In this document: positions 1-64,000 of the stretch, piece by piece
Numbering within the stretch: the stretch's first letter is position 1
Layout: every line of letters begins with the position of its first letter
Origin: Paraconexibacter algicola
Lineage (GTDB): Bacteria; Actinomycetota; Thermoleophilia; Solirubrobacterales; Solirubrobacteraceae
Direction: 5' to 3'
Length of the DNA: 64,000 bases
NCBI RefSeq assembly: GCF_003044185.1
Contig: NZ_PYYB01000002.1
Location: 124,001-188,000, forward strand
Notes under the pieces: generated by a model
What the model was told of the DNA's origin: nothing
Seen by the model: the letters and a program-made list of their open reading frames with translations, nothing else
The model's database searches: none
Program-made: the position numbers and the translations under genes

Positions 1-276
1 CGCGGTCGCGGCGAGCCGCTGGGCGCCCGCGAACGCCCCGATGCGCACGAGCGCCCGCGCGGACAGGGCCAGCGCCTCGCTGCCGCGGCAGTGGTCGACG
101 ACGTCGGCGGCGAGCGCGCGGCCGCCGTCGGGCAGCGGCTCGGGCTGCGGGGCGAGCGCCGCCCCGAACGCGGCGCCGCGCGCGTCGTCGCAGGACCGCA
201 CGTCGGCGCCGCGCTGCAACGCGAAGACGACGACGGTGACGCCCGCGAGGACGAGGAGGAGCCGCAGCGCGGTCAC
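1..276 (-). CDS. Hypothetical membrane-anchored protein, 3' part missing
   Basis: Only the first 92 codons lie in the window; the rest runs off the left edge. The start is a GTG whose last bases overlap the TGA of the upstream membrane glycosyltransferase gene (GTGA), so it is the fourth gene of a tightly coupled operon. Residues 4-19 form a single hydrophobic segment (LRLLLVLAGVTVVVFA), read as a signal anchor. The part after it is alanine-rich with two cysteines (CDDARG and HCRGSE) that could pair outside the membrane. I recognise no family. Its place behind three glycosyltransferases suggests a role at the cell surface, which is inference only. Confidence 0.6.
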   Translation of the reverse strand, partial: MTALRLLLVLAGVTVVVFALQRGADVRSCDDARGAAFGAALAPQPEPLPDGGRALAADVVDHCRGSEALALSARALVRIGAFAGAQRLAATA

Positions 277-1754
277 GGGTCGGGATCGTAGCCGCGGCGC
301 AGCAGCACCACGAAGCTCGGGTCGCGGGCGACCTCGCGGTAGTCGCGGGCGATGACGCGGTCCAGGACGTCGGCGCCGTCGAGGCGCCCGCCCCCGTTGG
401 GCTCGTCGCGGCGGGCCGCGGGCGCGATCCAGCGCACGACCCACGGCGTGCGGGTGCGGGCGAGGTCGCGGGCGATCTCCTCCTGCACGTCGCGGTCGGT
501 GACCACGCCGGGCTGGACGACGTCGTAGCGGGAGGGGTTGGGCCGCCCCAGCAGGACGTTCAGCAGCGGCGCGCCGAAGCGCACGCGGGCGTAGCGCGGC
601 GGCGCGACCAGCACCGGACCCGGGACCGCGCGGACCGTGCGTGCGACGAACGCCGCGCCGCGGGCGAACGCGGCGTCGGCCCGGACCCCGTCGGCGGCGG
701 GGCCGGGCAGCGCGACGAGGTCCCCGGGGTGCAGCAGCCGTCCCGCCTGCCGCTCGGCGCCGTGCAGCGCGACGAGCGCGCAGACGGCGAGGCACGCGGC
801 ACGCACCCCGCGCCGGTCGCTGCGCGCGCCGACGACCCCGGCCAGCGCGGCGAGCGCGAGCGCCAGGCCCAGGAGGTGGAACTCGTCGGTGCGGGCCAGC
901 AGGTAGGCCAGGCCGCCGGCCACGAGCGGCGCGAGCGCCCACGCCTCCCGTCCCGCGCCACCCCGGCGGACCGCGAACCAGGCGCCCGCGCCGGCGGTCG
1001 CCGCGACGAGCAGGGCCGGGTAGGCGGCCTCCAGCAGCTTGTTCGGGTCGGGGAACGCGTCGGCGACGGCGAACGGGAACGGCAGACGCTGCAGGTCCTG
1101 GATGCCCAGGAACCCGGCGGTCTGGTCGACCAGCTCCGCCGGGGCGAGCAGCGCGAACGGCAGCACGCCCATGGCCGCGACCGCGCCGGCGGCCGGCAGC
1201 GCGCGGCGGGCGGGCGCCCCGCCCAGCACGATCCCGGCGGCCGCCGCGAGTCCGATCTCGGGCCGCCACAGGCCGGCGAGACCCGCCAGGGCCCCGGCGA
1301 GGCCGGGCCGCTGCCGGCGGGCGGCGAGCAGCGCTCCGAGCGCGAGCGCGAGCGCCGGCGGCCCGGGTCCCGCGTTCGCCGGCCAGGCCAGCGCGCCCGC
1401 GGCGGCGAGCCCCGCCGCGAGCGGCCAGCCCAGGACACGCGGATGGTCCTGCCCCTGCTCGGGCTCGACGAGGCGGGCGACGAGCAGCACGACGGCGACG
1501 TCCAGGACGAGCCGCGCGATCCGCCAGGCCAGCAGCGACGGGCCGGTCACCCAGGTCAGCGCGCCGAGCGCCAGCGCCTGCCCGGGACCGTAGTTCCACC
1601 AGAAGTCCCGGTAGGGCAGCTGCCCGTCGGCGACGCGGTCGGCGGCCGCGAGGACGAGCCCCTCGTCGTGCGGGCCCGCCTCGAGCAGCAGCGTGCAGCC
1701 CGACAGCAGCAGCGCCGCCCCGGCCAGCAGCAGATTGCGACGCACGGCGGTCAC
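273..1754 (-). CDS. Polytopic membrane glycosyltransferase (GT39/ArnT-like)
   Basis: A 493-residue protein that is hydrophobic through most of its length. The N-terminal layout fits GT-C fold enzymes: a first membrane helix (about 7-24), then an extracytoplasmic loop with an acidic pair at D30-E31 and the phrase LPYRDFWWNYGPG at 46-58. Such enzymes move sugars from polyprenyl-phosphate donors onto lipids or proteins on the outer face of the membrane. The GTG start overlaps the stop of the GT2 gene by 4 nt; an open frame continues upstream but there it only shadows that gene. The acceptor cannot be told from sequence. Family call is fairly sure, the substrate is unknown. Confidence 0.75.
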   Translation of the reverse strand: MTAVRRNLLLAGAALLLSGCTLLLEAGPHDEGLVLAAADRVADGQLPYRDFWWNYGPGQALALGALTWVTGPSLLAWRIARLVLDVAVVLLVARLVEPEQGQDHPRVLGWPLAAGLAAAGALAWPANAGPGPPALALALGALLAARRQRPGLAGALAGLAGLWRPEIGLAAAAGIVLGGAPARRALPAAGAVAAMGVLPFALLAPAELVDQTAGFLGIQDLQRLPFPFAVADAFPDPNKLLEAAYPALLVAATAGAGAWFAVRRGGAGREAWALAPLVAGGLAYLLARTDEFHLLGLALALAALAGVVGARSDRRGVRAACLAVCALVALHGAERQAGRLLHPGDLVALPGPAADGVRADAAFARGAAFVARTVRAVPGPVLVAPPRYARVRFGAPLLNVLLGRPNPSRYDVVQPGVVTDRDVQEEIARDLARTRTPWVVRWIAPAARRDEPNGGGRLDGADVLDRVIARDYREVARDPSFVVLLRRGYDPDP

Positions 1755-2710
1755 TCCGGGCTGTCCGGATGGCCGCCGGCGGTCGGGCCGCGCCACGGGA
1801 CGGGCGCCACGACGTCCTCGATCCGGCGCACCGCGACCCGGCGCAGCGCGGCCCGCTCGCGGAGCATCACCCCCAGCAGCGGCAGCGCCGAGGCGAGCCC
1901 GCCGAGGTGGGCGCGCAAACGGCGCTCGCGGGCCGCGTGCAGCGTCCAGGCGAGCTGCCGGTAGACGACCGGTCCCGCCCACCGCCACGGCCACGCGCGG
2001 GCGACGAGCAGCAGCGTGTTGCGGGCCACCCAGCCGCTCACCGGGCGCGCGAGCTGCCCGCTGGAGCCCCCACCCGCGTGGCGGGCGACGGCGGGCTCGT
2101 AGCCGCAGCGCCAGCCGGCGAGCGCCAGGCGCAGCCCGAGCTCGACGTCCTCGAGGTAGGAGAACAGCCGCTCGTCGAAGCCCCCGACCGCGAGCACCGC
2201 GTCGCGGCGGTACAGGGCGGCGCCCGCGCAGGCGCTGAAGACCTCGCCGGGGACGTCGAAGCGACCATCGTCCGGGCGTCCGGCGCCGCGCTGCTCGCAG
2301 ACCCCGTCGCGGCGCAGCCGGTCGCCGGCGTCGTCGACGGTCCCGGGGTCGTCCAGGCGCACGAGCTTCGACGCGACGCTCGCCAGCCGCGGGTCGCCGT
2401 CGAGCCGGTCGGCCAGGCGGGCGTGCCAGTCGGGGGCGAGCTCGACGTCAGTGTTCAACAGGGCGATGCGCTCCCCGTGGGCGACGGCGATCCCCCGGTT
2501 GGCGGCGGCCGCGAAGCCGCGGTTGCGGTCCTCGCGCAGCACGACGACGTCCGGTCGGGTGGCGGCGAGCCAGTCGGCGGTCCCGTCACGGGAGCCGTTG
2601 TCGACGATCACGAGCTCGTCGAACGGCCGCTCCTGGGCGTCGATCGACGCGAGCAGGCCGGGCAGCCAGCCGCGACCGTTCCAGGCGGGGACGACCGCGG
2701 TCGTCCTCAC
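1751..2710 (-). CDS. Glycosyltransferase family 2
   Basis: A 319-residue GT-A fold enzyme. It shows the GT2 opening (TTAVVPAWNG, 3-12), the nucleotide-binding VDNGSRDGT (36-44), the DXD-like NTDVE (86-90) and the catalytic-base region SYLEDVELGLRL (181-192). The C-terminal 100 residues include amphipathic segments rich in W, L and R that may touch the membrane. It resembles WbbL-type rhamnosyl or galactofuranosyl transferases, which use nucleotide sugars on the cytoplasmic side. The GTG start overlaps the upstream GT4 stop codon (GTGA), and its own stop overlaps the next gene in the same way. Donor and acceptor are not determinable. Confidence 0.88.
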   Translation of the reverse strand: MRTTAVVPAWNGRGWLPGLLASIDAQERPFDELVIVDNGSRDGTADWLAATRPDVVVLREDRNRGFAAAANRGIAVAHGERIALLNTDVELAPDWHARLADRLDGDPRLASVASKLVRLDDPGTVDDAGDRLRRDGVCEQRGAGRPDDGRFDVPGEVFSACAGAALYRRDAVLAVGGFDERLFSYLEDVELGLRLALAGWRCGYEPAVARHAGGGSSGQLARPVSGWVARNTLLLVARAWPWRWAGPVVYRQLAWTLHAARERRLRAHLGGLASALPLLGVMLRERAALRRVAVRRIEDVVAPVPWRGPTAGGHPDSPE

Positions 2711-3897
2711 GACCGCCGCGCGCCGGGGCCGGGGCGGCGACCGCGGGCGCGCGGCCGGTCGGCCGCCGGCGGGCGGCGCGCGGGGACCGGGGCGTCGCGC
2801 GCGTCGCGGATCGCGGCCTCGACCGTCGCGGCGAACGCGGCGCGGAAGACCGCGACGTCGAACCGCCGGGCGTTCTGCACGCACGCGTCGGGGTCGACGG
2901 AGAGCGGGTCGAAGCGCCGCACCGCGGCGCACAGCGACGCGACCGTCGGCTCGTCGTAGAACGTGCCCGTGCGGCCCTCGATCACGGTGTCGCGCACGCC
3001 GCCGGCGCGCAGCGCGATCACCGGCCGTCCGGCGGCCTGCGCCTCGACCGCCGCGATCCCGAACTCCTCGGTCGCGGTGACGACGAGCGCCCGGGCAGCG
3101 GACAGCCGCCGGGCGACCTCGGCGTCCGGGAGGTGCCCGACGACCTCGACGGTCGGGCCGGCGAGCCGGCGCAGGCGGCGCAGGTCCGGGCCCTGGCCGA
3201 TGACGGTCAGCGGCAGCCCCATCTGCGAGAACGCGCGGACCGCGAGGTCGATCCGCTTGTGCGGCATCAGCTGCGAGAGCACGACGTAGCGGTCGCCGAC
3301 GGGGCCGGGCGCGAACCGGGCGGTCTGCACCGGGGGCGCGACCACGACCGCCTCGCGTCCGAGGTAGCGGGCGATCCGCAGGCGCGTCGTCGGCGAGTTC
3401 GCGACGTACGTGTCGACGCGCTGCGCGGCGATCCAGTCCCACTGGCGCCATCGGGCGAGCACCGTGCCCAGCACGGCGCGCCCGATCGGCCCGCGGGCGC
3501 CGAGCGTCTCCTCGCGGGCGTTCCACGCGTACCGGAACGGGTTGTGGCAATAGCAGACGTGGACGGCGCCCTCGTCGGGGATGACGCCGTGCGCCCAGGC
3601 GCTCGAGCTCGACACGACGAGGTCGTAGCCGCGCAGGTCGAGGCCCTCGACCGCGGCCGGGTAGAGCGGCAGCAGCGCCCGGAACCAGCGCGCGGTCGGG
3701 CGCAGCCGCTGCAGCCAACTGGTGGTCACGCGGCGGCGGGCGAAGCGGCCGCGCGTGCCGCGCTCGTCGTAGACGGCGGTGAAGAGGTCGGCGTCCGGAT
3801 AGAGGTCGCAGAGGACCGCGAAGACGCGCTCGGCGCCGCGGGCGTCGAGCAGGAAGTCGTGCACCAACGCGACCCTCGGTGGTCGAGACCCCTCCAT
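2707..3897 (-). CDS. Glycosyltransferase family 4 (GT-B)
   Basis: A 396-residue retaining glycosyltransferase. The N-terminal Rossmann half opens with VALVHDFLLDARGAERVF (9-26), the usual acceptor-domain start; the donor half holds HKRIDLAVRAF (213-223) and the EX7E motif in ATEEFGIAAVEAQAAGRPV (275-293). The arginine- and proline-rich tail after about 365 looks disordered. The ATG is fixed by TAGACT 8 nt upstream; there is no Shine-Dalgarno sequence. It heads a four-gene operon (GT4, GT2, GT-C, membrane-anchored protein) and is divergent from another GT4-GT2 pair, so the locus probably builds a surface polysaccharide or glycolipid. Confidence 0.88.
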   Translation of the reverse strand: MEGSRPPRVALVHDFLLDARGAERVFAVLCDLYPDADLFTAVYDERGTRGRFARRRVTTSWLQRLRPTARWFRALLPLYPAAVEGLDLRGYDLVVSSSSAWAHGVIPDEGAVHVCYCHNPFRYAWNAREETLGARGPIGRAVLGTVLARWRQWDWIAAQRVDTYVANSPTTRLRIARYLGREAVVVAPPVQTARFAPGPVGDRYVVLSQLMPHKRIDLAVRAFSQMGLPLTVIGQGPDLRRLRRLAGPTVEVVGHLPDAEVARRLSAARALVVTATEEFGIAAVEAQAAGRPVIALRAGGVRDTVIEGRTGTFYDEPTVASLCAAVRRFDPLSVDPDACVQNARRFDVAVFRAAFAATVEAAIRDARDAPVPARRPPAADRPRARGRRPGPGARRS

Positions 3898-3905
3898 CCG
3901 CGGCG

Positions 3906-3911
3906 AGTCTA
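3906..3911 (-). promoter_or_regulatory. -10 box TAGACT, leaderless promoter of the minus-strand GT operon
   Basis: TAGACT read on the minus strand, 8 nt before the ATG. It shares the 45-bp divergent gap with the opposite-facing promoter. Confidence 0.5.
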
Positions 3912-3929
3912 TGCGACCGCCCGGGGGGC

Positions 3930-3935
3930 TACGGT
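3930..3935 (+). promoter_or_regulatory. -10 box TACGGT, leaderless promoter of the plus-strand GT pair
   Basis: TACGGT, 7 nt before the ATG. A GGAGG touches the ATG directly with no spacer, too close for a working Shine-Dalgarno site, which favours leaderless initiation. Confidence 0.5.
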
Positions 3936-3942
3936 GCGGAGG

Positions 3943-5004
3943 ATGAGGGTCGGCGTCGACGCCCGCGCGCTGGCCGGACACCGGGGCGTCGGGCGCTACG
4001 CCCGCGCGCTGCTGGACGCGATGGCCACGGCGTTCCCGCAGGACGAGCACCACGTCGTCGCCCACGGGGCGGGCACCCCGTCGCCGGGTCGGACGATCGT
4101 CCACCGCACGCGGCTGCCGCGTCGGGCGGCCTACGCGACGGCGGCGCTCACCGGGCGCCCGCGCCTGGACCGCCTGCTCGGCGGCAACCTCGACGTGGTG
4201 TGGCTCCCCGCCCCCGCCCCGGTCGCCGTCACCGCCGGCGTCCCGGTCGTCCTGACCGTCCACGACCTGTCGTTCTGGGAGCGTCCCGGCGACTTCACCC
4301 GCTACGAGCGGGCCTGGCACGTGCTCGCGCGTCCCGACCGGCTCGTCGCGCGCGCCGACCGGCTGCTGGCCGACAGCGCCGCCACCCGGGACGCGCTGCT
4401 GGCCCGCCGCCCCGGGCTCGCCGACCGGGTGGTGGTCGTGCAACCGGGCGTCGCCGCCCCGGCGGCTCCCCCGCCCGGGCCGGTGCGCGACCGGCCGTTC
4501 CTGCTGTGGGTCGGGGCGCTCGAGCCCCGCAAGGCCCCCGACGTCCTGGCGCAGGCCTGGGCACTCGCCCGCGCGGGCGGGCTGGACGCCGAGCTCGTCG
4601 TCGTCGGCGAGGGCCGCCGGCCGATCCGCGGCCCGGGCGTCGTCGCGCTCGGCCGGGTCGACGACCGGACGCTCGCGGGCCTCTACCGGGACGCGCTCGC
4701 GCTCGTCGCGCCCTCGTGGCTGGAGGGCTTCGGCTTCCCGCCGCTGGAGGCGGCCCTCCTGGGGACGCCGTCGGTGCTGAGCGACCTGGCCGTGCACCGC
4801 GAGACGCTGCCCGACGCCGCGCTGCACGTCGCACCGGGGGACCCGCGCGCGCTCGCCGACGCGCTCGTGCGGATCGCGGCCGACGCCGCGCTGCGCGAGG
4901 ACCTCGCCGTCCGGGCGCGCGCGGCGGCCGACCGGCTGACCTGGGAGGCGGCGGCCCGCGCCACGCGCGCCGCGCTCGCCGACGCCGCGGGGGCGTCGCG
5001 GTGA
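3943..5004 (+). CDS. Glycosyltransferase family 4
   Basis: A 353-residue GT-B enzyme. The start MRVGVDARAL matches the family's typical first strand, so the ATG is secure. The donor domain carries VGALEPRKAPD (190-200) and the EX7E motif EGFGFPPLEA (261-270). It resembles mannosyltransferases of surface-glycan clusters such as MtfB/WbaZ-like proteins. The next gene begins inside its stop codon (GTGA), so the two are translationally coupled. With the divergent operon this makes two GT4 and two GT2 enzymes plus one GT-C enzyme within 6 kb. No sugar-nucleotide synthesis, flippase or polymerase gene is visible. Confidence 0.88.
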   Translation: MRVGVDARALAGHRGVGRYARALLDAMATAFPQDEHHVVAHGAGTPSPGRTIVHRTRLPRRAAYATAALTGRPRLDRLLGGNLDVVWLPAPAPVAVTAGVPVVLTVHDLSFWERPGDFTRYERAWHVLARPDRLVARADRLLADSAATRDALLARRPGLADRVVVVQPGVAAPAAPPPGPVRDRPFLLWVGALEPRKAPDVLAQAWALARAGGLDAELVVVGEGRRPIRGPGVVALGRVDDRTLAGLYRDALALVAPSWLEGFGFPPLEAALLGTPSVLSDLAVHRETLPDAALHVAPGDPRALADALVRIAADAALREDLAVRARAAADRLTWEAAARATRAALADAAGASR

Positions 5005-5951
5005 GCGTCACGCTCGTCGTCGTGCTGCACGACAGCGCCGCGCCGCTGGAGCGGCTGCTGGCGTCCCTGGAGGCGCACGCGGGGCCGCTCGCGCCGCAGC
5101 TCGTCTGCGTGGACAGCGGCTCGCGCGACGGCGGGGCCGGGGTCGCGCTGGCCCGGGCGCACGGCGCGGAGGTGCTCGTGCTCGACGGCAACCCGGGCTT
5201 CGGGACGGCGAACGTCGCCGGGCTCGCCCGCGCCCGGCACCCGGTGACCGTGCTGCTGAACCCCGACGTCGAGCTGCTCGACGACCGCGCGCTCCCCGCG
5301 CTCGTCGCCCACGCGGCGGGGCACGACGCGCTGCACGTGCCACGCCTGCTGACGCCCGCGGGCACGGTCGAGGACAGCGCCCATCCGCGGCCGGGGTCGC
5401 CCGGCCACGCGCTGCTGGCGCTGGCGCACCCGCCGCTGCTGCCGCGGCGGCTGCGCGAGGCCGCACAGCCCTGGCGGGCCGACCGTCCACGGACCGTCGG
5501 CTGGGCGATCGCCGCGTGCGTGGCCGCGCGGACCACGACGCTGCGTGAGCTCGGACCGTTCGACCCGGCCGCGTTCCTGTTCTTCGAGGACCTCGACCTC
5601 TGCCTGCACGCGGCCGCGACGGGCCGGCCGACGGTCCTGCACCCGGACCTCGCGCTGCGGCACGCCGGACGCCACAGCACGGGACCCGCGTTCGGCGGCG
5701 AGCCGGTCGCGCTGCTGGCCCGACGGCGCCGCCACGTGGTCGCCACCCGGCTCGGCGCCCGCGGCCTGCGACGCGACGACCGGCTGCAGGCGGCGACGTT
5801 CGCGACCCGGCTGCTGGCGGCCCGCCTGCGCCCGGGCGCGGACGCGACGCTCGTGCGCGCCCGCCGCGACGCGTTGCGCGCGGCGCGCCGCGCCGCGCCG
5901 GACGCGCGCGCCGTGCTCGCGGCGGACCCGGCTCAGAACAGGCCGAGCTGA
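5001..5951 (+). CDS. Glycosyltransferase family 2 (WbbL/rhamnosyltransferase-like)
   Basis: A 316-residue GT-A enzyme with VCVDSGSRDGG (35-45), the divalent-metal motif LLNPDVELLDD (85-95) and FFEDLDLCLHA (194-204), the ED signature of the WbbL group. The GTG start overlaps the GT4 stop. The last 70 residues are very rich in Arg and Ala and carry no motif. Its 3' end overlaps the convergent uracil-DNA glycosylase gene by 19 bp, so there is no room for a separate terminator. Sugar specificity is unknown; rhamnose transfer is only suggested by the family resemblance. Confidence 0.85.
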   Translation: MSVTLVVVLHDSAAPLERLLASLEAHAGPLAPQLVCVDSGSRDGGAGVALARAHGAEVLVLDGNPGFGTANVAGLARARHPVTVLLNPDVELLDDRALPALVAHAAGHDALHVPRLLTPAGTVEDSAHPRPGSPGHALLALAHPPLLPRRLREAAQPWRADRPRTVGWAIAACVAARTTTLRELGPFDPAAFLFFEDLDLCLHAAATGRPTVLHPDLALRHAGRHSTGPAFGGEPVALLARRRRHVVATRLGARGLRRDDRLQAATFATRLLAARLRPGADATLVRARRDALRAARRAAPDARAVLAADPAQNRPS

Positions 5952-6628
5952 CCGTCGGGCGGCGGGCCCGCCGCGGGATCCGGGGCGACGGGCGGCAGCG
6001 GCGCCGCCGGCGGCACGACGACCGGCCGGGGCTGCTCGGGCACCGGCAGCGCCAGCAGTCCGGGCAGGCGCGCGAGGTCGCGGCGCAGCAGCTCGAGCGT
6101 CTGCGGCCGGTAGAGCGCCGCGGCCGGGTGCAGGACCGGCAGGACGCGCACGCGACGGCCGGCGAGCTCGACGACCTCGGTGCGCCCGTGCACCCGCAGG
6201 ATCGGCTCGGCGACGCCGCGCACCACGCGGGTCGCGACCGTGCCGAGCGTGCAGACGACCCGCGGGGCGACGAGCTCGACCTGGGCCAGCAGGTGCGCGC
6301 GGCACCGCTCGAGCTCCGCCGGGGCCGGGTCGCGGTTGTCCGGGGGCCGGCACAGCAGCGCGGTGGTCGTCCACACCGCGGCCGGGTCGATGCCGGTCTC
6401 GCGCAGCAGCTCGTCGAGCACGCGGCGGGGACGGCCGAGCAGCGACACGCCCCGCTCGTCCTCCTCGCGGCCCGGGGCGTCGGCGACGACGAGGAGGTCC
6501 GCGTCGGGGTCGCCGCTGCCGAACACGACCTGGGTGCGCGTGGCCGCGAGCTGCGGGCAGCGACCGCACCCCCGGGCCCGCGCGGCGGCCTGCGCGATGG
6601 CGTCTCGGCGCTCGTCGGGAGACGACAC
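5933..6628 (-). CDS. Family 4 uracil-DNA glycosylase (4Fe-4S)
   Basis: Removes uracil from DNA as the first step of base excision repair. The 231-residue protein has the family's cluster-binding cysteines at C21 and C24 (GCGRCPQL), C93 (LLCRPPDNRDP) and C126 (VVCTLGTVA). The uracil-pocket motif usually written GEAPG reads VADAPGREEDERG (48-60), so an Asp replaces the motif Glu. The second motif is LHPAA (166-170). The last 35 residues are a proline-rich tail. The GTG start is chosen because TACGAT lies 6 nt before it and the N-terminus matches the family; a longer upstream frame has no support. Confidence 0.88.
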   Translation of the reverse strand: MSSPDERRDAIAQAAARARGCGRCPQLAATRTQVVFGSGDPDADLLVVADAPGREEDERGVSLLGRPRRVLDELLRETGIDPAAVWTTTALLCRPPDNRDPAPAELERCRAHLLAQVELVAPRVVCTLGTVATRVVRGVAEPILRVHGRTEVVELAGRRVRVLPVLHPAAALYRPQTLELLRRDLARLPGLLALPVPEQPRPVVVPPAAPLPPVAPDPAAGPPPDGQLGLF

Positions 6629-6634
6629 GCGGCG

Positions 6635-6640
6635 ATCGTA
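6635..6640 (-). promoter_or_regulatory. -10 box TACGAT, leaderless promoter of the uracil-DNA glycosylase gene
   Basis: TACGAT on the minus strand, 6 nt before the GTG start, which it helps to choose. Confidence 0.5.
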
Positions 6641-6695
6641 CCGTCCGCCCGGGGGATCCCCGTCGACCGTCGGGGAGACACCGGCGAGGCAGGTG

Positions 6696-6723
6696 TTGCG
6701 CATCGAGGCCCGGTGTGTACTCT
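6696..6723 (+). promoter_or_regulatory. Promoter TTGCGC-16-TACTCT of the pantothenate operon
   Basis: TTGCGC at the -35 position and TACTCT at the -10 position are separated by 16 nt. The mRNA would have a leader of roughly 115 nt before the DUF2520 start codon, unlike the many leaderless genes around it. The leader contains a small CCCC-TTCC-GGGG hairpin near its end; I see no known riboswitch fold. The same -35 sequence and spacing recur before the ABC transporter operon. Confidence 0.45.
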
Positions 6724-6844
6724 CCGTGACGAGGCCGTCACCGATGCCCGGGACGGACCTCGGCAGTCCCCGCAGGACCAGGCAGCACACCCCTCACCAC
6801 ACGCGACCGGTACCCCCCTTCCGGGGACTGGACCGAGATCTCCC

Positions 6845-7615
6845 ATGGAGACATCCCCCACTTCCGGGGCCGACCAGGGCCCCTGCCGCTGTGCGCTGAT
6901 CGGCGCCGGCCGCGTCGGCTCCGCGCTCGCGCGGGCCCTGCCCGCCGTCGGCGTCGCCGTGCACGGCCCGCTGGGCCGGGAGGCGACCGTCCCCGCCGAG
7001 GCGACGGTCGCGCTGCTGTGCGTCCCCGACGCGGAGATCGCCCGTGCGGCCGCCGCGATCACCCCCCGCCCCGGCCTGCTCGTCGGCCACTGCTCCGGCG
7101 CGACCGGCCTCACCGCGCTGACCGGCGCCGGGCACGAGGCGTTCTCGCTCCATCCCCTGATGACGGTCGCGGGCCCGGACGCCGTCTTCGCCGGCGCGGG
7201 CGCCGCGGTCGACGGCAGCACCGACGCGGCGCTCGCCACCGCGCGCGAGCTGGCCCGGACGCTCGGCCTGCGGCCGGTCCGCATCCGCGACGAGGACCGC
7301 GTCGCCTACCACGCGGCCGCCTCGATCGCCTCGAACTTCCTCGTGACGCTGCAGGACGCCGCCGAGCGGCTGCTGGCCACCGCCGACGCCGACCGCGAGC
7401 TGCTCGTCCCGCTCGTGCGCGCCACCGTCGAGAACTGGGCCGCGCACGGCCCCGAGCGGGCGCTCACCGGCCCGATCGCCCGCGGCGACGTGGCGACCGT
7501 CGCGGCGCAGCGCGACGCCGTCGCGGACCGCACCCCGGAGCTGCTGGCGCTGTTCGACGCGCTCGCGGACGCGACCCGGTCGCTCGCCGACCGCCGGACG
7601 GTGGTGACGGGCTGA
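6845..7615 (+). CDS. Rossmann-fold DUF2520 oxidoreductase-like protein
   Basis: A 256-residue protein with an NADP-type dinucleotide fingerprint ALIGAGRVGSALARAL (17-32), then a helical C-terminal domain of the DUF2520 type (about 120-250) containing EDRVAYHAAASIASNF. The architecture resembles 6-phosphogluconate-dehydrogenase-like reductases, including ketopantoate reductase. It is first in an operon with panC, panD and panB: its TGA overlaps the panC ATG by one base. No panE is visible in the window, so I suggest, without proof, that it may be a ketopantoate reductase or related enzyme. Only a weak purine-rich stretch precedes the ATG. Confidence 0.82.
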   Translation: METSPTSGADQGPCRCALIGAGRVGSALARALPAVGVAVHGPLGREATVPAEATVALLCVPDAEIARAAAAITPRPGLLVGHCSGATGLTALTGAGHEAFSLHPLMTVAGPDAVFAGAGAAVDGSTDAALATARELARTLGLRPVRIRDEDRVAYHAAASIASNFLVTLQDAAERLLATADADRELLVPLVRATVENWAAHGPERALTGPIARGDVATVAAQRDAVADRTPELLALFDALADATRSLADRRTVVTG

Positions 7616-8469
7616 TGCGCACCGTCCGGACCGTCGCCGAGCTCCGCGCGCTGCTGCTGCCCGACCGTCGGGCCGGCCGCCGCATCGGCCTCGTCCCGAC
7701 GATGGGCGCGCTGCACGACGGGCACCTCTCACTGCTGCGTCGGGCCGCGGCCGAGACGGAGGTCGTCGTCCTGTCGCTGTTCGTCAACCCGACCCAGTTC
7801 GACGAGGCGTCCGACCTCGCCGCCTACCCGCGCGACGAGGCCGCCGACGCGGCCCTCGCCGAGCACGCCGGCTGCACCGTCCTGTTCGCCCCGTCGGTGC
7901 ACGAGGTCTACCCCGACGGGTTCTGCACGATCGTCACGGTCGACGGTCCGCTCACCGGCACGCTCGAGGGCGCGCACCGCGGCGCCGAGCACTTCCAAGG
8001 CGTCGCGACGGTCGTCACCAAGCTGCTGAACATGGTCGGGCCCGACGTTGCGTTCTTCGGCCAGAAGGACGCGCAGCAGGCGCTCGTCATCCGCCGCCTC
8101 GTGCGCGACCTCGACATCCCGGCGCGCATCGAGGTCTGCCCGACCGTCCGCGAGGCCGACGGCCTCGCGCGCTCGAGCCGCAACGTCCGCCTGCACGGCG
8201 AGGACCGTGACCGCGCGCTCGCGCTGCGCGCCGCCCTGCGTGCCGCCGAGGACGCGGTCGCCGGCGGCGAGCGCGACGCCGCCGCGGTGCGCGACGCCGC
8301 CCGCGCGGCCATGACCCCCTTCTCCGTCGACCCCGAGTACCTCGCGGTGGTCGATCCCGACACCCTCGTCCCCCGGACGGCGATCGACGGCGACACGCTC
8401 GTCGCGGTGGCCGCACGGGTCGGCGAGGTCCGACTCATCGACAACACCCTCATCCCCTCTCCCCGTTGA
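7615..8469 (+). CDS. panC: Pantothenate synthetase
   Basis: Joins pantoate and beta-alanine with ATP to make pantothenate in the cytoplasm. The 284-residue length is normal. Motifs are the HIGH-like PTMGALHDGHLSLL (28-41), SLFVNPTQF (54-62), FFGQKDAQQ (147-155), and the KMSKS-like loop READGLARSSRN (179-190). The start overlaps the DUF2520 stop (TGATG), showing translational coupling. It is followed at a short distance by panD, which makes its substrate beta-alanine, and by panB, which starts the pantoate branch. Confidence 0.97.
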   Translation: MRTVRTVAELRALLLPDRRAGRRIGLVPTMGALHDGHLSLLRRAAAETEVVVLSLFVNPTQFDEASDLAAYPRDEAADAALAEHAGCTVLFAPSVHEVYPDGFCTIVTVDGPLTGTLEGAHRGAEHFQGVATVVTKLLNMVGPDVAFFGQKDAQQALVIRRLVRDLDIPARIEVCPTVREADGLARSSRNVRLHGEDRDRALALRAALRAAEDAVAGGERDAAAVRDAARAAMTPFSVDPEYLAVVDPDTLVPRTAIDGDTLVAVAARVGEVRLIDNTLIPSPR

Positions 8470-8486
8470 AAGGCACCTGAGCCCCC

Positions 8487-8870
8487 ATGCAGCGCGTGAT
8501 GCTGAAGTCGAAGATCCACCGGGCGACCATCTCGGACAGCGATCTGCACTACGTCGGGTCGATCACGATCGACGCCGACCTGCTGGACGAGGCGAACATC
8601 CTGGAGCACGAGCAGGTCCACGTCGTGGACGTCGACAACGGCGCCCGCTTCGAGACCTACACGATCGCCGGCGAGCGGGGCTCGGGCGTCATGCAGGTCA
8701 ACGGCGCCGCCGCCCGCCTCGTGCACAAGGGCGACACGATCATCGTCATCTCCTACGGGCAGTACGACGAGGCCGACCTGGAGCACTACGAGCCCCGCGT
8801 CGTCCACGTCGAGAAGGGCACCAACCGCGTCATCGACGTCGACACCGCCGTCGCGACCCTGCTCACCTGA
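8487..8870 (+). CDS. panD: Aspartate 1-decarboxylase precursor
   Basis: Makes beta-alanine from aspartate. The protein is a 127-residue pro-enzyme that cleaves itself between G24 and S25 (HYVGSITID) to form the pyruvoyl cofactor at S25. K9, R54 and Y58, which match the active-site residues of the E. coli enzyme, are all present. It sits between panC and panB with a 17-nt gap after panC carrying GAAAGGCA as a likely ribosome-binding site. Length and residues are fully typical, so activity is expected. Confidence 0.97.
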
Positions 8871-8897
8871 ACCCACGAGGATCAAGGACTCCCCCTC

Positions 8898-9782
8898 ATG
8901 TCCACCTTCCCGCAGGTCTCCGTCCCGGCCGACGCGTCGCGGCTGCCGGTCACGCTCCCCCGGCTCATGGAGAAGCGCGCGCTCGGCGAGCCGATCGTCA
9001 TGGTCACCGCCTACGACTACCCGTCGGCGGTCGCGGTCGACCGGGCCGGCGTCGACGTCGTCCTGGTCGGTGACAGCGGCGCGATGACCGTCCTGGGCTA
9101 CGACTCGACGGTCCCGGTCTCGCTCGACGAGATCCTCATGCTGGCCAAGGCCACGCGCCGCGGCCTGAAGACGCCGTTCCTCGTGGGCGACCTGCCGTTC
9201 GGGTCCTACGAGATCAGCGACGAGCAGGCTGTCGCGACCGCGATGCGGTTCGTCAAGGAGGCGGGCTGCGACGCGGTGAAGCTCGAGGGCGGCGGCCCGA
9301 CCTCGGTCGCGCGCGCCCGGGCGATCGTGTCAGCCGGCATCCCGGTGATGGGCCACGTCGGCCTGACGCCGCAGACCGCGACCGCCCTGGGCGGCTACAA
9401 GGCGCAGGGCAAGAGCGCGCTGGCCGCCGAGCGCGTCGCGCGAGAGTCGTTCGCGCTGCAGCAGGCGGGCTGCTTCTCGATCGTCTTCGAGGCGATCCCG
9501 AGCGCGGTCGCGGAGATGATCCACGAGCGGCTCGAGATCCCGGTGATCGGGATCGGGGCCGGCCCGAACGTCGACGGTCAGGTGCTCGTGTTCCACGACC
9601 TGCTCGGCATCCGCGAGGGGCGCGGCGCGAAGTTCGTGCAGCGCTACGCGGACCTGCTGGACGACATGGCGGCGGGCGTCGGCGCCTACGCGGAGGACGT
9701 GCGGACCGGCCGCTACCCGGGTCCGGAGCACGGCTACGCGATCGAGCCGGTCGAGCTCGCGGAGCTGCGCGAGCGCCTCTAG
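8898..9782 (+). CDS. panB: 3-methyl-2-oxobutanoate hydroxymethyltransferase
   Basis: Adds a hydroxymethyl group from methylene-tetrahydrofolate to 2-oxoisovalerate, giving ketopantoate, the first step of pantoate synthesis. The 294-residue TIM-barrel protein has the metal-binding VGDS (57-60) and D98 (VGDLPF), VKLEGG (127-132), GHVGLTPQ (152-159) and the catalytic Glu in VFEAIPS (E198). The GDSLGM motif reads GDSGAMTV here, a mild variation. It closes the pan operon; an inverted repeat follows. The ketopantoate it makes must be reduced by an enzyme not otherwise seen here, possibly the DUF2520 protein. Confidence 0.97.
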   Translation: MSTFPQVSVPADASRLPVTLPRLMEKRALGEPIVMVTAYDYPSAVAVDRAGVDVVLVGDSGAMTVLGYDSTVPVSLDEILMLAKATRRGLKTPFLVGDLPFGSYEISDEQAVATAMRFVKEAGCDAVKLEGGGPTSVARARAIVSAGIPVMGHVGLTPQTATALGGYKAQGKSALAAERVARESFALQQAGCFSIVFEAIPSAVAEMIHERLEIPVIGIGAGPNVDGQVLVFHDLLGIREGRGAKFVQRYADLLDDMAAGVGAYAEDVRTGRYPGPEHGYAIEPVELAELRERL

Positions 9783-9800
9783 CGCGCCCCGCGGCGACCT

Positions 9801-9836
9801 GCGGCCCGTTCGTGCGTTCCGGCACGAGCGGGCCGC
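9801..9836 (+). terminator. Hairpin terminator after panB
   Basis: Two 15-nt arms (GCGGCCCGTTCGTGC and its partner, one G-T pair) flank a 6-nt loop, followed by GCGCTTTCAC. The U-run is short, as is usual in very GC-rich genomes. Confidence 0.65.
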
Positions 9837-9840
9837 GCGC

Positions 9841-9862
9841 TTTCACATCGCGTTAACCCGCT
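9841..9862 (+). promoter_or_regulatory. Possible PHO box upstream of the DUF47-pit operon
   Basis: Two adjacent 11-nt units, TTTCACATCGC and GTTAACCCGCT, resemble the GTTCACC-type direct repeats bound by actinobacterial PhoP. They end at the -10 box, where the -35 region would be. The match is imperfect, but the genes behind it handle phosphate. Confidence 0.4.
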
Positions 9863-9867
9863 AGCCT
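9862..9867 (+). promoter_or_regulatory. -10 box TAGCCT, leaderless promoter of the DUF47-pit operon
   Basis: TAGCCT, 9 nt before the ATG, directly downstream of the PHO-box-like repeats. Confidence 0.5.
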
Positions 9868-9876
9868 GCCCGGGCC

Positions 9877-10503
9877 ATGGCGCGACTGTCCTCCATCTTC
9901 GCCCCCAAGGACCGCGAGTTCTTCGACATGTTCGAGGAGGCCGCCGTCAACGGGGTGCGGGCCGCCGACCTGCTCGACCAGATGCTGCGCGGCTGGCCGG
10001 ACACGGCCGACCTCGCGCGCGAGATCCTCATCTGCGAGCAGAACGGGGACCGGATCACGCACGACATCATCAAGCGGATCAACGAGACGTTCGTCACCCC
10101 GATCGACCGGGAGGACATCCTCGAGCTCGCCTCCAAGCTCGACGACATCGTCGACCACACGGAGGAGGTCGCCGACATGCTGGGCCTCTACAAGATCGAG
10201 GCCCCGATGGAGCAGGCCCAGCGCCTCTCCCACATCCTGCTGCAGTCCACGCGCCAGCTCGCGGAGGCGATGCCGCGGATGCGCGACTTCCAGGACATCA
10301 ACCACTACACCGTCGAGGTCAACCGCCTCGAGAACGACGGGGACCGCATCTCGCGCGACGCGATCGCGTCCCTGTTCGACGGCGGCATCGACCCGATGGT
10401 CGTGATCCGCTGGAAGGACATCTTCGACGGTCTCGAGGCCGCGATCGACGCCACCGAGCACGTCGCGAACACGCTCGAGGGCATCGTCATCAAGAACGCG
10501 TGA
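9877..10503 (+). CDS. DUF47 (PhoU-like) phosphate-transport accessory protein
   Basis: A 208-residue all-helical protein of the DUF47/TIGR00153 family, PhoU-like proteins usually encoded next to Pit transporters and thought to control their activity. It shows the family's repeated acidic helices: CEQNGDRITHDIIKRINETF (54-73) and VNRLENDGDRISRDAIASLF, two metal-binding-type copies with E..D....D spacing. The length is normal. It is transcribed with pit, which starts 68 nt downstream. The gene starts 9 nt after TAGCCT with no Shine-Dalgarno sequence. Regulation by phosphate through a PHO-like box is possible. Confidence 0.92.
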   Translation: MARLSSIFAPKDREFFDMFEEAAVNGVRAADLLDQMLRGWPDTADLAREILICEQNGDRITHDIIKRINETFVTPIDREDILELASKLDDIVDHTEEVADMLGLYKIEAPMEQAQRLSHILLQSTRQLAEAMPRMRDFQDINHYTVEVNRLENDGDRISRDAIASLFDGGIDPMVVIRWKDIFDGLEAAIDATEHVANTLEGIVIKNA

Positions 10504-10571
10504 ACGAGCTCGGGGGCCCGGCTCGCCGACCATCTGGCCGGCTGCGCCACCCCTAGAACGACCCAAGGAAC

Positions 10572-11660
10572 ATGGACGGCGACATCATCCTCGTCATCGT
10601 CATCGTCACGGCGCTGGCGTTCGACTTCACCAACGGCTTCCACGACACCGCCAACGTCGTGGCCACCGCGATCTCCACGCGCGCGGTCGCCCCCCGGGCC
10701 GCCGTCGCGTTCGCGGCGATCCTGAACTTCATCGGCGCGTTCCTGTCCCTCGAGGTCGCGGCGACCGTCGGCAAGGCGATCGTCGAGGCGGACGCGATCA
10801 CCCCGACGATCGTGTTCGCCGGCCTCGTCGGCGCGATCGCGTGGAACATCGCGACCTGGTGGTTCGGGCTGCCGTCGAGCTCCTCCCACGCGCTGATCGG
10901 CGGCCTCGTCGGCGCCGCGTTCGCCGCGAAGGGCCCCGACGCGATCCTCGGCGAGGGGCTGCTCGGCAAGGTCGTCATCCCCGCGTTCGTCGCGCCGATC
11001 CTCGCGTTCCTCGTCGCCGGGCTGTCGATCCTGCTCGTCTACCGCATCGTCGGGCGGCTGCGGCCCGGCCCCGTGACCCGGGGCTTCAAGGCGGGCCAGC
11101 TGCTCTCCGGCGGTCTGCTCGCGCTCTCGCACGGCACCAACGACGCACAGAAGACGATGGGCATCATCACGCTCGCGCTGGTCGCGCACGGGGACATCCC
11201 CGCCGACGACTTCCACGTGCCCTTCTGGGTGGTGTTCGCGAGCGCCAGCGCGATCGCGCTGGGCACCTACTCGGGCGGCTGGCGGATCATCAAGACGCTC
11301 GGCACGAAGATCATCAAGATGGACTCCGCCCAGGGCTTCTCCGCCCAGGGGGCCGGCGCCGCGGTGATCCTCGCCGCCTCGCACGCGGGCTACCCGCTGT
11401 CGACGACGCACACGATCTCCGGCGCGGTGATGGGCGCAGGCGCGGCGAAGCGGCTGAGCGCGGTGCGCTGGGGCGTCGCCGGGAACATGGTGCTCGCCTG
11501 GGTGCTGACGATCCCCGCGGCCGGCCTGATCGGCGGCGCCTCCTACGGGCTGACCGCGATCTTCGGCGACGGCGCGGTCGGTCCCGTGATCGTGATGACG
11601 CTGCTCGTCATCTCCCTGTCGGTGGTGTTCGCCAAGCGCGCGGAGGGCAAGCACGCATGA
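10572..11660 (+). CDS. pit: Low-affinity inorganic phosphate transporter
   Basis: A 362-residue integral membrane protein that imports phosphate driven by the ion gradient. The two Pit signature repeats are present: FDFTNGFHDTANVVAT (17-32) and LALSHGTNDAQKTMG (183-197), related by internal duplication, along with the serine-rich SSSSHALIGG loop (102-111) and its second copy STTHTISGAV. About ten hydrophobic segments can be counted. AAGGA precedes the ATG. Its stop overlaps the next gene (ATGA). The DUF47 protein upstream and small membrane protein downstream form one unit with it. Confidence 0.95.
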   Translation: MDGDIILVIVIVTALAFDFTNGFHDTANVVATAISTRAVAPRAAVAFAAILNFIGAFLSLEVAATVGKAIVEADAITPTIVFAGLVGAIAWNIATWWFGLPSSSSHALIGGLVGAAFAAKGPDAILGEGLLGKVVIPAFVAPILAFLVAGLSILLVYRIVGRLRPGPVTRGFKAGQLLSGGLLALSHGTNDAQKTMGIITLALVAHGDIPADDFHVPFWVVFASASAIALGTYSGGWRIIKTLGTKIIKMDSAQGFSAQGAGAAVILAASHAGYPLSTTHTISGAVMGAGAAKRLSAVRWGVAGNMVLAWVLTIPAAGLIGGASYGLTAIFGDGAVGPVIVMTLLVISLSVVFAKRAEGKHA

Positions 11661-11905
11661 CCCCGATGCTCGCGAAGATCGTCGACGTCGAGACGCTGTG
11701 GCAGACGATCTGGTCGGCGACGCTCACCGGCGTCGGCGTCTCGGTCGTCTTCGCCCTGACCGTGGTCGGCTTCACCCGCTGGACCGACCTGCGCCGCGAC
11801 GGGCGCACGGCGCCCGCCCTGGCGTACGGGCTGCTGGCGCTCGCCGGGGTCGCCGGGACCGCCGGGTCGATCGTCTACGCGATCGTCCTGATCACGTCGA
11901 AGTAG
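11657..11905 (+). CDS. Small two-helix membrane protein coupled to Pit
   Basis: An 82-residue protein with two predicted membrane helices (about 19-38, GVGVSVVFALTVVGFT, and 54-78, YGLLALAGVAGTAGSIVYAIVLI) joined by a charged loop (WTDLRRDGR). The ATG overlaps the pit stop codon, so translation is coupled, which argues for a working partner of the transporter. I do not recognise a named family. The composition matches its neighbours. Confidence 0.75.
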   Translation: MTPMLAKIVDVETLWQTIWSATLTGVGVSVVFALTVVGFTRWTDLRRDGRTAPALAYGLLALAGVAGTAGSIVYAIVLITSK

Positions 11906-11918
11906 CCCCGCCGGACGG

Positions 11919-14219
11919 TCAGGACCGGCCGCGCGGCGTGCGACCGTCACCGCGGATCGGCGGCGACGGGGACGCGTAGCGGCCGCGGACGGGCCGCTCC
12001 TGCGGCTCGCCGGCGTCCGGCGTCCCGGACGGGGTCGCCCCGCCGGCCGGGCCCGGGGCGGGCGCGTCGGGGCGGGCGGTGCGGCCGTCGCCCGCGGCGG
12101 CCTCCGCGGCGAGGATCCGCGCGACGCGCTCGGCGATCTCCTGCGCGGCCTCGTCGGTCTCGGGACCCTGGGTGCGCAGCCGGGACTGCACGGCGCCGAC
12201 CGTCGTGGCGTCCGCGATCCGCTTGTGCGCCTGGCGCAGCTCGGCCTGCACGGCGATCCCGAACTCGCGCAGCTGGTCGGTGGCGGCCTTGACCGCCTCC
12301 TGCATGGCCTGGCCCTCGGCGCTGGCCCGGTCGGCCTGCTGCACCGCCTCGCGCAGCAGCTGGTCGGCCTGCTGGCGGACCTCGCGCTGCGTCTCGCGCG
12401 CGTTGCGGCGCGCCTCGACGAGCTCGGTCTCGCCCTGGGCGCGCAGCTCCTGCGCGGTCTGCTCGGCCTCCGCGAGCAGGCGCTGCGCCTTGATCTGCGC
12501 CTCCTGCAGCACGCGGCGCTCGAGCTCGGCGGCGCGCTGCTCGCGTGACGCGTCGAAGCGGGCGCTCTCGGCCTTGGCCTCCTCGAGCTTCTGGGTCGCG
12601 GCCGCGCGGATGCGCTCGGCCTCCTGCTGGGCGGCGCTGCGCACGGCGGCGGCCTCCTGCTCGGCCTGCGCGCGCAGTCGGCCGGCGTCCTGGCGGTCGA
12701 CCGCCGCCTGCTCGCGCAGCTCGACGAGCTCCTGCTCGGCGGCGTCGCGGGCGGCCCGGAGCTCCTGCTCGACGGTGAGGCGGCGCGCCTCGAGCTGCGA
12801 CTCGGTCTCCCGGCGCAGCGCCTCCGCGTGCTCCTCGGCGGGCCGGCGCAGCTCGGCGACCTCCTGCTCGGCGTCGGCGCGCAGCTGGGCGATCTCCCGG
12901 TCGGCGCCGTCGCGCAGCGCGGCGAGCTCGCGCTCGGTGTCGCGGCGCAGGTCGGTCAGCTCCTGCTCGACCGCGGCGCGCGTGGCGGCGGACTCCTGGG
13001 CGGCGTGCACGCGCACGGCCTCGGCCTGGGTGCGCAGCGTCTCGGCCTGCTCGCGGGCCTCCTCGAGCTCGGCGCGTGCCTCCTGCAGATCGGCGTCGAG
13101 GCGGGCCGCGGCCTGCGCGGTCGTCTCCTGCGCCTCGGTGCGGGCGGCGTCGAGCATCGCGGCCGCACGGGATCGCGCGTCCTCCAGCGCGGTGGTGGCC
13201 TCGACGCGGGCGGCCTCGAGCAGCTCCTGCGCCTCGCGGCGCGCGTCGGGGACGGCCGTCTCGGCCTCGGCCCGGGCGGCGGCGACCTCGGCCTGCGCCT
13301 CGCGGCGCAGCGCGGCGAGCTCGTCGCGGACGGCGGCGACCTCGGCGTCGACGTCGGCGCGCAGCGCGGTCACCTCCTGCTCGGTGCGCTCGAGCGTCTG
13401 CGCGGTGTCGCGCTCGGCGCCCAGGCGCAGCTGCGCGGCGTCCTGCTCGGCGGCGGCACGGACGCTGGCGGCGGTGTGCTCGGCCTGCGCGATGATCGCG
13501 GCCGCGTCGCGCTCGGCGACCTCGCGGATGGCGGCGGCGCGGGCCCCGGCCTGGACCTGGAGGTCGTCGGCGGCGCGCCGCGCCTCCTCGGCGATCCCGG
13601 CCGCCTCGGCACGGCGGCGGGCCTCCTCCTCGGCCTCGGCGGCGAGACGGGCCTGCTCGGCGGCCTCGCGGCGCTCGGCCTCGGCACGCTCGGCGGCCTC
13701 GCGGGCGGCCTGCTCGGCGGCGGCGCGCTCGGCGGCCTCGCGCTCCTCGCGGGCGGCCTGCTCGGCGGCGAGGCGCTCCCGCTCCGCCGCGCGGGCGCGG
13801 GCGGCCTCGTCGGCGCGGCGGTCGGCTTCGGCCTGCTCGGCCGCGCGACGCTCGGCGTCGGCGCGACGCTGCTCCTCGGCGCGGCGCTCGTCGTCGGCGC
13901 GCCGCTGGGCCTCGGCGGCCTCCTCGTCGGCGCGGCGACGGGCGTCGGCCTGCTCCTGCTCGCGGCGGCGGGCGTCCTGTGCCGCGTGGTCGGCGCGGGC
14001 GCGATCATCGTCGCGGCGGCCGTTGGGCGCGGTGACCGGCGGGAGGTCGGAGACGAAGGTCCGGTGGCGGACCGTGAGCTCCCAGCCGGTGCCGCCCTCG
14101 GGCAGTTCGACCGACCGCTCGCGCACGACGTCGACCTTGCCGAACCGGACCGTGAGGTTGGCCAGCAGCGTCCCCCGATCCGGGCCGCTGACCGTGACGA
14201 GGTTGGCGTCGGAACCCAT
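11919..14219 (-). CDS. Long hendecad-repeat coiled-coil protein (Scy/FilP-like candidate)
   Basis: A 766-residue protein. Residues 1-65 form a compact non-coiled start (LVTVSGPDRGTLLANLTVRF and a WELTVRHRTF strand). From about 75 to 690 it is almost pure Ala, Glu, Arg and Gln. In the second half the pattern repeats every 11 residues (for example RDTERELAALR, DGADREIAQLR, ADAEQEVAELR), a hendecad coiled coil as in the Streptomyces cytoskeletal proteins Scy and FilP. A proline-glycine-rich tail ends it. There is no membrane helix. TACGTT lies 8 nt before the ATG. A filament or polar scaffold role is inference from the repeat; homology is untested. Confidence 0.85.
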   Translation of the reverse strand: MGSDANLVTVSGPDRGTLLANLTVRFGKVDVVRERSVELPEGGTGWELTVRHRTFVSDLPPVTAPNGRRDDDRARADHAAQDARRREQEQADARRRADEEAAEAQRRADDERRAEEQRRADAERRAAEQAEADRRADEAARARAAERERLAAEQAAREEREAAERAAAEQAAREAAERAEAERREAAEQARLAAEAEEEARRRAEAAGIAEEARRAADDLQVQAGARAAAIREVAERDAAAIIAQAEHTAASVRAAAEQDAAQLRLGAERDTAQTLERTEQEVTALRADVDAEVAAVRDELAALRREAQAEVAAARAEAETAVPDARREAQELLEAARVEATTALEDARSRAAAMLDAARTEAQETTAQAAARLDADLQEARAELEEAREQAETLRTQAEAVRVHAAQESAATRAAVEQELTDLRRDTERELAALRDGADREIAQLRADAEQEVAELRRPAEEHAEALRRETESQLEARRLTVEQELRAARDAAEQELVELREQAAVDRQDAGRLRAQAEQEAAAVRSAAQQEAERIRAAATQKLEEAKAESARFDASREQRAAELERRVLQEAQIKAQRLLAEAEQTAQELRAQGETELVEARRNARETQREVRQQADQLLREAVQQADRASAEGQAMQEAVKAATDQLREFGIAVQAELRQAHKRIADATTVGAVQSRLRTQGPETDEAAQEIAERVARILAAEAAAGDGRTARPDAPAPGPAGGATPSGTPDAGEPQERPVRGRYASPSPPIRGDGRTPRGRS

Positions 14220-14227
14220 GAACCCTG

Positions 14228-14233
14228 AACGTA
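14228..14233 (-). promoter_or_regulatory. -10 box TACGTT, leaderless promoter of the coiled-coil gene
   Basis: TACGTT on the minus strand, 8 nt before the ATG, inside the 47-bp gap after the acyltransferase gene. Confidence 0.5.
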
Positions 14234-14266
14234 CCGGACGCGGCCGTCGCGAAGGGGTCCGAACCC

Positions 14267-14848
14267 TCAGTTTGCGGAGGCTTCCACCGTCTTCAGGACC
14301 TTCGCGGGGGCGCCCGCCGCGATCGAGAACGGCGGCAGATCCGTGGTCACGACGCTGTTGGCGCCGATGACGCAGCGCTCCCCGATCGTGACGCCGCTGG
14401 TGATCACGACGTTCGCGCCGCACCAGACGTTGTCGCCGACGACGGTCGGCCCCTTGCTGGTGAAGCCCTGCCACGGCACGGGCTTCTCGAGGTCGTCGAA
14501 GCGGTGGTTGCCGTCGGTGACGAGGCAGCCGTTGGCGAACATGCAGTGGGCGCCGATCTCGACCCGGTCGACCGCCGCGACCTGCACCCCGAGGTTGAGG
14601 AAGGTGCCGGTCCCGATCGTGATCGTGCCGCTCCCGGTGAGCCACACCCCCGGCTCGAAGAGGACGTGCGGCCCGAGCGTCAGGCGCCCCTCGCGGAGCA
14701 TCGCCAGCGCCTCGCCGTGCAGCGGCCCCTTCGCGAAGCACTCCCGGCGCGCCAGCTCGGCGTGGAGCCGGGCGATGCGCCAGGGCAGGCGGTCCCCGCG
14801 GTAGTAGCGGAGCTTCTGCAGCCACAGCACGGCCTGCGCACGGGTCAT
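14267..14848 (-). CDS. Hexapeptide-repeat acyltransferase (left-handed beta helix)
   Basis: A 193-residue protein of the maltose/galactoside O-acetyltransferase-like group. The middle and C-terminal parts show hexapeptide turns (ITIGTGTFLNLGVQVAAVDRV and later VVGDNVWCGANVVITSGVTI read in six-residue steps), with a likely catalytic His in TDGNHRF. Such enzymes transfer acetyl or other acyl groups from CoA to sugars. ATG is preferred to the GTG one codon earlier because GAGG lies 8 nt before the ATG. It faces the divergent PlsC-type gene. The acceptor may be a surface sugar, which is a guess. Confidence 0.85.
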   Translation of the reverse strand: MTRAQAVLWLQKLRYYRGDRLPWRIARLHAELARRECFAKGPLHGEALAMLREGRLTLGPHVLFEPGVWLTGSGTITIGTGTFLNLGVQVAAVDRVEIGAHCMFANGCLVTDGNHRFDDLEKPVPWQGFTSKGPTVVGDNVWCGANVVITSGVTIGERCVIGANSVVTTDLPPFSIAAGAPAKVLKTVEASAN

Positions 14849-14897
14849 CACGGGAGCCTCGCAGACCCGCGGGAGGCGGTGGGGTCGGCCGGCGCGG

Positions 14898-14903
14898 TAG
14901 GTT
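14898..14903 (+). promoter_or_regulatory. -10 box TAGGTT, leaderless promoter of the PlsC-type gene
   Basis: TAGGTT, 9 nt before the GTG start; no Shine-Dalgarno sequence is present. Confidence 0.5.
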
Positions 14904-14912
14904 GCCCCGCGC

Positions 14913-15635
14913 GTGCTGCTGCGACTCTTCTCCTACGCCTACTGGGCGGTCATCGGGATCACCTGCCCGATCTTCTTCGTCGGGGCCGTCCTCGTCTGGC
15001 TGGTGACGCTGCCGTTCGACCGGCGCAAGGTCGTGCTGCACATGTACTCGTGCGCGTGGGCGCTGTTCTACGTGACGCTCAACCCGATCTGGCGGCTCGA
15101 CGTCCGTGGGCGGGAGCACCTGCCGTGGCGGGGCCCGGCGGTGATCGTCGCCAACCACGCGTCGCTGATCGACATCCTCGTCCTGTTCGGGCTGCTGCGC
15201 CCGTTCAAGTGGGTGTCCAAGGCGGAGAACTTCAAGATCCCGTTCGTCGGCTGGAACATGACGCTCAACGGCTACGTGCCGCTGGTGCGCGGCGACCGCG
15301 CGTCGGTGATCGACATGCTGGCCACCTGCTCGCGGCTGCTGCAGTGCGGCAACCCGGTGCTGTTCTTCCCCGAGGGGACGCGGTCGAAGGACGGACGGCT
15401 GCGCCCCTTCAAGGACGGAGCGTTCGAGCTGGCGATCCAGCACGGCGTGCCGCTGATCCCGGTCGCCGTGGACGGGACCGCGCAGGCGCTCCCCAAGCAC
15501 GGCATGGTCCTCGAGGAGCACGTCCGGGCGACGGTGCAGATTCTCGAGCCGATGGACCCGGCCGACTACGCCGACGTCGCCGCCCTGCGCGAGGCCACCC
15601 GCGAGCGGATCGCCACCGCGCTCGGCCAGCACTGA
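14913..15635 (+). CDS. plsC: 1-acyl-sn-glycerol-3-phosphate acyltransferase
   Basis: A 240-residue membrane-bound acyltransferase that makes phosphatidic acid from lysophosphatidic acid and acyl-CoA or acyl-ACP. It has an N-terminal hydrophobic hairpin (about 5-58), the catalytic HX4D motif in NHASLID (81-87) and the glycerol-phosphate-binding FFPEGTRS (151-158), then GVPLIPVAVDGT. The GTG start follows TAGGTT by 9 nt. It is convergent with uvrA across a 383-bp gene-free stretch. A PlsC-like enzyme acting on another lipid is possible. Confidence 0.9.
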   Translation: MLLRLFSYAYWAVIGITCPIFFVGAVLVWLVTLPFDRRKVVLHMYSCAWALFYVTLNPIWRLDVRGREHLPWRGPAVIVANHASLIDILVLFGLLRPFKWVSKAENFKIPFVGWNMTLNGYVPLVRGDRASVIDMLATCSRLLQCGNPVLFFPEGTRSKDGRLRPFKDGAFELAIQHGVPLIPVAVDGTAQALPKHGMVLEEHVRATVQILEPMDPADYADVAALREATRERIATALGQH

Positions 15636-15670
15636 CGGACGGGCCACCGCCCCGGCCCCTACCCAGCCCC

Positions 15671-15701
15671 GCCGTGCCCCGCCGTGCCCCCACCGTGCCC
15701 C
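15671..15701. repeat. Three tandem copies of a GCCGTGCCCC-like 10-mer
   Basis: GCCGTGCCCC occurs twice in a row and is followed by a slightly changed third copy (ACCGTGCCCC). It lies just before the palindrome; the function is unknown. Confidence 0.6.
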
Positions 15702-15708
15702 GCCGCGG

Positions 15709-15835
15709 GGGGTGAACGGACATTTCCAGACCCTGGAGGGGCTGAAAATGGACAGTCTCGAGCCCTTGTCGGGAATCCGGCCTCCACGCTGTCCATCTCC
15801 CGCCCCCGGAAGGGCTGGAAATGTCCGTTCACCCC
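15709..15835. repeat. 127-bp palindromic element with perfect 21-bp ends
   Basis: The outer arms begin GGGGTGAACGGACATTTCCA and are exact inverted copies over 21 bp. Inside, the arms continue as imperfect copies for about 50 bp each, with ATGGACAG and its partner TCCAT also paired. The element sits between two convergent genes. It could be a bidirectional terminator, a miniature mobile element or a dispersed palindromic repeat. No other copy is present in the window. Confidence 0.8.
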
Positions 15836-16018
15836 GTAAGTGCGGGCGGGGCCGGTGGGGCCGGCCGGGCGGGGCTGGCGGGGCTGGCCGGGCCGGCCGG
15901 GAGCGGCTGGACCGGCCGGCGCGCCGATCGCGGCCCGCCGGAACAGCACGACCAGCCGCGCCACCCCGGGCCGCCACCCGGCCGGCCCGCCACGGACCCG
16001 CCGGGATGCCCGCCGGCC

Positions 16019-18943
<2,925 letters not shown>

Positions 18944-18952
18944 GGACACATA

Positions 18953-18958
18953 AGCGTA
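18953..18958 (-). promoter_or_regulatory. -10 box TACGCT, leaderless promoter of uvrA
   Basis: TACGCT on the minus strand, 9 nt before the ATG and 7 nt downstream of the LexA-type box. Confidence 0.5.
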
Positions 18959-18965
18959 CCGGAGC

Positions 18966-18977
18966 GAACAGATGTTC
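18966..18977. promoter_or_regulatory. LexA/SOS box (GAACAGATGTTC) of uvrA
   Basis: A GAAC-N4-GTTC palindrome as in the actinobacterial and Bacillus LexA consensus CGAACNNNNGTTCG; the outer base matches on one side only. It lies between the -35 and -10 positions of the uvrA promoter, where a bound repressor would block transcription. It is also upstream of the divergent rarD-like gene. Confidence 0.72.
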
Positions 18978-19013
18978 CCCCAGGTGTCCCGGCGACCTGC
19001 GACGCTTGTCGGG

Positions 19014-19934
19014 ATGCGCACCGGTGTGCTGTCCGGCGTCGCCGCCTACGGGCTGTGGGGCCTCTTTCCCCTGTACTTCCCGCTCGTCGACCGTGCGGGC
19101 CCGGTCGAGCTGCTCGCCCACCGGATCGGCTGGTCGCTGCTGTTCGTCGGCGCGTTCCTGGCGCTCCGGCGGCAGCTCGGCCCGGTCGGGGCGCTGCTGC
19201 GGGACCGGCGGCGCCTGCGCCTGCTGACGCTCTCGGCGGTGATGATCGCCGGGAACTGGGGGCTCTACATCTACGCCGTGACGACCGACCGGGTGATCGA
19301 GGCGGCGCTCGGCTACTTCATCAACCCGCTGCTGAGCGTCGGTCTGGGGCTGGCGCTGTTCGGGGAGCGGCTGCGGCCGGCGCAGACGGCCGCCCTGGGG
19401 CTGGGCACCGTGGCGGTGGTCGTCCTCGCCGCCTTCTCCGCGACCGGGTTCCCGTGGATCGCGGTCAGCCTCGCGGTCCTCTTCGCCGGCTACGGGCTCG
19501 TGAAGAAGCTCGCGGACGTCGGGGCCGCGGAGGGCCTGATGGTGGAGACGCTCGTGCTCGCCGGGCCCGCCGCGCTGTTCCTCGGCGTGCTCGCCGCCCG
19601 GGGGGACGGCACGTTCACCACCGAGGGGGTCGGGCACGCGCTGCTGCTGGTGGCGGCCGGGCCCGTGACGGCGATCCCGCTCGTGCTGTTCTCGGCCTGC
19701 GTGACCCGGGTGCCGCTGTCGACGGTCGGGCTGCTGCAGTACCTCGCCCCCGTCCTGCAGTTCCTGATCGGCTGGCTGGTCGCCGGGGAGACGATGCCGG
19801 CGGCCCGCTGGGCGGGCTTCGCGCTCGTGTGGACGGCGCTGGTGGTGCTCAGCGCGGACGCGCTGCGGGCGTCGGCCGCCGGGCGCCGAGCGGCGACCAG
19901 CGGCGACGCGGAGCCTCAGCCGATGGTGGCGTAG
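19014..19934 (+). CDS. rarD: RarD-like EamA-family exporter
   Basis: A 306-residue membrane protein of the drug/metabolite transporter superfamily. It has ten hydrophobic segments and the RarD start ([22 protein letters not shown]), followed by [12 protein letters not shown] and [26 protein letters not shown], read as the first EamA half. The substrate is unknown. The ATG is chosen because it begins the first membrane helix; an upstream in-frame ATG would add a non-hydrophobic lead-in. No Shine-Dalgarno sequence is seen. Its 3' end overlaps the convergent DivIVA-family gene by 19 bp. Confidence 0.85.
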
Positions 19935-20761
19935 ACCTCGTCGAGCAGCGCGGCCCGGTCGGCGAGGTCGAAGTTCTCGCTGAGGTATGTGTCGGTCTCC
20001 TCGCGGCTGGAGCCGTTGAGCGCCATGTTCAGCGCGATCAGCCGGGCGCCCTCGACGTCCCCGCCCTCGGCGGGTGCGGCGTCGGCCTTCGGGGCCTCGG
20101 CGGGAGCCGCCGTCTCGGTGGAGGCGAACAGGCCGGGCGCCTCCTCGGCGGCCGCGGGCTCCTCGACGGGCGCGGCCTCCGGCTCGGCCGCCGCGGCGGC
20201 GGGCTCGGGCTCCGGGTCGGCCGCGACCGGTGCGGGCGCCGGGACCGGCGGCAGCGGCTCCACCGTGGAGCCGGCGGCCCCGTAGAGCTCGCCCATGTTG
20301 CCCTGCAGCAGCGTGAGGTCCGCGTTGAGCCGGTTGGCCCCGGTGCGCAGGCTCTCGATCAGGGCGCCCAGCTCGCTCTCCATCGCGTCGACCCGCTGCA
20401 GCATCAGCTGCGTGGACTCCGCGACCTTGCCGACGTGCTCGGCGCTCTTGGCGACCGCGTCGTCGCGGGTGCCCTGCGCGTCGCTCTGCGCCTCGGCGCG
20501 GATGCGGGCGGCCTCGTCCTGCGCGGCAGCCTCGATGGCGGCGGCGCTGGACTCGGCGGCCTCGACGATCGAGCGGACCTGCTCGGACGCGGCGAGCGCC
20601 AGCGACGCGGCGCCGGCGGACGCGGGAGCGCCCTTGGCGCGCTTCAGCTGCTCGACCTCGGCGCTGATCGCCGCGAGGTGCGCGTCGACGGCCTCGGGCT
20701 CGTAGCCGCGGCGGCCGATGGGGAAGTCCTTCTTCTCGATGGACTGCGGGTCCAGTGCCAA
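19916..20761 (-). CDS. DivIVA-domain protein with acidic linker and C-terminal domain
   Basis: A 281-residue protein. Residues 12-35 (DFPIGRRGYEPEAVDAHL region) form the DivIVA lipid-binding start, followed by an Ala/Glu-rich coiled coil to about 155. A linker of some 75 residues rich in Pro, Ala and Glu leads to a small helical C-terminal domain (RLIALNMALNGSSREETDTYL) with a pattern suited to protein binding. DivIVA proteins gather at curved membrane and organise growth or division. The start is TTG, preceded by GAAGAAGG; a TAGGCT promoter-like hexamer lies about 45 nt upstream. Whether this is the main DivIVA (Wag31) or a secondary one is open. Confidence 0.85.
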   Translation of the reverse strand: MALDPQSIEKKDFPIGRRGYEPEAVDAHLAAISAEVEQLKRAKGAPASAGAASLALAASEQVRSIVEAAESSAAAIEAAAQDEAARIRAEAQSDAQGTRDDAVAKSAEHVGKVAESTQLMLQRVDAMESELGALIESLRTGANRLNADLTLLQGNMGELYGAAGSTVEPLPPVPAPAPVAADPEPEPAAAAAEPEAAPVEEPAAAEEAPGLFASTETAAPAEAPKADAAPAEGGDVEGARLIALNMALNGSSREETDTYLSENFDLADRAALLDEVYATIG

Positions 20762-20880
20762 GCCTTCTTCACCTCTGAGGTTTCGTTGCGGGGTGGCGGG
20801 CGCGGGCTAGCCTAGCGCGCCGCGCGGCGTCGGGCCCCCGCCTCGCGGCCAGCGGCCGACCGGCCTCGGGGCAGGCGGCC

Positions 20881-21666
20881 TCAGGGCAGGCGGACGTCGT
20901 CGCCGTCCCGCACGACGAGCCCGTCGCGCACGAGGCCGTCGAGCGCGCGGCGCAGCCGCTGCGGGTCCATCGCGGGCAGCGGCCCGCCCGCGGCGAGCGC
21001 CTCGACGATCCGGCCCCGGGCCCAGCGGTTGGTGTCCTCGAACCGCTCGCGGGTCCCGCCGCGGGCGCGCGGCGCGATCTGCACCCGGCCCGCGGAGGCG
21101 CACCGCTTGGCGACCGGGCAGCCGTCGCAGGCGGCGTCGCGCGCCCGGCAGACGGTGGCGCCGAGCTCCATCATCGCCTGGTTCCAGTCCGCGGCCCGGC
21201 CGGGCGGCAGCAGCGCCTCGGGCTCCCCCCGTCCGAGCCGCTGCGCGACGCGGCGCACGTTCGTGTCGACGGCCGCGACCTGCTCGCCGAACGCGAACGA
21301 CGCGACCGCGGCGGCGGTGTACGGGCCGACGCCGGGGAGCGCCCGCAGCCCGGCGGCGGTGCGCGGCCAGCCGTCCCGGGCGACCACGCGGCAGGCCTCC
21401 TGCAGTCGCACCGCGCGGCTGTTGTAGCCGAGGCCGACCCAGGCCGCGAGCACCTCGGCGGTCGGGGCGGCCGCCAGCGACGCGTCGTCGGGCCAGCGGT
21501 CGAGCCACGCCTCGTAGCGCGGCACGACCCGCGCCACCTGGGTCTGCTGGAGCATGACCTCGCTGACGAGGATCGCGTACGGGTCGCGGGTCCGGCGCCA
21601 CGGGAGGTCCCGGGCGACGCGGCCGTACCAGTCCAGGACGGCCGCGTGCAGGTCGGCCTGCGCCAC
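20881..21666 (-). CDS. mutY: A/G-specific adenine glycosylase, short form
   Basis: Removes adenine mispaired with 8-oxoguanine. The 261-residue protein has the catalytic SEVMLQQTQVARV (35-47, with E36), the helix-hairpin-helix LPGVGPYTA (110-118), the catalytic D134 in VDTNVRR, and the 4Fe-4S cysteines C173, C180, C183 and C189. The NUDIX-like 8-oxoG-reading domain of E. coli MutY (about 350 residues) is missing; only a 60-residue winged-helix-like end remains. The GTG start lies 6 nt after the uvrB stop, so the two repair genes form one operon. Confidence 0.93.
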   Translation of the reverse strand: MAQADLHAAVLDWYGRVARDLPWRRTRDPYAILVSEVMLQQTQVARVVPRYEAWLDRWPDDASLAAAPTAEVLAAWVGLGYNSRAVRLQEACRVVARDGWPRTAAGLRALPGVGPYTAAAVASFAFGEQVAAVDTNVRRVAQRLGRGEPEALLPPGRAADWNQAMMELGATVCRARDAACDGCPVAKRCASAGRVQIAPRARGGTRERFEDTNRWARGRIVEALAAGGPLPAMDPQRLRRALDGLVRDGLVVRDGDDVRLP

Positions 21667-21672
21667 GCCCGC

Positions 21673-23697
<2,025 letters not shown>

Positions 23698-23703
23698 CGA
23701 CCG

Positions 23704-23709
23704 AGGGTA
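23704..23709 (-). promoter_or_regulatory. -10 box TACCCT, leaderless promoter of uvrB-mutY
   Basis: TACCCT on the minus strand, 6 nt before the GTG of uvrB. Confidence 0.5.
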
Positions 23710-23876
23710 GCGAGCGCCCCGACCGGTTCCTGTCCTAGATGCCGGCCCCGACGCGGGCAGGTGCCGTCCGCCCCGCTTCTGCGACACTCCGCGCGGGGGT
23801 CCACCGCACGACGAAGGTGCAAGGACGTGGGACGACGAGGGAGCCGGACCCGGCGGCAGGAGGCCGCGCCAGCACG

Positions 23877-25178
23877 ATGAGCCTGCCGCGACCCATCCCA
23901 CCCGCTCGTGACACACCGATTTCAGGGCCGCCATCGGACCCCGCCCCGGTCCGTCATGACCGCCGTGCCCCGGGTCACGGCCGTGCCGCAGGGATCGCCG
24001 CGCGGCTCTCGGCGGAGCCCGGGAGCGTCGACGAGCTCACGCGCCGGGAGGGCGCCGTCACGCTCGCGCGCGGTCGCCTGGCCCTCACCACGGCCACCGC
24101 GGCCGCCGCGTTCCTCGGCCCGACCCGCGAGGACGGCCTGTGGGTCCTGCTCGTCCTCGGCGTCGCCTGGACGCTGTGGACGAACCTCCGCGTCCTGCGC
24201 CACCGGCGGCTGCCGCTGCCGCTGCTGTGGTGCTCGCTCGTCGACGGACTGTTCGTCGCCGCCGCGTTCCCGCTGAGCGGCGGGACCGACAGCCTCGTCG
24301 CCGTGCCGCTGATCGCCATCCCGTCGCTCCTCACGGTCCTGTACACGCCGCGCGAGACCGGGCTGCTCCCGGTCGTCCCGTACCTGGCGTTCCTCGCCTG
24401 CGCGATCGTCGAGATCGCCAGCGGCGACGGGGACGCGGCCCGCACCCTGCTGGTCGTCACGCTCGCGCTCGCCGCCACGATGGTCATCGCCGTGCTCGCC
24501 AGCCGCGTCCGCGTCCGGGCCGCGGCCCGCACGAGCGAGCTGTACGCGCTGCGCCGCGGTCTGCTCGCGCAGGCGCTCGCGGCGGAGGAGCGCGCCAGCC
24601 GGCGGCTCTCGGAGGCGCTGCACGACCACGCGCTGCAGACGCTGCTGGCGGCCGCCCAGGACCTCGGGGAGGTCGTGCCCCGGGACGACGCCTCCCGCGC
24701 GACGCTGCTGCACGCGCAGCGCAACCTCGCCGACGGGATCGGCGACCTGCGCCGCACGGTCCGCCAGCTGCACCCGATCACGCTGTCCAGCGGTGGCCTG
24801 GCCGGGGCGATCGCGCGCCTGGCGCACGAGCAGGCCGAGCGCACCGGCTTCGAGGCCCGGGTCGACGTCGACGAGGCCGCCTGCGGACGCCACGACGAGC
24901 TCGTCTTCTCGCTCGTGCGCGAGCTCGTCACCAACGCCGCCAAGCACGCCGACGCCGACCAGGTCGTCGTCCGCGTCGAGGCGACCGACGGCTGGATCGA
25001 CCTCGAGGTCGTCGACGACGGCGTCGGGATGGCCGACGGCCGCGAGCAGGAGGCGGTCGGCGACGGGCACATCGGCCTGGCGTCCACGCGCGAGCGGGTC
25101 GAGGCCGCGGGCGGCTGGCTCGTCGTCGAGTCCGCGCAGGCGCGCGGGACCGCGGTGCGCGTGCGGCTCCCGGGCTGA
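23877..25178 (+). CDS. NarL-type sensor histidine kinase (orphan)
   Basis: A 433-residue membrane kinase. Residues 65-208 contain about six membrane helices with almost no extracytoplasmic loop, suggesting it senses something in or at the membrane. The HisKA_3 phosphorylation site is [16 protein letters not shown] (242-257, His249), and the HATPase domain has the N box ELVTNAAKH (349-357), DDGVGMAD and a GxGLAS-like lid. The ATG is chosen because AGGAGG lies 13 nt upstream; an earlier in-frame ATG would add 46 residues of non-protein-like sequence. No response regulator is next to it. Confidence 0.87.
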
Positions 25179-25202
25179 CGGCGGGCGCGCGGCGCGCCGC
25201 CG
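25179..25202. terminator. GC-rich hairpin between convergent genes
   Basis: An imperfect palindrome (GGCGGGCGCGC with GCGCGCCGCC) lies in the 24-bp gap between the sensor kinase and lytic transglycosylase stops. It may end transcription from both sides; no U-run is present. Confidence 0.35.
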
Positions 25203-25901
25203 CTACAGGCCGAGCTCGGCCGCGTAGCTCGTGCGGTAGTCGCGGCGGGCCTGCTGGACCTTCGCGACGTAGGTGCGGGTCTCCGGGAACGGGATGTCCT
25301 GCACGCGCAGCTGCCCGCCGCGCTCGGAGCGCCAGCGGTCGACGTTCCCCTCCCCGCCGTTGTAGGCGGCGAGCGCGAGCGTCGTGTTCCCCTCGTACTT
25401 GTCGAGCAGGTAGCGCAGGTAGTACGAGCCGTAGGAGATGTTGACCTGCGGCGTCGAGAGGTCCCCGGTCTCGAACGTGACGCCGCCGGACTTGTCGGCG
25501 ATGTAGTGCGCGGTCGCGGGCGTGAGCTGCATCAGGCCCTTCGCCCCGGCCGAGGACGTCTGGTCGCGGAAGTGCGACTCGGCGAAGATCACCGCGGCGA
25601 TCAGCGCCGGGTCCAGGCCCTTGTCGGCGGCCTGCTGGCGGATGATGTCCTCGTGCTTCAGCGGCAGGGTGATCTCCTGCACCGCGTCGTTGAACGTCGG
25701 CGCGAGCAGCGTGCCGCCCCCCGCGAGCGACAGCAGCGCGGTGACCACCAGCGCGGCACGACGCCGGCGCAGCTGGCGCCGGCGGGCGGCGGCCGCCCGC
25801 CGGGCCGCGAGCGCGTCGACGCGCCGCCGCTGGGCGGTGCGGGCCCGCGGGGCGGGGCGCGGGGCGGCGCGGTGGGTGGCGGTGGCGGGACGCGGGCTCA
25901 T
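25203..25901 (-). CDS. Membrane-anchored lytic transglycosylase (SLT domain)
   Basis: Cuts peptidoglycan between MurNAc and GlcNAc. The 232-residue protein has a very Arg/Ala-rich cytoplasmic start (1-48), one membrane helix (about 49-66), then the SLT fold: catalytic Glu in VIFAESHFRDQTS (E108), SAGAKGLMQLTP (117-128) and LALAAYNGGEGNV. A similar SLT layout is found in MltE/Slt70 catalytic domains. No cell-wall-binding module is present. The start is an ATG with no clear Shine-Dalgarno site. It is likely a wall-remodelling enzyme rather than a phage lysin, as there are no phage genes nearby. Confidence 0.9.
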   Translation of the reverse strand: MSPRPATATHRAAPRPAPRARTAQRRRVDALAARRAAAARRRQLRRRRAALVVTALLSLAGGGTLLAPTFNDAVQEITLPLKHEDIIRQQAADKGLDPALIAAVIFAESHFRDQTSSAGAKGLMQLTPATAHYIADKSGGVTFETGDLSTPQVNISYGSYYLRYLLDKYEGNTTLALAAYNGGEGNVDRWRSERGGQLRVQDIPFPETRTYVAKVQQARRDYRTSYAAELGL

Positions 25902-26008
25902 GCGGCGGCAGCACGGAGTCTGACGTGCGGGCCCGACGTCTGCGTGACTTCAGGCCCGTCCCCCTTCTCTACGCCGCCCCAGCGGGCGTTCCTGCCGGCG
26001 GCGGTCCT

Positions 26009-26635
26009 TCAGGCGCCGGACGCCGCGGTGACCGCGGCCAGCACGGCGGCGAGACGGTCCTCGAGCTGCGCGACGTCCCCGTCGTTGACGACGTGGTGCG
26101 TGGCGCGCGCGGCCTTCTCCTCCTGCGTGAGCTGCCGGGAGGCGCGCTCGTCCACGGCGGCGTGGCCGCGGGCGGCGGCCCGGGCGGCCCGGACCTCCTC
26201 GGGCGCGGTGATCGCGACCGTGGCGTCGTAGGCGCCCTCCATCCCGGCCTCGAACAGCAGCGGCGTCTCGACGACGGCCGCGACGGGCGGCGGGTCGGCA
26301 TCCTGCGCCGCCTGGCGGAACGCGACGACGCGCGCCCCGACGCGCGGCCACAGCAGCTGCTCGAGCCACTGACGCTCCTCCGGGGCGGCGAACGCGGCGC
26401 GCGCGACCGCCTGGCGGTCGACGACGCCGTCGGGGGCCACCTCCGGGCCCCAGCGCTGCACGACGAGGTCGCGGACCTCGTCGTCGGCGTAGAGCTCGTG
26501 CACCACCGCGTCGGTGGAGAGGGTCACGGCGCCCAGCCGCTGCAACGCGGCGAGCGCCGTGGACTTCCCCGCGCCCAGTCCGCCGGTGAGACCGATGAAC
26601 GGCACCGGCGCCGACCCGGCGCGGGGGTCCGACAC
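26009..26635 (-). CDS. coaE: Dephospho-CoA kinase
   Basis: Phosphorylates dephospho-CoA, the last step of coenzyme A synthesis. The 208-residue protein has the P-loop GLTGGLGAGKST (15-26), the DXVVHELY segment (STDAVVHELY), and ETPLLFEAGME, the family's CoA-site motif. The GTG start lies 4 nt after the rpsA stop. A second GTG ten codons later (VPFIGL) is also possible and would fit the common family start. It is probably co-transcribed with rpsA. The pan operon lies 17 kb away, so the CoA pathway is split. Confidence 0.93.
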   Translation of the reverse strand: MSDPRAGSAPVPFIGLTGGLGAGKSTALAALQRLGAVTLSTDAVVHELYADDEVRDLVVQRWGPEVAPDGVVDRQAVARAAFAAPEERQWLEQLLWPRVGARVVAFRQAAQDADPPPVAAVVETPLLFEAGMEGAYDATVAITAPEEVRAARAAARGHAAVDERASRQLTQEEKAARATHHVVNDGDVAQLEDRLAAVLAAVTAASGA

Positions 26636-26639
26636 GCTG

Positions 26640-27944
26640 CTAGGCCTGCTCGTCCGTCTCGGGAGCGGGCTCCTGCGGGGCCGCCTCGGCAGCCGGGGCC
26701 TCGGCGGCAGGGGCCTCGCCCGCGAAGACGTCCTCGCTGAGCCCGAGGTCCGGCACGTCGTCGAGGCTGCCGGCGCCGGCACCGTCGATGTCGTCGATCC
26801 ACTCGCGACGCGGGAGCTCCTGCCCCTCGACGCGCTTGACCGACAGCGAGAGCCGGCGGCGCTCGGAGTCGATCTCGAGGATCTTCACGCGCACGTCGTC
26901 GCCCGGCTGGACGATCTCGCGCGGGTTCTCGACGTGGTGCGCCGCGAGCTCGGAGATGTGCACGAGGCCCTCGACGCCGTCGAGGATCTCGACGAAGGCG
27001 CCGAACGTGACGACCTTGGTGACGGTGCCCTCGAGCTCGTCACCGACGTTGTACGTGTCGACGACGCGCTGCCACGGGTCCTCCTGGGTCTGCTTGAGAC
27101 CGAGGGAGATGCGCTGGCGGTCACGGTCGATGTCGAGGACCTTCACCGCGACGGTGTCGCCGATGTTGAGGATCTCGGACGGGTGGTTGACGTGCGACCA
27201 CGACAGCTCGGAGATGTGGATGAGGCCGTCGATGCCGTTGAGGTCCACGAACGCGCCGAAGTCGACGATGTTCGAGATCTGGCCCTCGACGACGAGGCCG
27301 GGCTGCAGGCGGTCCAGGATCTCCTGGCGCTGCTCCTTGCGCTCCTCCTCCAGCACGGCGCGGCGCGAGAGCACCACGTTGTTGCGGGAGCGGTTGAGCT
27401 CGATGACCTTGCACTCGATCGTCGTGCCCATGTACTGGTCGAGATCGGGCACGCGGCGGATGTCGACGAGCGACGCGGGCAGGAAGCCGCGGACGCCGAG
27501 GTCGATGATCAGGCCGCCCTTGACGACCTCGATGACGTGACCCTCGACCGGCTCGCCGGACTCGGCGGCGGCCTCGATGCGACGCCAGGCCTTCTCGAAG
27601 CGGGCGCGCTTCTTGGAGACGATCAGGCGACCGTCCTGGTCCTCCTTGGTGAGGACGAGCGCGTCGATCTCCTCGCCGAGGGTGACCTCCTCGTTGGGAT
27701 CGACGTTCTTGCGGATCGAGAGCTCGTTGTTGGGGATGACCCCCTCGCTCTTGTATCCGATGTCGACGAGGACCTCGTCCTTGTCGATGCGGACGACGAT
27801 GCCGGAGACGACTTCGCCCTCCTCGAAGGGCGAGAAGGTGGCGTCGTAGTTCGGAACGATCTGCCCGTCGATCTCGAGCAGCAGGCCGTCAGAACCTTCG
27901 ACGACCTTCGCGTCCGTAGTGGGGTCGGTAGTGATGGTGGTCAT
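26640..27944 (-). CDS. rpsA: 30S ribosomal protein S1
   Basis: A 434-residue protein with four S1 RNA-binding repeats (about 42-110, 128-195, 215-285 and 300-370), the usual number in actinobacteria against six in E. coli. Repeats three and four show the full pattern VDFGAFVDLNGIDGLIHISEL and VTFGAFVEILDGVEGLVHISEL with SW or AA after them. The acidic C-terminal tail (rich in Ala, Glu, Pro) is also typical. It helps load mRNA on the ribosome. The start follows TACCCT by 10 nt, with no Shine-Dalgarno, so the mRNA is probably leaderless. coaE follows. Confidence 0.96.
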   Translation of the reverse strand: MTTITTDPTTDAKVVEGSDGLLLEIDGQIVPNYDATFSPFEEGEVVSGIVVRIDKDEVLVDIGYKSEGVIPNNELSIRKNVDPNEEVTLGEEIDALVLTKEDQDGRLIVSKKRARFEKAWRRIEAAAESGEPVEGHVIEVVKGGLIIDLGVRGFLPASLVDIRRVPDLDQYMGTTIECKVIELNRSRNNVVLSRRAVLEEERKEQRQEILDRLQPGLVVEGQISNIVDFGAFVDLNGIDGLIHISELSWSHVNHPSEILNIGDTVAVKVLDIDRDRQRISLGLKQTQEDPWQRVVDTYNVGDELEGTVTKVVTFGAFVEILDGVEGLVHISELAAHHVENPREIVQPGDDVRVKILEIDSERRRLSLSVKRVEGQELPRREWIDDIDGAGAGSLDDVPDLGLSEDVFAGEAPAAEAPAAEAAPQEPAPETDEQA

Positions 27945-27954
27945 TGGTCCGGCA

Positions 27955-27960
27955 AGGGTA
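27955..27960 (-). promoter_or_regulatory. -10 box TACCCT, leaderless promoter of rpsA
   Basis: TACCCT on the minus strand, 10 nt before the ATG, in the 81-bp gap shared with the divergent flavoprotein gene. Confidence 0.45.
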
Positions 27961-28009
27961 GCGCGATGGTGCGGTCTGCCGCTTGCCGGCCACCCGCGGG
28001 ACGGAGCCG

Positions 28010-28015
28010 TAGAAT
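28010..28015 (+). promoter_or_regulatory. -10 box TAGAAT, leaderless promoter of the flavoprotein operon
   Basis: TAGAAT, 10 nt before the ATG. Confidence 0.45.
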
Positions 28016-28025
28016 CCGGACCCTC

Positions 28026-29222
28026 ATGCCCGTCAGAGCGACCAAGCGCGGCGACGACCGCACCCCCCTCGGCGGCGAGTACGACGTGCTCGTCTGCGGC
28101 GCGAGCTTCGCCGGGCTCGCGACGGCCCGCGAGCTGTCCGGCTCCGGGGCCCGGGTGCTGCTGATCGACCGCTACGAGATCGGCGAGAAGCAGACCTCCG
28201 CGTGCGCCGCGCCGACCGAGTGGCTCGAGAACCTCGGGCTCACCGGCGCGATCCGCCAGACGTTCGACGACCTCGTCATCCACCGGGCGCGCGCGTTCGG
28301 CGGTCGCGACACGACGAAGACCTACCGCTGGCACCTCCCGTGGTCGTTCTCGACGTTCGACTACCGCGAGATCTGCGACCTGCTCAAGGCGCAGTCGCCC
28401 GACGTGCCGTTCGAGACCGCGAAGGTCGAGGGCCGCACCGGCGAGACCGTGCACACCGACCGCGGCGACCTGACCGCGCCGCTGATCGTCGACAGCCTCG
28501 GCTGGCCGCGCTACCTCAGCGAGTCGGGGCAGCGGGTCACGCCGCCCAACGCGCGCGTCTCCCGCGGCCTGGAGGTCCACCCCCCGGGCTCCGACGAGGA
28601 CCTCGAGCTGTGGCTCGACCCGAAGTACGTCGAGGCGGGCTACGCCTGGAACTTCCCGGCCGGCGACGAGCTGCGGATCGGCGTCGGCTCGTTCGACCCG
28701 CACAAGCACGTCAAGCGCCAGACCGTCGAGCTCGCGCAGGAGCTCGAGAAGCCCGCCGACCGCTGGCAGGGCAACTGGATCCCGCACCAGATGCGCGCCC
28801 CGACCGACGGGATCGTGTTCTTCGCCGGGGACAGCGCCGGCCACTGCTTCCCGGTCACCGCCGAGGGCATCCGTCCCGCGCTGTACTTCGGCCTGGCGGC
28901 CGGGCGCGAGCTCCGCAAGGTCGTCGAGGGCCGCCAGACCCGCGCGCAGGCGCTCGACCGCTACGCGGCCTTCTGCGACGAGCACCTGTGGGCGTTCCGC
29001 TGGCTGCTGCGCACGCAGCACCTCGTCGGCCGGACGAACCGCTACCCGATCCTCGACACCGTGCTGGACGTCATGGACCGCGACCGCGTCATCCACTGGG
29101 CGTTCAACCACTACCTCGACATCGCGCCGCCCTCCTACGCGCTGGAGGGCCCGCACGGCGACCGCTTCGTCACGCCGCTCGGCAGCGCCCCGGCCGCACC
29201 GCCGGTCGTCGCCGCCGCGTAG
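28026..29222 (+). CDS. Geranylgeranyl-reductase-like FAD-dependent oxidoreductase (copy 1)
   Basis: A 398-residue flavoprotein. It has an N-terminal FAD fold ([19 protein letters not shown], 19-37), the phrase [20 protein letters not shown] (45-64) where the E closes the ribose site, and a second FAD motif [18 protein letters not shown] (266-283). This matches the geranylgeranyl reductase/PHBH group, which reduces or oxidises isoprenoid or aromatic substrates. A close paralogue sits at 54304-55464 beside a phytoene synthase gene. Here it is followed by a small membrane protein and a DUF2256 protein. Substrate unknown; a polyprenyl lipid is the best guess. Confidence 0.85.
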
Positions 29223-29261
29223 CCGGCGATCGCGCCCCGGCGTCCCGCCCGTACCCCGGGC

Positions 29262-29582
29262 GTGACGCCGACCCGCGCCGACCGCCTCAGCACCCCGCTC
29301 GTCGCGCTGGACGCGCCCGCCAACGCGATCAGCGACGTGCTCAACGACGCGATCCCGTGGCTGTGGTGGCCGCTGCGCGTGCCGGCGCGCGACGCGCCAC
29401 TGACCGCGTCCGCGCACGCGCTCTACGCCGTCCACGGGACCGTCGCGCTGCTCGCCGCGCGTCGGCTGTCGGGCCGGGCGCTGCCGACCGGTGCGTCGCT
29501 GGCGCTCGGGCTGCTGTCGTGGCTGTGGTTCACCGGCGCCTGGGACCGGCGTGCGCGGCGGCTGGCGGCGGGGGCCCGCTGA
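29262..29582 (+). CDS. Small hydrophobic protein of unknown function
   Basis: A 106-residue protein with two or three hydrophobic stretches ([29 protein letters not shown] and [18 protein letters not shown]) and basic ends, so probably a membrane protein. The start is a GTG without a clear ribosome-binding site. Its TGA overlaps the ATG of the DUF2256 gene (TGATG), which supports it as real. I recognise no family. Confidence 0.55.
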
Positions 29583-29749
29583 TGGCGAAGATGCGCCGCA
29601 AGGGCGATCTGCCGTCGAAGGTCTGCGCGACGTGCGGGCGCCCGTTCGCGTGGCGGCGCAAGTGGGCGCGCGACTGGGAGTCGGTGCGCTACTGCTCGGA
29701 GCGGTGCCGGCGCACCGGGCCGCGGCAGGACGGCGGCGCGGACGCCTGA
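29582..29749 (+). CDS. DUF2256 zinc-finger-like protein
   Basis: A 55-residue protein: basic start, then C15-ATC-C18 followed by [19 protein letters not shown] and C38-SER-C42. The four cysteines probably bind zinc. Length, KWARDW core and Cys spacing match the DUF2256 family, whose function is unknown and which is often found next to photolyase/cryptochrome or other flavoprotein genes. Here it lies behind a flavoprotein and a small membrane protein. The ATG overlaps the previous stop by one base. Confidence 0.85.
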
Positions 29750-29762
29750 TCCGCCGTCCGGC

Positions 29763-30206
29763 TCAGCCGCGCACCACGAGGCCGACCCCGGCGACGAGCA
29801 GCACGATCCCGACGACCTTCGTCGCGGTGATCGGCTGCTGCTCGGCCCCGAGCCAGCCGAAGCGGTCGATCAGCACGCTGATCGTCAGCTGCGACGCGAT
29901 CGTCGCGGCGGTGACCCCGCCGGCCCCGAGCTCGCGGACGGTGACGAGCACCGACGCGACGTAGACGGCGCCGAGCAGCCCGCCGGTCACGTAGTACCAG
30001 GGGAGCGTGCGGGCGTCGCGGATGGCGTCCAGGCCGCCGGAGGCGAGCGCCGCGATGCACGCGAGCGCCACCGTGCCCAGCGCGAACGAGAGGAACGCCG
30101 CCTGGAACGTGCCGACCGTGCGGCCGAGCGTCGAGTTGATCGGGGCCTGCAGCGCGATCAGGCCGCCGGCGACCACCGTCAGCACGAGGGCCGCCGAGCG
30201 GTCCAC
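29763..30206 (-). CDS. DMT-family transporter (YdcZ/DUF606-like)
   Basis: A 147-residue protein with five hydrophobic helices, the size of the half-length DMT proteins of the YdcZ group. Family phrases are LIALQAPINSTLGRTVG near the start and LGAVYVASVLVTVRELGAGG in the middle. Such short forms usually work as dimers; the substrate is unknown. The GTG start comes one base after the polA stop, so it is likely translated from the polA mRNA. Confidence 0.85.
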   Translation of the reverse strand: MDRSAALVLTVVAGGLIALQAPINSTLGRTVGTFQAAFLSFALGTVALACIAALASGGLDAIRDARTLPWYYVTGGLLGAVYVASVLVTVRELGAGGVTAATIASQLTISVLIDRFGWLGAEQQPITATKVVGIVLLVAGVGLVVRG

Positions 30207-30207
30207 G

Positions 30208-32802
30208 CTACTTCGCGTCCAGCCAGGTCGTGCCGACGCCGGGCGCGACCGCCATCGGCGGGTCGTGCGGCCACGGCGCGACCATCTCGCGGATCGCGAG
30301 CTCGCGGACGCGGTCCATCTCCTCCGGCGGGCCCTCGAACAGGAGCTCGTCGTGGATCTGCAGGATCAGCCGGGTCGTCAGGCCCTCCTCGCGCAGCGCG
30401 CGGTGCGCGCCGATCATCGCGAGCTTGATGACGTCGGCGGCCGTGCCCTGGATGACGGTGTTGACCGCGAGCCGCTCCCCGAGCGTGCGCACCTGGTAGT
30501 TGCGCGCCTTCAGCTCCGGGATCTGCCGGCGACGCCCGTACAGCGTCGTGACGTGCCCCTGGTCGGTGGCCTGCTCGATCGTCCCGGTCATGAACGCGTG
30601 GACCGCCGGGAACCGCTCGAGGTAGGTGTCGATGAACTCCTTGGCCTCCTCGCGCGGGATGTTCAGCCGGTCCGCGAGCCCGTAGTCGCTGAGGCCGTAG
30701 ACGATGCCGTAGTTGATCATCTTCGCCTTGGAGCGGTCCATCGGCGTGAGCTCCTCGGCGGGCTTGCCGAAGACCTGCGAGGCGGTCGCGGTGTGGACGT
30801 CCTCGCCGCGCAGGAAGATGTCCTTGAGCACCTGCTCGCCCGCCGCGTGGGCGAGCACGCGCAGCTCGACCTGCTCGTAGTCGGCGCTCAGCAGCACCAT
30901 GCCCTCGGCGGCCTCGAAGCAGCCGCGGATCTCGCGGCCGAGCTCGGTGCGGACGGGGACGTTCTGCATGTTCGGGTTCGTCGAGGAGAGCCGCCCGGTC
31001 TGCGCGACGGCCTGCAGGAACGTCGTGTGGATCCGCGACTCCTCGTCGGTGAGGTTCGGCAGCACGTCCAGGTAGGTCTTGGCGAGCTGGTTGAGCTCGC
31101 GCCAGCGCTCGATCTTCGGCACCACGGGGTGCTCGTCGCGGATCGCCTGCAGCACGCGGGCGTCCGTGGAGAAGCCGGTCTTGCCGCGCCGCTTGCGCGA
31201 CAGGCCGAGCTTCTCGAACAGGATCTGCCCGAGCTGCTGCGGGGAGCCGAGCACGAACTCCTCCCCCGCGAGCTCCCAGACCTCGCGCTCCAGCGCGACG
31301 ATCTCGTCGTGCACCCGCTCGCGGATCGCTGCGAGGCGCGGCTTGTCGAGCTTGACGCCCGCGACCTCCATCGCGCGCAGCACGTCGACGAGCGGCAGCT
31401 CGATCTCGTCCATCAGGCCCTGCAGGCCGCGGTCGGCGAGCTGCTCGCGCTGCCAGCCGGCCAGGGCCGCGCAGAGGACGGCGGCGGCGCCCGCCGGGTC
31501 CTCGACCGCGGTCCCGAAGCCGCGCTCCTCGCAGAGCTCGGCGAACGGGTAGCCGCGCCGGGCGGGCTCGAGCAGGTAGGCGGCGAGCATCGTGTCGAGC
31601 GCGAGGCCGGGCGGCACGAGGCCGAGCTCCTTCGCGTCGTGGGCCACGACCGGCCGGTCGCCCAGGGCGGCGACGAGGTCCTCGGGCCGGGCCGCCTCGC
31701 CGACGAGCACATCACGCGCGTCGTCGGCCGTCGGGAAGACGCCGAACCGCCAGGTCGGCTCGGCGGCGAACAGCTCGCCCTCGGCGACCTCGGGGGCGTG
31801 CACGGCGATCGCGACCTCGGCGCCCGCGGGGAGCGCCGTGACGTCCTCGAGCGTCGCCTCGCGCACGACGGCGCCGACCTGCGACTCGGTGGGCGCGGCG
31901 GGCGCCGCCTCCTCGCTGGAGCCGAGCGCCTCCTCGAGGCGCCGCAGCGGGTCGCGCAGCTCGAACTCGCGGAACACCTCGCGCAGCCGTGAGCGGTCCG
32001 GTTCGCGCGCCGCCGCCTCGGTCGGGTCGAGGTCGACCTCGACCTGCCGGTTCATCCGCGCGAGATCGCGGCTGATCCGCGCGTCCTGCGCGTGGTTGGT
32101 CAGGTTCTCCTTGCGCTTGGCGCCGCTGATCTCGTCGATCGAGGCGAGCACGGTCTCGAGGTCGCCGAACTGCTGCAGCAGCGTCGCGGCGGTCTTGTCC
32201 CCGATCCCCGGGACGCCCGGGATGTTGTCGGAGGTGTCCCCCTTCAATCCGTAGAAGTCGGGGATCAGCTCGGGCGGGATGCCGTACCGGTCGATGACCG
32301 CCTGCCGGTCGTAGCTCTTGGTGTCGGTGATGCCGCGGGCGGTGGCCATGATCGTGACGAGGCCGTCGTCGTCGATCAGCTGGAAGGCGTCGCGGTCGCC
32401 GGTGACGATCGTCACCGGGACCGGCGGTTCGGCGTGGCGGGCCTTCTCGGCGATCGACGCGATGACGTCGTCGGCCTCGAACCCCTCCACGCGCACGTTC
32501 GCGTAGCCGAACGCGTCGACGATCTCCTCGAGGTGCGGCCACTGCTGCTTCAGCAGCGACGGGCGCGAGGTCCGCTGCGCCTTGTAGTCGGGGTAGACCT
32601 CCTTGCGGCCCGAGTGCCCGGCGTCCCAGACGACCACGGTGGGCTTCTGGCCGTGCTCGGTCATGATCTTCACGAGCATCGACGCGAAGCCGAAGATCGC
32701 GTTCGTCGGGAACCCGGTGGAGGTCGCGATCGACTCGGGGAGCGCGAAGAACGCCCGGTAGGCGAGCGAGTTGCCGTCGATGAGGAACAGGTCGTCGGGC
32801 AT
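30208..32802 (-). CDS. polA: DNA polymerase I
   Basis: An 864-residue repair and Okazaki-fragment-processing polymerase. Residues 1-290 are the 5'-3' exonuclease (EGFEADDVIASIA and GDRDAFQLID, then GLKGDTSDNIPGVPGIGDKTA). The 3'-5' exonuclease domain (about 320-480) is degenerate: its first catalytic motif, DXE in E. coli, reads VAIAVHAPEV, so proofreading is probably lost, as in Taq and mycobacterial enzymes. The polymerase domain holds DYEQVELRVLAH, the O-helix RSKAKMINYGIVYGLS and QIHDELLFE. The ATG is set by TAGGTT 7 nt upstream. Confidence 0.97.
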   Translation of the reverse strand: MPDDLFLIDGNSLAYRAFFALPESIATSTGFPTNAIFGFASMLVKIMTEHGQKPTVVVWDAGHSGRKEVYPDYKAQRTSRPSLLKQQWPHLEEIVDAFGYANVRVEGFEADDVIASIAEKARHAEPPVPVTIVTGDRDAFQLIDDDGLVTIMATARGITDTKSYDRQAVIDRYGIPPELIPDFYGLKGDTSDNIPGVPGIGDKTAATLLQQFGDLETVLASIDEISGAKRKENLTNHAQDARISRDLARMNRQVEVDLDPTEAAAREPDRSRLREVFREFELRDPLRRLEEALGSSEEAAPAAPTESQVGAVVREATLEDVTALPAGAEVAIAVHAPEVAEGELFAAEPTWRFGVFPTADDARDVLVGEAARPEDLVAALGDRPVVAHDAKELGLVPPGLALDTMLAAYLLEPARRGYPFAELCEERGFGTAVEDPAGAAAVLCAALAGWQREQLADRGLQGLMDEIELPLVDVLRAMEVAGVKLDKPRLAAIRERVHDEIVALEREVWELAGEEFVLGSPQQLGQILFEKLGLSRKRRGKTGFSTDARVLQAIRDEHPVVPKIERWRELNQLAKTYLDVLPNLTDEESRIHTTFLQAVAQTGRLSSTNPNMQNVPVRTELGREIRGCFEAAEGMVLLSADYEQVELRVLAHAAGEQVLKDIFLRGEDVHTATASQVFGKPAEELTPMDRSKAKMINYGIVYGLSDYGLADRLNIPREEAKEFIDTYLERFPAVHAFMTGTIEQATDQGHVTTLYGRRRQIPELKARNYQVRTLGERLAVNTVIQGTAADVIKLAMIGAHRALREEGLTTRLILQIHDELLFEGPPEEMDRVRELAIREMVAPWPHDPPMAVAPGVGTTWLDAK

Positions 32803-32809
32803 CACGCCC

Positions 32810-32815
32810 AACCTA
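32810..32815 (-). promoter_or_regulatory. -10 box TAGGTT, leaderless promoter of polA
   Basis: TAGGTT on the minus strand, 7 nt before the ATG; this favours the ATG over the in-frame GTG and TTG just upstream. Confidence 0.5.
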
Positions 32816-32848
32816 GCGGCCGGGCGTGACCGACCCGGACCGCGCGGC

Positions 32849-33748
32849 TCAGGCCGATGCGGCGACGCCGGAGCCGGCGAACTCGAACGTGACGCCGGTG
32901 AGCGCCTCGCTGGCGTCCCACAGGCGCCGCGCGGCCGCCGGGTCCTGTGCCGCCCCGCTCATGCCGACGAGCTGCGGCGCGCCACGCATCTCCCCCGGGC
33001 CGTCCGGCCCGACGTACGCGGCGCCGGGCAGGTCCTGGGTCGCCGCGTAGAGCGTCGGCAGCGCGCCCCGCTCGGGCGACTGCGCGACGACGCGGTTGAG
33101 CAGGCCCATGACGCGGTCCTGGACGGTCTCGGTGTGCGCCTGCAGCCCCGTCGCCGCGTAGCCGGGGTGCGCGGCGACCGCGCGGACCGGCGCGTCGGCG
33201 GCGGCGAGGCGGCGCTGCAGCTCGAGCGTGAACAGCAGGTTCGCGAGCTTCGACCGCGCGTAGGCCTTCCAGCGGTGGTAGCCGCGCTCCCACATGAGGT
33301 CGTCGAAGTCCATCGTCCCGAGGCGGTGGAAGCCGCTGGAGACGGTGACGACGCGGTCCGTGATCCGCCCGAGCAGCAGGCCGGTGAGCGCGAAGTGGCC
33401 GAGGTGGTTGGTGCCGAGCTGCATCTCGAACCCGTCGGCGGTCAGCCGGTAGGGCAGCGCCATCACGCCCGCGTTGTTGACGAGGACGTCGATCGGGCCA
33501 TCGAGCCCGTCGACGAAGCCGCGCACCGACCCGAGGTCCGCGAGGTCGAGCGCGCGGACGTCCACCTCCCCCGTCATCGTCGCGGCGGCGGCGCGCCCCC
33601 GCTCGAAGCTGCGGCAGGCCAGCACGACCCGGGCGCCCGCGCGCGCGAGCTCCCGCGCCGTGACGAGTCCGATCCCGCTGTTGGCCCCGGTGACGACGAC
33701 GGTCCGCCCGTCCTGTCGCGGCAGGTCCGCCGCGGTCCATGCGCTCAT
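32849..33748 (-). CDS. Short-chain dehydrogenase/reductase (WWOX/retinol dehydrogenase-like)
   Basis: A 299-residue NADP-dependent oxidoreductase. It has the cofactor motif VTGANSGIG (19-27), LACRSFERG (43-51, an NADP-favouring Arg), the NNAG motif (91-94), and the catalytic Ser-Tyr-Lys set: VSSGFH (136-141), Y163 and K167 in YARSK. It belongs to the classical group related to retinol dehydrogenases and protochlorophyllide-reductase-like enzymes. The substrate is unknown. TACGGT lies 6 nt before the ATG. It is divergent from the malic enzyme gene. Confidence 0.88.
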   Translation of the reverse strand: MSAWTAADLPRQDGRTVVVTGANSGIGLVTARELARAGARVVLACRSFERGRAAAATMTGEVDVRALDLADLGSVRGFVDGLDGPIDVLVNNAGVMALPYRLTADGFEMQLGTNHLGHFALTGLLLGRITDRVVTVSSGFHRLGTMDFDDLMWERGYHRWKAYARSKLANLLFTLELQRRLAAADAPVRAVAAHPGYAATGLQAHTETVQDRVMGLLNRVVAQSPERGALPTLYAATQDLPGAAYVGPDGPGEMRGAPQLVGMSGAAQDPAAARRLWDASEALTGVTFEFAGSGVAASA

Positions 33749-33754
33749 CCCTGG

Positions 33755-33760
33755 ACCGTA
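33755..33760 (-). promoter_or_regulatory. -10 box TACGGT, leaderless promoter of the dehydrogenase gene
   Basis: TACGGT on the minus strand, 6 nt before the ATG. Confidence 0.5.
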
Positions 33761-33771
33761 TCGACCGGGAA

Positions 33772-33789
33772 CGTCCGCGATCACGGACG
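33772..33789. promoter_or_regulatory. Small palindrome between two divergent promoters
   Basis: CGTCCG and CGGACG flank a 6-nt centre (CGATCA), midway between the divergent -10 boxes of the dehydrogenase and malic enzyme genes. It could be an operator serving both; short GC palindromes also arise by chance here. Confidence 0.3.
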
Positions 33790-33793
33790 CTTG

Positions 33794-33799
33794 TACAGT
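33794..33799 (+). promoter_or_regulatory. -10 box TACAGT, leaderless promoter of the malic enzyme gene
   Basis: TACAGT, 9 nt before the ATG. Confidence 0.5.
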
Positions 33800-33808
33800 T
33801 CGCCGCCC

Positions 33809-35278
<1,470 letters not shown>

Positions 35279-35355
35279 GCGGGACGGTCTGAGCCGGGCG
35301 CGTCCGCGCTCCGTACCCTGGGCGTGAACATCACCACTCCCAGGAGCTGCTGAAC

Positions 35356-36264
35356 ATGAAGGTCACCGTCACCGGCGCGAGCGGCCTCATCGGCACGAAG
35401 CTCGTCGCCGCCCTGAAGGCCCGCGGCGACGACGTGCTCGTCCTCTCGCGCTCCCCCGAGAAGACCTCCGAGAAGCTCGGCGTGCCCGCGCTGGCCTGGG
35501 ACCTTTTGGCCGGCCCGCCGCCGGCCGAGGCCGTCGACGGCCGCGACGCGATCGTCCACCTCGCCGGCGAGCCGGTCGCGCAGCGCTGGAACGCCCAGCG
35601 CAAGCAGGCGATCCTCGAGTCCCGCGAGACCGGCACCCGCAACCTCGTCGCGGGCATCGCCGCGGCGACCGCCAAGCCGTCCGTCCTCGTGTCCTCGTCG
35701 GCCGTCGGCTACTACGGCAAGCACGGCGACGAGAAGGTCCCCGAGTCCTCCCCCGCCGGCGACGACTTCCTCGCCGACGTCTGCGTGCGCTGGGAGCAGG
35801 AGGCCGAGAAGGCGTCCGCCGCCGGCGTGCGGGTCGTGCTGCTGCGCACGGGCGTCGTGCTCGACCAGGCGGGCGGCGCGCTCAAGACGATGCTGCCGCC
35901 GTTCAAGGCGGGCGTCGGCGGCCCGGTCGCGGGCGGCAAGCAGTACATGCCGTGGATCCACGTCGACGACATCGTCGGCCTGTACCTCAAGGCGCTCGAC
36001 GACAGCGCGTGGAGCGGCGCGTACAACGGCAGCGCCCCCGAGCCGGTCACGAACAAGGCGTTCTCCAAGACGCTCGGGAAGGTCCTGAAGCGTCCCGCGT
36101 TCTCGCCCGTCCCGGCGTTCGCGCTGCGGATCCTCTACGGCCAGATGGCCGAGATCGTCACCGAGGGGCAGCGCGCCGTGCCCGAGCGGCCGCTGGCGGA
36201 GGGCTACAGCTTCCGCCACACGGACCTGCAGGCGGCCCTCGCCGACGCGCTCGGCAAGGGCTGA
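35356..36264 (+). CDS. TIGR01777 family NAD-dependent epimerase/dehydratase-like protein (YfcH/SulA type)
   Basis: A 302-residue extended short-chain dehydrogenase-like protein. It opens with VTVTGASGLIGTKLV (3-17) and carries the family phrases VHLAGEPVAQRWN, SSSAVGYYG (catalytic-site Ser and Tyr) and YMPWIHVDDIVGLYL, with a DUF1731-like end (PVPAFALRILYGQMAEIV). The enzymatic role is unknown in this family; some members affect cell division. AGGAG lies 9 nt before the ATG, and a TACCCT hexamer upstream gives a leader of about 30 nt. A hairpin follows. Confidence 0.9.
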   Translation: MKVTVTGASGLIGTKLVAALKARGDDVLVLSRSPEKTSEKLGVPALAWDLLAGPPPAEAVDGRDAIVHLAGEPVAQRWNAQRKQAILESRETGTRNLVAGIAAATAKPSVLVSSSAVGYYGKHGDEKVPESSPAGDDFLADVCVRWEQEAEKASAAGVRVVLLRTGVVLDQAGGALKTMLPPFKAGVGGPVAGGKQYMPWIHVDDIVGLYLKALDDSAWSGAYNGSAPEPVTNKAFSKTLGKVLKRPAFSPVPAFALRILYGQMAEIVTEGQRAVPERPLAEGYSFRHTDLQAALADALGKG

Positions 36265-36280
36265 GCCACCCGCGTCGCGG

Positions 36281-36305
36281 TCCCGTCGCCTCCAGGGCGA
36301 CGGGA
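36281..36305. terminator. Bidirectional hairpin between the epimerase-like gene and ftsH
   Basis: A perfect 10-bp stem (TCCCGTCGCC paired with GGCGACGGGA) with a 5-nt loop lies between two convergent stops. Confidence 0.65.
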
Positions 36306-36328
36306 TCCGGCCGCGCCCGCCGGATCGC

Positions 36329-38437
36329 TCAGGCGGGCTCGAGCCCCAGGCCGGTGCCGGACTCGGCCCCGACCTCGTCGTCCTCGTCCGGCGACTCGTG
36401 CGCCTCGAGGTCCGAGGCGCGGATCCGGTCGACGCCGGCCGCCGCGTACGCGTCGTCCTCGTCGAGCGTCTCGCGCCGCAGCAGCTCGCGCGTCAGCGAC
36501 TCGAGCTGGTCGCGGTGCTCGGTCAGCAGCATCGTCACGTCGTGGTGCGCCGTGTCGACGATCCGCCGGACCTCCTGGTCGATGAGCTCCTGCGTGGCCT
36601 GCGACACCTGGCTGGCCCCGGGGAGCAGCATGCCCTGGGCCTCGCGCGGCTCGACCGCGACCGGCCCGATCGCCTCGCTCATGCCCCAGCGCGTCACCAT
36701 GCCGCGCGCGATCCCGGTCAGGTGCTGGATGTCGGACTCGGCCCCGGCGGTGATCGTGTCGTACACGACCTCCTCGGCGACCCGGCCGCCCAGCGCGACG
36801 AGGATCTTCCCGCGCAGGTACTGCTGGTCGTAGTTGTAGACGTCGCTCTCCGGCGCCGAGACCGTGACGCCGAGCGCCTGGCCGCGCGGGATGATCGAGA
36901 CCTTGCGGACCGGGTCCGCGCCCGGGGTGAGCATGCCGACCAGCGCGTGGCCCGCCTCGTGGTAGGCGGTCCGCTCGCGCTCCGCGTCGCTCATCACGAC
37001 GCCGCGCTCGGTGCCCAGCAGGATCTTCTCCAGCGCGTCGGTGATGTCCGACATGACGATCGTCTCGTGCTCGCGGCGCGCGGCGAGCAGCGCGGCCTCG
37101 TTGACGAGGTTCGCGAGGTCCGCGCCGACCATGCCCGGGGTCGTGGCGGCGACCGCCTCGAGGTCCACGGAGTCGTCGAGCGGCATGCCGCGCGTGTGCA
37201 CCTTCAGGATCGCCTGGCGCCCCACGACGTCCGGCGGCGCGATCTCGACCCGGCGGTCGAACCGCCCCGCGCGCAGCAGCGCGGCGTCGAGCACGTCCGG
37301 CCGGTTCGTCGCCGCCAGCACCACGACACCGGCGGAGGGGTCGAAGCCGTCCATCTCGGTGAGGATCTGGTTGAGCGTCTGCTCGCGCTCGTCGTGCCCG
37401 CCGCCACCGAAGCCGCCGCCACCCGACCGCGAGCGGCCGATCGCGTCGATCTCGTCGATGAAGATGATCGCCGGGGCGGCCTTCTTGGCCTGGTCGAACA
37501 GGTCGCGCACGCGCGAGGCGCCGACGCCCACGATCATCTCGATGAACTCCGACGCCGACGCCGTGAAGAACGCGGCGTTCGCCTCGCCCGCGGTGGCGCG
37601 CGCCAGCAGCGTCTTGCCGGTGCCGGGCCGGCCGGACAGCAGCACGCCCTTCGGCACGCGCGCGCCGAGCTTCTTGTAGCGGTCGGGGTTCTTGAGCATG
37701 TCGACGATCTCCGACAGCTCGCGCTTGACCTCGTCGATGCCGGCGACGTCCGCGAACGTCGTGCGGATCTGCTCCTCCCCCACGCGCTTGGCCTTCGAGC
37801 GGCCGAACGCGGCCATCGGCCCGCTCTGCCCCTGGGCGGCGCGGCGCATGAGGTAGAGGAAGCCACCGAGCAGCAGCAGCGTCGGGAGCAGCGCGACCAT
37901 GAGGTTCGCCAGCAGGCTGCGGCCCTGGCGCGGCGGCGACGCGTTGATCTCGACGTTCTTCTCCAGCAGCAGCGCCGAGAGCTTGTCGGCGTCGGCGAAC
38001 GTCGGGATCTCGGTGGAGAACCGCGCGGTCGGCCCCGCCTCGCCCGGCGGGTCGACGTCCTTCTTGAACTCCCCGCTCAGGGTCTCGCCGCGCGAGGAGA
38101 TCGACTGCACGTTGCCGCGGTCGAGCTGGAGCAGGAACGTCGGGTTGTAGGAGATCCGCGTCGGGCGGTCCGCCCCGGGCAGCAGCGTCGTGAGGAAGAA
38201 GTTCAGCGCGAACAGCGCCAGCAGGATGATCCCGAAGCGCCGCCAGGAGATGCCGCTCTTCATCGGCCCCTTCGGCGGCGGACCGCCGCGACCGTCGGGC
38301 GCCGGGCTCACGCGCCAGGGCGGCTTCTCCTGCTCGCCCGGACGCTCGCGCGGGACCGGGGTCCGCGGCCGCTGCCCCGTCTGGGTGTCGTTGGCGGCGC
38401 TGCGGCTGCCGCTGGTCGGATCGGAAGGCTCGGGCAT
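36329..38437 (-). CDS. ftsH: ATP-dependent zinc metalloprotease FtsH
   Basis: A 702-residue membrane-anchored protease for quality control of membrane and regulatory proteins. A 60-residue proline-rich cytoplasmic start precedes the first membrane helix (about 67-86); the second is at about 175-197. The AAA domain has Walker A at 269-276, reading GRPGTGKT in place of the nearly universal GPPGTGKT, Walker [12 protein letters not shown] (324-334), a glycine-rich insert (GGGGFGGGG) after it, and the second region of homology [18 protein letters not shown]. The zinc site is HEAGH (493-497). TACCAT lies 12 nt before the ATG. Confidence 0.97.
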
Positions 38438-38557
38438 CGCTCGTCACCAATGGTACGGAGCAGGGAGGTCGGGGTCCCACGGTTCCCCTGCGCCGGTGCG
38501 GCTGGCGCCGTCCGCGCGACCCTGCCACGTTGTCGAAGCGGCCCCGACCGAACGGGG

Positions 38558-38585
38558 TTGCGCTGGGTGGGCGGGTCGTTAGAGT
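38558..38585 (+). promoter_or_regulatory. Promoter TTGCGC-16-TAGAGT of the liv operon
   Basis: A TTGCGC -35 and TAGAGT -10 spaced by 16 nt, the same layout as the promoter before the pantothenate operon. The leader is about 45 nt and carries GGAGG. Confidence 0.5.
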
Positions 38586-38626
38586 GCCCGGATCGCGCCC
38601 CGCTGGGGCGCCCGAATTCGATCGTT

Positions 38627-38631
38627 GGAGG
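38627..38631 (+). promoter_or_regulatory. Shine-Dalgarno GGAGG that sets the livH start
   Basis: GGAGG with a 5-nt spacer points to the GTG rather than an in-frame TTG four codons earlier. Confidence 0.55.
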
Positions 38632-38636
38632 CGCGT

Positions 38637-39932
38637 GTGCGCGCAAGCCCGGCGGTGCTCCTCGCGCTGCTCTTGACGTTCATCGCGGTCCAGGCCAGCC
38701 CTGCCGCAGCATCATCAGAGGACTCGATCGCCGTCACCGGCACGCTGCTGGACACCCGTTCGACACCGCCCAAGCCGGTGCCCAACGTCCAGCTGAGCGT
38801 CGACAGCGGCGGCCAGCAGATCGCGCAGACCCGCTCCGGCGCCGACGGCGCGTTCACGATGCCGCTGCCCGGCTCGGCCGACGACCTGCTCGGTGAGACC
38901 ATCACGGTCAAGCTCGACACCGCGACGCTGCCGTCCGGCACCGAGCTGACGGAGAAGAACAAGACCTCGTTCGAGATCGTCGTCAAGACGAACGCGGACA
39001 TCCCGATCAGCTACCGGATCGGCCCGGAGGCCCCCGCCGGCCCGTCCGGGCTGACGAAGGCCGCGCAGTCCTTCATCAACGGGATCTTCCTCGGGCTGCT
39101 GCTCGCGGTCACCGCGATCGGCCTGTCGCTCGTCTTCGGCACCACCGGCCTGACGAACTTCGCCCACGGCGAGCTCATCACGTTCGGCGCCCTGATGGCC
39201 TACTTCTTCCAGGACTCCTTCAGCTGGGCGTTCATCCCGGCGCTGCTCATCGCGGTGCTGCTGTCGGGGGTGTTCGGCTACGCCAACGACAAGGTGCTGT
39301 GGAAACCGCTGCGCGACCGCGGCACCGGGCTGATCGCGATGATGATCGTCAGCATCGGCCTCGCGATCTTCCTGCGCAACGTCTTCCAGTACCTGTTCGA
39401 CGCCGACAACCACCAGTACACCGACGTGCCGATCCCGCGCGAGCCGTGGCAGATCGGCTCGATCGACATCTCGCAGCGCACGTTCTGGACCGGCCTGATC
39501 TGCGTCGTCATCCTGCTCGCGGTCTCGCTCGCGGTGCAGCGCACGCGGCTGGGCAAGGCGACCCGCGCCGTCTCGGACAACCCGTCGCTGGCGGCCTCCT
39601 CGGGCATCGACGTCAACGGCGTCATCCGCACGATCTGGATCTTCGGCGGAGCGCTCGCCGGCCTCGGCGGCATCCTCTGGGGCATGAACTACGGCTTCGA
39701 CTACCAGGTCGGGTTCAAGATCCTGCTCGCCGTGTTCGCCGCCGTCACCCTCGGCGGCCTGGGCACCATCTGGGGGACGATGGTCGGCGCATTGATCATC
39801 GGCATCCTCACCGAGATGTCCACGCTCGTGATCGCGCCCGAGCTGAAGTACGTGACACCGCTCGTGGTGCTCATCCTGATGCTGTTGATCCGACCCCAGG
39901 GCCTGCTCGGCCGAGCCGAGCGCGTCGGCTAG
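38637..39932 (+). CDS. livH: Branched-chain amino-acid-type ABC permease (LivH) with an N-terminal extracytoplasmic domain
   Basis: A 431-residue permease. The last 295 residues or so are a standard LivH membrane domain (GLLLAVTAIGLSLVFGTTGLTNFAHGE and the later GFKILLAVFAAVTLGGLGTIWG). In front sits a signal-peptide-like stretch (5-25) and about 100 residues resembling a carboxypeptidase-regulatory-like, immunoglobulin-type fold (SIAVTGTLLD, then TRSGADGAFTMPLPG, then TFEIVVK-type strands). This would lie outside the membrane. UrtB-type permeases also carry N-terminal extensions. GTG start chosen from GGAGG 5 nt upstream. First gene of the liv operon. Confidence 0.9.
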   Translation: MRASPAVLLALLLTFIAVQASPAAASSEDSIAVTGTLLDTRSTPPKPVPNVQLSVDSGGQQIAQTRSGADGAFTMPLPGSADDLLGETITVKLDTATLPSGTELTEKNKTSFEIVVKTNADIPISYRIGPEAPAGPSGLTKAAQSFINGIFLGLLLAVTAIGLSLVFGTTGLTNFAHGELITFGALMAYFFQDSFSWAFIPALLIAVLLSGVFGYANDKVLWKPLRDRGTGLIAMMIVSIGLAIFLRNVFQYLFDADNHQYTDVPIPREPWQIGSIDISQRTFWTGLICVVILLAVSLAVQRTRLGKATRAVSDNPSLAASSGIDVNGVIRTIWIFGGALAGLGGILWGMNYGFDYQVGFKILLAVFAAVTLGGLGTIWGTMVGALIIGILTEMSTLVIAPELKYVTPLVVLILMLLIRPQGLLGRAERVG

Positions 39933-39947
39933 AAAGAGGAACGTGCG

Positions 39948-40943
39948 ATGAGCTGGATGGACGTCCTCTCCGGAGCGATCGAGCAGGCCCTCGGGCCGCA
40001 GGCGATCGTCTTCTGCCTGGCCGCGATCGGCCTGAACATCCACTTCGGATACACCGGCCTGCTGAACTTCGGTCAGGCGGCCTTCATGATGGTCGGCGGC
40101 TACGCCATGGCCTCGCTGGTGCAGACCTGGGGGTGGAACCTCTGGGTCAGCATCGTCGTCGGCCTGCTGCTGAGCATCGTGCTCGCGCTCGCGCTCGGCG
40201 TCCCGACGTTGCGGCTGCGCGCCGACTACCTCGCGATCGCCACGATCGCCGCGGCCGAGGCGATCAGACAGACGCTCGGCGCCTCGAGTCTCAACGACCA
40301 GTTCGGCGGGCAGGACGGCCGTTTCGGGTTCGCCGACTCGATGAAGGACATCAACCCGATCTCGAGCAACGTCGACATCTTCGGCTTCCTCGAGTTCCGC
40401 AACTACGACTTCTTCATCATGCTCGTCGGCTGGTCGCTGGTGGCCGTGCTGTGCGTGCTCGTGTTCCTGCTGATGCGCAGCCCCTGGGGCCGCGTGCTGA
40501 AGTCGATCCGCGAGGACGAGGACGCCGTGCGCAGCCTCGGCAAGAACGTCTTCGGCTTCAAGATGCAGGCGCTCGTGATCGGCGGCATGATCGGCGCGCT
40601 CGCCGGCATGATGAGCGGCCTGGCGACCGACAACGTCGCCCCGTCGGACTTCGCGACCGACACGACGTTCTTCACCTACACCGTGCTGCTGATCGGCGGC
40701 GCGGCACGCGTGCTCGGCCCGGTGGCCGGCGCCCTGATCTTCTGGTTCTTCCTCAACGGGCTGGACCTGTTCTTCGACAAGGCGACCGGACCGGACGGGT
40801 TCATCCCCGAGGCGATCATGTCGCCCGACCAGGCGAGCCTCATGCGCCTGATCGTCATGGGCCTGGTGCTGATGCTGTTGATGATCTTCCGCCCGCAGGG
40901 CATCTTCGGAGACCGAAAGGAGCTGGCGATCGATGGCCGCTGA
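39948..40943 (+). CDS. livM: Branched-chain amino-acid-type ABC permease (LivM)
   Basis: The second membrane subunit of the importer, 331 residues with eight or so helices. Family phrases are IGLNIHFGYTGLLNFGQAAFMMVGGYAMA near the start and the EAA-like cytoplasmic loop RSPWGRVLKSIREDEDAVRSLGKNVFGFKM, which docks on the ATPases. GAGGAA precedes the ATG after a 15-nt gap from livH. Its last 11 bp overlap livG. Confidence 0.95.
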   Translation: MSWMDVLSGAIEQALGPQAIVFCLAAIGLNIHFGYTGLLNFGQAAFMMVGGYAMASLVQTWGWNLWVSIVVGLLLSIVLALALGVPTLRLRADYLAIATIAAAEAIRQTLGASSLNDQFGGQDGRFGFADSMKDINPISSNVDIFGFLEFRNYDFFIMLVGWSLVAVLCVLVFLLMRSPWGRVLKSIREDEDAVRSLGKNVFGFKMQALVIGGMIGALAGMMSGLATDNVAPSDFATDTTFFTYTVLLIGGAARVLGPVAGALIFWFFLNGLDLFFDKATGPDGFIPEAIMSPDQASLMRLIVMGLVLMLLMIFRPQGIFGDRKELAIDGR

Positions 40944-41820
40944 GCCGACCGCCGAGAGGACCGACGCGATCCTCGTCGCGGACAACGTCAGCCGCACGTT
41001 CGGGGGCCTCGCGGCCGTCGACGTCGAGCACTTCGAGATCCAGCGGGGCAAGATCACCGCCCTCATCGGGCCCAACGGCGCGGGGAAGACGACGTTCTTC
41101 AACCTGCTCACCGGCTTCGACGAGCCCGACACCGGCACCTGGGCGTTCAACGGCCAGCAGCTCGCGGGCGTCCCGCCGCACAAGGTCGCCCGCCGGGGCA
41201 TGGTCCGGACGTTCCAGCTGACGAAGGTGCTGTCGCGCCTGACCGTCATCGAGAACATGCGCCTGGGCGCGACCGGGCAGCGCGGCGAGCGGCTGCTGCC
41301 GAGCCTCGTGAAGAGCCTGTGGTCCGGCGAGGAGGACGCGAACACCAAGCGCGCGGACGAGCTGCTCCAGCGGTTCAAGCTCGACGCCAAGCGCGAGGAC
41401 TTCGCCGGCTCGCTCTCGGGCGGGCAGCGCAAGCTGCTGGAGATGGCCCGCGCGCTGATGGTCGACCCGGAGCTGATCATGCTCGACGAGCCGATGGCGG
41501 GCGTGAACCCGGCGCTGAAGCAGTCGCTGCTCGGCCACGTGAAGTCGCTGCGCGACGAGGGCCGCACCGTCCTGTTCGTCGAGCACGACATGGACATGGT
41601 CCGGGACATCTCCGACTGGGTCGTCGTCATGGCGGCCGGGAAGATCGTCTCCGAGGGCCCGCCGGACACCGTGATGTCCGACCCGGCGGTCATCGACGCC
41701 TACCTCGGCGCGCACCACGACATGGACCTCGACGGCGAGGCCGAGGCGACGATCCTCGCCGACGCCGAGGCCGAACTCGAAGAGCAGATCGCCGAGCAGG
41801 AGAGCGAGAAGAGCGAATGA
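40933..41820 (+). CDS. livG: Branched-chain amino-acid-type ABC ATPase (LivG)
   Basis: A 295-residue ATP-binding subunit. It has Walker A GPNGAGKTT (46-54), the LivG-type MVRTFQLTKVLSRLTVIENM, signature LSGGQRKLLEMARALM, Walker B LIMLDEPMAGVNP and the H-loop VEHDMDMV. The acidic C-terminal 35 residues (EAEATILADAEAELEEQIAEQ) go beyond the usual LivG end and may form a helix. The gene overlaps livM by 11 bp and livF by 4 bp, so subunits are made in step. Confidence 0.96.
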   Translation: MAAEPTAERTDAILVADNVSRTFGGLAAVDVEHFEIQRGKITALIGPNGAGKTTFFNLLTGFDEPDTGTWAFNGQQLAGVPPHKVARRGMVRTFQLTKVLSRLTVIENMRLGATGQRGERLLPSLVKSLWSGEEDANTKRADELLQRFKLDAKREDFAGSLSGGQRKLLEMARALMVDPELIMLDEPMAGVNPALKQSLLGHVKSLRDEGRTVLFVEHDMDMVRDISDWVVVMAAGKIVSEGPPDTVMSDPAVIDAYLGAHHDMDLDGEAEATILADAEAELEEQIAEQESEKSE

Positions 41821-42569
41821 CCGTCGACGTCACCTCTCCCGAGGGCGCGCTGCTGCGCGCGGACAACCTCATCGCCGGCTACCTGCCGGGCGTGAACATC
41901 CTCAACGGTGCGAGCCTGCACTGCCACGAGGGCGAGCTCATCGGGATCATCGGTCCCAACGGCGCGGGCAAGTCCACGTTCCTGAAGGCGCTGTTCGGGC
42001 TCGTGAACATCCACGAGGGGACCGTCACCCTGCGCGGCGAGAGCATCACCGGGCTGCGCGCCGACAAGCTCGTCGCCGCGGGCGTCGGGTTCGTGCCGCA
42101 GACGAACAACGTCTTCCCGTCGCTGACGGTCGGCGAGAACCTCGAGATGGGCGTGTACCTCGACCCGTCGAAGTTCGAGCAGCAGTACGCGTACGTCAGC
42201 GAGATCTTCCCCCGCCTGGCCGAGCGGCGCGACCAGCGCGCCGGCTCGCTGTCCGGCGGCGAGCGCCAGATGGTCGCGATGGGCCGCGCGCTGATGATGA
42301 GCCCGTCGGTGCTGCTGCTGGACGAGCCGTCCGCCGGCCTCTCCCCCGCCCTGCAGGACGAGGTGTTCCTGCGCACGAAGACCATCAACGAGGCGGGCGT
42401 CTCGGTGATCATGGTCGAGCAGAACGCGCGCCGCTGCCTGCAGGTCTGCGATCGCGGCTACGTCCTGGACCAGGGCAAGGACGCCTACACGGCCAGCGGC
42501 CGCCAGCTCATGAACGACCCGAAGGTCATCGAGCTGTACCTCGGCACGCTCGCCAAGAGCGTCTCCTAG
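41817..42569 (+). CDS. livF: Branched-chain amino-acid-type ABC ATPase (LivF)
   Basis: A 250-residue ATP-binding subunit with Walker A GPNGAGKST (46-54), signature LSGGERQMVAMGRALM, Walker B VLLLDEPSAGLSP and the LivF end (IELYLG). It forms the ATPase pair with LivG. The ATG overlaps the livG stop (ATGA). It is the last gene of the operon; a strong hairpin follows. No binding-protein gene lies in the operon itself, but one converges on it. Confidence 0.96.
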   Translation: MTVDVTSPEGALLRADNLIAGYLPGVNILNGASLHCHEGELIGIIGPNGAGKSTFLKALFGLVNIHEGTVTLRGESITGLRADKLVAAGVGFVPQTNNVFPSLTVGENLEMGVYLDPSKFEQQYAYVSEIFPRLAERRDQRAGSLSGGERQMVAMGRALMMSPSVLLLDEPSAGLSPALQDEVFLRTKTINEAGVSVIMVEQNARRCLQVCDRGYVLDQGKDAYTASGRQLMNDPKVIELYLGTLAKSVS

Positions 42570-42663
42570 CCGCGCTCGCGGCCCCCGCTTCCCGCGCCCC
42601 GGCCCGCTCCCGCGGTCCGGGGCGCCGTCGCGTCCGGGGCCGGGAACGGGCCCGGGAACGGCC

Positions 42664-42688
42664 GAGGGCCCGGGAGACCCGGGCCCTC
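42664..42688. terminator. Perfect hairpin between livF and the convergent binding-protein gene
   Basis: An 11-bp perfect stem (GAGGGCCCGGG and its inverse) with a 3-nt AGA loop. Its place between two convergent stops suggests termination in both directions. Confidence 0.7.
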
Positions 42689-42713
42689 GTCCACTGCTGC
42701 GGGTGTCGCGTGA

Positions 42714-43991
42714 CTACTCGACGACGCCCGTGATGTACTCGAGGTTCTTGTAGTTGTTGTCGTCCTCGTACTCGAAGATGCCGATCGTGGCCTTCGAGGG
42801 CGAGCCGGTGTCGTTGAGGTCCACCGGGCCGGAGACACCGTCGTAGTCGATGTCCTTGCCGTCCGCGAGGAGCGCCTTGCAGGCCTCGAACGTCTCGCAC
42901 TTCTCGCCGTCACGCGAGATCGCGACGAGCTGCGACGCGATGCTCTTGCCCGAGTCGTCCTTGGCCGCCTCGGCCGCGAGCGCGGTCATGATCGTGGCGT
43001 CGTAGGACTCCGGCCCGTAGGTGAAGTCCTTGAGCTTCGGGTCGACCTCGAGCATGCGCTCCTTGAAGTCGTCCTTCAGCTCGGCGCCCGGGTAGGTGGC
43101 CTTGATGCCGGTCAGCGTGCCCTTGGGGAAGTCCTTGCCGTAGTCGGCGGTGTTGCCGTCGACGAAGTAGGTCTGGACGTCCTCCGGGCCGATGCCCGCG
43201 GACTCGAAGCCCGGGATGATCTTCGTGGTCTCGTTGAACGCGATCAGGACGATGGCGTCCGGCTTGGCGTCCTTGATCTTCTGGATCTCGGACGTGTACG
43301 ACGTCGCGTCGACGCTGTACAGGACCTTCGCGGCGACCTTGCCGCCCTGGTCGGTGATGGTCTTCTCGACGTTGTCGGCCAGCGCCTCGCCGTACGCCTC
43401 CTGGCGGGCCAGGATGGCGACGTTCTTGGCGCCGTCCTTCAGGACCAGGTTGCCGAGGACGTTGCCCTGGAGCACGTCGGACGGCGCGGTCCGGAAGTAG
43501 AGGCCCTTGTCGTCGTAGGTGTCGAACGCGGTCGACGTGTTGGCCGGCGAGAACTGCACGACGCCGGCGCTCGTGATCTTGTCGATGACCGACAGGGAGA
43601 CGCTGGAGCTCGCGGCGCCGATGATCGAGTCGGCCTTGCCCGCGAGGAGCTTGTCGACGGAGCCCGGAGCGATCTTCGGGGTGCCGTCGCCGGAGTCCGC
43701 CTTCACCTGCGTGACGTCCTTGCCGAGCACGCCACCAGCGGCGTTGATGTCCTTGACCGCGAGGTCCACGCCCGCGAACTCGGGCGGCCCGAGGAAGGCG
43801 AGGTCGCCGGTCGACGGGAGCAGCGTGCCGACGACGAGCTGACCGTCGCCCTTGCTGGTCTCCGCGGCCGCCGTCGAAGTCGTGCCGGTGCTCGCGGTCT
43901 CGCTCTCCTCGTCATCGCCACAGGCGGCGATTCCGAGTGCTCCCACGGCAAGGACGGCGGCGATGTTCGCCGTACGGAAACTGCGCTTCAT
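42714..43991 (-). CDS. Branched-chain amino-acid-type substrate-binding lipoprotein
   Basis: A 425-residue periplasmic-binding-type protein. It has a lipoprotein signal with lipobox LGIAAC (C24), a Thr/Ser/Glu-rich spacer and then a type I fold (VVGTLLPSTGDLAFLGPPEFAGVDLAVKDINAAGGVLG). Ligand-pocket stretches such as GAASSSVSLSVIDKI and RQEAYGEALAD fit LivJ-like proteins. It most likely feeds the livHMGF permease whose operon runs towards it. GGAGG lies 6 nt before the ATG. The 181-bp upstream gap holds its promoter, which I cannot place with confidence. Confidence 0.93.
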   Translation of the reverse strand: MKRSFRTANIAAVLAVGALGIAACGDDEESETASTGTTSTAAAETSKGDGQLVVGTLLPSTGDLAFLGPPEFAGVDLAVKDINAAGGVLGKDVTQVKADSGDGTPKIAPGSVDKLLAGKADSIIGAASSSVSLSVIDKITSAGVVQFSPANTSTAFDTYDDKGLYFRTAPSDVLQGNVLGNLVLKDGAKNVAILARQEAYGEALADNVEKTITDQGGKVAAKVLYSVDATSYTSEIQKIKDAKPDAIVLIAFNETTKIIPGFESAGIGPEDVQTYFVDGNTADYGKDFPKGTLTGIKATYPGAELKDDFKERMLEVDPKLKDFTYGPESYDATIMTALAAEAAKDDSGKSIASQLVAISRDGEKCETFEACKALLADGKDIDYDGVSGPVDLNDTGSPSKATIGIFEYEDDNNYKNLEYITGVVE

Positions 43992-44103
43992 AGATCCTCC
44001 GGATCGGAACGAATGGAGTGTCCGCGCCGGGACCCCGGCGAAGACGCCCGCAGTATCTTTGTTTCGCGGGTGTGAAGCAACCTCCCGCGGCGGCAGATCG
44101 GTC

Positions 44104-44123
44104 CACACCGGTTTGTACACCGT
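44104..44123. promoter_or_regulatory. Direct repeat ACACCG upstream of the binding-protein gene
   Basis: ACACCG occurs twice with a 13-nt period (CACACCGG then TACACCGT), upstream of the binding-protein gene. It may be an operator half-site pair; this is only a visual impression. Confidence 0.25.
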
Positions 44124-44172
44124 GACGGTCCCCGGTCCGCTTGTCCCGCGCGGGACGCGGCGACGTCCGATG

Positions 44173-45462
44173 TCAGTCGCCGGACGGCAGGACCGCGTCG
44201 ACGACGAGGCGCTCCCCGTCGAGGCGGCGGACCGCGAAGCGGTCGAGCGTCGTGTCGCCCGTGCGCGTGATCGAGTACGTCCCGAGCGCCGAACGGCGGT
44301 CGCGGACGTCGAGGATCGCGTCGATCACCGCCTGGCGGTCGTTGCCGCGCTCCCCGGCGGCCTCGATGCCCAGCAGGACGAGCTTCATCGCCTCGTAGCC
44401 GTAGATGGCGGCCGGGTCCGGCTCGCGCCCGTACCGCTCCCGGTAGGTACGCAGGAACGCCCGCCCGGAGGCCGGGAGGTTCTCCGCGTCGAGCTCGGGG
44501 CTCGTCAGCACCAGCCGCTGCGCGACCGCGCCGAGCCGCGCGACGACCTCGGCCTGCGGCGCCCCGGTGGCGAACAGGCGCACCGACGGCGCGCGGGTGC
44601 CGAGCACGCGCAGCAGCGCGACCGCCCGGCGGTCGACCTCGCCGCCGTAGAACAGGCAGTCGGCCCCGGACTCGAGCAGGCGCTCGGCCTCGTCGTCGGC
44701 GACGTCGCGGTCGAGGTCGACGTCCTCGGTCTTCGCGATCTTCAGCTCCTGCCGCGGCGCGGCGAGCGTGACCGCGTCGGCGATGCCGCGGCCGTCGAGC
44801 GAGCGGTCGTGCAGCACGAACAGGGACGTGCACTCGCGCTCGGCCAGCAGGCCCGCGGCGGCGTCGGCGTGGGCGGCGTCGTCGGGCACGACGCGCGCGA
44901 ACGTGCGACGCCCCGACGGGTAGTACTTGTCGGGCTCGCCCTTGGCGGCGCCGTCGGCCTGCGTGAGGCCGGTGTAGCTCGCCAGCGGCGAGACCTGCGG
45001 GACCGTCGCCTGGTTGAGGACCGGGATCGAGACCGCGGAGGACGCCCCGTCGAGGCCGCCGAGGAAGGCGATCGCGGTCTTGTCGCGGGCGGCGGTCTGC
45101 GCGTTGGCGATGACCTTCTCCGGGTCGGAGCCCGGGCCGTCGGTGGAGCCGTCGTCGGTGCCCACGTACTTGACGGTGAAGCCGCCGACCCGCCCGCCGG
45201 CCTCGAGCAGCGCGAGCTTCTCGCCGCGGCTGACGGAGGCGGCGCGCTCGCCGGCCTCACCGGTCAGCGGCAGGCTCGAGTAGACGGTGAGGCTGTCGGA
45301 ACCGGTCGAGGTGCCACGGTTGGGCTCGTCGTCGGAGCCGCCGCAGGCGACGAGCCCGACGGCCCCGGCGCCCACCGCGAGCACGGCGAGGGTCCGCCGG
45401 AGCACCGACGGACGCTCGCGACCGGCCGAAAGGCCGGGGCGCGGGGACGCTTCGGACGGCAC
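44173..45462 (-). CDS. Second type I substrate-binding lipoprotein
   Basis: A 429-residue ABC-type binding protein, unlike the first in detail. Lipobox LVAC with C40, then a Ser/Thr/Asp spacer and a type I fold (LTVYSSLPLTGEAGERAASVSRGEKLALLEAGGRVGG region). Later parts fit the amino-acid-binding group: AIYGYEAMKLVLLGIEAAG and a final DRFAVRRLDG. The annotated GTG gives 19 extra residues before the signal peptide; a GTG at codon 20 would put the signal at the very start. It lies 19 nt after a 54-residue membrane protein gene. Ligand unknown. Confidence 0.87.
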   Translation of the reverse strand: MPSEASPRPGLSAGRERPSVLRRTLAVLAVGAGAVGLVACGGSDDEPNRGTSTGSDSLTVYSSLPLTGEAGERAASVSRGEKLALLEAGGRVGGFTVKYVGTDDGSTDGPGSDPEKVIANAQTAARDKTAIAFLGGLDGASSAVSIPVLNQATVPQVSPLASYTGLTQADGAAKGEPDKYYPSGRRTFARVVPDDAAHADAAAGLLAERECTSLFVLHDRSLDGRGIADAVTLAAPRQELKIAKTEDVDLDRDVADDEAERLLESGADCLFYGGEVDRRAVALLRVLGTRAPSVRLFATGAPQAEVVARLGAVAQRLVLTSPELDAENLPASGRAFLRTYRERYGREPDPAAIYGYEAMKLVLLGIEAAGERGNDRQAVIDAILDVRDRRSALGTYSITRTGDTTLDRFAVRRLDGERLVVDAVLPSGD

Positions 45463-45481
45463 GACCGGCGGCGCCCGCTGG

Positions 45482-45646
45482 CTACTGGCGTCCGTTGGAC
45501 GGCAGGTACTTCGTGCCGATCTGCACGAGGCAGCCGACGAGGACGATCAGCGTCGTGATCATGAAGGCGTCGATCCCCTTGGCGCCGATCGACCAGAGGA
45601 CGAGCCAGACGACGAGGCCCGCGGTGGAGGTGAGGACGAGCTGCAT
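45482..45646 (-). CDS. 54-residue two-helix membrane protein
   Basis: A very short gene that is easy to miss. The protein starts MQLVLTSTAGLVVWLVLWSI and has a second helix (FMITTLIVLVGCLV) and a polar end (GTKYLPSNGRQ). Support for it being real is a -10-like TACCCT exactly 6 nt before the ATG, sensible helix boundaries, and codon use with G or C at nearly every third position. It lies between trpA and the second binding-protein gene, same strand as both. Family not recognised. Confidence 0.7.
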   Translation of the reverse strand: MQLVLTSTAGLVVWLVLWSIGAKGIDAFMITTLIVLVGCLVQIGTKYLPSNGRQ

Positions 45647-45652
45647 GCGCGA

Positions 45653-45658
45653 AGGGTA
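45653..45658 (-). promoter_or_regulatory. -10 box TACCCT, leaderless promoter of the 54-residue protein gene
   Basis: TACCCT on the minus strand, 6 nt before the ATG; the second binding-protein gene may be read from it too. Confidence 0.5.
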
Positions 45659-45696
45659 TCCGAGGCGGTCCCGGCCCCGCGTGCCGACCGTCGCGC

Positions 45697-45717
45697 GCAG
45701 GCGCCCGGCGCGCCTGC
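45697..45717 (-). terminator. Hairpin after trpA
   Basis: An 8-bp stem (GCAGGCGC with GCGCCTGC) and 5-nt loop, just downstream of the trpA stop on the minus strand. No U-run. Confidence 0.4.
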
Positions 45718-45740
45718 TGGCGCGCCGGCGGTGGCGCCGG

Positions 45741-46543
45741 TCAGTGCTCGAGGCCGTCCGCGAGCCCGCGCACGACCGCGCGCACGGCGGCCGCGGGGTC
45801 GGCCGCCTCCCCCGCCTCGCGCACGAGGCGGCTGCCGACGATCACGCCGTCCGCACCCGCGTCGGCGGCCTGGCGGGCCTGCTCCGGGGTCGCGATCCCG
45901 AAGCCCAGCGCGACCGGGACGTCGGTCGCGGCCTTCGCCCGCGCGACGATCGACCCGAACTGGTCGGCGAGCGCGGCGCGCTCCCCCGTCGTGCCGACGA
46001 CCGACACCGTGTAGAGGAAGCCGCGGGCCTCCGCGCCGATGCGGCCGAGCCGCTCGTCCGGCGTCGTCGGGGCGACGAGCGGCACGAGCGCGATGCCGTG
46101 CTCCTCGCAGGCCGGCAGCAGCGCCGCCGCCTCCTCCATCGGCAGGTCGGGCACGATCAGGCCGCTGCCGCCCGCGTCGGCGAGCTGCCGCGCGAACGCG
46201 TCCGCGCCCCGCGCCAGCACGAGCTGCGCGTAGCACATGAGCACGACCGGGACGCGCGGGGCCAGCGCCTCGCACTGGCGCAGCACGGCGTCGACGGTCG
46301 ACCCGGCGGCGAGCGCCCGCGTGCCCGCCTCGTGGATGACCGGGCCGTCGGCCAGCGGGTCGCTGAACGGCACGCCGAGCTCGACGAGGTCGGCGCCCCC
46401 GTCCGCGTAGGCCTGCCCGATCGCCCGCGCGGTCGCGTCGTCGGGGAAGCCCGCCATCAGGTACGGCATCAGCGCCGCCCGGCGCCCGTGCTCGCGGAAC
46501 GCGGCGGCGATCCGCTCGGCGCCCGCGTTCGTCGTCGTCGTGC

Positions 46544-46547
<4 letters not shown>
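45741..46547 (-). CDS. trpA: Tryptophan synthase alpha chain
   Basis: Splits indole-3-glycerol phosphate to indole, which is channelled to TrpB. The 268-residue TIM barrel carries YLMAGFPD, the catalytic Glu in [17 protein letters not shown], the catalytic Asp region [10 protein letters not shown], and the phosphate-binding GFGIATPEQ and [11 protein letters not shown]. The GTG start overlaps the trpB stop (GTGA). It is the last gene of trpF-trpB-trpA, followed by a hairpin. Confidence 0.97.
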
Positions 46548-47772
<1,225 letters not shown>

Positions 47773-47776
<4 letters not shown>

Positions 47777-48462
47777 GACGCCACCTCCTGGGTCTCGGTG
47801 TCGGGTTGCGGATCGTCCAGCGCGACCGTCGCCGCGACGGCCTGCGCGAACGCCGCGATCCGCTGCGGGTCCTTCACGCCGGGAGCGACCTCCACCCCGC
47901 TGGCGACGTCGACCGCGAACGGCCGGACCTGCTCGATCGCCGCCCCGACGTTCTCGGGGGTCAGGCCACCGGACAGGATCAGCGGCACGCGCGAGCGACG
48001 CCGCGCCACGAGGCCGTGGTCGAAGGTCTGCCCGGTGCCCCCGACCTCGCCCGGGACGTGCGCGTCGAGCAGGTGGAAATCGGTCAGGTACGGGTTGAGC
48101 GCGGTGATGTCGCCCTGGTCGCGCACGCGCGCCGCCTTGATGACCTTGGCGCCCGTGCGACGCGCCACCTCGGCGGCGAACGACGGGCCCTCGTCCCCGT
48201 GCAGCTGGACCATCGTCAGTCCGACGGTGTCGACCGTCCGCGCGATCTCGTCCAGCGGCGCGTTGACGAACACGCCCGCGACCTGCACCTGGCGGCGCAG
48301 GGTGCGCGCGACGAGCTCGGCCTCCGGCAGCTCGACGAACCGCTTGGAGCCCGGCCACAGGATCATCCCGATGGCCCAGGCCCCCGCCTCGACCGCCGCC
48401 TGGGCGTCCTCGAGGCGGGTGATCCCGCAGAACTTGATCCGGGGGGCGCGTTCGCTGCTCAC
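47773..48462 (-). CDS. trpF: Phosphoribosylanthranilate isomerase
   Basis: Isomerises phosphoribosylanthranilate, step three of tryptophan synthesis. The 229-residue TIM barrel has the catalytic Cys in [12 protein letters not shown] (9-20), VQLHGDE, and the phosphate-site [10 protein letters not shown] and VDVASGVE. The GTG start lies 6 nt after TACGAT, so it begins its own leaderless transcript with trpB and trpA rather than depending on trpC upstream. About 20 residues at the C-terminus go beyond the usual end. Confidence 0.96.
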
Positions 48463-48468
48463 CCGTCC

Positions 48469-48474
48469 ATCGTA
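48469..48474 (-). promoter_or_regulatory. -10 box TACGAT, leaderless promoter of trpFBA
   Basis: TACGAT on the minus strand, 6 nt before the trpF GTG. A leaderless start leaves no room for a trp attenuator. Confidence 0.5.
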
Positions 48475-48495
48475 GGCCAGCGGTGGCGCGGGCCG

Positions 48496-49689
48496 TCAGC
48501 CGGCGAGCGCCGCGTTGGGGCGCGAGCCGAGCTCCACCTCGACCGTGCGGCGCTCGTCGCCGCGACGGACGGCGATCTTCACCTCATCGCCCGGCTTCTT
48601 GCGCGCCACGAGGCGCCCGACGTCGTCGGAGCTGCGGACCGTCTCGCCGTCGATCGACTCGATGACGTCGCCGCCGAGCTGGATCTCGTCCCCGCCGAGC
48701 TGCGCGGTGATGTCGCCGCCGCGCAGGCCCGCCTTCGCGGCCGGGCTGTCCTGCGCCACCGACTGCACGAGCGCGCCCGTGCGGACCGGCAGGTTCAGGG
48801 CGTCCAGGGACCCGTCGACGGTCAGGCTCGTCACGCCCAGGTAGGCGCGGTCGACGCGCCCGGACGACTCGAGCTGGGGCAGGATCTCGCGGGCGGTGTC
48901 GATCGGGACCGCGAAGCCGATGCCGACGTTGCCGCCGCCGTCCCCGCCGGTGGCGATCTGGGAGTTGACGCCGACGACCTTGCCGGTGGCGTCGATCAGC
49001 GGGCCGCCGGAGTTGCCCGGGTTGATCGCCGCGTCGGTCTGGATGACGTTGGAGATCTGGAAGCCGTTGGGCGCGTCGATGCGGCGCTGCAGCGCGCTGA
49101 CCACGCCGGTCGTCAGCGTGCGGTCGAGCCCGAACGGGTTGCCGATCGCGATCACGGGGTCACCGACCTGCACCTCCTTGGAGGTGCCGAGCGCCAGCGG
49201 CGTGAGGTCGAGGCCGTCGGGGTCGACCTTCAGCAGCGCGAGGTCGGAGGAGACGTCCTTGCCGACGACGCGGGCGGAGACCGTCTTCTTGTCCTGGAAC
49301 TGGACGGAGACCTTCACCGCCCCCTGGATGACGTGCGCGTTGGTGAGGATCGAGCCGTCGTCCTTGATCACGAACCCCGAGCCGGTCGAGGTCGACTGCT
49401 GCTCCTGCGGCAGGCCGAGGTCGAACGGGGACGCGGTCCGCTGCACGACCTGGGCGCGGATGAACACGACGCCGGGCGCGTCGCGCTCGTAGAGCTGGCG
49501 CGGGGTCAGCGCCGCGCCGTCGGCGGTCGTGCGCGCCGGACCGGTCGAGGCGCCCAGCGGCGCCTGCTGCACGATCGTCGTGCTCGTGCCCCCGCCGCCC
49601 CCGACCCCGGTGACCTCCACGAGGGCGACGGCGGCGATGCCGCCGGCCAGGGCGGAGACGAGGACGACGGGCAGCAGCTTGCGCGACAT
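48496..49689 (-). CDS. htrA: HtrA/DegP-type membrane-anchored serine protease
   Basis: A 397-residue envelope protease. One signal-anchor helix (5-25), a Gly/Thr spacer, then the trypsin-like domain with the triad H119 (LTNAHV), D149 (SSDLALLKV) and S227 (NPGNSGGPL), and a C-terminal PDZ domain (about 285-390). It degrades or refolds damaged proteins outside the membrane. It lies between the two trp blocks on the same strand without any metabolic link. An upstream TTTAGGTC hexamer region, about 45 nt before the ATG, may be its promoter; the start has no strong Shine-Dalgarno sequence. Confidence 0.94.
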
Positions 49690-49760
49690 GGAGCGGATCG
49701 TCCGGCGGCGCCATGAAGCGCGCCCGAACGCGACCTAAATTCTTGCTGAACGCGCGCGGG

Positions 49761-50549
49761 TCAGGCCGGCGCGTGGCCGGTCAGCTCGCGGCAGGCGGCC
49801 TCGGGGTCCTCGGCACGCATCAGGCTCTCCCCGACGAGCACGGCGTCGACGCCGACCCGCTCGAGTCCCTCGAGCTGCTCGCGCGTGTAGAGCCCGGACT
49901 CCGACACGACGAGCTTGCCGGTCGGCACGTCGGAGAGCAGCTCGTAGGTGCGCTCGACGTCGACGGTGAAGTCCGCGAGGTTGCGGTTGTTGATCCCGAT
50001 GAGGTCCGCGTCGATGACCTCGAGCGCGCGCTGGAGCTCCTCGGCGTCGTGGACCTCGACCAGCACGTCGAGGTCGAGCTCGAGCGCCAGCGTGTTGAGC
50101 TTCGCCAGGCGCTTGTCGTCGAGCGCCGCGACGATCAGCAGGATCGCGTCGGCGCCCGAGACCGCGGCCTCGACCACCTGGTAGCGCTTGACCATGAAGT
50201 CCTTGCGCAGGATCGGCAGGCCGCAGGCGCGGCGCGCCTCCTGCAGGTCGTCCAGCGAGCCGCCGAAGTGCGGGCCCTCCGTCAGCACGGACAGCGCCGA
50301 CGCGCCGCCGCGGTCGTAGCTCGTGACGATGTCGGTGACGGTGGCGCCGTCGCGGATGACCCCGGCCGACGGCGAGCGGCGCTTGTGCTCGGCGATGACC
50401 GCGATCCCGGGGCGCGTCAGCGCCTCCGCGAACGGGCGGTCCTCGGAGCGGGCCTCCAGGCGCGCCTCCAGCTCCTTGAGGGGCACCTGCTCCTGGCGGC
50501 GGCGCACCTCCTCCTTGGTGGAGTCGACGATCCGGTCGAGCACGCTCAT
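49761..50549 (-). CDS. trpC: Indole-3-glycerol phosphate synthase
   Basis: Closes the indole ring, step four of the pathway. The 262-residue TIM barrel has VIAEHKRRSPSAG (51-63, with the catalytic Lys), LSVLTEGPHFGGS, ILRKDFMV, LVEVHD, GINNRNL and VSESGLYT. The ATG lies one base after the trpD stop, in an operon hisIE-trpE-trpG-trpD-trpC. The gene for HtrA follows about 70 bp downstream. It is monofunctional: TrpF is separate. Confidence 0.97.
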   Translation of the reverse strand: MSVLDRIVDSTKEEVRRRQEQVPLKELEARLEARSEDRPFAEALTRPGIAVIAEHKRRSPSAGVIRDGATVTDIVTSYDRGGASALSVLTEGPHFGGSLDDLQEARRACGLPILRKDFMVKRYQVVEAAVSGADAILLIVAALDDKRLAKLNTLALELDLDVLVEVHDAEELQRALEVIDADLIGINNRNLADFTVDVERTYELLSDVPTGKLVVSESGLYTREQLEGLERVGVDAVLVGESLMRAEDPEAACRELTGHAPA

Positions 50550-50550
50550 G

Positions 50551-51591
50551 TCAGGCGGCCTCCCCGGCCGCGAGGTCCTGGGAGAGCGCCACGTAGCGCT
50601 CGAGGGTCTGGAGGGCGGCGCCGGAGTCGACGGCCGCGGCCGCGGCCTGCACGCCGGCCCGCAGGTCGTCCGCGCGGCCGCCCGCGTAGATCGCGGCGCC
50701 CGCGTTCAGCACGGCGAGGTCGCGCGCGGGCCCGGGCTCCCCGGCGAAGATCGCGCGGGTCACCGCCGCGTTCTCCTGCGGGGTGCCGCCCGCGACCGCC
50801 TCGACGGGCGAGCGGTCGAGCCCGAGCTCCTCCGGGGTCACGGTGAAGCGGTGCAGCTCGCCGCCGTCGACCTGCACGACGTGCGTCGCGCCGGAGGTCG
50901 AGAGCTCGTCCAGGCCGTCCTCGGAGGACGCCAGCAGGGCTCGGTCCACGCCGAGGCGTTGGAGGGCGCCGGCCATCACGTCGAGCATACCCGCGTCGCT
51001 GACCCCGATCAGCTGCCGCCGGGCTCCCGCGGGGTTGGTCAGCGGGCCGAGCACGTTGAAGATCGTGCGCACCGCGAGCTCCTTGCGGACCGGCACGACG
51101 AACCGCGTCGCCGCGTGGTGCATCGGGGCGAACATGAAGCCGAACCCGACCTCGTCGACGCAGCGGGCGACCGCGTCGGCGGGCAGGTCGATCCGGGCGC
51201 CGAGCGCCTCGAGGACGTCCGCGGAGCCCGACAGGCTCGTCGCCGAGCGGTTGCCGTGCTTGGCCATCGCGCAGCCGGCGCCGGCCGCGATCAGCGCGGC
51301 GGTCGTCGACACGTTGAAGGTCGAGCGGCCGCCGCCCGTGCCCGCCGTGTCGACGAGGTCGGTGCGCCGCGTGCGGACCGGGGTTGCCAGCTCGCGCATC
51401 GTGCGCGCCAGGCCGGTGACCTCGGCGACCGTCTCCCCCTTCGTGCGCAGCGCGATCAGGAACGCGGCGGTCTCGGTGTCCGAGGCGTCCCCGGCCATGA
51501 TCTCCGCGAGGACCGCGGCGGTCTGGTCGGTGTCGAGGTCCCGGCGGGACGCGAGGGCGTCGATCGCCGCGGTGAGGGCGGGGTTCGGCAT
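50551..51591 (-). CDS. trpD: Anthranilate phosphoribosyltransferase
   Basis: Attaches the phosphoribosyl group to anthranilate. The 346-residue protein has LVDTAGTGGGRSTFNVSTT (79-97), where the pyrophosphate-site GTGGD motif reads GTGGG and is one residue shorter than in many homologues, then AKHGNRS and GPLTNPAGAR. The remaining layout is normal so activity is expected. Its ATG is about 47 nt from the trpG stop, and a TACCCT hexamer lies 14 nt before it, so it may have a promoter of its own within the operon. Confidence 0.95.
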   Translation of the reverse strand: MPNPALTAAIDALASRRDLDTDQTAAVLAEIMAGDASDTETAAFLIALRTKGETVAEVTGLARTMRELATPVRTRRTDLVDTAGTGGGRSTFNVSTTAALIAAGAGCAMAKHGNRSATSLSGSADVLEALGARIDLPADAVARCVDEVGFGFMFAPMHHAATRFVVPVRKELAVRTIFNVLGPLTNPAGARRQLIGVSDAGMLDVMAGALQRLGVDRALLASSEDGLDELSTSGATHVVQVDGGELHRFTVTPEELGLDRSPVEAVAGGTPQENAAVTRAIFAGEPGPARDLAVLNAGAAIYAGGRADDLRAGVQAAAAAVDSGAALQTLERYVALSQDLAAGEAA

Positions 51592-51637
51592 GGCTGCGGC
51601 GATGCAGGGTATCGGCCCGGGGACCGGTGCGCCCGGA

Positions 51638-52210
51638 TCAGCCGCCGCGCAGGAAGTTCTCGAGCAGCTGCTTGCCGCCGTCGGTCAGGACCGACTCGGG
51701 GTGGAACTGCACGCCCTCGGCGGGCAGCTCGCGGTGGCGCAGCGCCATCAGCACGCCGCCGCCGCGCGCGGTCGCCTCCAGGCAGTCCGGCAGCGTCTCC
51801 TCCTGCACCACCAGCGAGTGGTAGCGCCCGACGGTGAGCGGGTTGGGCACCCCGGCGAACAGCGTCCGGCCGTCGTGCTCGATCGCCGTCGTCTTGCCGT
51901 GGACGGGCACGTGGCGCACGACCGTGCCGCCGAACGCCTGCGCCATCGACTGGTGCCCGAGGCAGACGCCGAGCGTCGGGATCCCGGCCTCCGGGAAGCG
52001 GCGGACGACCTCGAGGCTCACGCCCGCCTCGTTGGGCGTGCACGGCCCGGGCGACACGACGACGCGGTCCGGCGCGCGCTCCAGCAGCTGCTCGACCGTC
52101 TCGACGTCGTTGCGGACGACCTCGAGCTCGGCGCCGAGCTCCCCGAGGAACTGGACGAGGTTGTAGGTGAAGGAGTCGTAGTTGTCGACGACGAGGACGC
52201 GCATGCTCAT
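51638..52210 (-). CDS. trpG: Anthranilate synthase component II (glutamine amidotransferase)
   Basis: Supplies ammonia from glutamine to TrpE. The 190-residue class I amidotransferase has the start VLVVDNYDSFTYNLVQ (5-20), VSPGPCTPNEAG (52-63), the catalytic Cys in GVCLGHQ (C83) and the His-Glu pair in VQFHPES (H170, E172). It may also serve p-aminobenzoate synthase, as TrpG often does when no pabA is present. Its ATG overlaps the trpE stop (ATGA). Confidence 0.97.
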   Translation of the reverse strand: MSMRVLVVDNYDSFTYNLVQFLGELGAELEVVRNDVETVEQLLERAPDRVVVSPGPCTPNEAGVSLEVVRRFPEAGIPTLGVCLGHQSMAQAFGGTVVRHVPVHGKTTAIEHDGRTLFAGVPNPLTVGRYHSLVVQEETLPDCLEATARGGGVLMALRHRELPAEGVQFHPESVLTDGGKQLLENFLRGG

Positions 52211-53697
52211 GGCCAGTCGGGTTGCTCGGCGGCCAGCTCGATGGCGGCCTTGACGCCGCGGGCCTTGTTGACGGACTCCTCGTACTCGTACTCCGGCAGG
52301 GCGTCGGCGACCGTGCCGCCACCGGCCTGTATGTGCGCCCGCCCGTCCTTCATCACGACGGTGCGGATGTGGATGCAGGTGTCGAGGTCCCCGGTGTAGG
52401 AGAGCCAGCCGATCGCGCCGCCGTAGCCGCCGCGCTTGACCGGCTCGAGCTCGTCGATGATCTCCATCGCCCGGACCTTCGGCGCGCCGCTCAGGGTCCC
52501 GGCGGGCAGGACCGAGCGCAGCGCGTCCATCGCGCCGACGTCCTCGCGCAGCGTCCCCGACACGTTGGAGACGATGTGCATGACGTGCGAGTAGGTCTCC
52601 ACGACCATGAAGTCGTCGACGTTCACGCTCCCGAACTCGCTCACGCGCCCGAGGTCGTTGCGGCCGAGGTCCACGAGCATCACGTGCTCGGCCCGCTCCT
52701 TCTCGTCCTCGAGCAGGCCGGCGGCGATCTGCGCGTCCTCCTCGGCGGTCGCGCCGCGCGGGCGCGTGCCGGCGATCGGGCGCGTCGACACGCGGCGGCC
52801 GCTGACCGTCAGCAGCGGCTCCGGGCTCGCGCCCGCGATCTGGAAGTCGAGGAAGTCCAGGTAGTACATGTAGGGCGACGGGTTGACCACCCGCAGGCCG
52901 CGGTAGACGCTGAACGGGTCGATGTCGATGTCCGCGCTCCAGCGCTGCGACGGCACCACCTGGAAGGCGTCGCCGGCGTGGACGTACTCGACGATCCGCG
53001 CGACCGTCGCCTCGAACTCGGCGCGCTCGTGGTTGGAGGTGAACTGCGGGACCTCGCGCGCGGCCCGGTTGGCGGCGGGCACCGGGACCGGGCCGGCCAG
53101 CAGCCGCCGGACCTTCGCGATCGTCGCCCGCGCCTCCTCGTAGGCGGACGCGACGTCATCCCCGTCCTCCGCGTACACGTTCACGAGGATCGTCAGCGTG
53201 TGCTTGAGGTGGTCGAACACCACGAGCACGTCGCTGAGCATCAGCGCCATGTCGGGCAGGCCGACCTCGTCGGGGTTGGGATCGCCCAGCGTGGTCTCGA
53301 CCGTGCGGACGAGGTCGTAGCCGAAGTAGCCGACCGCCCCGCCCGCGAACGGCGGCAGGTCCGGCAGCGGCGCCTGACGCCAGCGCGCGACCTCCTGCTC
53401 GGCCAGCGCGTACGGGTCGCCCGCCTCGCCCAGCGACCAGCGCAGCACCGACCGGGGCCGGACGCCGATGAACGAGTAGCGGCCCACCCGCTGGCCCTGC
53501 TCGGCGCTCTCCAGCAGGAAGCCCGGGGACTCGGGCGTCTCCCCGCGCAGCTTCAGGAACGCGGAGACCGGCGTCTCGAGGTCGTCGATGAACGTGTGGC
53601 GCAGCGGGACGAGGTTGTGGTCGGCGCTCAGCGCGCGGACCTCGTCCAGCGACGGCGCGACCGGCAGGTCGGCGAACGCGTCAGCCGCGGCGCTCAC
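52207..53697 (-). CDS. trpE: Anthranilate synthase component I
   Basis: Makes anthranilate from chorismate, the committed step. The 496-residue protein has the feedback-type N-terminal domain with [18 protein letters not shown] (the LLES motif binds tryptophan in related enzymes), and the chorismate domain with [40 protein letters not shown] and [17 protein letters not shown]. Enzyme-level feedback by tryptophan is therefore likely. The GTG start lies inside the 3' end of hisIE (17-bp overlap). Confidence 0.97.
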
Positions 53698-54277
53698 GCA
53701 GCACCTCCTGCACGTCGCCGAGCACGCGGTCGCGGCCCGCCAGCAGCACGAGCAGGTGGTAGAGCACGTCGGCCGCCTCGTTGTCGACACGGTCGTCGGT
53801 CTCCTCGCGCGCGGCGCGGGTGACCTCCTCGGCCTCCTCCTGCACCTTCTCGCCGGCCAGCGCCGGATCGTCGAGCAGCGTCACCGTGTACGAGCCCGCG
53901 GGGCGCTCCGCCTTGCGCTGCGCGAGCACCCGCTCGAGGTCGGGCAGCACCTCGTGCGGCGCCAGCAGGTCGGTCTCGCCCTCGTGGAAGCACGTGCGCG
54001 CCCCGGTGTGGCAGGCAGGGCCGGCCGGCTCGACGAGCGCGAGCAACGCGTCGCCGTCGCAGTCCAGGCGCAGCGCCCGGACCTTCTGGACGTTCCCGGA
54101 GGTCGCGCCCTTGTGCCAGAGCTCGTCACGGGAGCGCGACCACAGGTGCAGCTCCCCCGTCTCCCGGGTCTTCTCGATCGCCAGCGCGTTGGCGTAGGCG
54201 AGCGTGAGCACCTCCCCCGTGTTCCAGTCCTGGATGACGACGGGGACGAGGCCGGCTGCGTCGAAGGCGATGTCCAC
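53681..54277 (-). CDS. hisIE: Bifunctional phosphoribosyl-AMP cyclohydrolase / phosphoribosyl-ATP pyrophosphohydrolase
   Basis: Catalyses steps two and three of histidine synthesis. The 198-residue protein joins a HisI domain (about 1-100: [38 protein letters not shown], and the zinc/metal Cys in LDCDGDALL and CHTGARTCF) to a HisE domain (about 108-195: [39 protein letters not shown]). The GTG start follows TAGACT by 7 nt. It heads the trpEGDC operon, tying a histidine gene to tryptophan genes; both pathways use phosphoribosyl pyrophosphate. Confidence 0.96.
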
Positions 54278-54284
54278 GCGCCGC

Positions 54285-54290
54285 AGTCTA
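54285..54290 (-). promoter_or_regulatory. -10 box TAGACT, leaderless promoter of hisIE-trpEGDC
   Basis: TAGACT on the minus strand, 7 nt before the GTG. The leaderless start excludes a leader-peptide attenuator here. Confidence 0.5.
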
Positions 54291-54303
54291 CGAACGACGG
54301 CGC

Positions 54304-55464
54304 TCAGACCGCCGTCGCGTGCGCCGCCGGGCGCGGCAGCTCGCCGACCGCCGAGGGCGGCGCCTGCTCCAGGTACCAGCCGAACGCGCGGTCGATCCGC
54401 TTCGGCCGGTCGAGGACGCGCAGCACGAGCGTCAGCACCCGCGGCGGCAGCGCCGGGACCAGGCGCTGCAGTGCGAACGCGATCCGGTACGCGCGGCCGT
54501 GCCCGGCGCTGAAGGCGTGGTAACGCGCGAGCGCGTCCTCGCGGCGGCGCCGGCCGGCGTGCACCTCGCGCAGCTCGCGGCCGGCGGCGAGCCCGAAGTG
54601 GAAGGCGGTGCGGATCCCCTCACCGGACAGCGGGAAGCAGTGCCCGGCGCTGTCGCCGCAGAAGAACACGCCGTCCTCGGTCGCGTCGCGCAGGCGGTGC
54701 GGGAACCAGTTGCCCTGGTAGCGGACCCGCTCGTCGCCCAGGCGCTCCGCCAGCCGGACGGTCGGCTCCTTGACGTGGTCGCGCGGCTCGTAGCTGCCGA
54801 CCCCCACCCGGACCTCCTCGCCGGCCGGCACGCGCCAGCCGTAGCCGCGGCGGATCAGGCCGCGCTCGACCCAGCAGTCCAGGGCGTCGCCGTGGGCGTG
54901 CGTGCGGTGCGGGTGGACCTCCAGGCCGCGCGAGAGGTACGCGTCGGGCGGCTGGATCGCGGGCTCCGCGCACGACAGCACGCGCCGCCAGCCGAGCGCG
55001 TCGACGACGAGCGGGCTGCGGATCGTGCCGCGGTCGGTGTGGACGACGTGGTCGGCGTCACCGCGGGCGTGCGGCTCGCGCCGCTCCACCTTCGCGGTGA
55101 CGAACCGCGCGTCGGTCTGGGCGAACAGCAGCTCGCACAGGCGCCGGTAGTCGAACGAGGACCACGACCACGGCAGCCGGTACCGGACGCTGCCGTGCGG
55201 GGTCGTGAACGACATGTACGGCAGCTCCTGCAGGATCGCGTCCTGCAGGCCCATCGCCTCGAGCCACGGGGTCGGCGCGGCGCAGGCGCTCGTGGCGCGC
55301 TCGCCGATCTCGTAGCGGTCGATCACCAGGACGTCGGCGCCGCTGCCCGTCAGCGCCCGGGCGACCGCCAGGCCCGCGAAGCTCGCGCCGCAGATCAGGA
55401 CGTCGGGCCGCTCGTCGCCCAGCGGGGTGCGCTCGGCGCCGCGGGCGGTGCGACGGACCGTCAT
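54304..55464 (-). CDS. Geranylgeranyl-reductase-like FAD-dependent oxidoreductase (copy 2)
   Basis: A 386-residue paralogue of the flavoprotein at 28026-29222. Shared phrases are RTPLG near the start, [18 protein letters not shown] (21-38), [19 protein letters not shown], and [19 protein letters not shown]. Its ATG overlaps the stop of a phytoene/squalene synthase gene, so it probably acts on an isoprenoid made by that pathway, for example by saturating or modifying double bonds. Which product is formed cannot be told. The arginine-rich end differs from copy 1. Confidence 0.86.
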
Positions 55465-56303
55465 GTCGCGCCCCGCGGCGAGGGCAGCGTGGGCCACAGC
55501 GACCCCGCGCCCGGGCGCAGCACGTCGAAGTTGCGCGCCTCGATGCGGTCGAGCACCCGCAGGTACACGGCGCGCGCGACGCGGACCCCGGGGCGCATCG
55601 AGGGCCGCAGCTCGTCGGCGACCGCGGCGGTGCGCGCGAACAGCGCCCGGGCCCGCGACACGTCGCGGGCGACGGTCTCGCGGACGCGGTCGGTCACGAG
55701 CCCGCGGGCGAGGTCCTCCTCCGGCAGGCCCGGCAGGTAGACGCGGTCGAGCGTCCAGTCCTCGGCGACGTCGCGGACGAAGTTCGTGAGCTGGAACGCG
55801 ATGCCGAGCGCGGCGATCTCCTCGCGCAGCTCCGCGGGCGCCTCCAGCAGCGGCGTCATCAGGCGGCCGACCGCGGCGGCGCTGCCGTCCATGTAGCGGT
55901 CGAGCGCCGCGCCGTCCGGGATGCGGACCGGTCCGCAGTCCACGCGCATCGAGTCCATGTAGGGGCCGAGCTGCTCCAGCGGCAGCTCGACGCGCTGCGC
56001 CGCGTCCACGAGCGCCGCGATGACCGGGTGCTCGCTGCGGCCGGCGACGACGCCCTCGCGCAGCGTCTGCTCCCAGCGGTCCAGCGCGCGGCGGCGCTCC
56101 TCGGGGTCCTGCGGGGCGCCGGGGCCGTCGACCAGCTCGTCGGCGCCGCGGACGAAGCCGTAGAGCGCGTGGACCGCCGGACGGGTCCGGCGCGGCAGGC
56201 AGCTCGTCGCCACGTAGAAGGTCGGATCGTGGCGGCGCTGCAGCCGCCGGCAGCGGGCGTAGGCCTGGCGGAGCGCGGGGTCGGTGGCGGTGATGTCGTC
56301 CAC
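55461..56303 (-). CDS. Phytoene/squalene synthase family protein
   Basis: Joins two prenyl diphosphates head to head. The 280-residue protein has both Asp-rich motifs: GADELVDG (54-60, D55 and D59) and QLTNFVRDVAEDW (171-183, D178 and D182), and the usual FYVATSCLPRRTRPAVHALYGF opening. Whether the substrate is C15 (squalene, hopanoids or C30 carotenoids) or C20 (phytoene) is not clear. No desaturase or cyclase gene is close. The GTG start is divergent from the ArsA-like gene across 34 bp that contain a TACGTA palindrome. Confidence 0.9.
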   Translation of the reverse strand: MDDITATDPALRQAYARCRRLQRRHDPTFYVATSCLPRRTRPAVHALYGFVRGADELVDGPGAPQDPEERRRALDRWEQTLREGVVAGRSEHPVIAALVDAAQRVELPLEQLGPYMDSMRVDCGPVRIPDGAALDRYMDGSAAAVGRLMTPLLEAPAELREEIAALGIAFQLTNFVRDVAEDWTLDRVYLPGLPEEDLARGLVTDRVRETVARDVSRARALFARTAAVADELRPSMRPGVRVARAVYLRVLDRIEARNFDVLRPGAGSLWPTLPSPRGAT

Positions 56304-56337
56304 GTTACCGCGGGCTACGTATGGTCACGCAACACGG

Positions 56338-57270
56338 ATGACCAATCTCCTGGACCGCTCCCTCATCGTCGTGACCGGCAAGGGCGGCGTCGGCAAGACG
56401 ACCGTCGCGGCCGCGCTCGGCCTGCTCTGCGCCCGCCGCGGCGGCCGCACCATCGTCTGCGAGGTCGGCGCGTCCCAGCGCCTGCCGGGGCTCTTCGGCG
56501 TCGCGGCCGGGGCCCCCGGCGACGAGGTCCGGCTCGCCGACGGCCTCTTCCAGACCTCCGTCGACCCGATGCTCACGATCGAGGAGTGGATCGGCCGCCA
56601 GCTCGGCTCGCGCTCGCTCACCCAGGTCCTGGCGCGCTCCAACGCGTTCCAGTACTTCGTGGCGGCGGCCCCGGGCGCGCGCGAGGTGCTCACGATCGCC
56701 AAGACCTGGGAGCTCGGCCAGGACGAGCGGTGGGACCGCAAGGCCGCCGGCTACGACCACGTGATCGTCGACGCGCCCGCCTCCGGGCACGGCATCGGCC
56801 TCCTGCGCGCCCCCGCCACGATGTCCGGCGTGACCCGCGGGATCGGCCCCGTCGCCACCCAGGCGGACCTCGTCACCCGCACCCTGAAGGACCCGGCGGC
56901 CAGCGCCTACGTGGCGGTCGCGCTGCCCGGCGAGCTCCCGGTCACCGAGACGATCGAGCTCGACGGGCTGCTGCACGACGCCGTCGGCCGCACGCTCGAC
57001 CACGTCGTCGTCAACGCCGTCCTGCCGCGCCGCTTCGCCGGCGAGGAGCTCGAGGCGCTCGCGGCCGCCGACGGCGCGGTCCCCGAGACCGTGCGCCGCG
57101 CCACGCTCGGCCAGGCGGGCCGCGTCCGCGAGCAGCAGTCGCAGCTGCGGCGGCTGCGCAAGCACGCCTCCGCCCCGGTCAGCACGCTGCCGTTCGTCAG
57201 CTCCCCCGAGCTGCGCCTCGAGGACGTCCAGGCGCTCGCCGACGAGCTCGGCCGCCGGCTCGAGGGCTGA
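56338..57270 (+). CDS. ArsA/Get3-like anion-transporting-type ATPase
   Basis: A 310-residue P-loop ATPase. It has the deviant Walker A VVTGKGGVGKTTVAAALG (11-28) and the ASGHGIGLLRAP stretch (AP-S-GHG motif) typical of ArsA-related proteins in actinobacteria. The Get3 zinc cysteines and a second ATPase half are absent, so arsenite transport is unlikely; no arsenic gene is near. Mycobacterial homologues come in pairs, while only one is seen here. It faces the isoprenoid operon from a short divergent gap with TATGGT 12 nt before its ATG. Confidence 0.85.
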   Translation: MTNLLDRSLIVVTGKGGVGKTTVAAALGLLCARRGGRTIVCEVGASQRLPGLFGVAAGAPGDEVRLADGLFQTSVDPMLTIEEWIGRQLGSRSLTQVLARSNAFQYFVAAAPGAREVLTIAKTWELGQDERWDRKAAGYDHVIVDAPASGHGIGLLRAPATMSGVTRGIGPVATQADLVTRTLKDPAASAYVAVALPGELPVTETIELDGLLHDAVGRTLDHVVVNAVLPRRFAGEELEALAAADGAVPETVRRATLGQAGRVREQQSQLRRLRKHASAPVSTLPFVSSPELRLEDVQALADELGRRLEG

Positions 57271-57273
57271 CCG

Positions 57274-58155
57274 CTACTCGATCCCGAGCCGGTCCAGGAG
57301 GCGGTCGTCGCCACGCCAGCCGTGCCGCACGCGCACGGTGAGATCGAGGTGGACCTGCATGCCCATCTCGCGCTCGAGCTCCTTGCGGGCCTTCGTGCCG
57401 ATCGCCTTGATCATCTTCCCGCCGGTCCCGATGAGGATGCCCTTCTGGGACTCGGTCTCCACCCACATGAGCGCCCGGACGCGGACGAAGTCGTCCCGCT
57501 CCTGGAAGATGTCGTCGATCACGACCTCGACCGCGTGCGGCACCTCCTGGCGGGTGCGGCGCAGCACCTGCTCGCGGACGAGCTCGGCGAGCAGCACGTG
57601 CTCGGCCTGGTCGGAGGTCTCCTCGGGCGAGAAGTAGAACGGGCCCTCGGGCATCAGCCCGCGCAGGTGCTCCAGCAGCGCCACGACCCCGTCGCCCTTG
57701 TGCGCGCTGATCGGGAAGATGTCGTCGGCGATGCCGAGATCCTCCGCGTCCTTCAGCATCGTGACGACCTTCGTGCGGTCGCAGCGATCGAGCTTGTTCA
57801 CCGCGACGACGACCGGGACCTTCGCACCGCGCAGCGCCGCGGCGATGAAGCGGTCGCCGGGCCCGACGCCCTCGACCGCGTTGAGGACCATCAGCGCCGC
57901 GTCGCTCTCGCCGAGCTCCTGCTCGACGCGGCGCTGCATCCGCTCGGTCAGCGTGTCGCGCGGCCGTTGCACCCCGGGCAGGTCGGTGAGGACGAGCTGC
58001 GTGTCCTCGTGCGTGACGACCCCGCGGATCGCGCGGCGGGTCGTCTGCGCCTTGTCGGAGACGATCGCGATCTTCCGGCCCACCAGCGCGTTGACGAGCG
58101 TCGACTTGCCGACGTTGGGCCGACCGGCGATCGCGACGAACCCCGAGCGGGTCAC
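57274..58155 (-). CDS. era: GTPase Era
   Basis: A 293-residue GTPase that binds 16S rRNA and aids assembly of the small ribosomal subunit. G domain: G1 GRPNVGKST (11-19), G2 region QTTRRAIRG, G3 DLPGVQ, G4 NKLD, G5 SAHKG. The C-terminal KH domain (about 200-290) holds KGILIGTGGKMIKAIGTKARKELE with the GxxG loop. The GTG start overlaps the ybeY stop (GTGA). Neighbours phoH-ybeY-era follow the order common in bacteria. Only 3 bp separate it from the convergent ATPase gene. Confidence 0.97.
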   Translation of the reverse strand: MTRSGFVAIAGRPNVGKSTLVNALVGRKIAIVSDKAQTTRRAIRGVVTHEDTQLVLTDLPGVQRPRDTLTERMQRRVEQELGESDAALMVLNAVEGVGPGDRFIAAALRGAKVPVVVAVNKLDRCDRTKVVTMLKDAEDLGIADDIFPISAHKGDGVVALLEHLRGLMPEGPFYFSPEETSDQAEHVLLAELVREQVLRRTRQEVPHAVEVVIDDIFQERDDFVRVRALMWVETESQKGILIGTGGKMIKAIGTKARKELEREMGMQVHLDLTVRVRHGWRGDDRLLDRLGIE

Positions 58156-58547
58156 CAGCTGAGGATCTCCGCCTGCACCGCGAGCATCTCGCCGTGGTCG
58201 GTCTCGTGGTCCATGCCCGTCAGGTGCAGCACCCCGTGGACGACCGCCTCACGCAGGTCGACGGTGTGCTCCGGGCAGATCACCACGTCGCCGAGCTCGC
58301 GCGACTCCGGCGGACCCGGGATGTCCTCGAGCTCGTCGACCGGGAAGCTCAGGACGTCGGTCGGCCCGTCCTTGCCGCGGTGCTCGCGGTTCAGCTCCGC
58401 GATCCGCTGCGCGTCGACGAACGTCACGGCCAGGTGGCCGTGCTCGATCCCCGCGGACCCGGCGGCGAGGCCCGCCAGCCGCTCGATCTCCGGTGGCGGC
58501 AGCTTCGTCACCAGCCGCTCACCACCGATCACCTCGACCTCCAGCAC
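58152..58547 (-). CDS. ybeY: Endoribonuclease YbeY
   Basis: A 131-residue zinc-dependent RNase for rRNA maturation. It has the zinc motif HGVLHLTGMDH (104-114, with H104, H108 and H114) and DVLSFPVDE (64-72). The GTG start gives the usual length; a slightly later start is not supported. The stop overlaps era and the upstream phoH gene is 24 bp away, so this is part of one operon. Confidence 0.95.
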   Translation of the reverse strand: MLEVEVIGGERLVTKLPPPEIERLAGLAAGSAGIEHGHLAVTFVDAQRIAELNREHRGKDGPTDVLSFPVDELEDIPGPPESRELGDVVICPEHTVDLREAVVHGVLHLTGMDHETDHGEMLAVQAEILSW

Positions 58548-58571
58548 GTGCGCCCGTCGCCGTCCGCGCGC

Positions 58572-59548
<977 letters not shown>

Positions 59549-59552
<4 letters not shown>

Positions 59553-59980
59553 GTCCTCAGGACCTCCTGCACGATGGTGGACACCCGCTTGCCGTCCGCC
59601 TGGCCTGCGACGCGCGCCATGGCGGCCTTCATCACCAGCCCCATGTCCTTCGGGGACGTGGCTCCGACCTCCGCGACGGCCTCCCGCGCGATCTCGCGCA
59701 GGCGGTCGTCGTCCAGCTCCGCGGGGAGGTAGGCCGTGATGATCTGCGCCTCCGCCTCCTCGGCGGCGGCCAGCTCCTCACGGCCGGCGTCCCGGAAGGC
59801 GGTGGCCGACTCGACGCGGCGCTTGCGCTCGCGACGCAGCACCGTGGTCTCGTCGTCCCCACCCTCCTTGGCGGCCTTCTGCAGCTCGCTCAGCACCATC
59901 CGCAGCGCGGCGACCCGCTCCTTGTCGCCCGCCTTCATGGCGGTGACGAGGTCCTGCTTGACGGTGTCGGCGACCGGCAC
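59549..59980 (-). CDS. yqeY: GatB/YqeY-domain protein
   Basis: A 143-residue helical protein similar to the C-terminal tRNA-binding part of the GatB amidotransferase subunit. It opens VADTVKQDLVTAMKAGDKERVAALRM and ends with MKAAMARVAGQADGKRVSTIV, typical of YqeY. The GTG is preferred since TATGAT lies 7 nt before it and the N-terminus then matches the family. An ATG four codons earlier overlaps the upstream NDH-2 stop (ATGA) and is a real alternative. Function is not settled in the family. It precedes phoH-ybeY-era. Confidence 0.92.
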
Positions 59981-59987
59981 GGAACCG

Positions 59988-59993
59988 ATCATA
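59988..59993 (-). promoter_or_regulatory. -10 box TATGAT before yqeY
   Basis: TATGAT on the minus strand, 7 nt before the GTG start. It overlaps the stop codon of the NDH-2 gene. Confidence 0.4.
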
Positions 59994-61341
59994 CGCCCGG
60001 TCCGGACGGCTCCTCGGTCGCGGACGCGGTGTCGGGCGCGGGCGCGCTCGTGGCGGTCGGGGGTTCGAGTCTGGCCGGATGGCCCAGGCGTCCGAGCTCG
60101 GACGTGTCGCGCCCGAACAGCAGGCCGACGTTCCAGTCCAGCAGCAGCCGCAGACGGCGCTTCGTGCCCGGCATCGCCATCAGGTGGTAGGTGCGCGCCA
60201 GCCACCAGGCGGGCAGCCCGCGCCACTTGATGCCCATCGTGCTCGCCACCGCCTGGTAGCGGCCCATGTCGACGAAGACGCCCTTCGTCTTGAACGTGAA
60301 CGGGCGCACGCGACCGGTGCCGAGCGCCGCGGCGACGTTCTTCGCCACCCGTCGGCCCTGGCGGATCGCGTGCTGTGCGGTCGGCGGGCAGGCCTCGCCC
60401 TTGCGGGCCGGGTCGGGCACGCCCGCGGCGTCGCCGATCGCCCAGACGCCGTCGACGCCCGCGACCTTCATCGTCGCGTCGACCTCGATGCGGCCGCCCT
60501 TGCCCAGCGGCAGGCCGAGCTCGGCCACGACCGGCGCCGGCTTGACGCCCGCGGTCCACACCACCGTGCGGGTGCGGACGACCTCGCCGTCGGACAGGCG
60601 AGCCGTGTCGGCGGTGACCTCCTCGAGCGTCGTCGAGGTCCGGATCTCGATCCCGCGGCTGCGCAGCTCGGTCTCGGCGAACGACGCGAGGTCCCGCTGG
60701 ATCTCCGGCATGACCTGCTCGCGCGCCTCGACGAGGATCCAGCGGATGCCGTGCGTGCGGCAGCGCGGGTAGAGCTCCAGCACGTCGGCCGCGAAGTCCT
60801 GCAGCTCGGCGAGGCCCTCCAGGCCCGCGTAGCCCGCGCCGACGAAGACGTAGGTCAGCCACGCCGCGCGCTCGCTCGGGTCCTCCGTCGACTCCGCCGC
60901 CTCGAGCGTGCGGATGACGTGGTTGCGCAGCCGGATCGCCTCGGGCAGGTCCTTGAAGCCCATCGCGTGCTCCTCGAGGCCGGGGACCGGGAGCGTGCGG
61001 TTCACGGCGCCGAGCGCGACGATCAGCTGGTCGTAGGGCAGCACCTCGCTGCGGCCGTGGACCGACTGCACGGTGATCGTCTTCTCCGCCGGGTCGGCGG
61101 AGGTCACCCGGCCGAGCCGCAGGTCGGTGCCCTCGCGCAGCTCCTCGCGCAGCGGCACGACGACGTGCCGCGGCTCGAGCGTGCCCGCCGCCGCGCCCGG
61201 GAGCAGCGGCGTGTAGAGCATGAAGTTCTGGTCGGTGACGACCGTGATGCGCGCGCTGTGCTTCGGCAGGACGCGCTCGAGGGTGCGGGCGGCGGCGAAT
61301 CCGCCGAACCCGCCCCCGGCTATGACGACGTTCCAGGCCAT
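59989..61341 (-). CDS. ndh: Type II NADH dehydrogenase-like flavoprotein
   Basis: A 450-residue single-subunit NADH:quinone oxidoreductase. It has the FAD motif VVIAGGGFGGFAAAR (5-19), the NAD motif FVGAGYAGLEGLAEL, TVVWTAGVKPAP and VWAIGDAAG near the second FAD contact, with QHAIRQGRRVAKN. A hydrophobic/aromatic C-terminal segment (LPAWWLARTYHLMAMPGTKRRLRLLLDW region) probably binds the membrane. It passes electrons to quinone without pumping protons. TATGGT lies 6 nt before the ATG. A Pro/Thr/Ala tail of about 30 residues ends it. Confidence 0.92.
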   Translation of the reverse strand: MAWNVVIAGGGFGGFAAARTLERVLPKHSARITVVTDQNFMLYTPLLPGAAAGTLEPRHVVVPLREELREGTDLRLGRVTSADPAEKTITVQSVHGRSEVLPYDQLIVALGAVNRTLPVPGLEEHAMGFKDLPEAIRLRNHVIRTLEAAESTEDPSERAAWLTYVFVGAGYAGLEGLAELQDFAADVLELYPRCRTHGIRWILVEAREQVMPEIQRDLASFAETELRSRGIEIRTSTTLEEVTADTARLSDGEVVRTRTVVWTAGVKPAPVVAELGLPLGKGGRIEVDATMKVAGVDGVWAIGDAAGVPDPARKGEACPPTAQHAIRQGRRVAKNVAAALGTGRVRPFTFKTKGVFVDMGRYQAVASTMGIKWRGLPAWWLARTYHLMAMPGTKRRLRLLLDWNVGLLFGRDTSELGRLGHPARLEPPTATSAPAPDTASATEEPSGPGV

Positions 61342-61347
61342 GTGCTC

Positions 61348-61353
61348 ACCATA
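61348..61353 (-). promoter_or_regulatory. -10 box TATGGT, leaderless promoter of the NDH-2 gene
   Basis: TATGGT on the minus strand, 6 nt before the ATG. Confidence 0.5.
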
Positions 61354-61399
61354 GGCCTCCTCCTACCCGTGAGGCCAACCGCACAAGCCTGTCACAAGC

Positions 61400-62353
61400 T
61401 CAGGCGGGCGCGGCCGCCTCCGTCGCCTCGCCGCTGGTCGGCTCGCCGAGCCCGAGGTGGCGGCGCAGGAACGCGACCTGGTCGGCGCTGGACCGCTCGA
61501 AGCCGTCGCCGACGTAGATCTCGAAGTGGCCCATCGGGTAGCGGATCAGCTCCCCGTACGGCGCCTTCTCCGCCGCGGCGATCGCGGGACCGGGCGGCGT
61601 CGTGTGGTCGTCGTCGCAGACGCAGTAGAGGATCGGGCACGGGATGTCCTGCGCCTTGGCCCCCGGCCGGTAGAGCGCGATCCGCAGCGCGATCCGGGCG
61701 CAGACCTCGTTGCGCCAGCGCGAGTGCGGCGGGGCGATCGCCTCGAAGCCGGGCTTGGCCTCCGCGGCGGTGAGCAGCGCGAAGCTCCCCGGGTCCCCGA
61801 CCACCGGCATCATCTTCGGGGGCCGGCCCAGCAGCGCGGCGGCCTGGTCGGCGAGCCCGGCGGCGGTGGCCTTGGCCAGGTTGACCGGGGGGATCTCCTT
61901 CAGCGCCGCGAGGCCGTCGACGTACGGGGCCTGCGCGATCACGCAGGCGATCGCCGACGGGCCCGTCGCGCCGTGGCGGATCGCCAGCGCCTGCGCGTGC
62001 CCGCCGCTGAACGAGGAGCCCCACAGCGCGATCCGGGCGGGGTCGACGCCGTCCAGGCGCCGGGCGAACGCGATCGCCGCCTCCCAGTCCTCGTGCTGCT
62101 TGCCGATGTCCAGGAGCTGCCGTGGCTCCCCGGTGCTCGCCCCGAAGTACCGGTAGTCGAACACCACGACGACCATGCCCGCGGCGGCGAACCGCTCCGC
62201 GTACTCCGGCATCCGGTCGTCGCGGGTGGCGGAGAAGCCGTGGCCCATCACCACGCAGGGCGCGTCGCCCTGCTGGTCCTCGGGCCGGTAGACGTAGGCG
62301 GCGCACTGCTCGCCGCCGGACGGGAAGGTCGTGTCGATCCGCGGGTGGGCCAT
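61400..62353 (-). CDS. Alpha/beta hydrolase
   Basis: A 317-residue hydrolase. It has the oxyanion loop VMGHGFSATRD (35-45), DYRYFGASTGEPRQ (66-79), the nucleophile elbow LWGSSFSGGHA (110-120, Ser114), an Asp in CVCDDDHTTPP and the His in YPMGHFEIY. The group includes X-Pro-dipeptidyl-peptidase-like and DUF3089-type hydrolases of actinobacteria. The substrate is unknown and neighbours give no hint. TAGCAT lies 6 nt before the ATG. Confidence 0.88.
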   Translation of the reverse strand: MAHPRIDTTFPSGGEQCAAYVYRPEDQQGDAPCVVMGHGFSATRDDRMPEYAERFAAAGMVVVVFDYRYFGASTGEPRQLLDIGKQHEDWEAAIAFARRLDGVDPARIALWGSSFSGGHAQALAIRHGATGPSAIACVIAQAPYVDGLAALKEIPPVNLAKATAAGLADQAAALLGRPPKMMPVVGDPGSFALLTAAEAKPGFEAIAPPHSRWRNEVCARIALRIALYRPGAKAQDIPCPILYCVCDDDHTTPPGPAIAAAEKAPYGELIRYPMGHFEIYVGDGFERSSADQVAFLRRHLGLGEPTSGEATEAAAPA

Positions 62354-62359
62354 GGCGCG

Positions 62360-62365
62360 ATGCTA
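62360..62365 (-). promoter_or_regulatory. -10 box TAGCAT, leaderless promoter of the hydrolase gene
   Basis: TAGCAT on the minus strand, 6 nt before the ATG. Confidence 0.5.
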
Positions 62366-62402
62366 CCCCGCCCGACGCCGCGGATGTGGCGGATCTGCGC
62401 CG

Positions 62403-63257
62403 TCAGGCGCGCTGCAGCAGCAGGGCGGCCCACTCGCCGCCCTCGCGGCGGTCCGCCTCGACCAGTCCCAGGCGCTGCGCGAACGCGTCCGCGACCTCGT
62501 CGGCCTCCGCCCGCAGCAGCCCGGAGGCGATCAGCCGGTCCGGGACCCGGTCCTGCGCGAAGCCCTCCTGCGCGACCCGCAGCAGCAGCGGCCGCAGCAG
62601 GTTCGCGAGCACCAGCGGCGCGTGCGGGGACGGCCCGTCGTAGACGAGGTCGTGGCGCTGCGCGGCGACCGCGACGCCGTTGACCGCGGCGTTCTCGCGC
62701 GTGGCCTGCACCGAGGCGGGGTCGTGGTCGACGCCGACCGCCGGCCCCCAGCCGAGCGCGACCGCGGCGATCGCGAGCACCCCGGAGCCGCAGCCGACGT
62801 CGACGACCGCGCCGCGCTCCACCATCGGGTCGTCGGCGAGGCCGAGCAGCAGCTCCAGGCACAGCCGGGTCGTGTCGTGCGCGCCGGTCCCGAACGCCTG
62901 CCCGGGGTCGATCACGAGCTCGCGCACCGGCGGCTCCCCCGGCGCGGCGGCGTGCGGCGGGCACCACGGCGGGCGCACGTGCAGTCGCCCGCCGACGAGG
63001 ATCGGCTGGTGGAAGGCCCGCCACCGCTCGGACCAGTCGTCGGCGACCTCCGTGGTGCGGATCTCGACGAGCGCCCCGCCCGCCGCGGCCTCGAGGTCGG
63101 GCAGCTCGGGGATCTCCCCCGGCGCCCCGTAGATCGCGAACTCGACGACGTCGGCGGAGATGTCGGTCTCCTCCACCCCGGACGGCGCGAAGGTCAGGAG
63201 GTCGGCGAGCGCCAGCTCGGCGTCCGCGCGGCGGACCCGGACCGCGAGCCGGATCAC
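62403..63257 (-). CDS. prmA: Ribosomal protein L11 methyltransferase
   Basis: Methylates ribosomal protein L11 with S-adenosylmethionine. The 284-residue protein has an N-terminal substrate-recognition domain (about 1-100, with WSERWRAFHQPILVGGRLHVRPPW), the DPGQAFGTGAHDTTRLCLELL signature, the SAM motif VDVGCGSGVLAIAA and the NLLRPLLL segment in place of NPPY-type residues. The GTG start overlaps the dnaJ stop. dnaJ-prmA adjacency is common in bacteria and supports the call. Confidence 0.93.
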   Translation of the reverse strand: MIRLAVRVRRADAELALADLLTFAPSGVEETDISADVVEFAIYGAPGEIPELPDLEAAAGGALVEIRTTEVADDWSERWRAFHQPILVGGRLHVRPPWCPPHAAAPGEPPVRELVIDPGQAFGTGAHDTTRLCLELLLGLADDPMVERGAVVDVGCGSGVLAIAAVALGWGPAVGVDHDPASVQATRENAAVNGVAVAAQRHDLVYDGPSPHAPLVLANLLRPLLLRVAQEGFAQDRVPDRLIASGLLRAEADEVADAFAQRLGLVEADRREGGEWAALLLQRA

Positions 63258-64000
63258 TGGCCCATGAGCCGGCGCAGCTTGCCGACCATCGTCTCGTCGT
63301 CGCGGAGGTTGTCCTCCGTGATCGTGCCGGCGAGCTGCTCCAGCAGGCGCTTCTGCTCCTTGGAGAGCCGGCGCGGGATCACGACGTTGACGACGCCGCG
63401 CAGGTCCCCCGCCCGGCCCGGACGGCGCAGGACCGGGACGCCGCGGCCGCGCACGGACAGCACCTCGCCCGGCTGCGTGCCGGCGGGCACGGTGAAGGTC
63501 ACCGGGCCGTCGAGGCCCTCGAGCTCGATCGTCGTGCCCAGCGCCGCGCGCGGGGCGGGCACGTCGAGGACGGTGACGAGGTCGTCGCCGTCGCGCAGGA
63601 AGCGGTCGTGCGGGCGGACGACCACGAGCACGTAGAGGTCCCCGGCGGGCCCGCCGAGCTCGCCCGCGTGCCCGCGCCCGCTGACGCGGATCCGCTGCCC
63701 GTCCGCGATCCCGGCCGGGATGTCGACGTCGAGCTCGCTGAGCGTCACCTCGCGGCCGCGCCCGCGGCAGGTCGTGCACGGCTGCTCGGGCACGCGACCG
63801 TCCCCGTGGCAGGTGTCGCACTCCACGGTCTGCACGACCTGGCCGAACGGGGTGCGGCGCACGGCCTGCAGCCGCCCCGCCCCGCCGCAGCGCTCGCACG
63901 CCCGGATCGGGGTGCCGGGCGTCGCGCCGTTGCCGTGGCAGGTGCTGCAGGTCCCGACGACCTCGAAGCTGACCTGCTGCTTGACGCCGGTGAACGCCTC
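63254..64000 (-). CDS. dnaJ: Chaperone DnaJ, 5' part beyond the window
   Basis: The last 248 codons lie here and the start is cut off by the right edge. The visible part begins in the region before the zinc domain (AFTGVKQQVSFEVVGTC) and contains four zinc-binding repeats: CSTCHGNG, CERCGGAG, CDTCHGDG and CTTCRGRG. The C-terminal substrate-binding domains follow (LDVDIPAGIADGQRIRVSGRGHAGELGGPAGDLYV region, then VPAGTQPGEVLSVRGRGVP). It works with DnaK in protein folding. The J domain cannot be seen, but the zinc domain makes this a type I DnaJ. It overlaps prmA by 4 bp. Confidence 0.95.
   Translation of the reverse strand, partial: EAFTGVKQQVSFEVVGTCSTCHGNGATPGTPIRACERCGGAGRLQAVRRTPFGQVVQTVECDTCHGDGRVPEQPCTTCRGRGREVTLSELDVDIPAGIADGQRIRVSGRGHAGELGGPAGDLYVLVVVRPHDRFLRDGDDLVTVLDVPAPRAALGTTIELEGLDGPVTFTVPAGTQPGEVLSVRGRGVPVLRRPGRAGDLRGVVNVVIPRRLSKEQKRLLEQLAGTITEDNLRDDETMVGKLRRLMGQ

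What the first reader, a model, noticed from the sequence alone, without database searches (positions are those of the whole stretch)
11919..14219. 766-residue hendecad coiled coil: candidate cytoskeletal filament protein
The second half of the protein keeps an 11-residue periodicity over dozens of turns (RDTERELAALR, DGADREIAQLR, ADAEQEVAELR, DAAEQELVELR and so on). Hendecad repeats are characteristic of Streptomyces Scy and FilP, which build polar scaffolds with DivIVA. A DivIVA-domain protein is encoded only 5.7 kb away. The N-terminal 65 residues are a separate small fold that I do not recognise. If the organism is not a hyphal actinomycete, such a filament would be unexpected.
Basis: partly seen in the sequence, partly recalled or inferred. 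Interest (0 to 1): 0.62.

Follow-up and report, generated by a model that had tools for sequence, protein, structure and literature searches.

The report
Hendecad coiled-coil rod with βαββ head
A soil actinobacterium that is not a Streptomyces encodes a long rod-shaped protein, probably a scaffold or tether inside the cell, built from dozens of 11-residue repeats; its rod resembles that of the Streptomyces polarity scaffolds Scy and FilP, but it lacks their defining head, so it belongs to a small, lineage-specific family of its own.

Summary
The ORF at 11919-14219 (-) encodes 766 residues. Residues 216-690 carry an 11-residue repeat (lag-11 self-similarity z = 10.7) with a hydrophobic period of 3.641, never reached in 500 shuffles, and no heptad peak. 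The parse gives 32 hendecads with interspersed heptads, an Ala/Leu core and oppositely charged flanks, as in a parallel coiled coil. Residues 82-215 look like a charged single helix. Residues 7-52 are predicted as a βαββ fold with good confidence.

Scy and FilP share a DivIVA-like head (motif RGYDxxEVD); this protein and all relatives found lack it. The window's own DivIVA protein has that motif, but divIVA lies in the same gene block in relatives that lack the coiled-coil gene, so the 5.7 kb spacing is no evidence of a link. The family is confined to three of 25 genera of one family (Solirubrobacteraceae neighbourhood). Head, hendecad rod and C-terminal segment are kept; rod length and spacer vary. 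Best reading: a lineage-specific cytoplasmic scaffold or tether whose rod is like that of Scy/FilP but which is not one of them. Filament formation and polar location remain untested.

The parts
11919..14219 (-). whole coiled-coil gene, 766 aa, ATG start at 14219, stop included
   Evidence: homologs in the same frame
14055..14219 (-). N-terminal head, residues 1-55: strand 7-12, helix 15-26, strand 29-38, strand 44-52; 22 invariant columns in 9 sequences
   Evidence: weak ACT-domain resemblance
13575..13976 (-). residues 82-215: charged Ala/Arg/Glu helix with i,i+4 opposite-charge pairs (single-alpha-helix-like spacer), no hydrophobic period
12150..13574 (-). residues 216-690: hendecad coiled-coil rod (32 hendecads plus heptads)
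12108..12371 (-). residues 617-704: conserved C-terminal helical segment (overlaps the end of the rod)
11922..12107 (-). residues 705-766: Pro/Gly/Arg-rich, predicted disordered, not conserved
14267..14851 (-). hexapeptide-repeat acyltransferase, same strand, 47 bp upstream (possible co-transcription); neighbour, not part of the rod
19916..20761 (-). DivIVA-domain protein with motif RGYEPEAVD and a short coil with 7- and 11-residue repeats; the only PF05103 match found in the genome; neighbour by older synteny

Best explanation
A cytoplasmic, elongated scaffold or tether of four modules: a small beta-alpha-beta-beta head; a stiff spacer; a nearly untwisted, parallel hendecad coiled-coil rod of about 470 residues (about 70 nm at 0.15 nm per residue); and a conserved helical C-terminal end. 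Shown from sequence: the hendecad period, the Ala/Leu core with Arg on one flank and Glu on the other, the conserved head and C-terminal end, variable rod length. Inferred: two chains pair side by side in parallel (E-R flanks attract each other only in parallel), the head and the C-terminal end bind partners or other copies, and the protein serves as a lineage-specific structural element that works like Scy or FilP without descending from them. Whether it goes on to assemble into filaments is open (about 1 in 3).
For: Hendecad period in residues 216-690; lag 11 is the top lag in six full-length relatives with rods of different length (360-589 aa proteins). Hendecad core: position 0 Ala 66%, position 4 Ala 44%/Leu 28%, position 7 Leu 44%; a small residue, notably Ala, at the core position that points to the axis is what hendecad dimers are reported to need (PMC9858780). 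Flank charges with a charge-blind register: position 8 net +0.69, position 3 net -0.38; same signs in G003, G007, G014, G062, G066. Head and C-terminal segment are conserved while the middle varies. The spacer is modular: charged single helix here (i,i+4 opposite charges 36 vs 19.6 +/- 3.5, like charges 5 vs 20), heptads in G003 and G007 (lag 7 z 5.3 and 4.2, lag 14 z 5.3 and 7.3), Pro-rich in the g8 genus. AlphaFold2 gives the head plus helices 82-267, 279-406, 414-507, 516-672. No Cys.
Against: No experiment; oligomer state, filament assembly and location could not be tested. The full-length model has low confidence (pLDDT 68, pTM 0.24, 3 sequences) and is a monomer. In G035, G062 and G066 the hydrophobic-only period peak is not significant although lag 11 is. 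The flank charge pattern is weak in G035.
Confidence: 0.6

Rival explanations
1. It is a divergent Scy or FilP orthologue acting with DivIVA at the pole.
For: Best NCBIfam match is the Scy model (E 7e-5, coil only); the same kind of hendecad-plus-heptad rod; DivIVA gene 5.7 kb away.
Against: 20.5 bits against a 1040-bit cut-off, in the coil only; no RGYDxxEVD motif in the protein or 8 relatives and no DivIVA Pfam match, a different head instead; the DivIVA neighbourhood exists without it; scy sits next to filP in known cases (PMC4255298), whereas here no second DivIVA-domain protein was found in the genome.
Confidence: 0.05
2. An amphipathic 11-mer protein of the LEA, phasin or apolipoprotein type: it coats membranes, lipid or storage granules, or protects on drying, rather than forming a coiled coil.
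For: Pfam Apolipoprotein E 1e-4 (22.5 bits, cut-off 90) and a phasin-related NCBIfam model E 0.0017, both below cut-off; two acyltransferase genes next door.
Against: Narrow core of three wheel positions with Leu, flanked by Arg on one side and Glu on the other, a pairing pattern rather than the basic flanks on both sides of lipid-binding helices (own knowledge); no LEA family match at E <= 1. AlphaFold2 gives long helices, which cannot tell the two apart.
Confidence: 0.13
3. A tether with a sensing head: the head is a shortened ACT-like ligand domain, and the rod only holds it at a distance from a partner bound by the C-terminal end; no scaffold or filament role.
For: The weak Pfam matches of the head are almost all ACT families (ACT_6 in 4 of 9 members, best E 0.06) and Foldseek's best matches include many ACT domains (E 0.06-0.4); G-x-D-R-x-x-L at the turn from strand 1 to helix 1 is invariant.
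Against: All ACT matches are below cut-off; profile comparison with two ACT sequences gave probability 0.5%; the second half of the ACT fold is missing; VIA-align ranks FlhF's FliG-binding domain (Z 5.2, rmsd 2.2, 47 aligned) and dodecins highest, all in the range of common arrangements.
Confidence: 0.18
4. The repeat is a by-product of high G+C codon bias (rich in Ala, Arg, Glu) without structural meaning.
For: The protein is 25.6% Ala, 15.4% Arg, 15.3% Glu; the window is 68-79% G+C; DNA lag-33 identity 0.515.
Against: Shuffles that keep composition never reach the observed period or parse score; the period, core and flank charges recur in relatives with different sequence.
Confidence: 0.02

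Closest known systems
Scy (Streptomyces polarity scaffold, NCBIfam NF041483)
   Same: Long Ala-rich hendecad rod; actinobacterial; no membrane segment
   Different: No DivIVA-like N-terminal motif; 766 aa instead of a 1293-position model; different head and C-terminal segment; not beside a filP-like gene
FilP (Streptomyces intermediate-filament-like protein)
   Same: Extended hendecad coiled coil with Ala-rich core (PMC9858780)
   Different: FilP carries the DivIVA-like motif; this protein does not
DivIVA of the same window (19916-20761)
   Same: Same organism, short coil with some 11-residue repetition
   Different: Has RGYEPEAVD, a DivIVA domain and a different conserved C-terminus; profile comparison matches only coil
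ACT_6 domain (PF13740)
   Same: Strand-helix-strand-strand order and the G-x-D-R-x-x-L turn resemble the head
   Different: Matches below every cut-off; lacks the last helix and strand

Membership tests
Scy/FilP | DivIVA-like N-terminal domain with motif RGYDxxEVD (PMC9858780) | tested here: not met
   no match to the motif in the window protein or 8 relatives; window DivIVA matches as positive control; no DivIVA Pfam match at E <= 1
Scy/FilP | extended hendecad coiled coil with Ala-rich core | tested here: met
Scy | score over the NCBIfam NF041483 cut-off (1040 bits) | tested here: not met
   20.5 bits; no match at E <= 0.01 in the whole genome
Scy | gene next to filP (PMC4255298) | tested here: not met
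   neighbours are a small protein and a hexapeptide acyltransferase; only one DivIVA-domain match in the genome
Scy/FilP | binds DivIVA and sits at the growing pole | not testable with these tools
   needs two-hybrid and microscopy
FilP / intermediate-filament-like proteins | self-assembly into filaments | not testable with these tools
   needs purified protein and electron microscopy
ACT domain | significant match to an ACT profile or fold | tested here: inconclusive
   best Pfam E 0.06, below cut-off; hhalign probability 0.5% with a two-sequence ACT profile; Foldseek E 0.06 at best
ACT domain | complete beta-alpha-beta-beta-alpha-beta fold | tested here: not met
   model has beta-alpha-beta-beta only, then disorder
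Group 3 LEA / apolipoprotein | match over the family cut-off | tested here: not met
   Apolipoprotein 22.5 bits against cut-off 90; no LEA match at E <= 1

The most novel reading that the evidence does not exclude
A new, lineage-restricted class of bacterial intermediate-filament-like protein in Solirubrobacteraceae, unrelated by descent to DivIVA, Scy and FilP, which evolved the same kind of hendecad rod on a different head and supports cell shape or polarity in simple actinobacteria.
Probability: 0.22. Interest if true: 0.55.

Novelty: new variant of a known kind. Interest (0 to 1): 0.36.

Why it matters
Hendecad coiled coils in actinobacteria are best known from the DivIVA-headed Scy/FilP group. 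Here the same kind of rod sits on an unrelated head in a deep-branching class. The head and the C-terminal end stay fixed while rod length and spacer type change between genera (single helix, heptads or Pro-rich linker), which makes the family a natural experiment on which part of such a scaffold matters. It also warns against calling every hendecad protein near divIVA a Scy relative.

Tried and rejected
Second copy of the head elsewhere in the genome: weak tblastn matches (E 0.06 and worse) read as unrelated proteins (MCE-like, HisF and others) or wrong frames. The phylum-level match G469 (22 bits) lies in an ORF that looks antisense to an unrelated gene and is taken as chance. Head against PDB sequences: nothing at E <= 10. 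Head against PHROGs: nothing. C-terminal segment against DivIVA: hhalign E 4e-4 but probability 34%, coil only, not taken as homology. A strict 51-residue repeat, as I remember it for Scy (hendecads plus a heptad): the average period agrees (51/14 = 3.643) and lag 102 is raised (z 5.9), but lag 51 (z 3.9) is not above lags 40 or 44, so it is not claimed. The full-protein genome search failed for technical reasons. Papers on Paraconexibacter morphology were not found in the library, so 'non-hyphal' rests on my own knowledge.

Full report
Observation. The minus-strand ORF 11919-14219 codes for 766 residues and is the true frame: codon-position GC is 0.887/0.548/0.969 and relatives align in this frame. 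Composition-preserving shuffles never reach the observed hydrophobic period of 3.641 in residues 216-690 (half-maximum 3.626-3.655), and self-similarity peaks at lags 11, 22, 33 and 44 (z 10.7, 7.7, 4.7, 4.8) but not at 7. A dynamic-programming parse finds 32 hendecads interrupted by heptads, scoring 127.6 against 56.7 +/- 5.0 in shuffles and 89.1 for heptads with stutters alone. The phase of a pure 11/3 wave drifts in steps along the rod, while a 51/14 wave stays roughly in phase.

Anatomy. Residues 7-52 are predicted as beta-alpha-beta-beta with block-mean pLDDT 87-93 over residues 11-50. Twenty-two columns are invariant in nine sequences, among them G12, D14, R15, L18 and L22. Residues 82-215 have no hydrophobic period but an excess of opposite charges at i+3 and i+4 (31 and 36 against about 20) and a shortage of like charges at i+4 (5 against 20), the mark of a single charged helix. 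The rod's consensus is about A-E-Q-E-(A/L)-A-A-L-R-A-E: Ala at the central core position, Leu beside it, Arg on one flank and Glu on the other. That is the pattern expected of a parallel coiled coil; the small central residue is what hendecad dimers are reported to need (PMC9858780). Residues 617-704 are conserved between genera; the tail after 705 is not.

Relatives. The genome is a 4.74 Mb assembly in the same genus as G007; G007's contig length (5,138,448) equals that of Paraconexibacter antarcticus, found by the scan of named genomes, whose other matches are Solirubrobacterales metagenome assemblies. The head occurs in 11 of 146 genomes and 3 of 25 genera of the family, in 2 of 128 genera in a sample of the class, and nowhere else convincing in a sample of the phylum. 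Six full-length relatives have 360-589 residues; lag 11 is the top lag in all six. Between head and hendecad rod they carry different spacers: heptads in G003 and G007 (lag 7 z 5.3 and 4.2), Pro/Ala-rich linkers in the g8 genus, the charged helix here.

Neighbourhood. In relatives the order panC-panD-panB, (DUF47-PiT-small protein), hexapeptide acyltransferase, uvrA, divIVA, mutY, uvrB is old; as far as the fetched stretches reach, it is found without the coiled-coil gene in other genera of the family and order. The coiled-coil gene sits at three places in that block: between the small protein and the acyltransferase (window), between acyltransferase and uvrA (g8), and between panB and DUF47 (G003, G007; G001 and G006 are partial but consistent), always on the strand of the acyltransferase. 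The proximity to divIVA therefore follows from a block that does not need this gene and says little about function.

Comparison. Scy and FilP share with DivIVA a head with motif RGYDxxEVD (PMC9858780). The window's DivIVA has it (RGYEPEAVD); the coiled-coil protein and its relatives do not. The Scy model gives 20.5 bits against a cut-off of 1040, and only one DivIVA-domain protein is found in the genome. It is therefore not filed as a Scy or FilP member, although its rod is built like theirs. The head resembles the first half of an ACT domain (weak Pfam matches in 4 of 9 members; Foldseek E 0.06 at best), but also FlhF's FliG-binding domain and dodecins (Z 4-5); a profile comparison was inconclusive. 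Four-element folds of this kind are too simple to decide.

Mechanism. Most likely two chains pair in parallel into a stiff rod about 70 nm long with heads at one end and conserved helical ends at the other, used as a scaffold or tether in the cytoplasm. The repeat pattern and conservation are shown from sequence; pairing, partners, filament assembly and location are inferred or unknown.

Noticed in passing
window 11919-14851; L060, L061, L062, L063, L064, L065: The coiled-coil gene occupies three different positions within one otherwise conserved gene block in sister lineages, always on the same strand; either the gene or the DUF47-PiT cassette has moved locally. The cassette itself is not detected in several relatives.
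   Followed up: partly
window 19916-20761: The DivIVA protein has a TTG start, a short coil with 7- and 11-residue repetition after the DivIVA domain, and a strongly conserved C-terminal segment (about EGARLIALNMALNG...ETDxYLxxNF) of unknown role in its relatives.
   Followed up: partly
window 14267-14851 and 14913-15635: A hexapeptide acyltransferase and a PlsC-type acyltransferase are encoded divergently next to the coiled-coil gene; a close relative of the first is present in 36 of 41 related genomes.
   Followed up: partly
window 11657-11905: Small protein following the PiT phosphate transporter, no Pfam family, conserved beside PiT in relatives at about 27-52% identity.
   Followed up: no

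Follow-up and report, generated by a model that had tools for sequence, protein, structure and literature searches.

Why would an importer permease carry a folded domain ahead of its membrane helices, and is such a domain really part of the protein, exported, and of use to the transporter? These questions are raised by an open reading frame at 38637–39932 (+) of a 64,000-nucleotide stretch of the Paraconexibacter algicola genome (contig NZ_PYYB01000002.1, positions 124,001 to 188,000 of the forward strand; the window), which encodes a 431-residue LivH-type permease composed of a signal peptide, a beta domain of ~100 residues and a PF02653 core. This frame, its coordinates and its architecture had been proposed in an original prediction made from the letters of the DNA, and were borne out by our reading and by Pfam. 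On the sequence features described below, this LivH-type permease very probably has its N-terminus carried out of the cell by a signal peptide and displays a prealbumin-like domain at its outer surface. Among the papers listed in searches of the open-access literature, we found no description of a beta domain fused to a LivH permease. An accessory domain of this kind, conserved on the outer side of an importer subunit that is itself widespread, would show whether such importers handle their lipoprotein with permease-borne domains, and it bears on N-out topology across the whole LivH/UrtB group.

Coding evidence and the liv cassette

Translation is assigned to a GTG at 38637, which stands 5 nt downstream of a GGAGG ribosome-binding site (38627–38631, +), and upstream the reading frame is open back to a stop at 38580. 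The TTG at 38625, also in frame, overlaps the ribosome-binding site, and by eye no comparable site precedes the alternative in-frame starts of the extension itself, namely the GTG codons of residues 7 and 48, the TTG of 13 and the ATG of 75. At the three codon positions, G+C amounts to 0.59/0.50/0.96 for the beta domain and 0.60/0.42/0.98 for the permease core; upstream in the same frame it is 0.73/0.76/0.70. Compared with a relative on a scanned contig (L063), 57 of 105 residues of the beta domain are identical, and silent codon changes occur at 23 of those 57. Because its codon-position G+C is like that of the core and its codons have changed silently relative to L063, the extension appears to be coding; and since the window protein and 30 relatives align there and 57 of the 59 places in the clade defined below carry the domain, it would be more than a chance frame. 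By these measures the extension is a real coding part of the LivH-type protein rather than a chance start. A wrong start was rejected on the codon-position bias, the silent changes, the ribosome-binding site and conservation; translation beginning directly ahead of helix 1 of the permease, which the original prediction had named as the finding that would overturn it, is contradicted by the conservation and codon evidence.

The permease core occupies residues 146–416 (39072–39884, +; Pfam E 1.2e-42) and exceeds the gathering score of PF02653 (BPD_transp_2) with 146.4 bits versus 26.8. It misses the cut-offs of the LivH equivalog NF008011 (126.1 bits versus 379) and of the UrtB equivalog TIGR03409 (142.7 versus 250.3), and "LivH-type" is thus a name by likeness only. 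For naming a substrate, no NCBIfam equivalog cut-off was reached for LivH, and the best NCBIfam equivalog of LivK1, PRK15404, gave 79.8 versus a cut-off of 477. With LivH/BPD_transp_2 permeases such as the E. coli LivH equivalog, the system shares the core family, the livHMGF gene order and a LivK-type binding protein, whereas the window protein adds the signal peptide and the exported domain of ~100 residues.

The permease gene is followed by those of LivM (39948–40943, +; PF02653 E 4.3e-52), the ATPase LivG (40933–41820, +; profile matches) and the ATPase LivF (41817–42569, +; start chosen at the ATGA overlap with livG), and by a convergent gene for the binding lipoprotein LivK1 (42714–43991, −; lipobox LGIAAC by eye). 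The order livH-livM-livG-livF was found in 20 of 20 contexts (L065–L084). Of the 19 contexts from the clade, 17, among them that of the domain-less G266, have a convergent LivK gene beyond livF (at a distance of ~2 kb in L068 and L073); in L078 and L083 none was found. At ~8200–9900 of L082, LivM has a large, by eye repeat-like insertion that separates two conserved parts.

Signal peptide and membrane topology

The predicted signal peptide comprises residues 1–25 (38637–38711, +), with A-A-A at 23–25 as the predicted cleavage site. Across 39 clade rows (the window protein, L034–L063, L074–L080 and L083), 35 have A-x-A close to where the hydrophobic stretch ends, compared to 4 of 39 for core helix 1 as a control, and Lys or Arg precedes the hydrophobic stretch in 38 of 39; these counts come from a simple rule of our own applied to stop-to-stop frames, not from SignalP, with a 22-residue search stretch that begins inside the hydrophobic stretch, and some n-regions may include untranslated residues. 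In some relatives the assigned start falls after part of the hydrophobic stretch. Under this rule the clade has the features of Sec signal peptides (basic n-region, hydrophobic core and A-x-A), consistent with the signal-peptide-like stretch first noticed in the window protein.

With loop limits set by hand, the mean number of Lys and Arg residues is 4.3 in loop 216–231, 5.4 in loop 301–329 and 3.4 in the C-terminus, the most positive parts of the core, while loop 248–283, assigned to the outer side, averages 3.0. Since these two loops and the C-terminus have the most Lys and Arg, they are probably cytoplasmic, and counting back from them over three helices would run helix 1 from outside to inside, which requires that helices 2 and 3 be separate. 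A hydropathy window of 11 gives nine main peaks and keeps helices 2 and 3 apart (183–192 and 198–212), whereas with windows of 15 and 19 they fuse, and a count of one helix would place the N-terminus inside. In one paper (PMC3098086), UrtB is described without the N-terminal helix of the crystallised permeases, from which we infer an N-out arrangement there as well. The full-length AlphaFold model (three sequences) has a pLDDT of 47 and an unusable permease part. Taken together, the charge pattern and the signal-peptide features make it probable that the N-terminus and beta domain lie outside the cell, in line with the placement originally proposed.

It is very improbable that the extension is a wrong start, or that the hydrophobic N-terminus stays uncleaved as an anchor, which would leave the domain on the cytoplasmic side. 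Helix parity, which the hydropathy count alone does not settle, leaves some room for this account, but an N-terminal signal sequence would take the part that follows it outside, and the first half of the account is opposed by the codon-position bias, silent changes, ribosome-binding site and conservation already given.

Fold of the beta domain

The domain spans residues 30–131 (38724–39029, +), as delimited by alignment, profiles and a fold model, and is joined to the first permease helix by a linker at residues 132–146 (39030–39074, +; alignment and hydropathy). Pfam gave a sub-threshold CarboxypepD_reg match at residues 33–78 of the window protein (E 0.0076); the gathering score of this family (PF13620), 32.3, was not reached by the window protein (17.0 bits) or by the domain alone (20.5 bits). 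In an alignment of the window domain and those of 30 relatives (31 sequences), a weak CarboxypepD_reg match at E <= 0.01 was found in all 31, SdrD_B was matched in 20 and SpaA in 16, and the bacterial immunoglobulin model Big_6 was matched weakly in 14. The consensus of the aligned domains contains GVxIxV...TDxxGxWxxxLPGPGxYxVTLDxxTLPxG; across the alignment, only G, P, Y and L columns are invariant or nearly so. The domain changes faster than the core, with a mean pairwise identity of 38% versus 57% over the 31 sequences.

Searched against the PDB, the profile of the 31 domains matched SdrD (E 6.5e-11), NOMO2 (8.7e-11) and a collagen-adhesion protein (4.3e-7). The isolated domain, for which the original prediction had suggested structure prediction, was modelled from two sequences as a beta sandwich of 7 strands with a pLDDT of 82 and a pTM of 0.72. 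The best 50 VIA-align matches of this model had Z scores of 9.7 to 10.9, with SdrD, TIE and transthyretin-type proteins on top (2g2n_A: Z 10.6, rmsd 2.5, 96 aligned). Foldseek returned 20 matches at E <= 0.001, a transhydroxylase subunit first and TIE, pilins, CnaB2, hydroxyisourate hydrolase, transthyretin and one lipoxygenase among them; 3qva_C matched with E 1e-4 and TM 0.62/0.66. The best 50 matches of each program were mostly prealbumin-like, and immunoglobulin structures were not noticed among the matches listed. With SdrD-B, TIE and transthyretin folds leading the PDB matches, the modelled fold is prealbumin-like (transthyretin/CnaB/carboxypeptidase-regulatory) rather than strictly immunoglobulin-like, even if some members resemble bacterial immunoglobulin models weakly. 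Of the two descriptions offered originally, the carboxypeptidase-regulatory type stands, and the wording "immunoglobulin-like" fits less well, the top matches being CnaB/SdrD-B and transthyretin folds.

CnaB and SdrD-B domains form the stalks of wall proteins, and in CnaB isopeptide domains a conserved Lys makes a Lys-Asn/Asp bond. The presence of SdrD-B, TIE, pilin and CnaB domains among the top profile and fold matches raises a further reading, namely that the transporter is anchored through binding of the domain to the cell wall or to some other partner at the surface. However, no invariant or nearly invariant Lys that could serve such a bond was found in the 31 sequences, and one domain on a short linker would make a poor stalk; we regard wall anchoring as improbable. 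Compared with CarboxypepD_reg, SdrD-B, CnaB and transthyretin domains in general, the window domain shares the fold and a weak profile similarity, but it is a single copy fused to a permease and has no conserved isopeptide Lys.

Distribution of the extension among relatives

The original prediction had also suggested a survey of LivH homologues for the same extension. Of 396 genomes of the phylum, 69 had matches at E <= 1e-40 (73 rows in all), and the 59 best rows (E <= 9.7e-65) were defined as the clade of interest. The domain is carried at 57 of these 59 places (54 genomes, the window's included), at two of them only partly, at contig ends; the exceptions are G266, which is without it, and G212, which is cut at the contig start and was unread. 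The other 14 rows score <= 189.5 bits, a gap between the groups that is partly circular, domain-bearing sequences having served to build the core profile (L075–L080, L083, L087 and L090–L109 were outside it). At the loci read in five of the genomes behind these lower-scoring rows (G007, G009, G031, G041 and G483), the domain is absent. These counts suggest that a signal peptide and beta domain on a LivH-type permease is an arrangement widely kept in many actinobacteria; Nonomuraea gerenzanensis (NZ_LT559118.1) is one carrier. On one contig (G445:C6; L035 and L100), two domain-bearing LivH copies lie ~2.5 kb apart on opposite strands.

In a core tree of 70 rows (38 domain-bearing, 31 domain-less ones including L074, and a Pantoea UrtB; the repeat copies L001, L002, L004, L065–L073, L081 and L082, as well as L003, L085, L087 and L088 onwards, were omitted), the 38 domain-bearing rows and the G266 row stand behind one branch with 99/100 support and a long stem. 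The domain label needs two changes on this tree because L074, which has no firm position inside the clade, is without the domain; the domain-bearing rows form one side of a branch in 4% of 200 bootstrap trees.

Within the host's class, the N-domain profile matched 48 of 399 genomes (47 besides its own; best E 4.6e-12). At the 19 class loci read (L111–L129) there was no LivH-core match above 100 bits, and of the 20 loci including the window's, only the latter has a LivH core. Among the matches listed for other genomes of the class in a separate search, none was both stop-free and full-length, those starting at residues 76 and 92 containing stops. A scan of genome contigs gave one close relative (L063, 65% identical) and one weak match (L064, unused), and no relatives were confirmed on viral contigs. 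The L063 contig, binned as an Aeromicrobium MAG, holds the closest relative found, the next being 46–49% identical, and its position could result from misbinning or transfer.

The G266 permease has the signal peptide and then reaches the permease within ~20 residues, the domain being absent, and the whole liv cassette is kept. In G615, where the reading covered LivH alone, this protein is 98% identical to that of G266 and likewise has a signal peptide and no domain. As read from these two genes, the G266/G615 lineage is a natural deletion in which the export signal was retained and the domain lost, so that a natural experiment is at hand in the form of a homologue with the signal peptide and without the domain. 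The idea that the whole G266 family had lost the domain was dropped, as just 2 of the 121 family genomes have the gene at E <= 1e-60.

Likely replacement of the native cassette between FtsH and trpA

The window cassette lies in the order FtsH, livHMGF with LivK1, LivK2 (44173–45462, −) and trpA (trp gene names by reading). Five other genomes of the genus in our sample gave no N-domain match, and the region beside FtsH was read in four of them. Two (G824 and G746) have a different, collinear livK-livK-livH-livM-livG-livF cassette in the gap between FtsH and trpA, whose LivH is 26–28% identical to the window LivH and lacks the N-domain; the gap in G077 holds one LivK2 relative only, and in G842 the contig ends in a LivK2 relative. 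LivK1 shares 37–61% identity with clade LivK proteins, with 86% over 44 residues for that of L063, and 27–28%, over parts, with two native LivK proteins, whereas LivK2 is 35–45% identical to native LivK and matches nothing in the clade loci. G+C is 66–70% in the five cassette genes and 70–79% in the seven neighbours measured. In the core tree, the row of the window protein sits inside a group of clade rows that stem from outside the host's class. Within 38637–45462 of the window, the livHMGF-livK1 cassette thus looks like a horizontally acquired replacement of the native livKKHMGF cassette, a probable xenologous exchange affecting an entire transporter, and LivK2, from the comparison with same-genus loci, is a probable relic of the latter. 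The native LivH of two same-genus genomes (L138, 4873–5823; L140, 13635–14585) has an N-terminal hydrophobic stretch, perhaps a signal anchor, with ~30 more residues between it and the core helix.

Possible roles of the exported domain

The explanation that we prefer for the whole, at a probability of about 0.42, is an exported accessory domain over the mouth of LivH/LivM that helps to receive LivK or shields the gate. The Sec machinery would recognise and presumably cleave the signal peptide, which would fix the N-out start required by the permease core. The domain would fold outside on a tether of ~15 residues to helix 1, probably positioned over the LivH/LivM pore mouth, and there it might receive and orient the LivK lipoprotein, a contact that is a guess on our part, or shield the outer gate in the manner of MalF P2. 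This explanation is favoured by the clade-wide signal-peptide features, by retention of the domain at 57 of 59 places and by the convergent LivK in 17 of 19 contexts.

The last step, a role in receiving LivK or shielding the outer gate like the P2 region of MalF, is argued from analogy and is tentative. In a mirror-tree analysis of 17 loci, N-domain and LivK distances did not go together (partial r −0.11, one-sided p 0.80), while core and LivK distances did (0.24, p 0.019); with five one-sided pair tests on 17 loci and a short, saturated domain, these values weigh little either way. Against docking stand the fast evolution of the domain, the lack of tracking with LivK and the cassette of G266, intact without the domain. 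The docking of a binding lipoprotein, which the original prediction had placed at this site, thus drew no support from the mirror-tree or from G266.

The same observations fit an account in which the signal peptide is the working part, forcing helix 1 into its N-out orientation, and the domain is a partnerless passenger serving to stabilise the N-terminus or to shield it from proteolysis. G266, with its signal peptide and cassette, and the LivH of G615 are both domain-less; the domain evolves fast and does not follow LivK; and the native LivH of two genomes of the genus has an N-terminal hydrophobic stretch and no such domain. Retention at 57 of 59 places over many families, however, suggests a selected role for the domain itself. 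We consider a passenger domain somewhat doubtful, yet this topogenic or stabilising role is nearly as likely as docking or gating.

The preferred accessory role has a counterpart in MalF P2, where an importer permease likewise has a folded region exposed on its outer side; P2 contacts MalE (PMC3150292). MalF differs in belonging to a type-I importer, in carrying the region as a loop insertion and in its known MalE contact, whereas a contact of the LivH domain is only guessed. The UrtB of Pantoea piersonii (L086) also has a signal-peptide-like start, an exported domain and then the PF02653 core, but its extension consists of HEAT repeats (HEAT_2 E 1.9e-8) rather than a beta sandwich, and no HEAT match was among those listed for the window protein at E <= 1. 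The expectation that the fold would differ from UrtB-type extensions thus holds for the one such extension examined, the second UrtB examined, from Roseibium, having none. A broader generalisation, that LivH/UrtB-type importers repeatedly gain exported N-terminal docking or gating domains for their binding protein as a counterpart of MalF P2, seems unlikely at present.

A related arrangement was seen in two type-I permeases of the host's class (BPD_transp_1; L124:742–2106 and L127:763–2106), where an SdrD_B/CarboxypepD_reg domain lies in a long inter-helix loop, probably outside. With this similar domain in L124 and L127, importers may have recruited such domains more than once. The number of such permeases is at least two; the class N-domain search lists further open frames of similar length.
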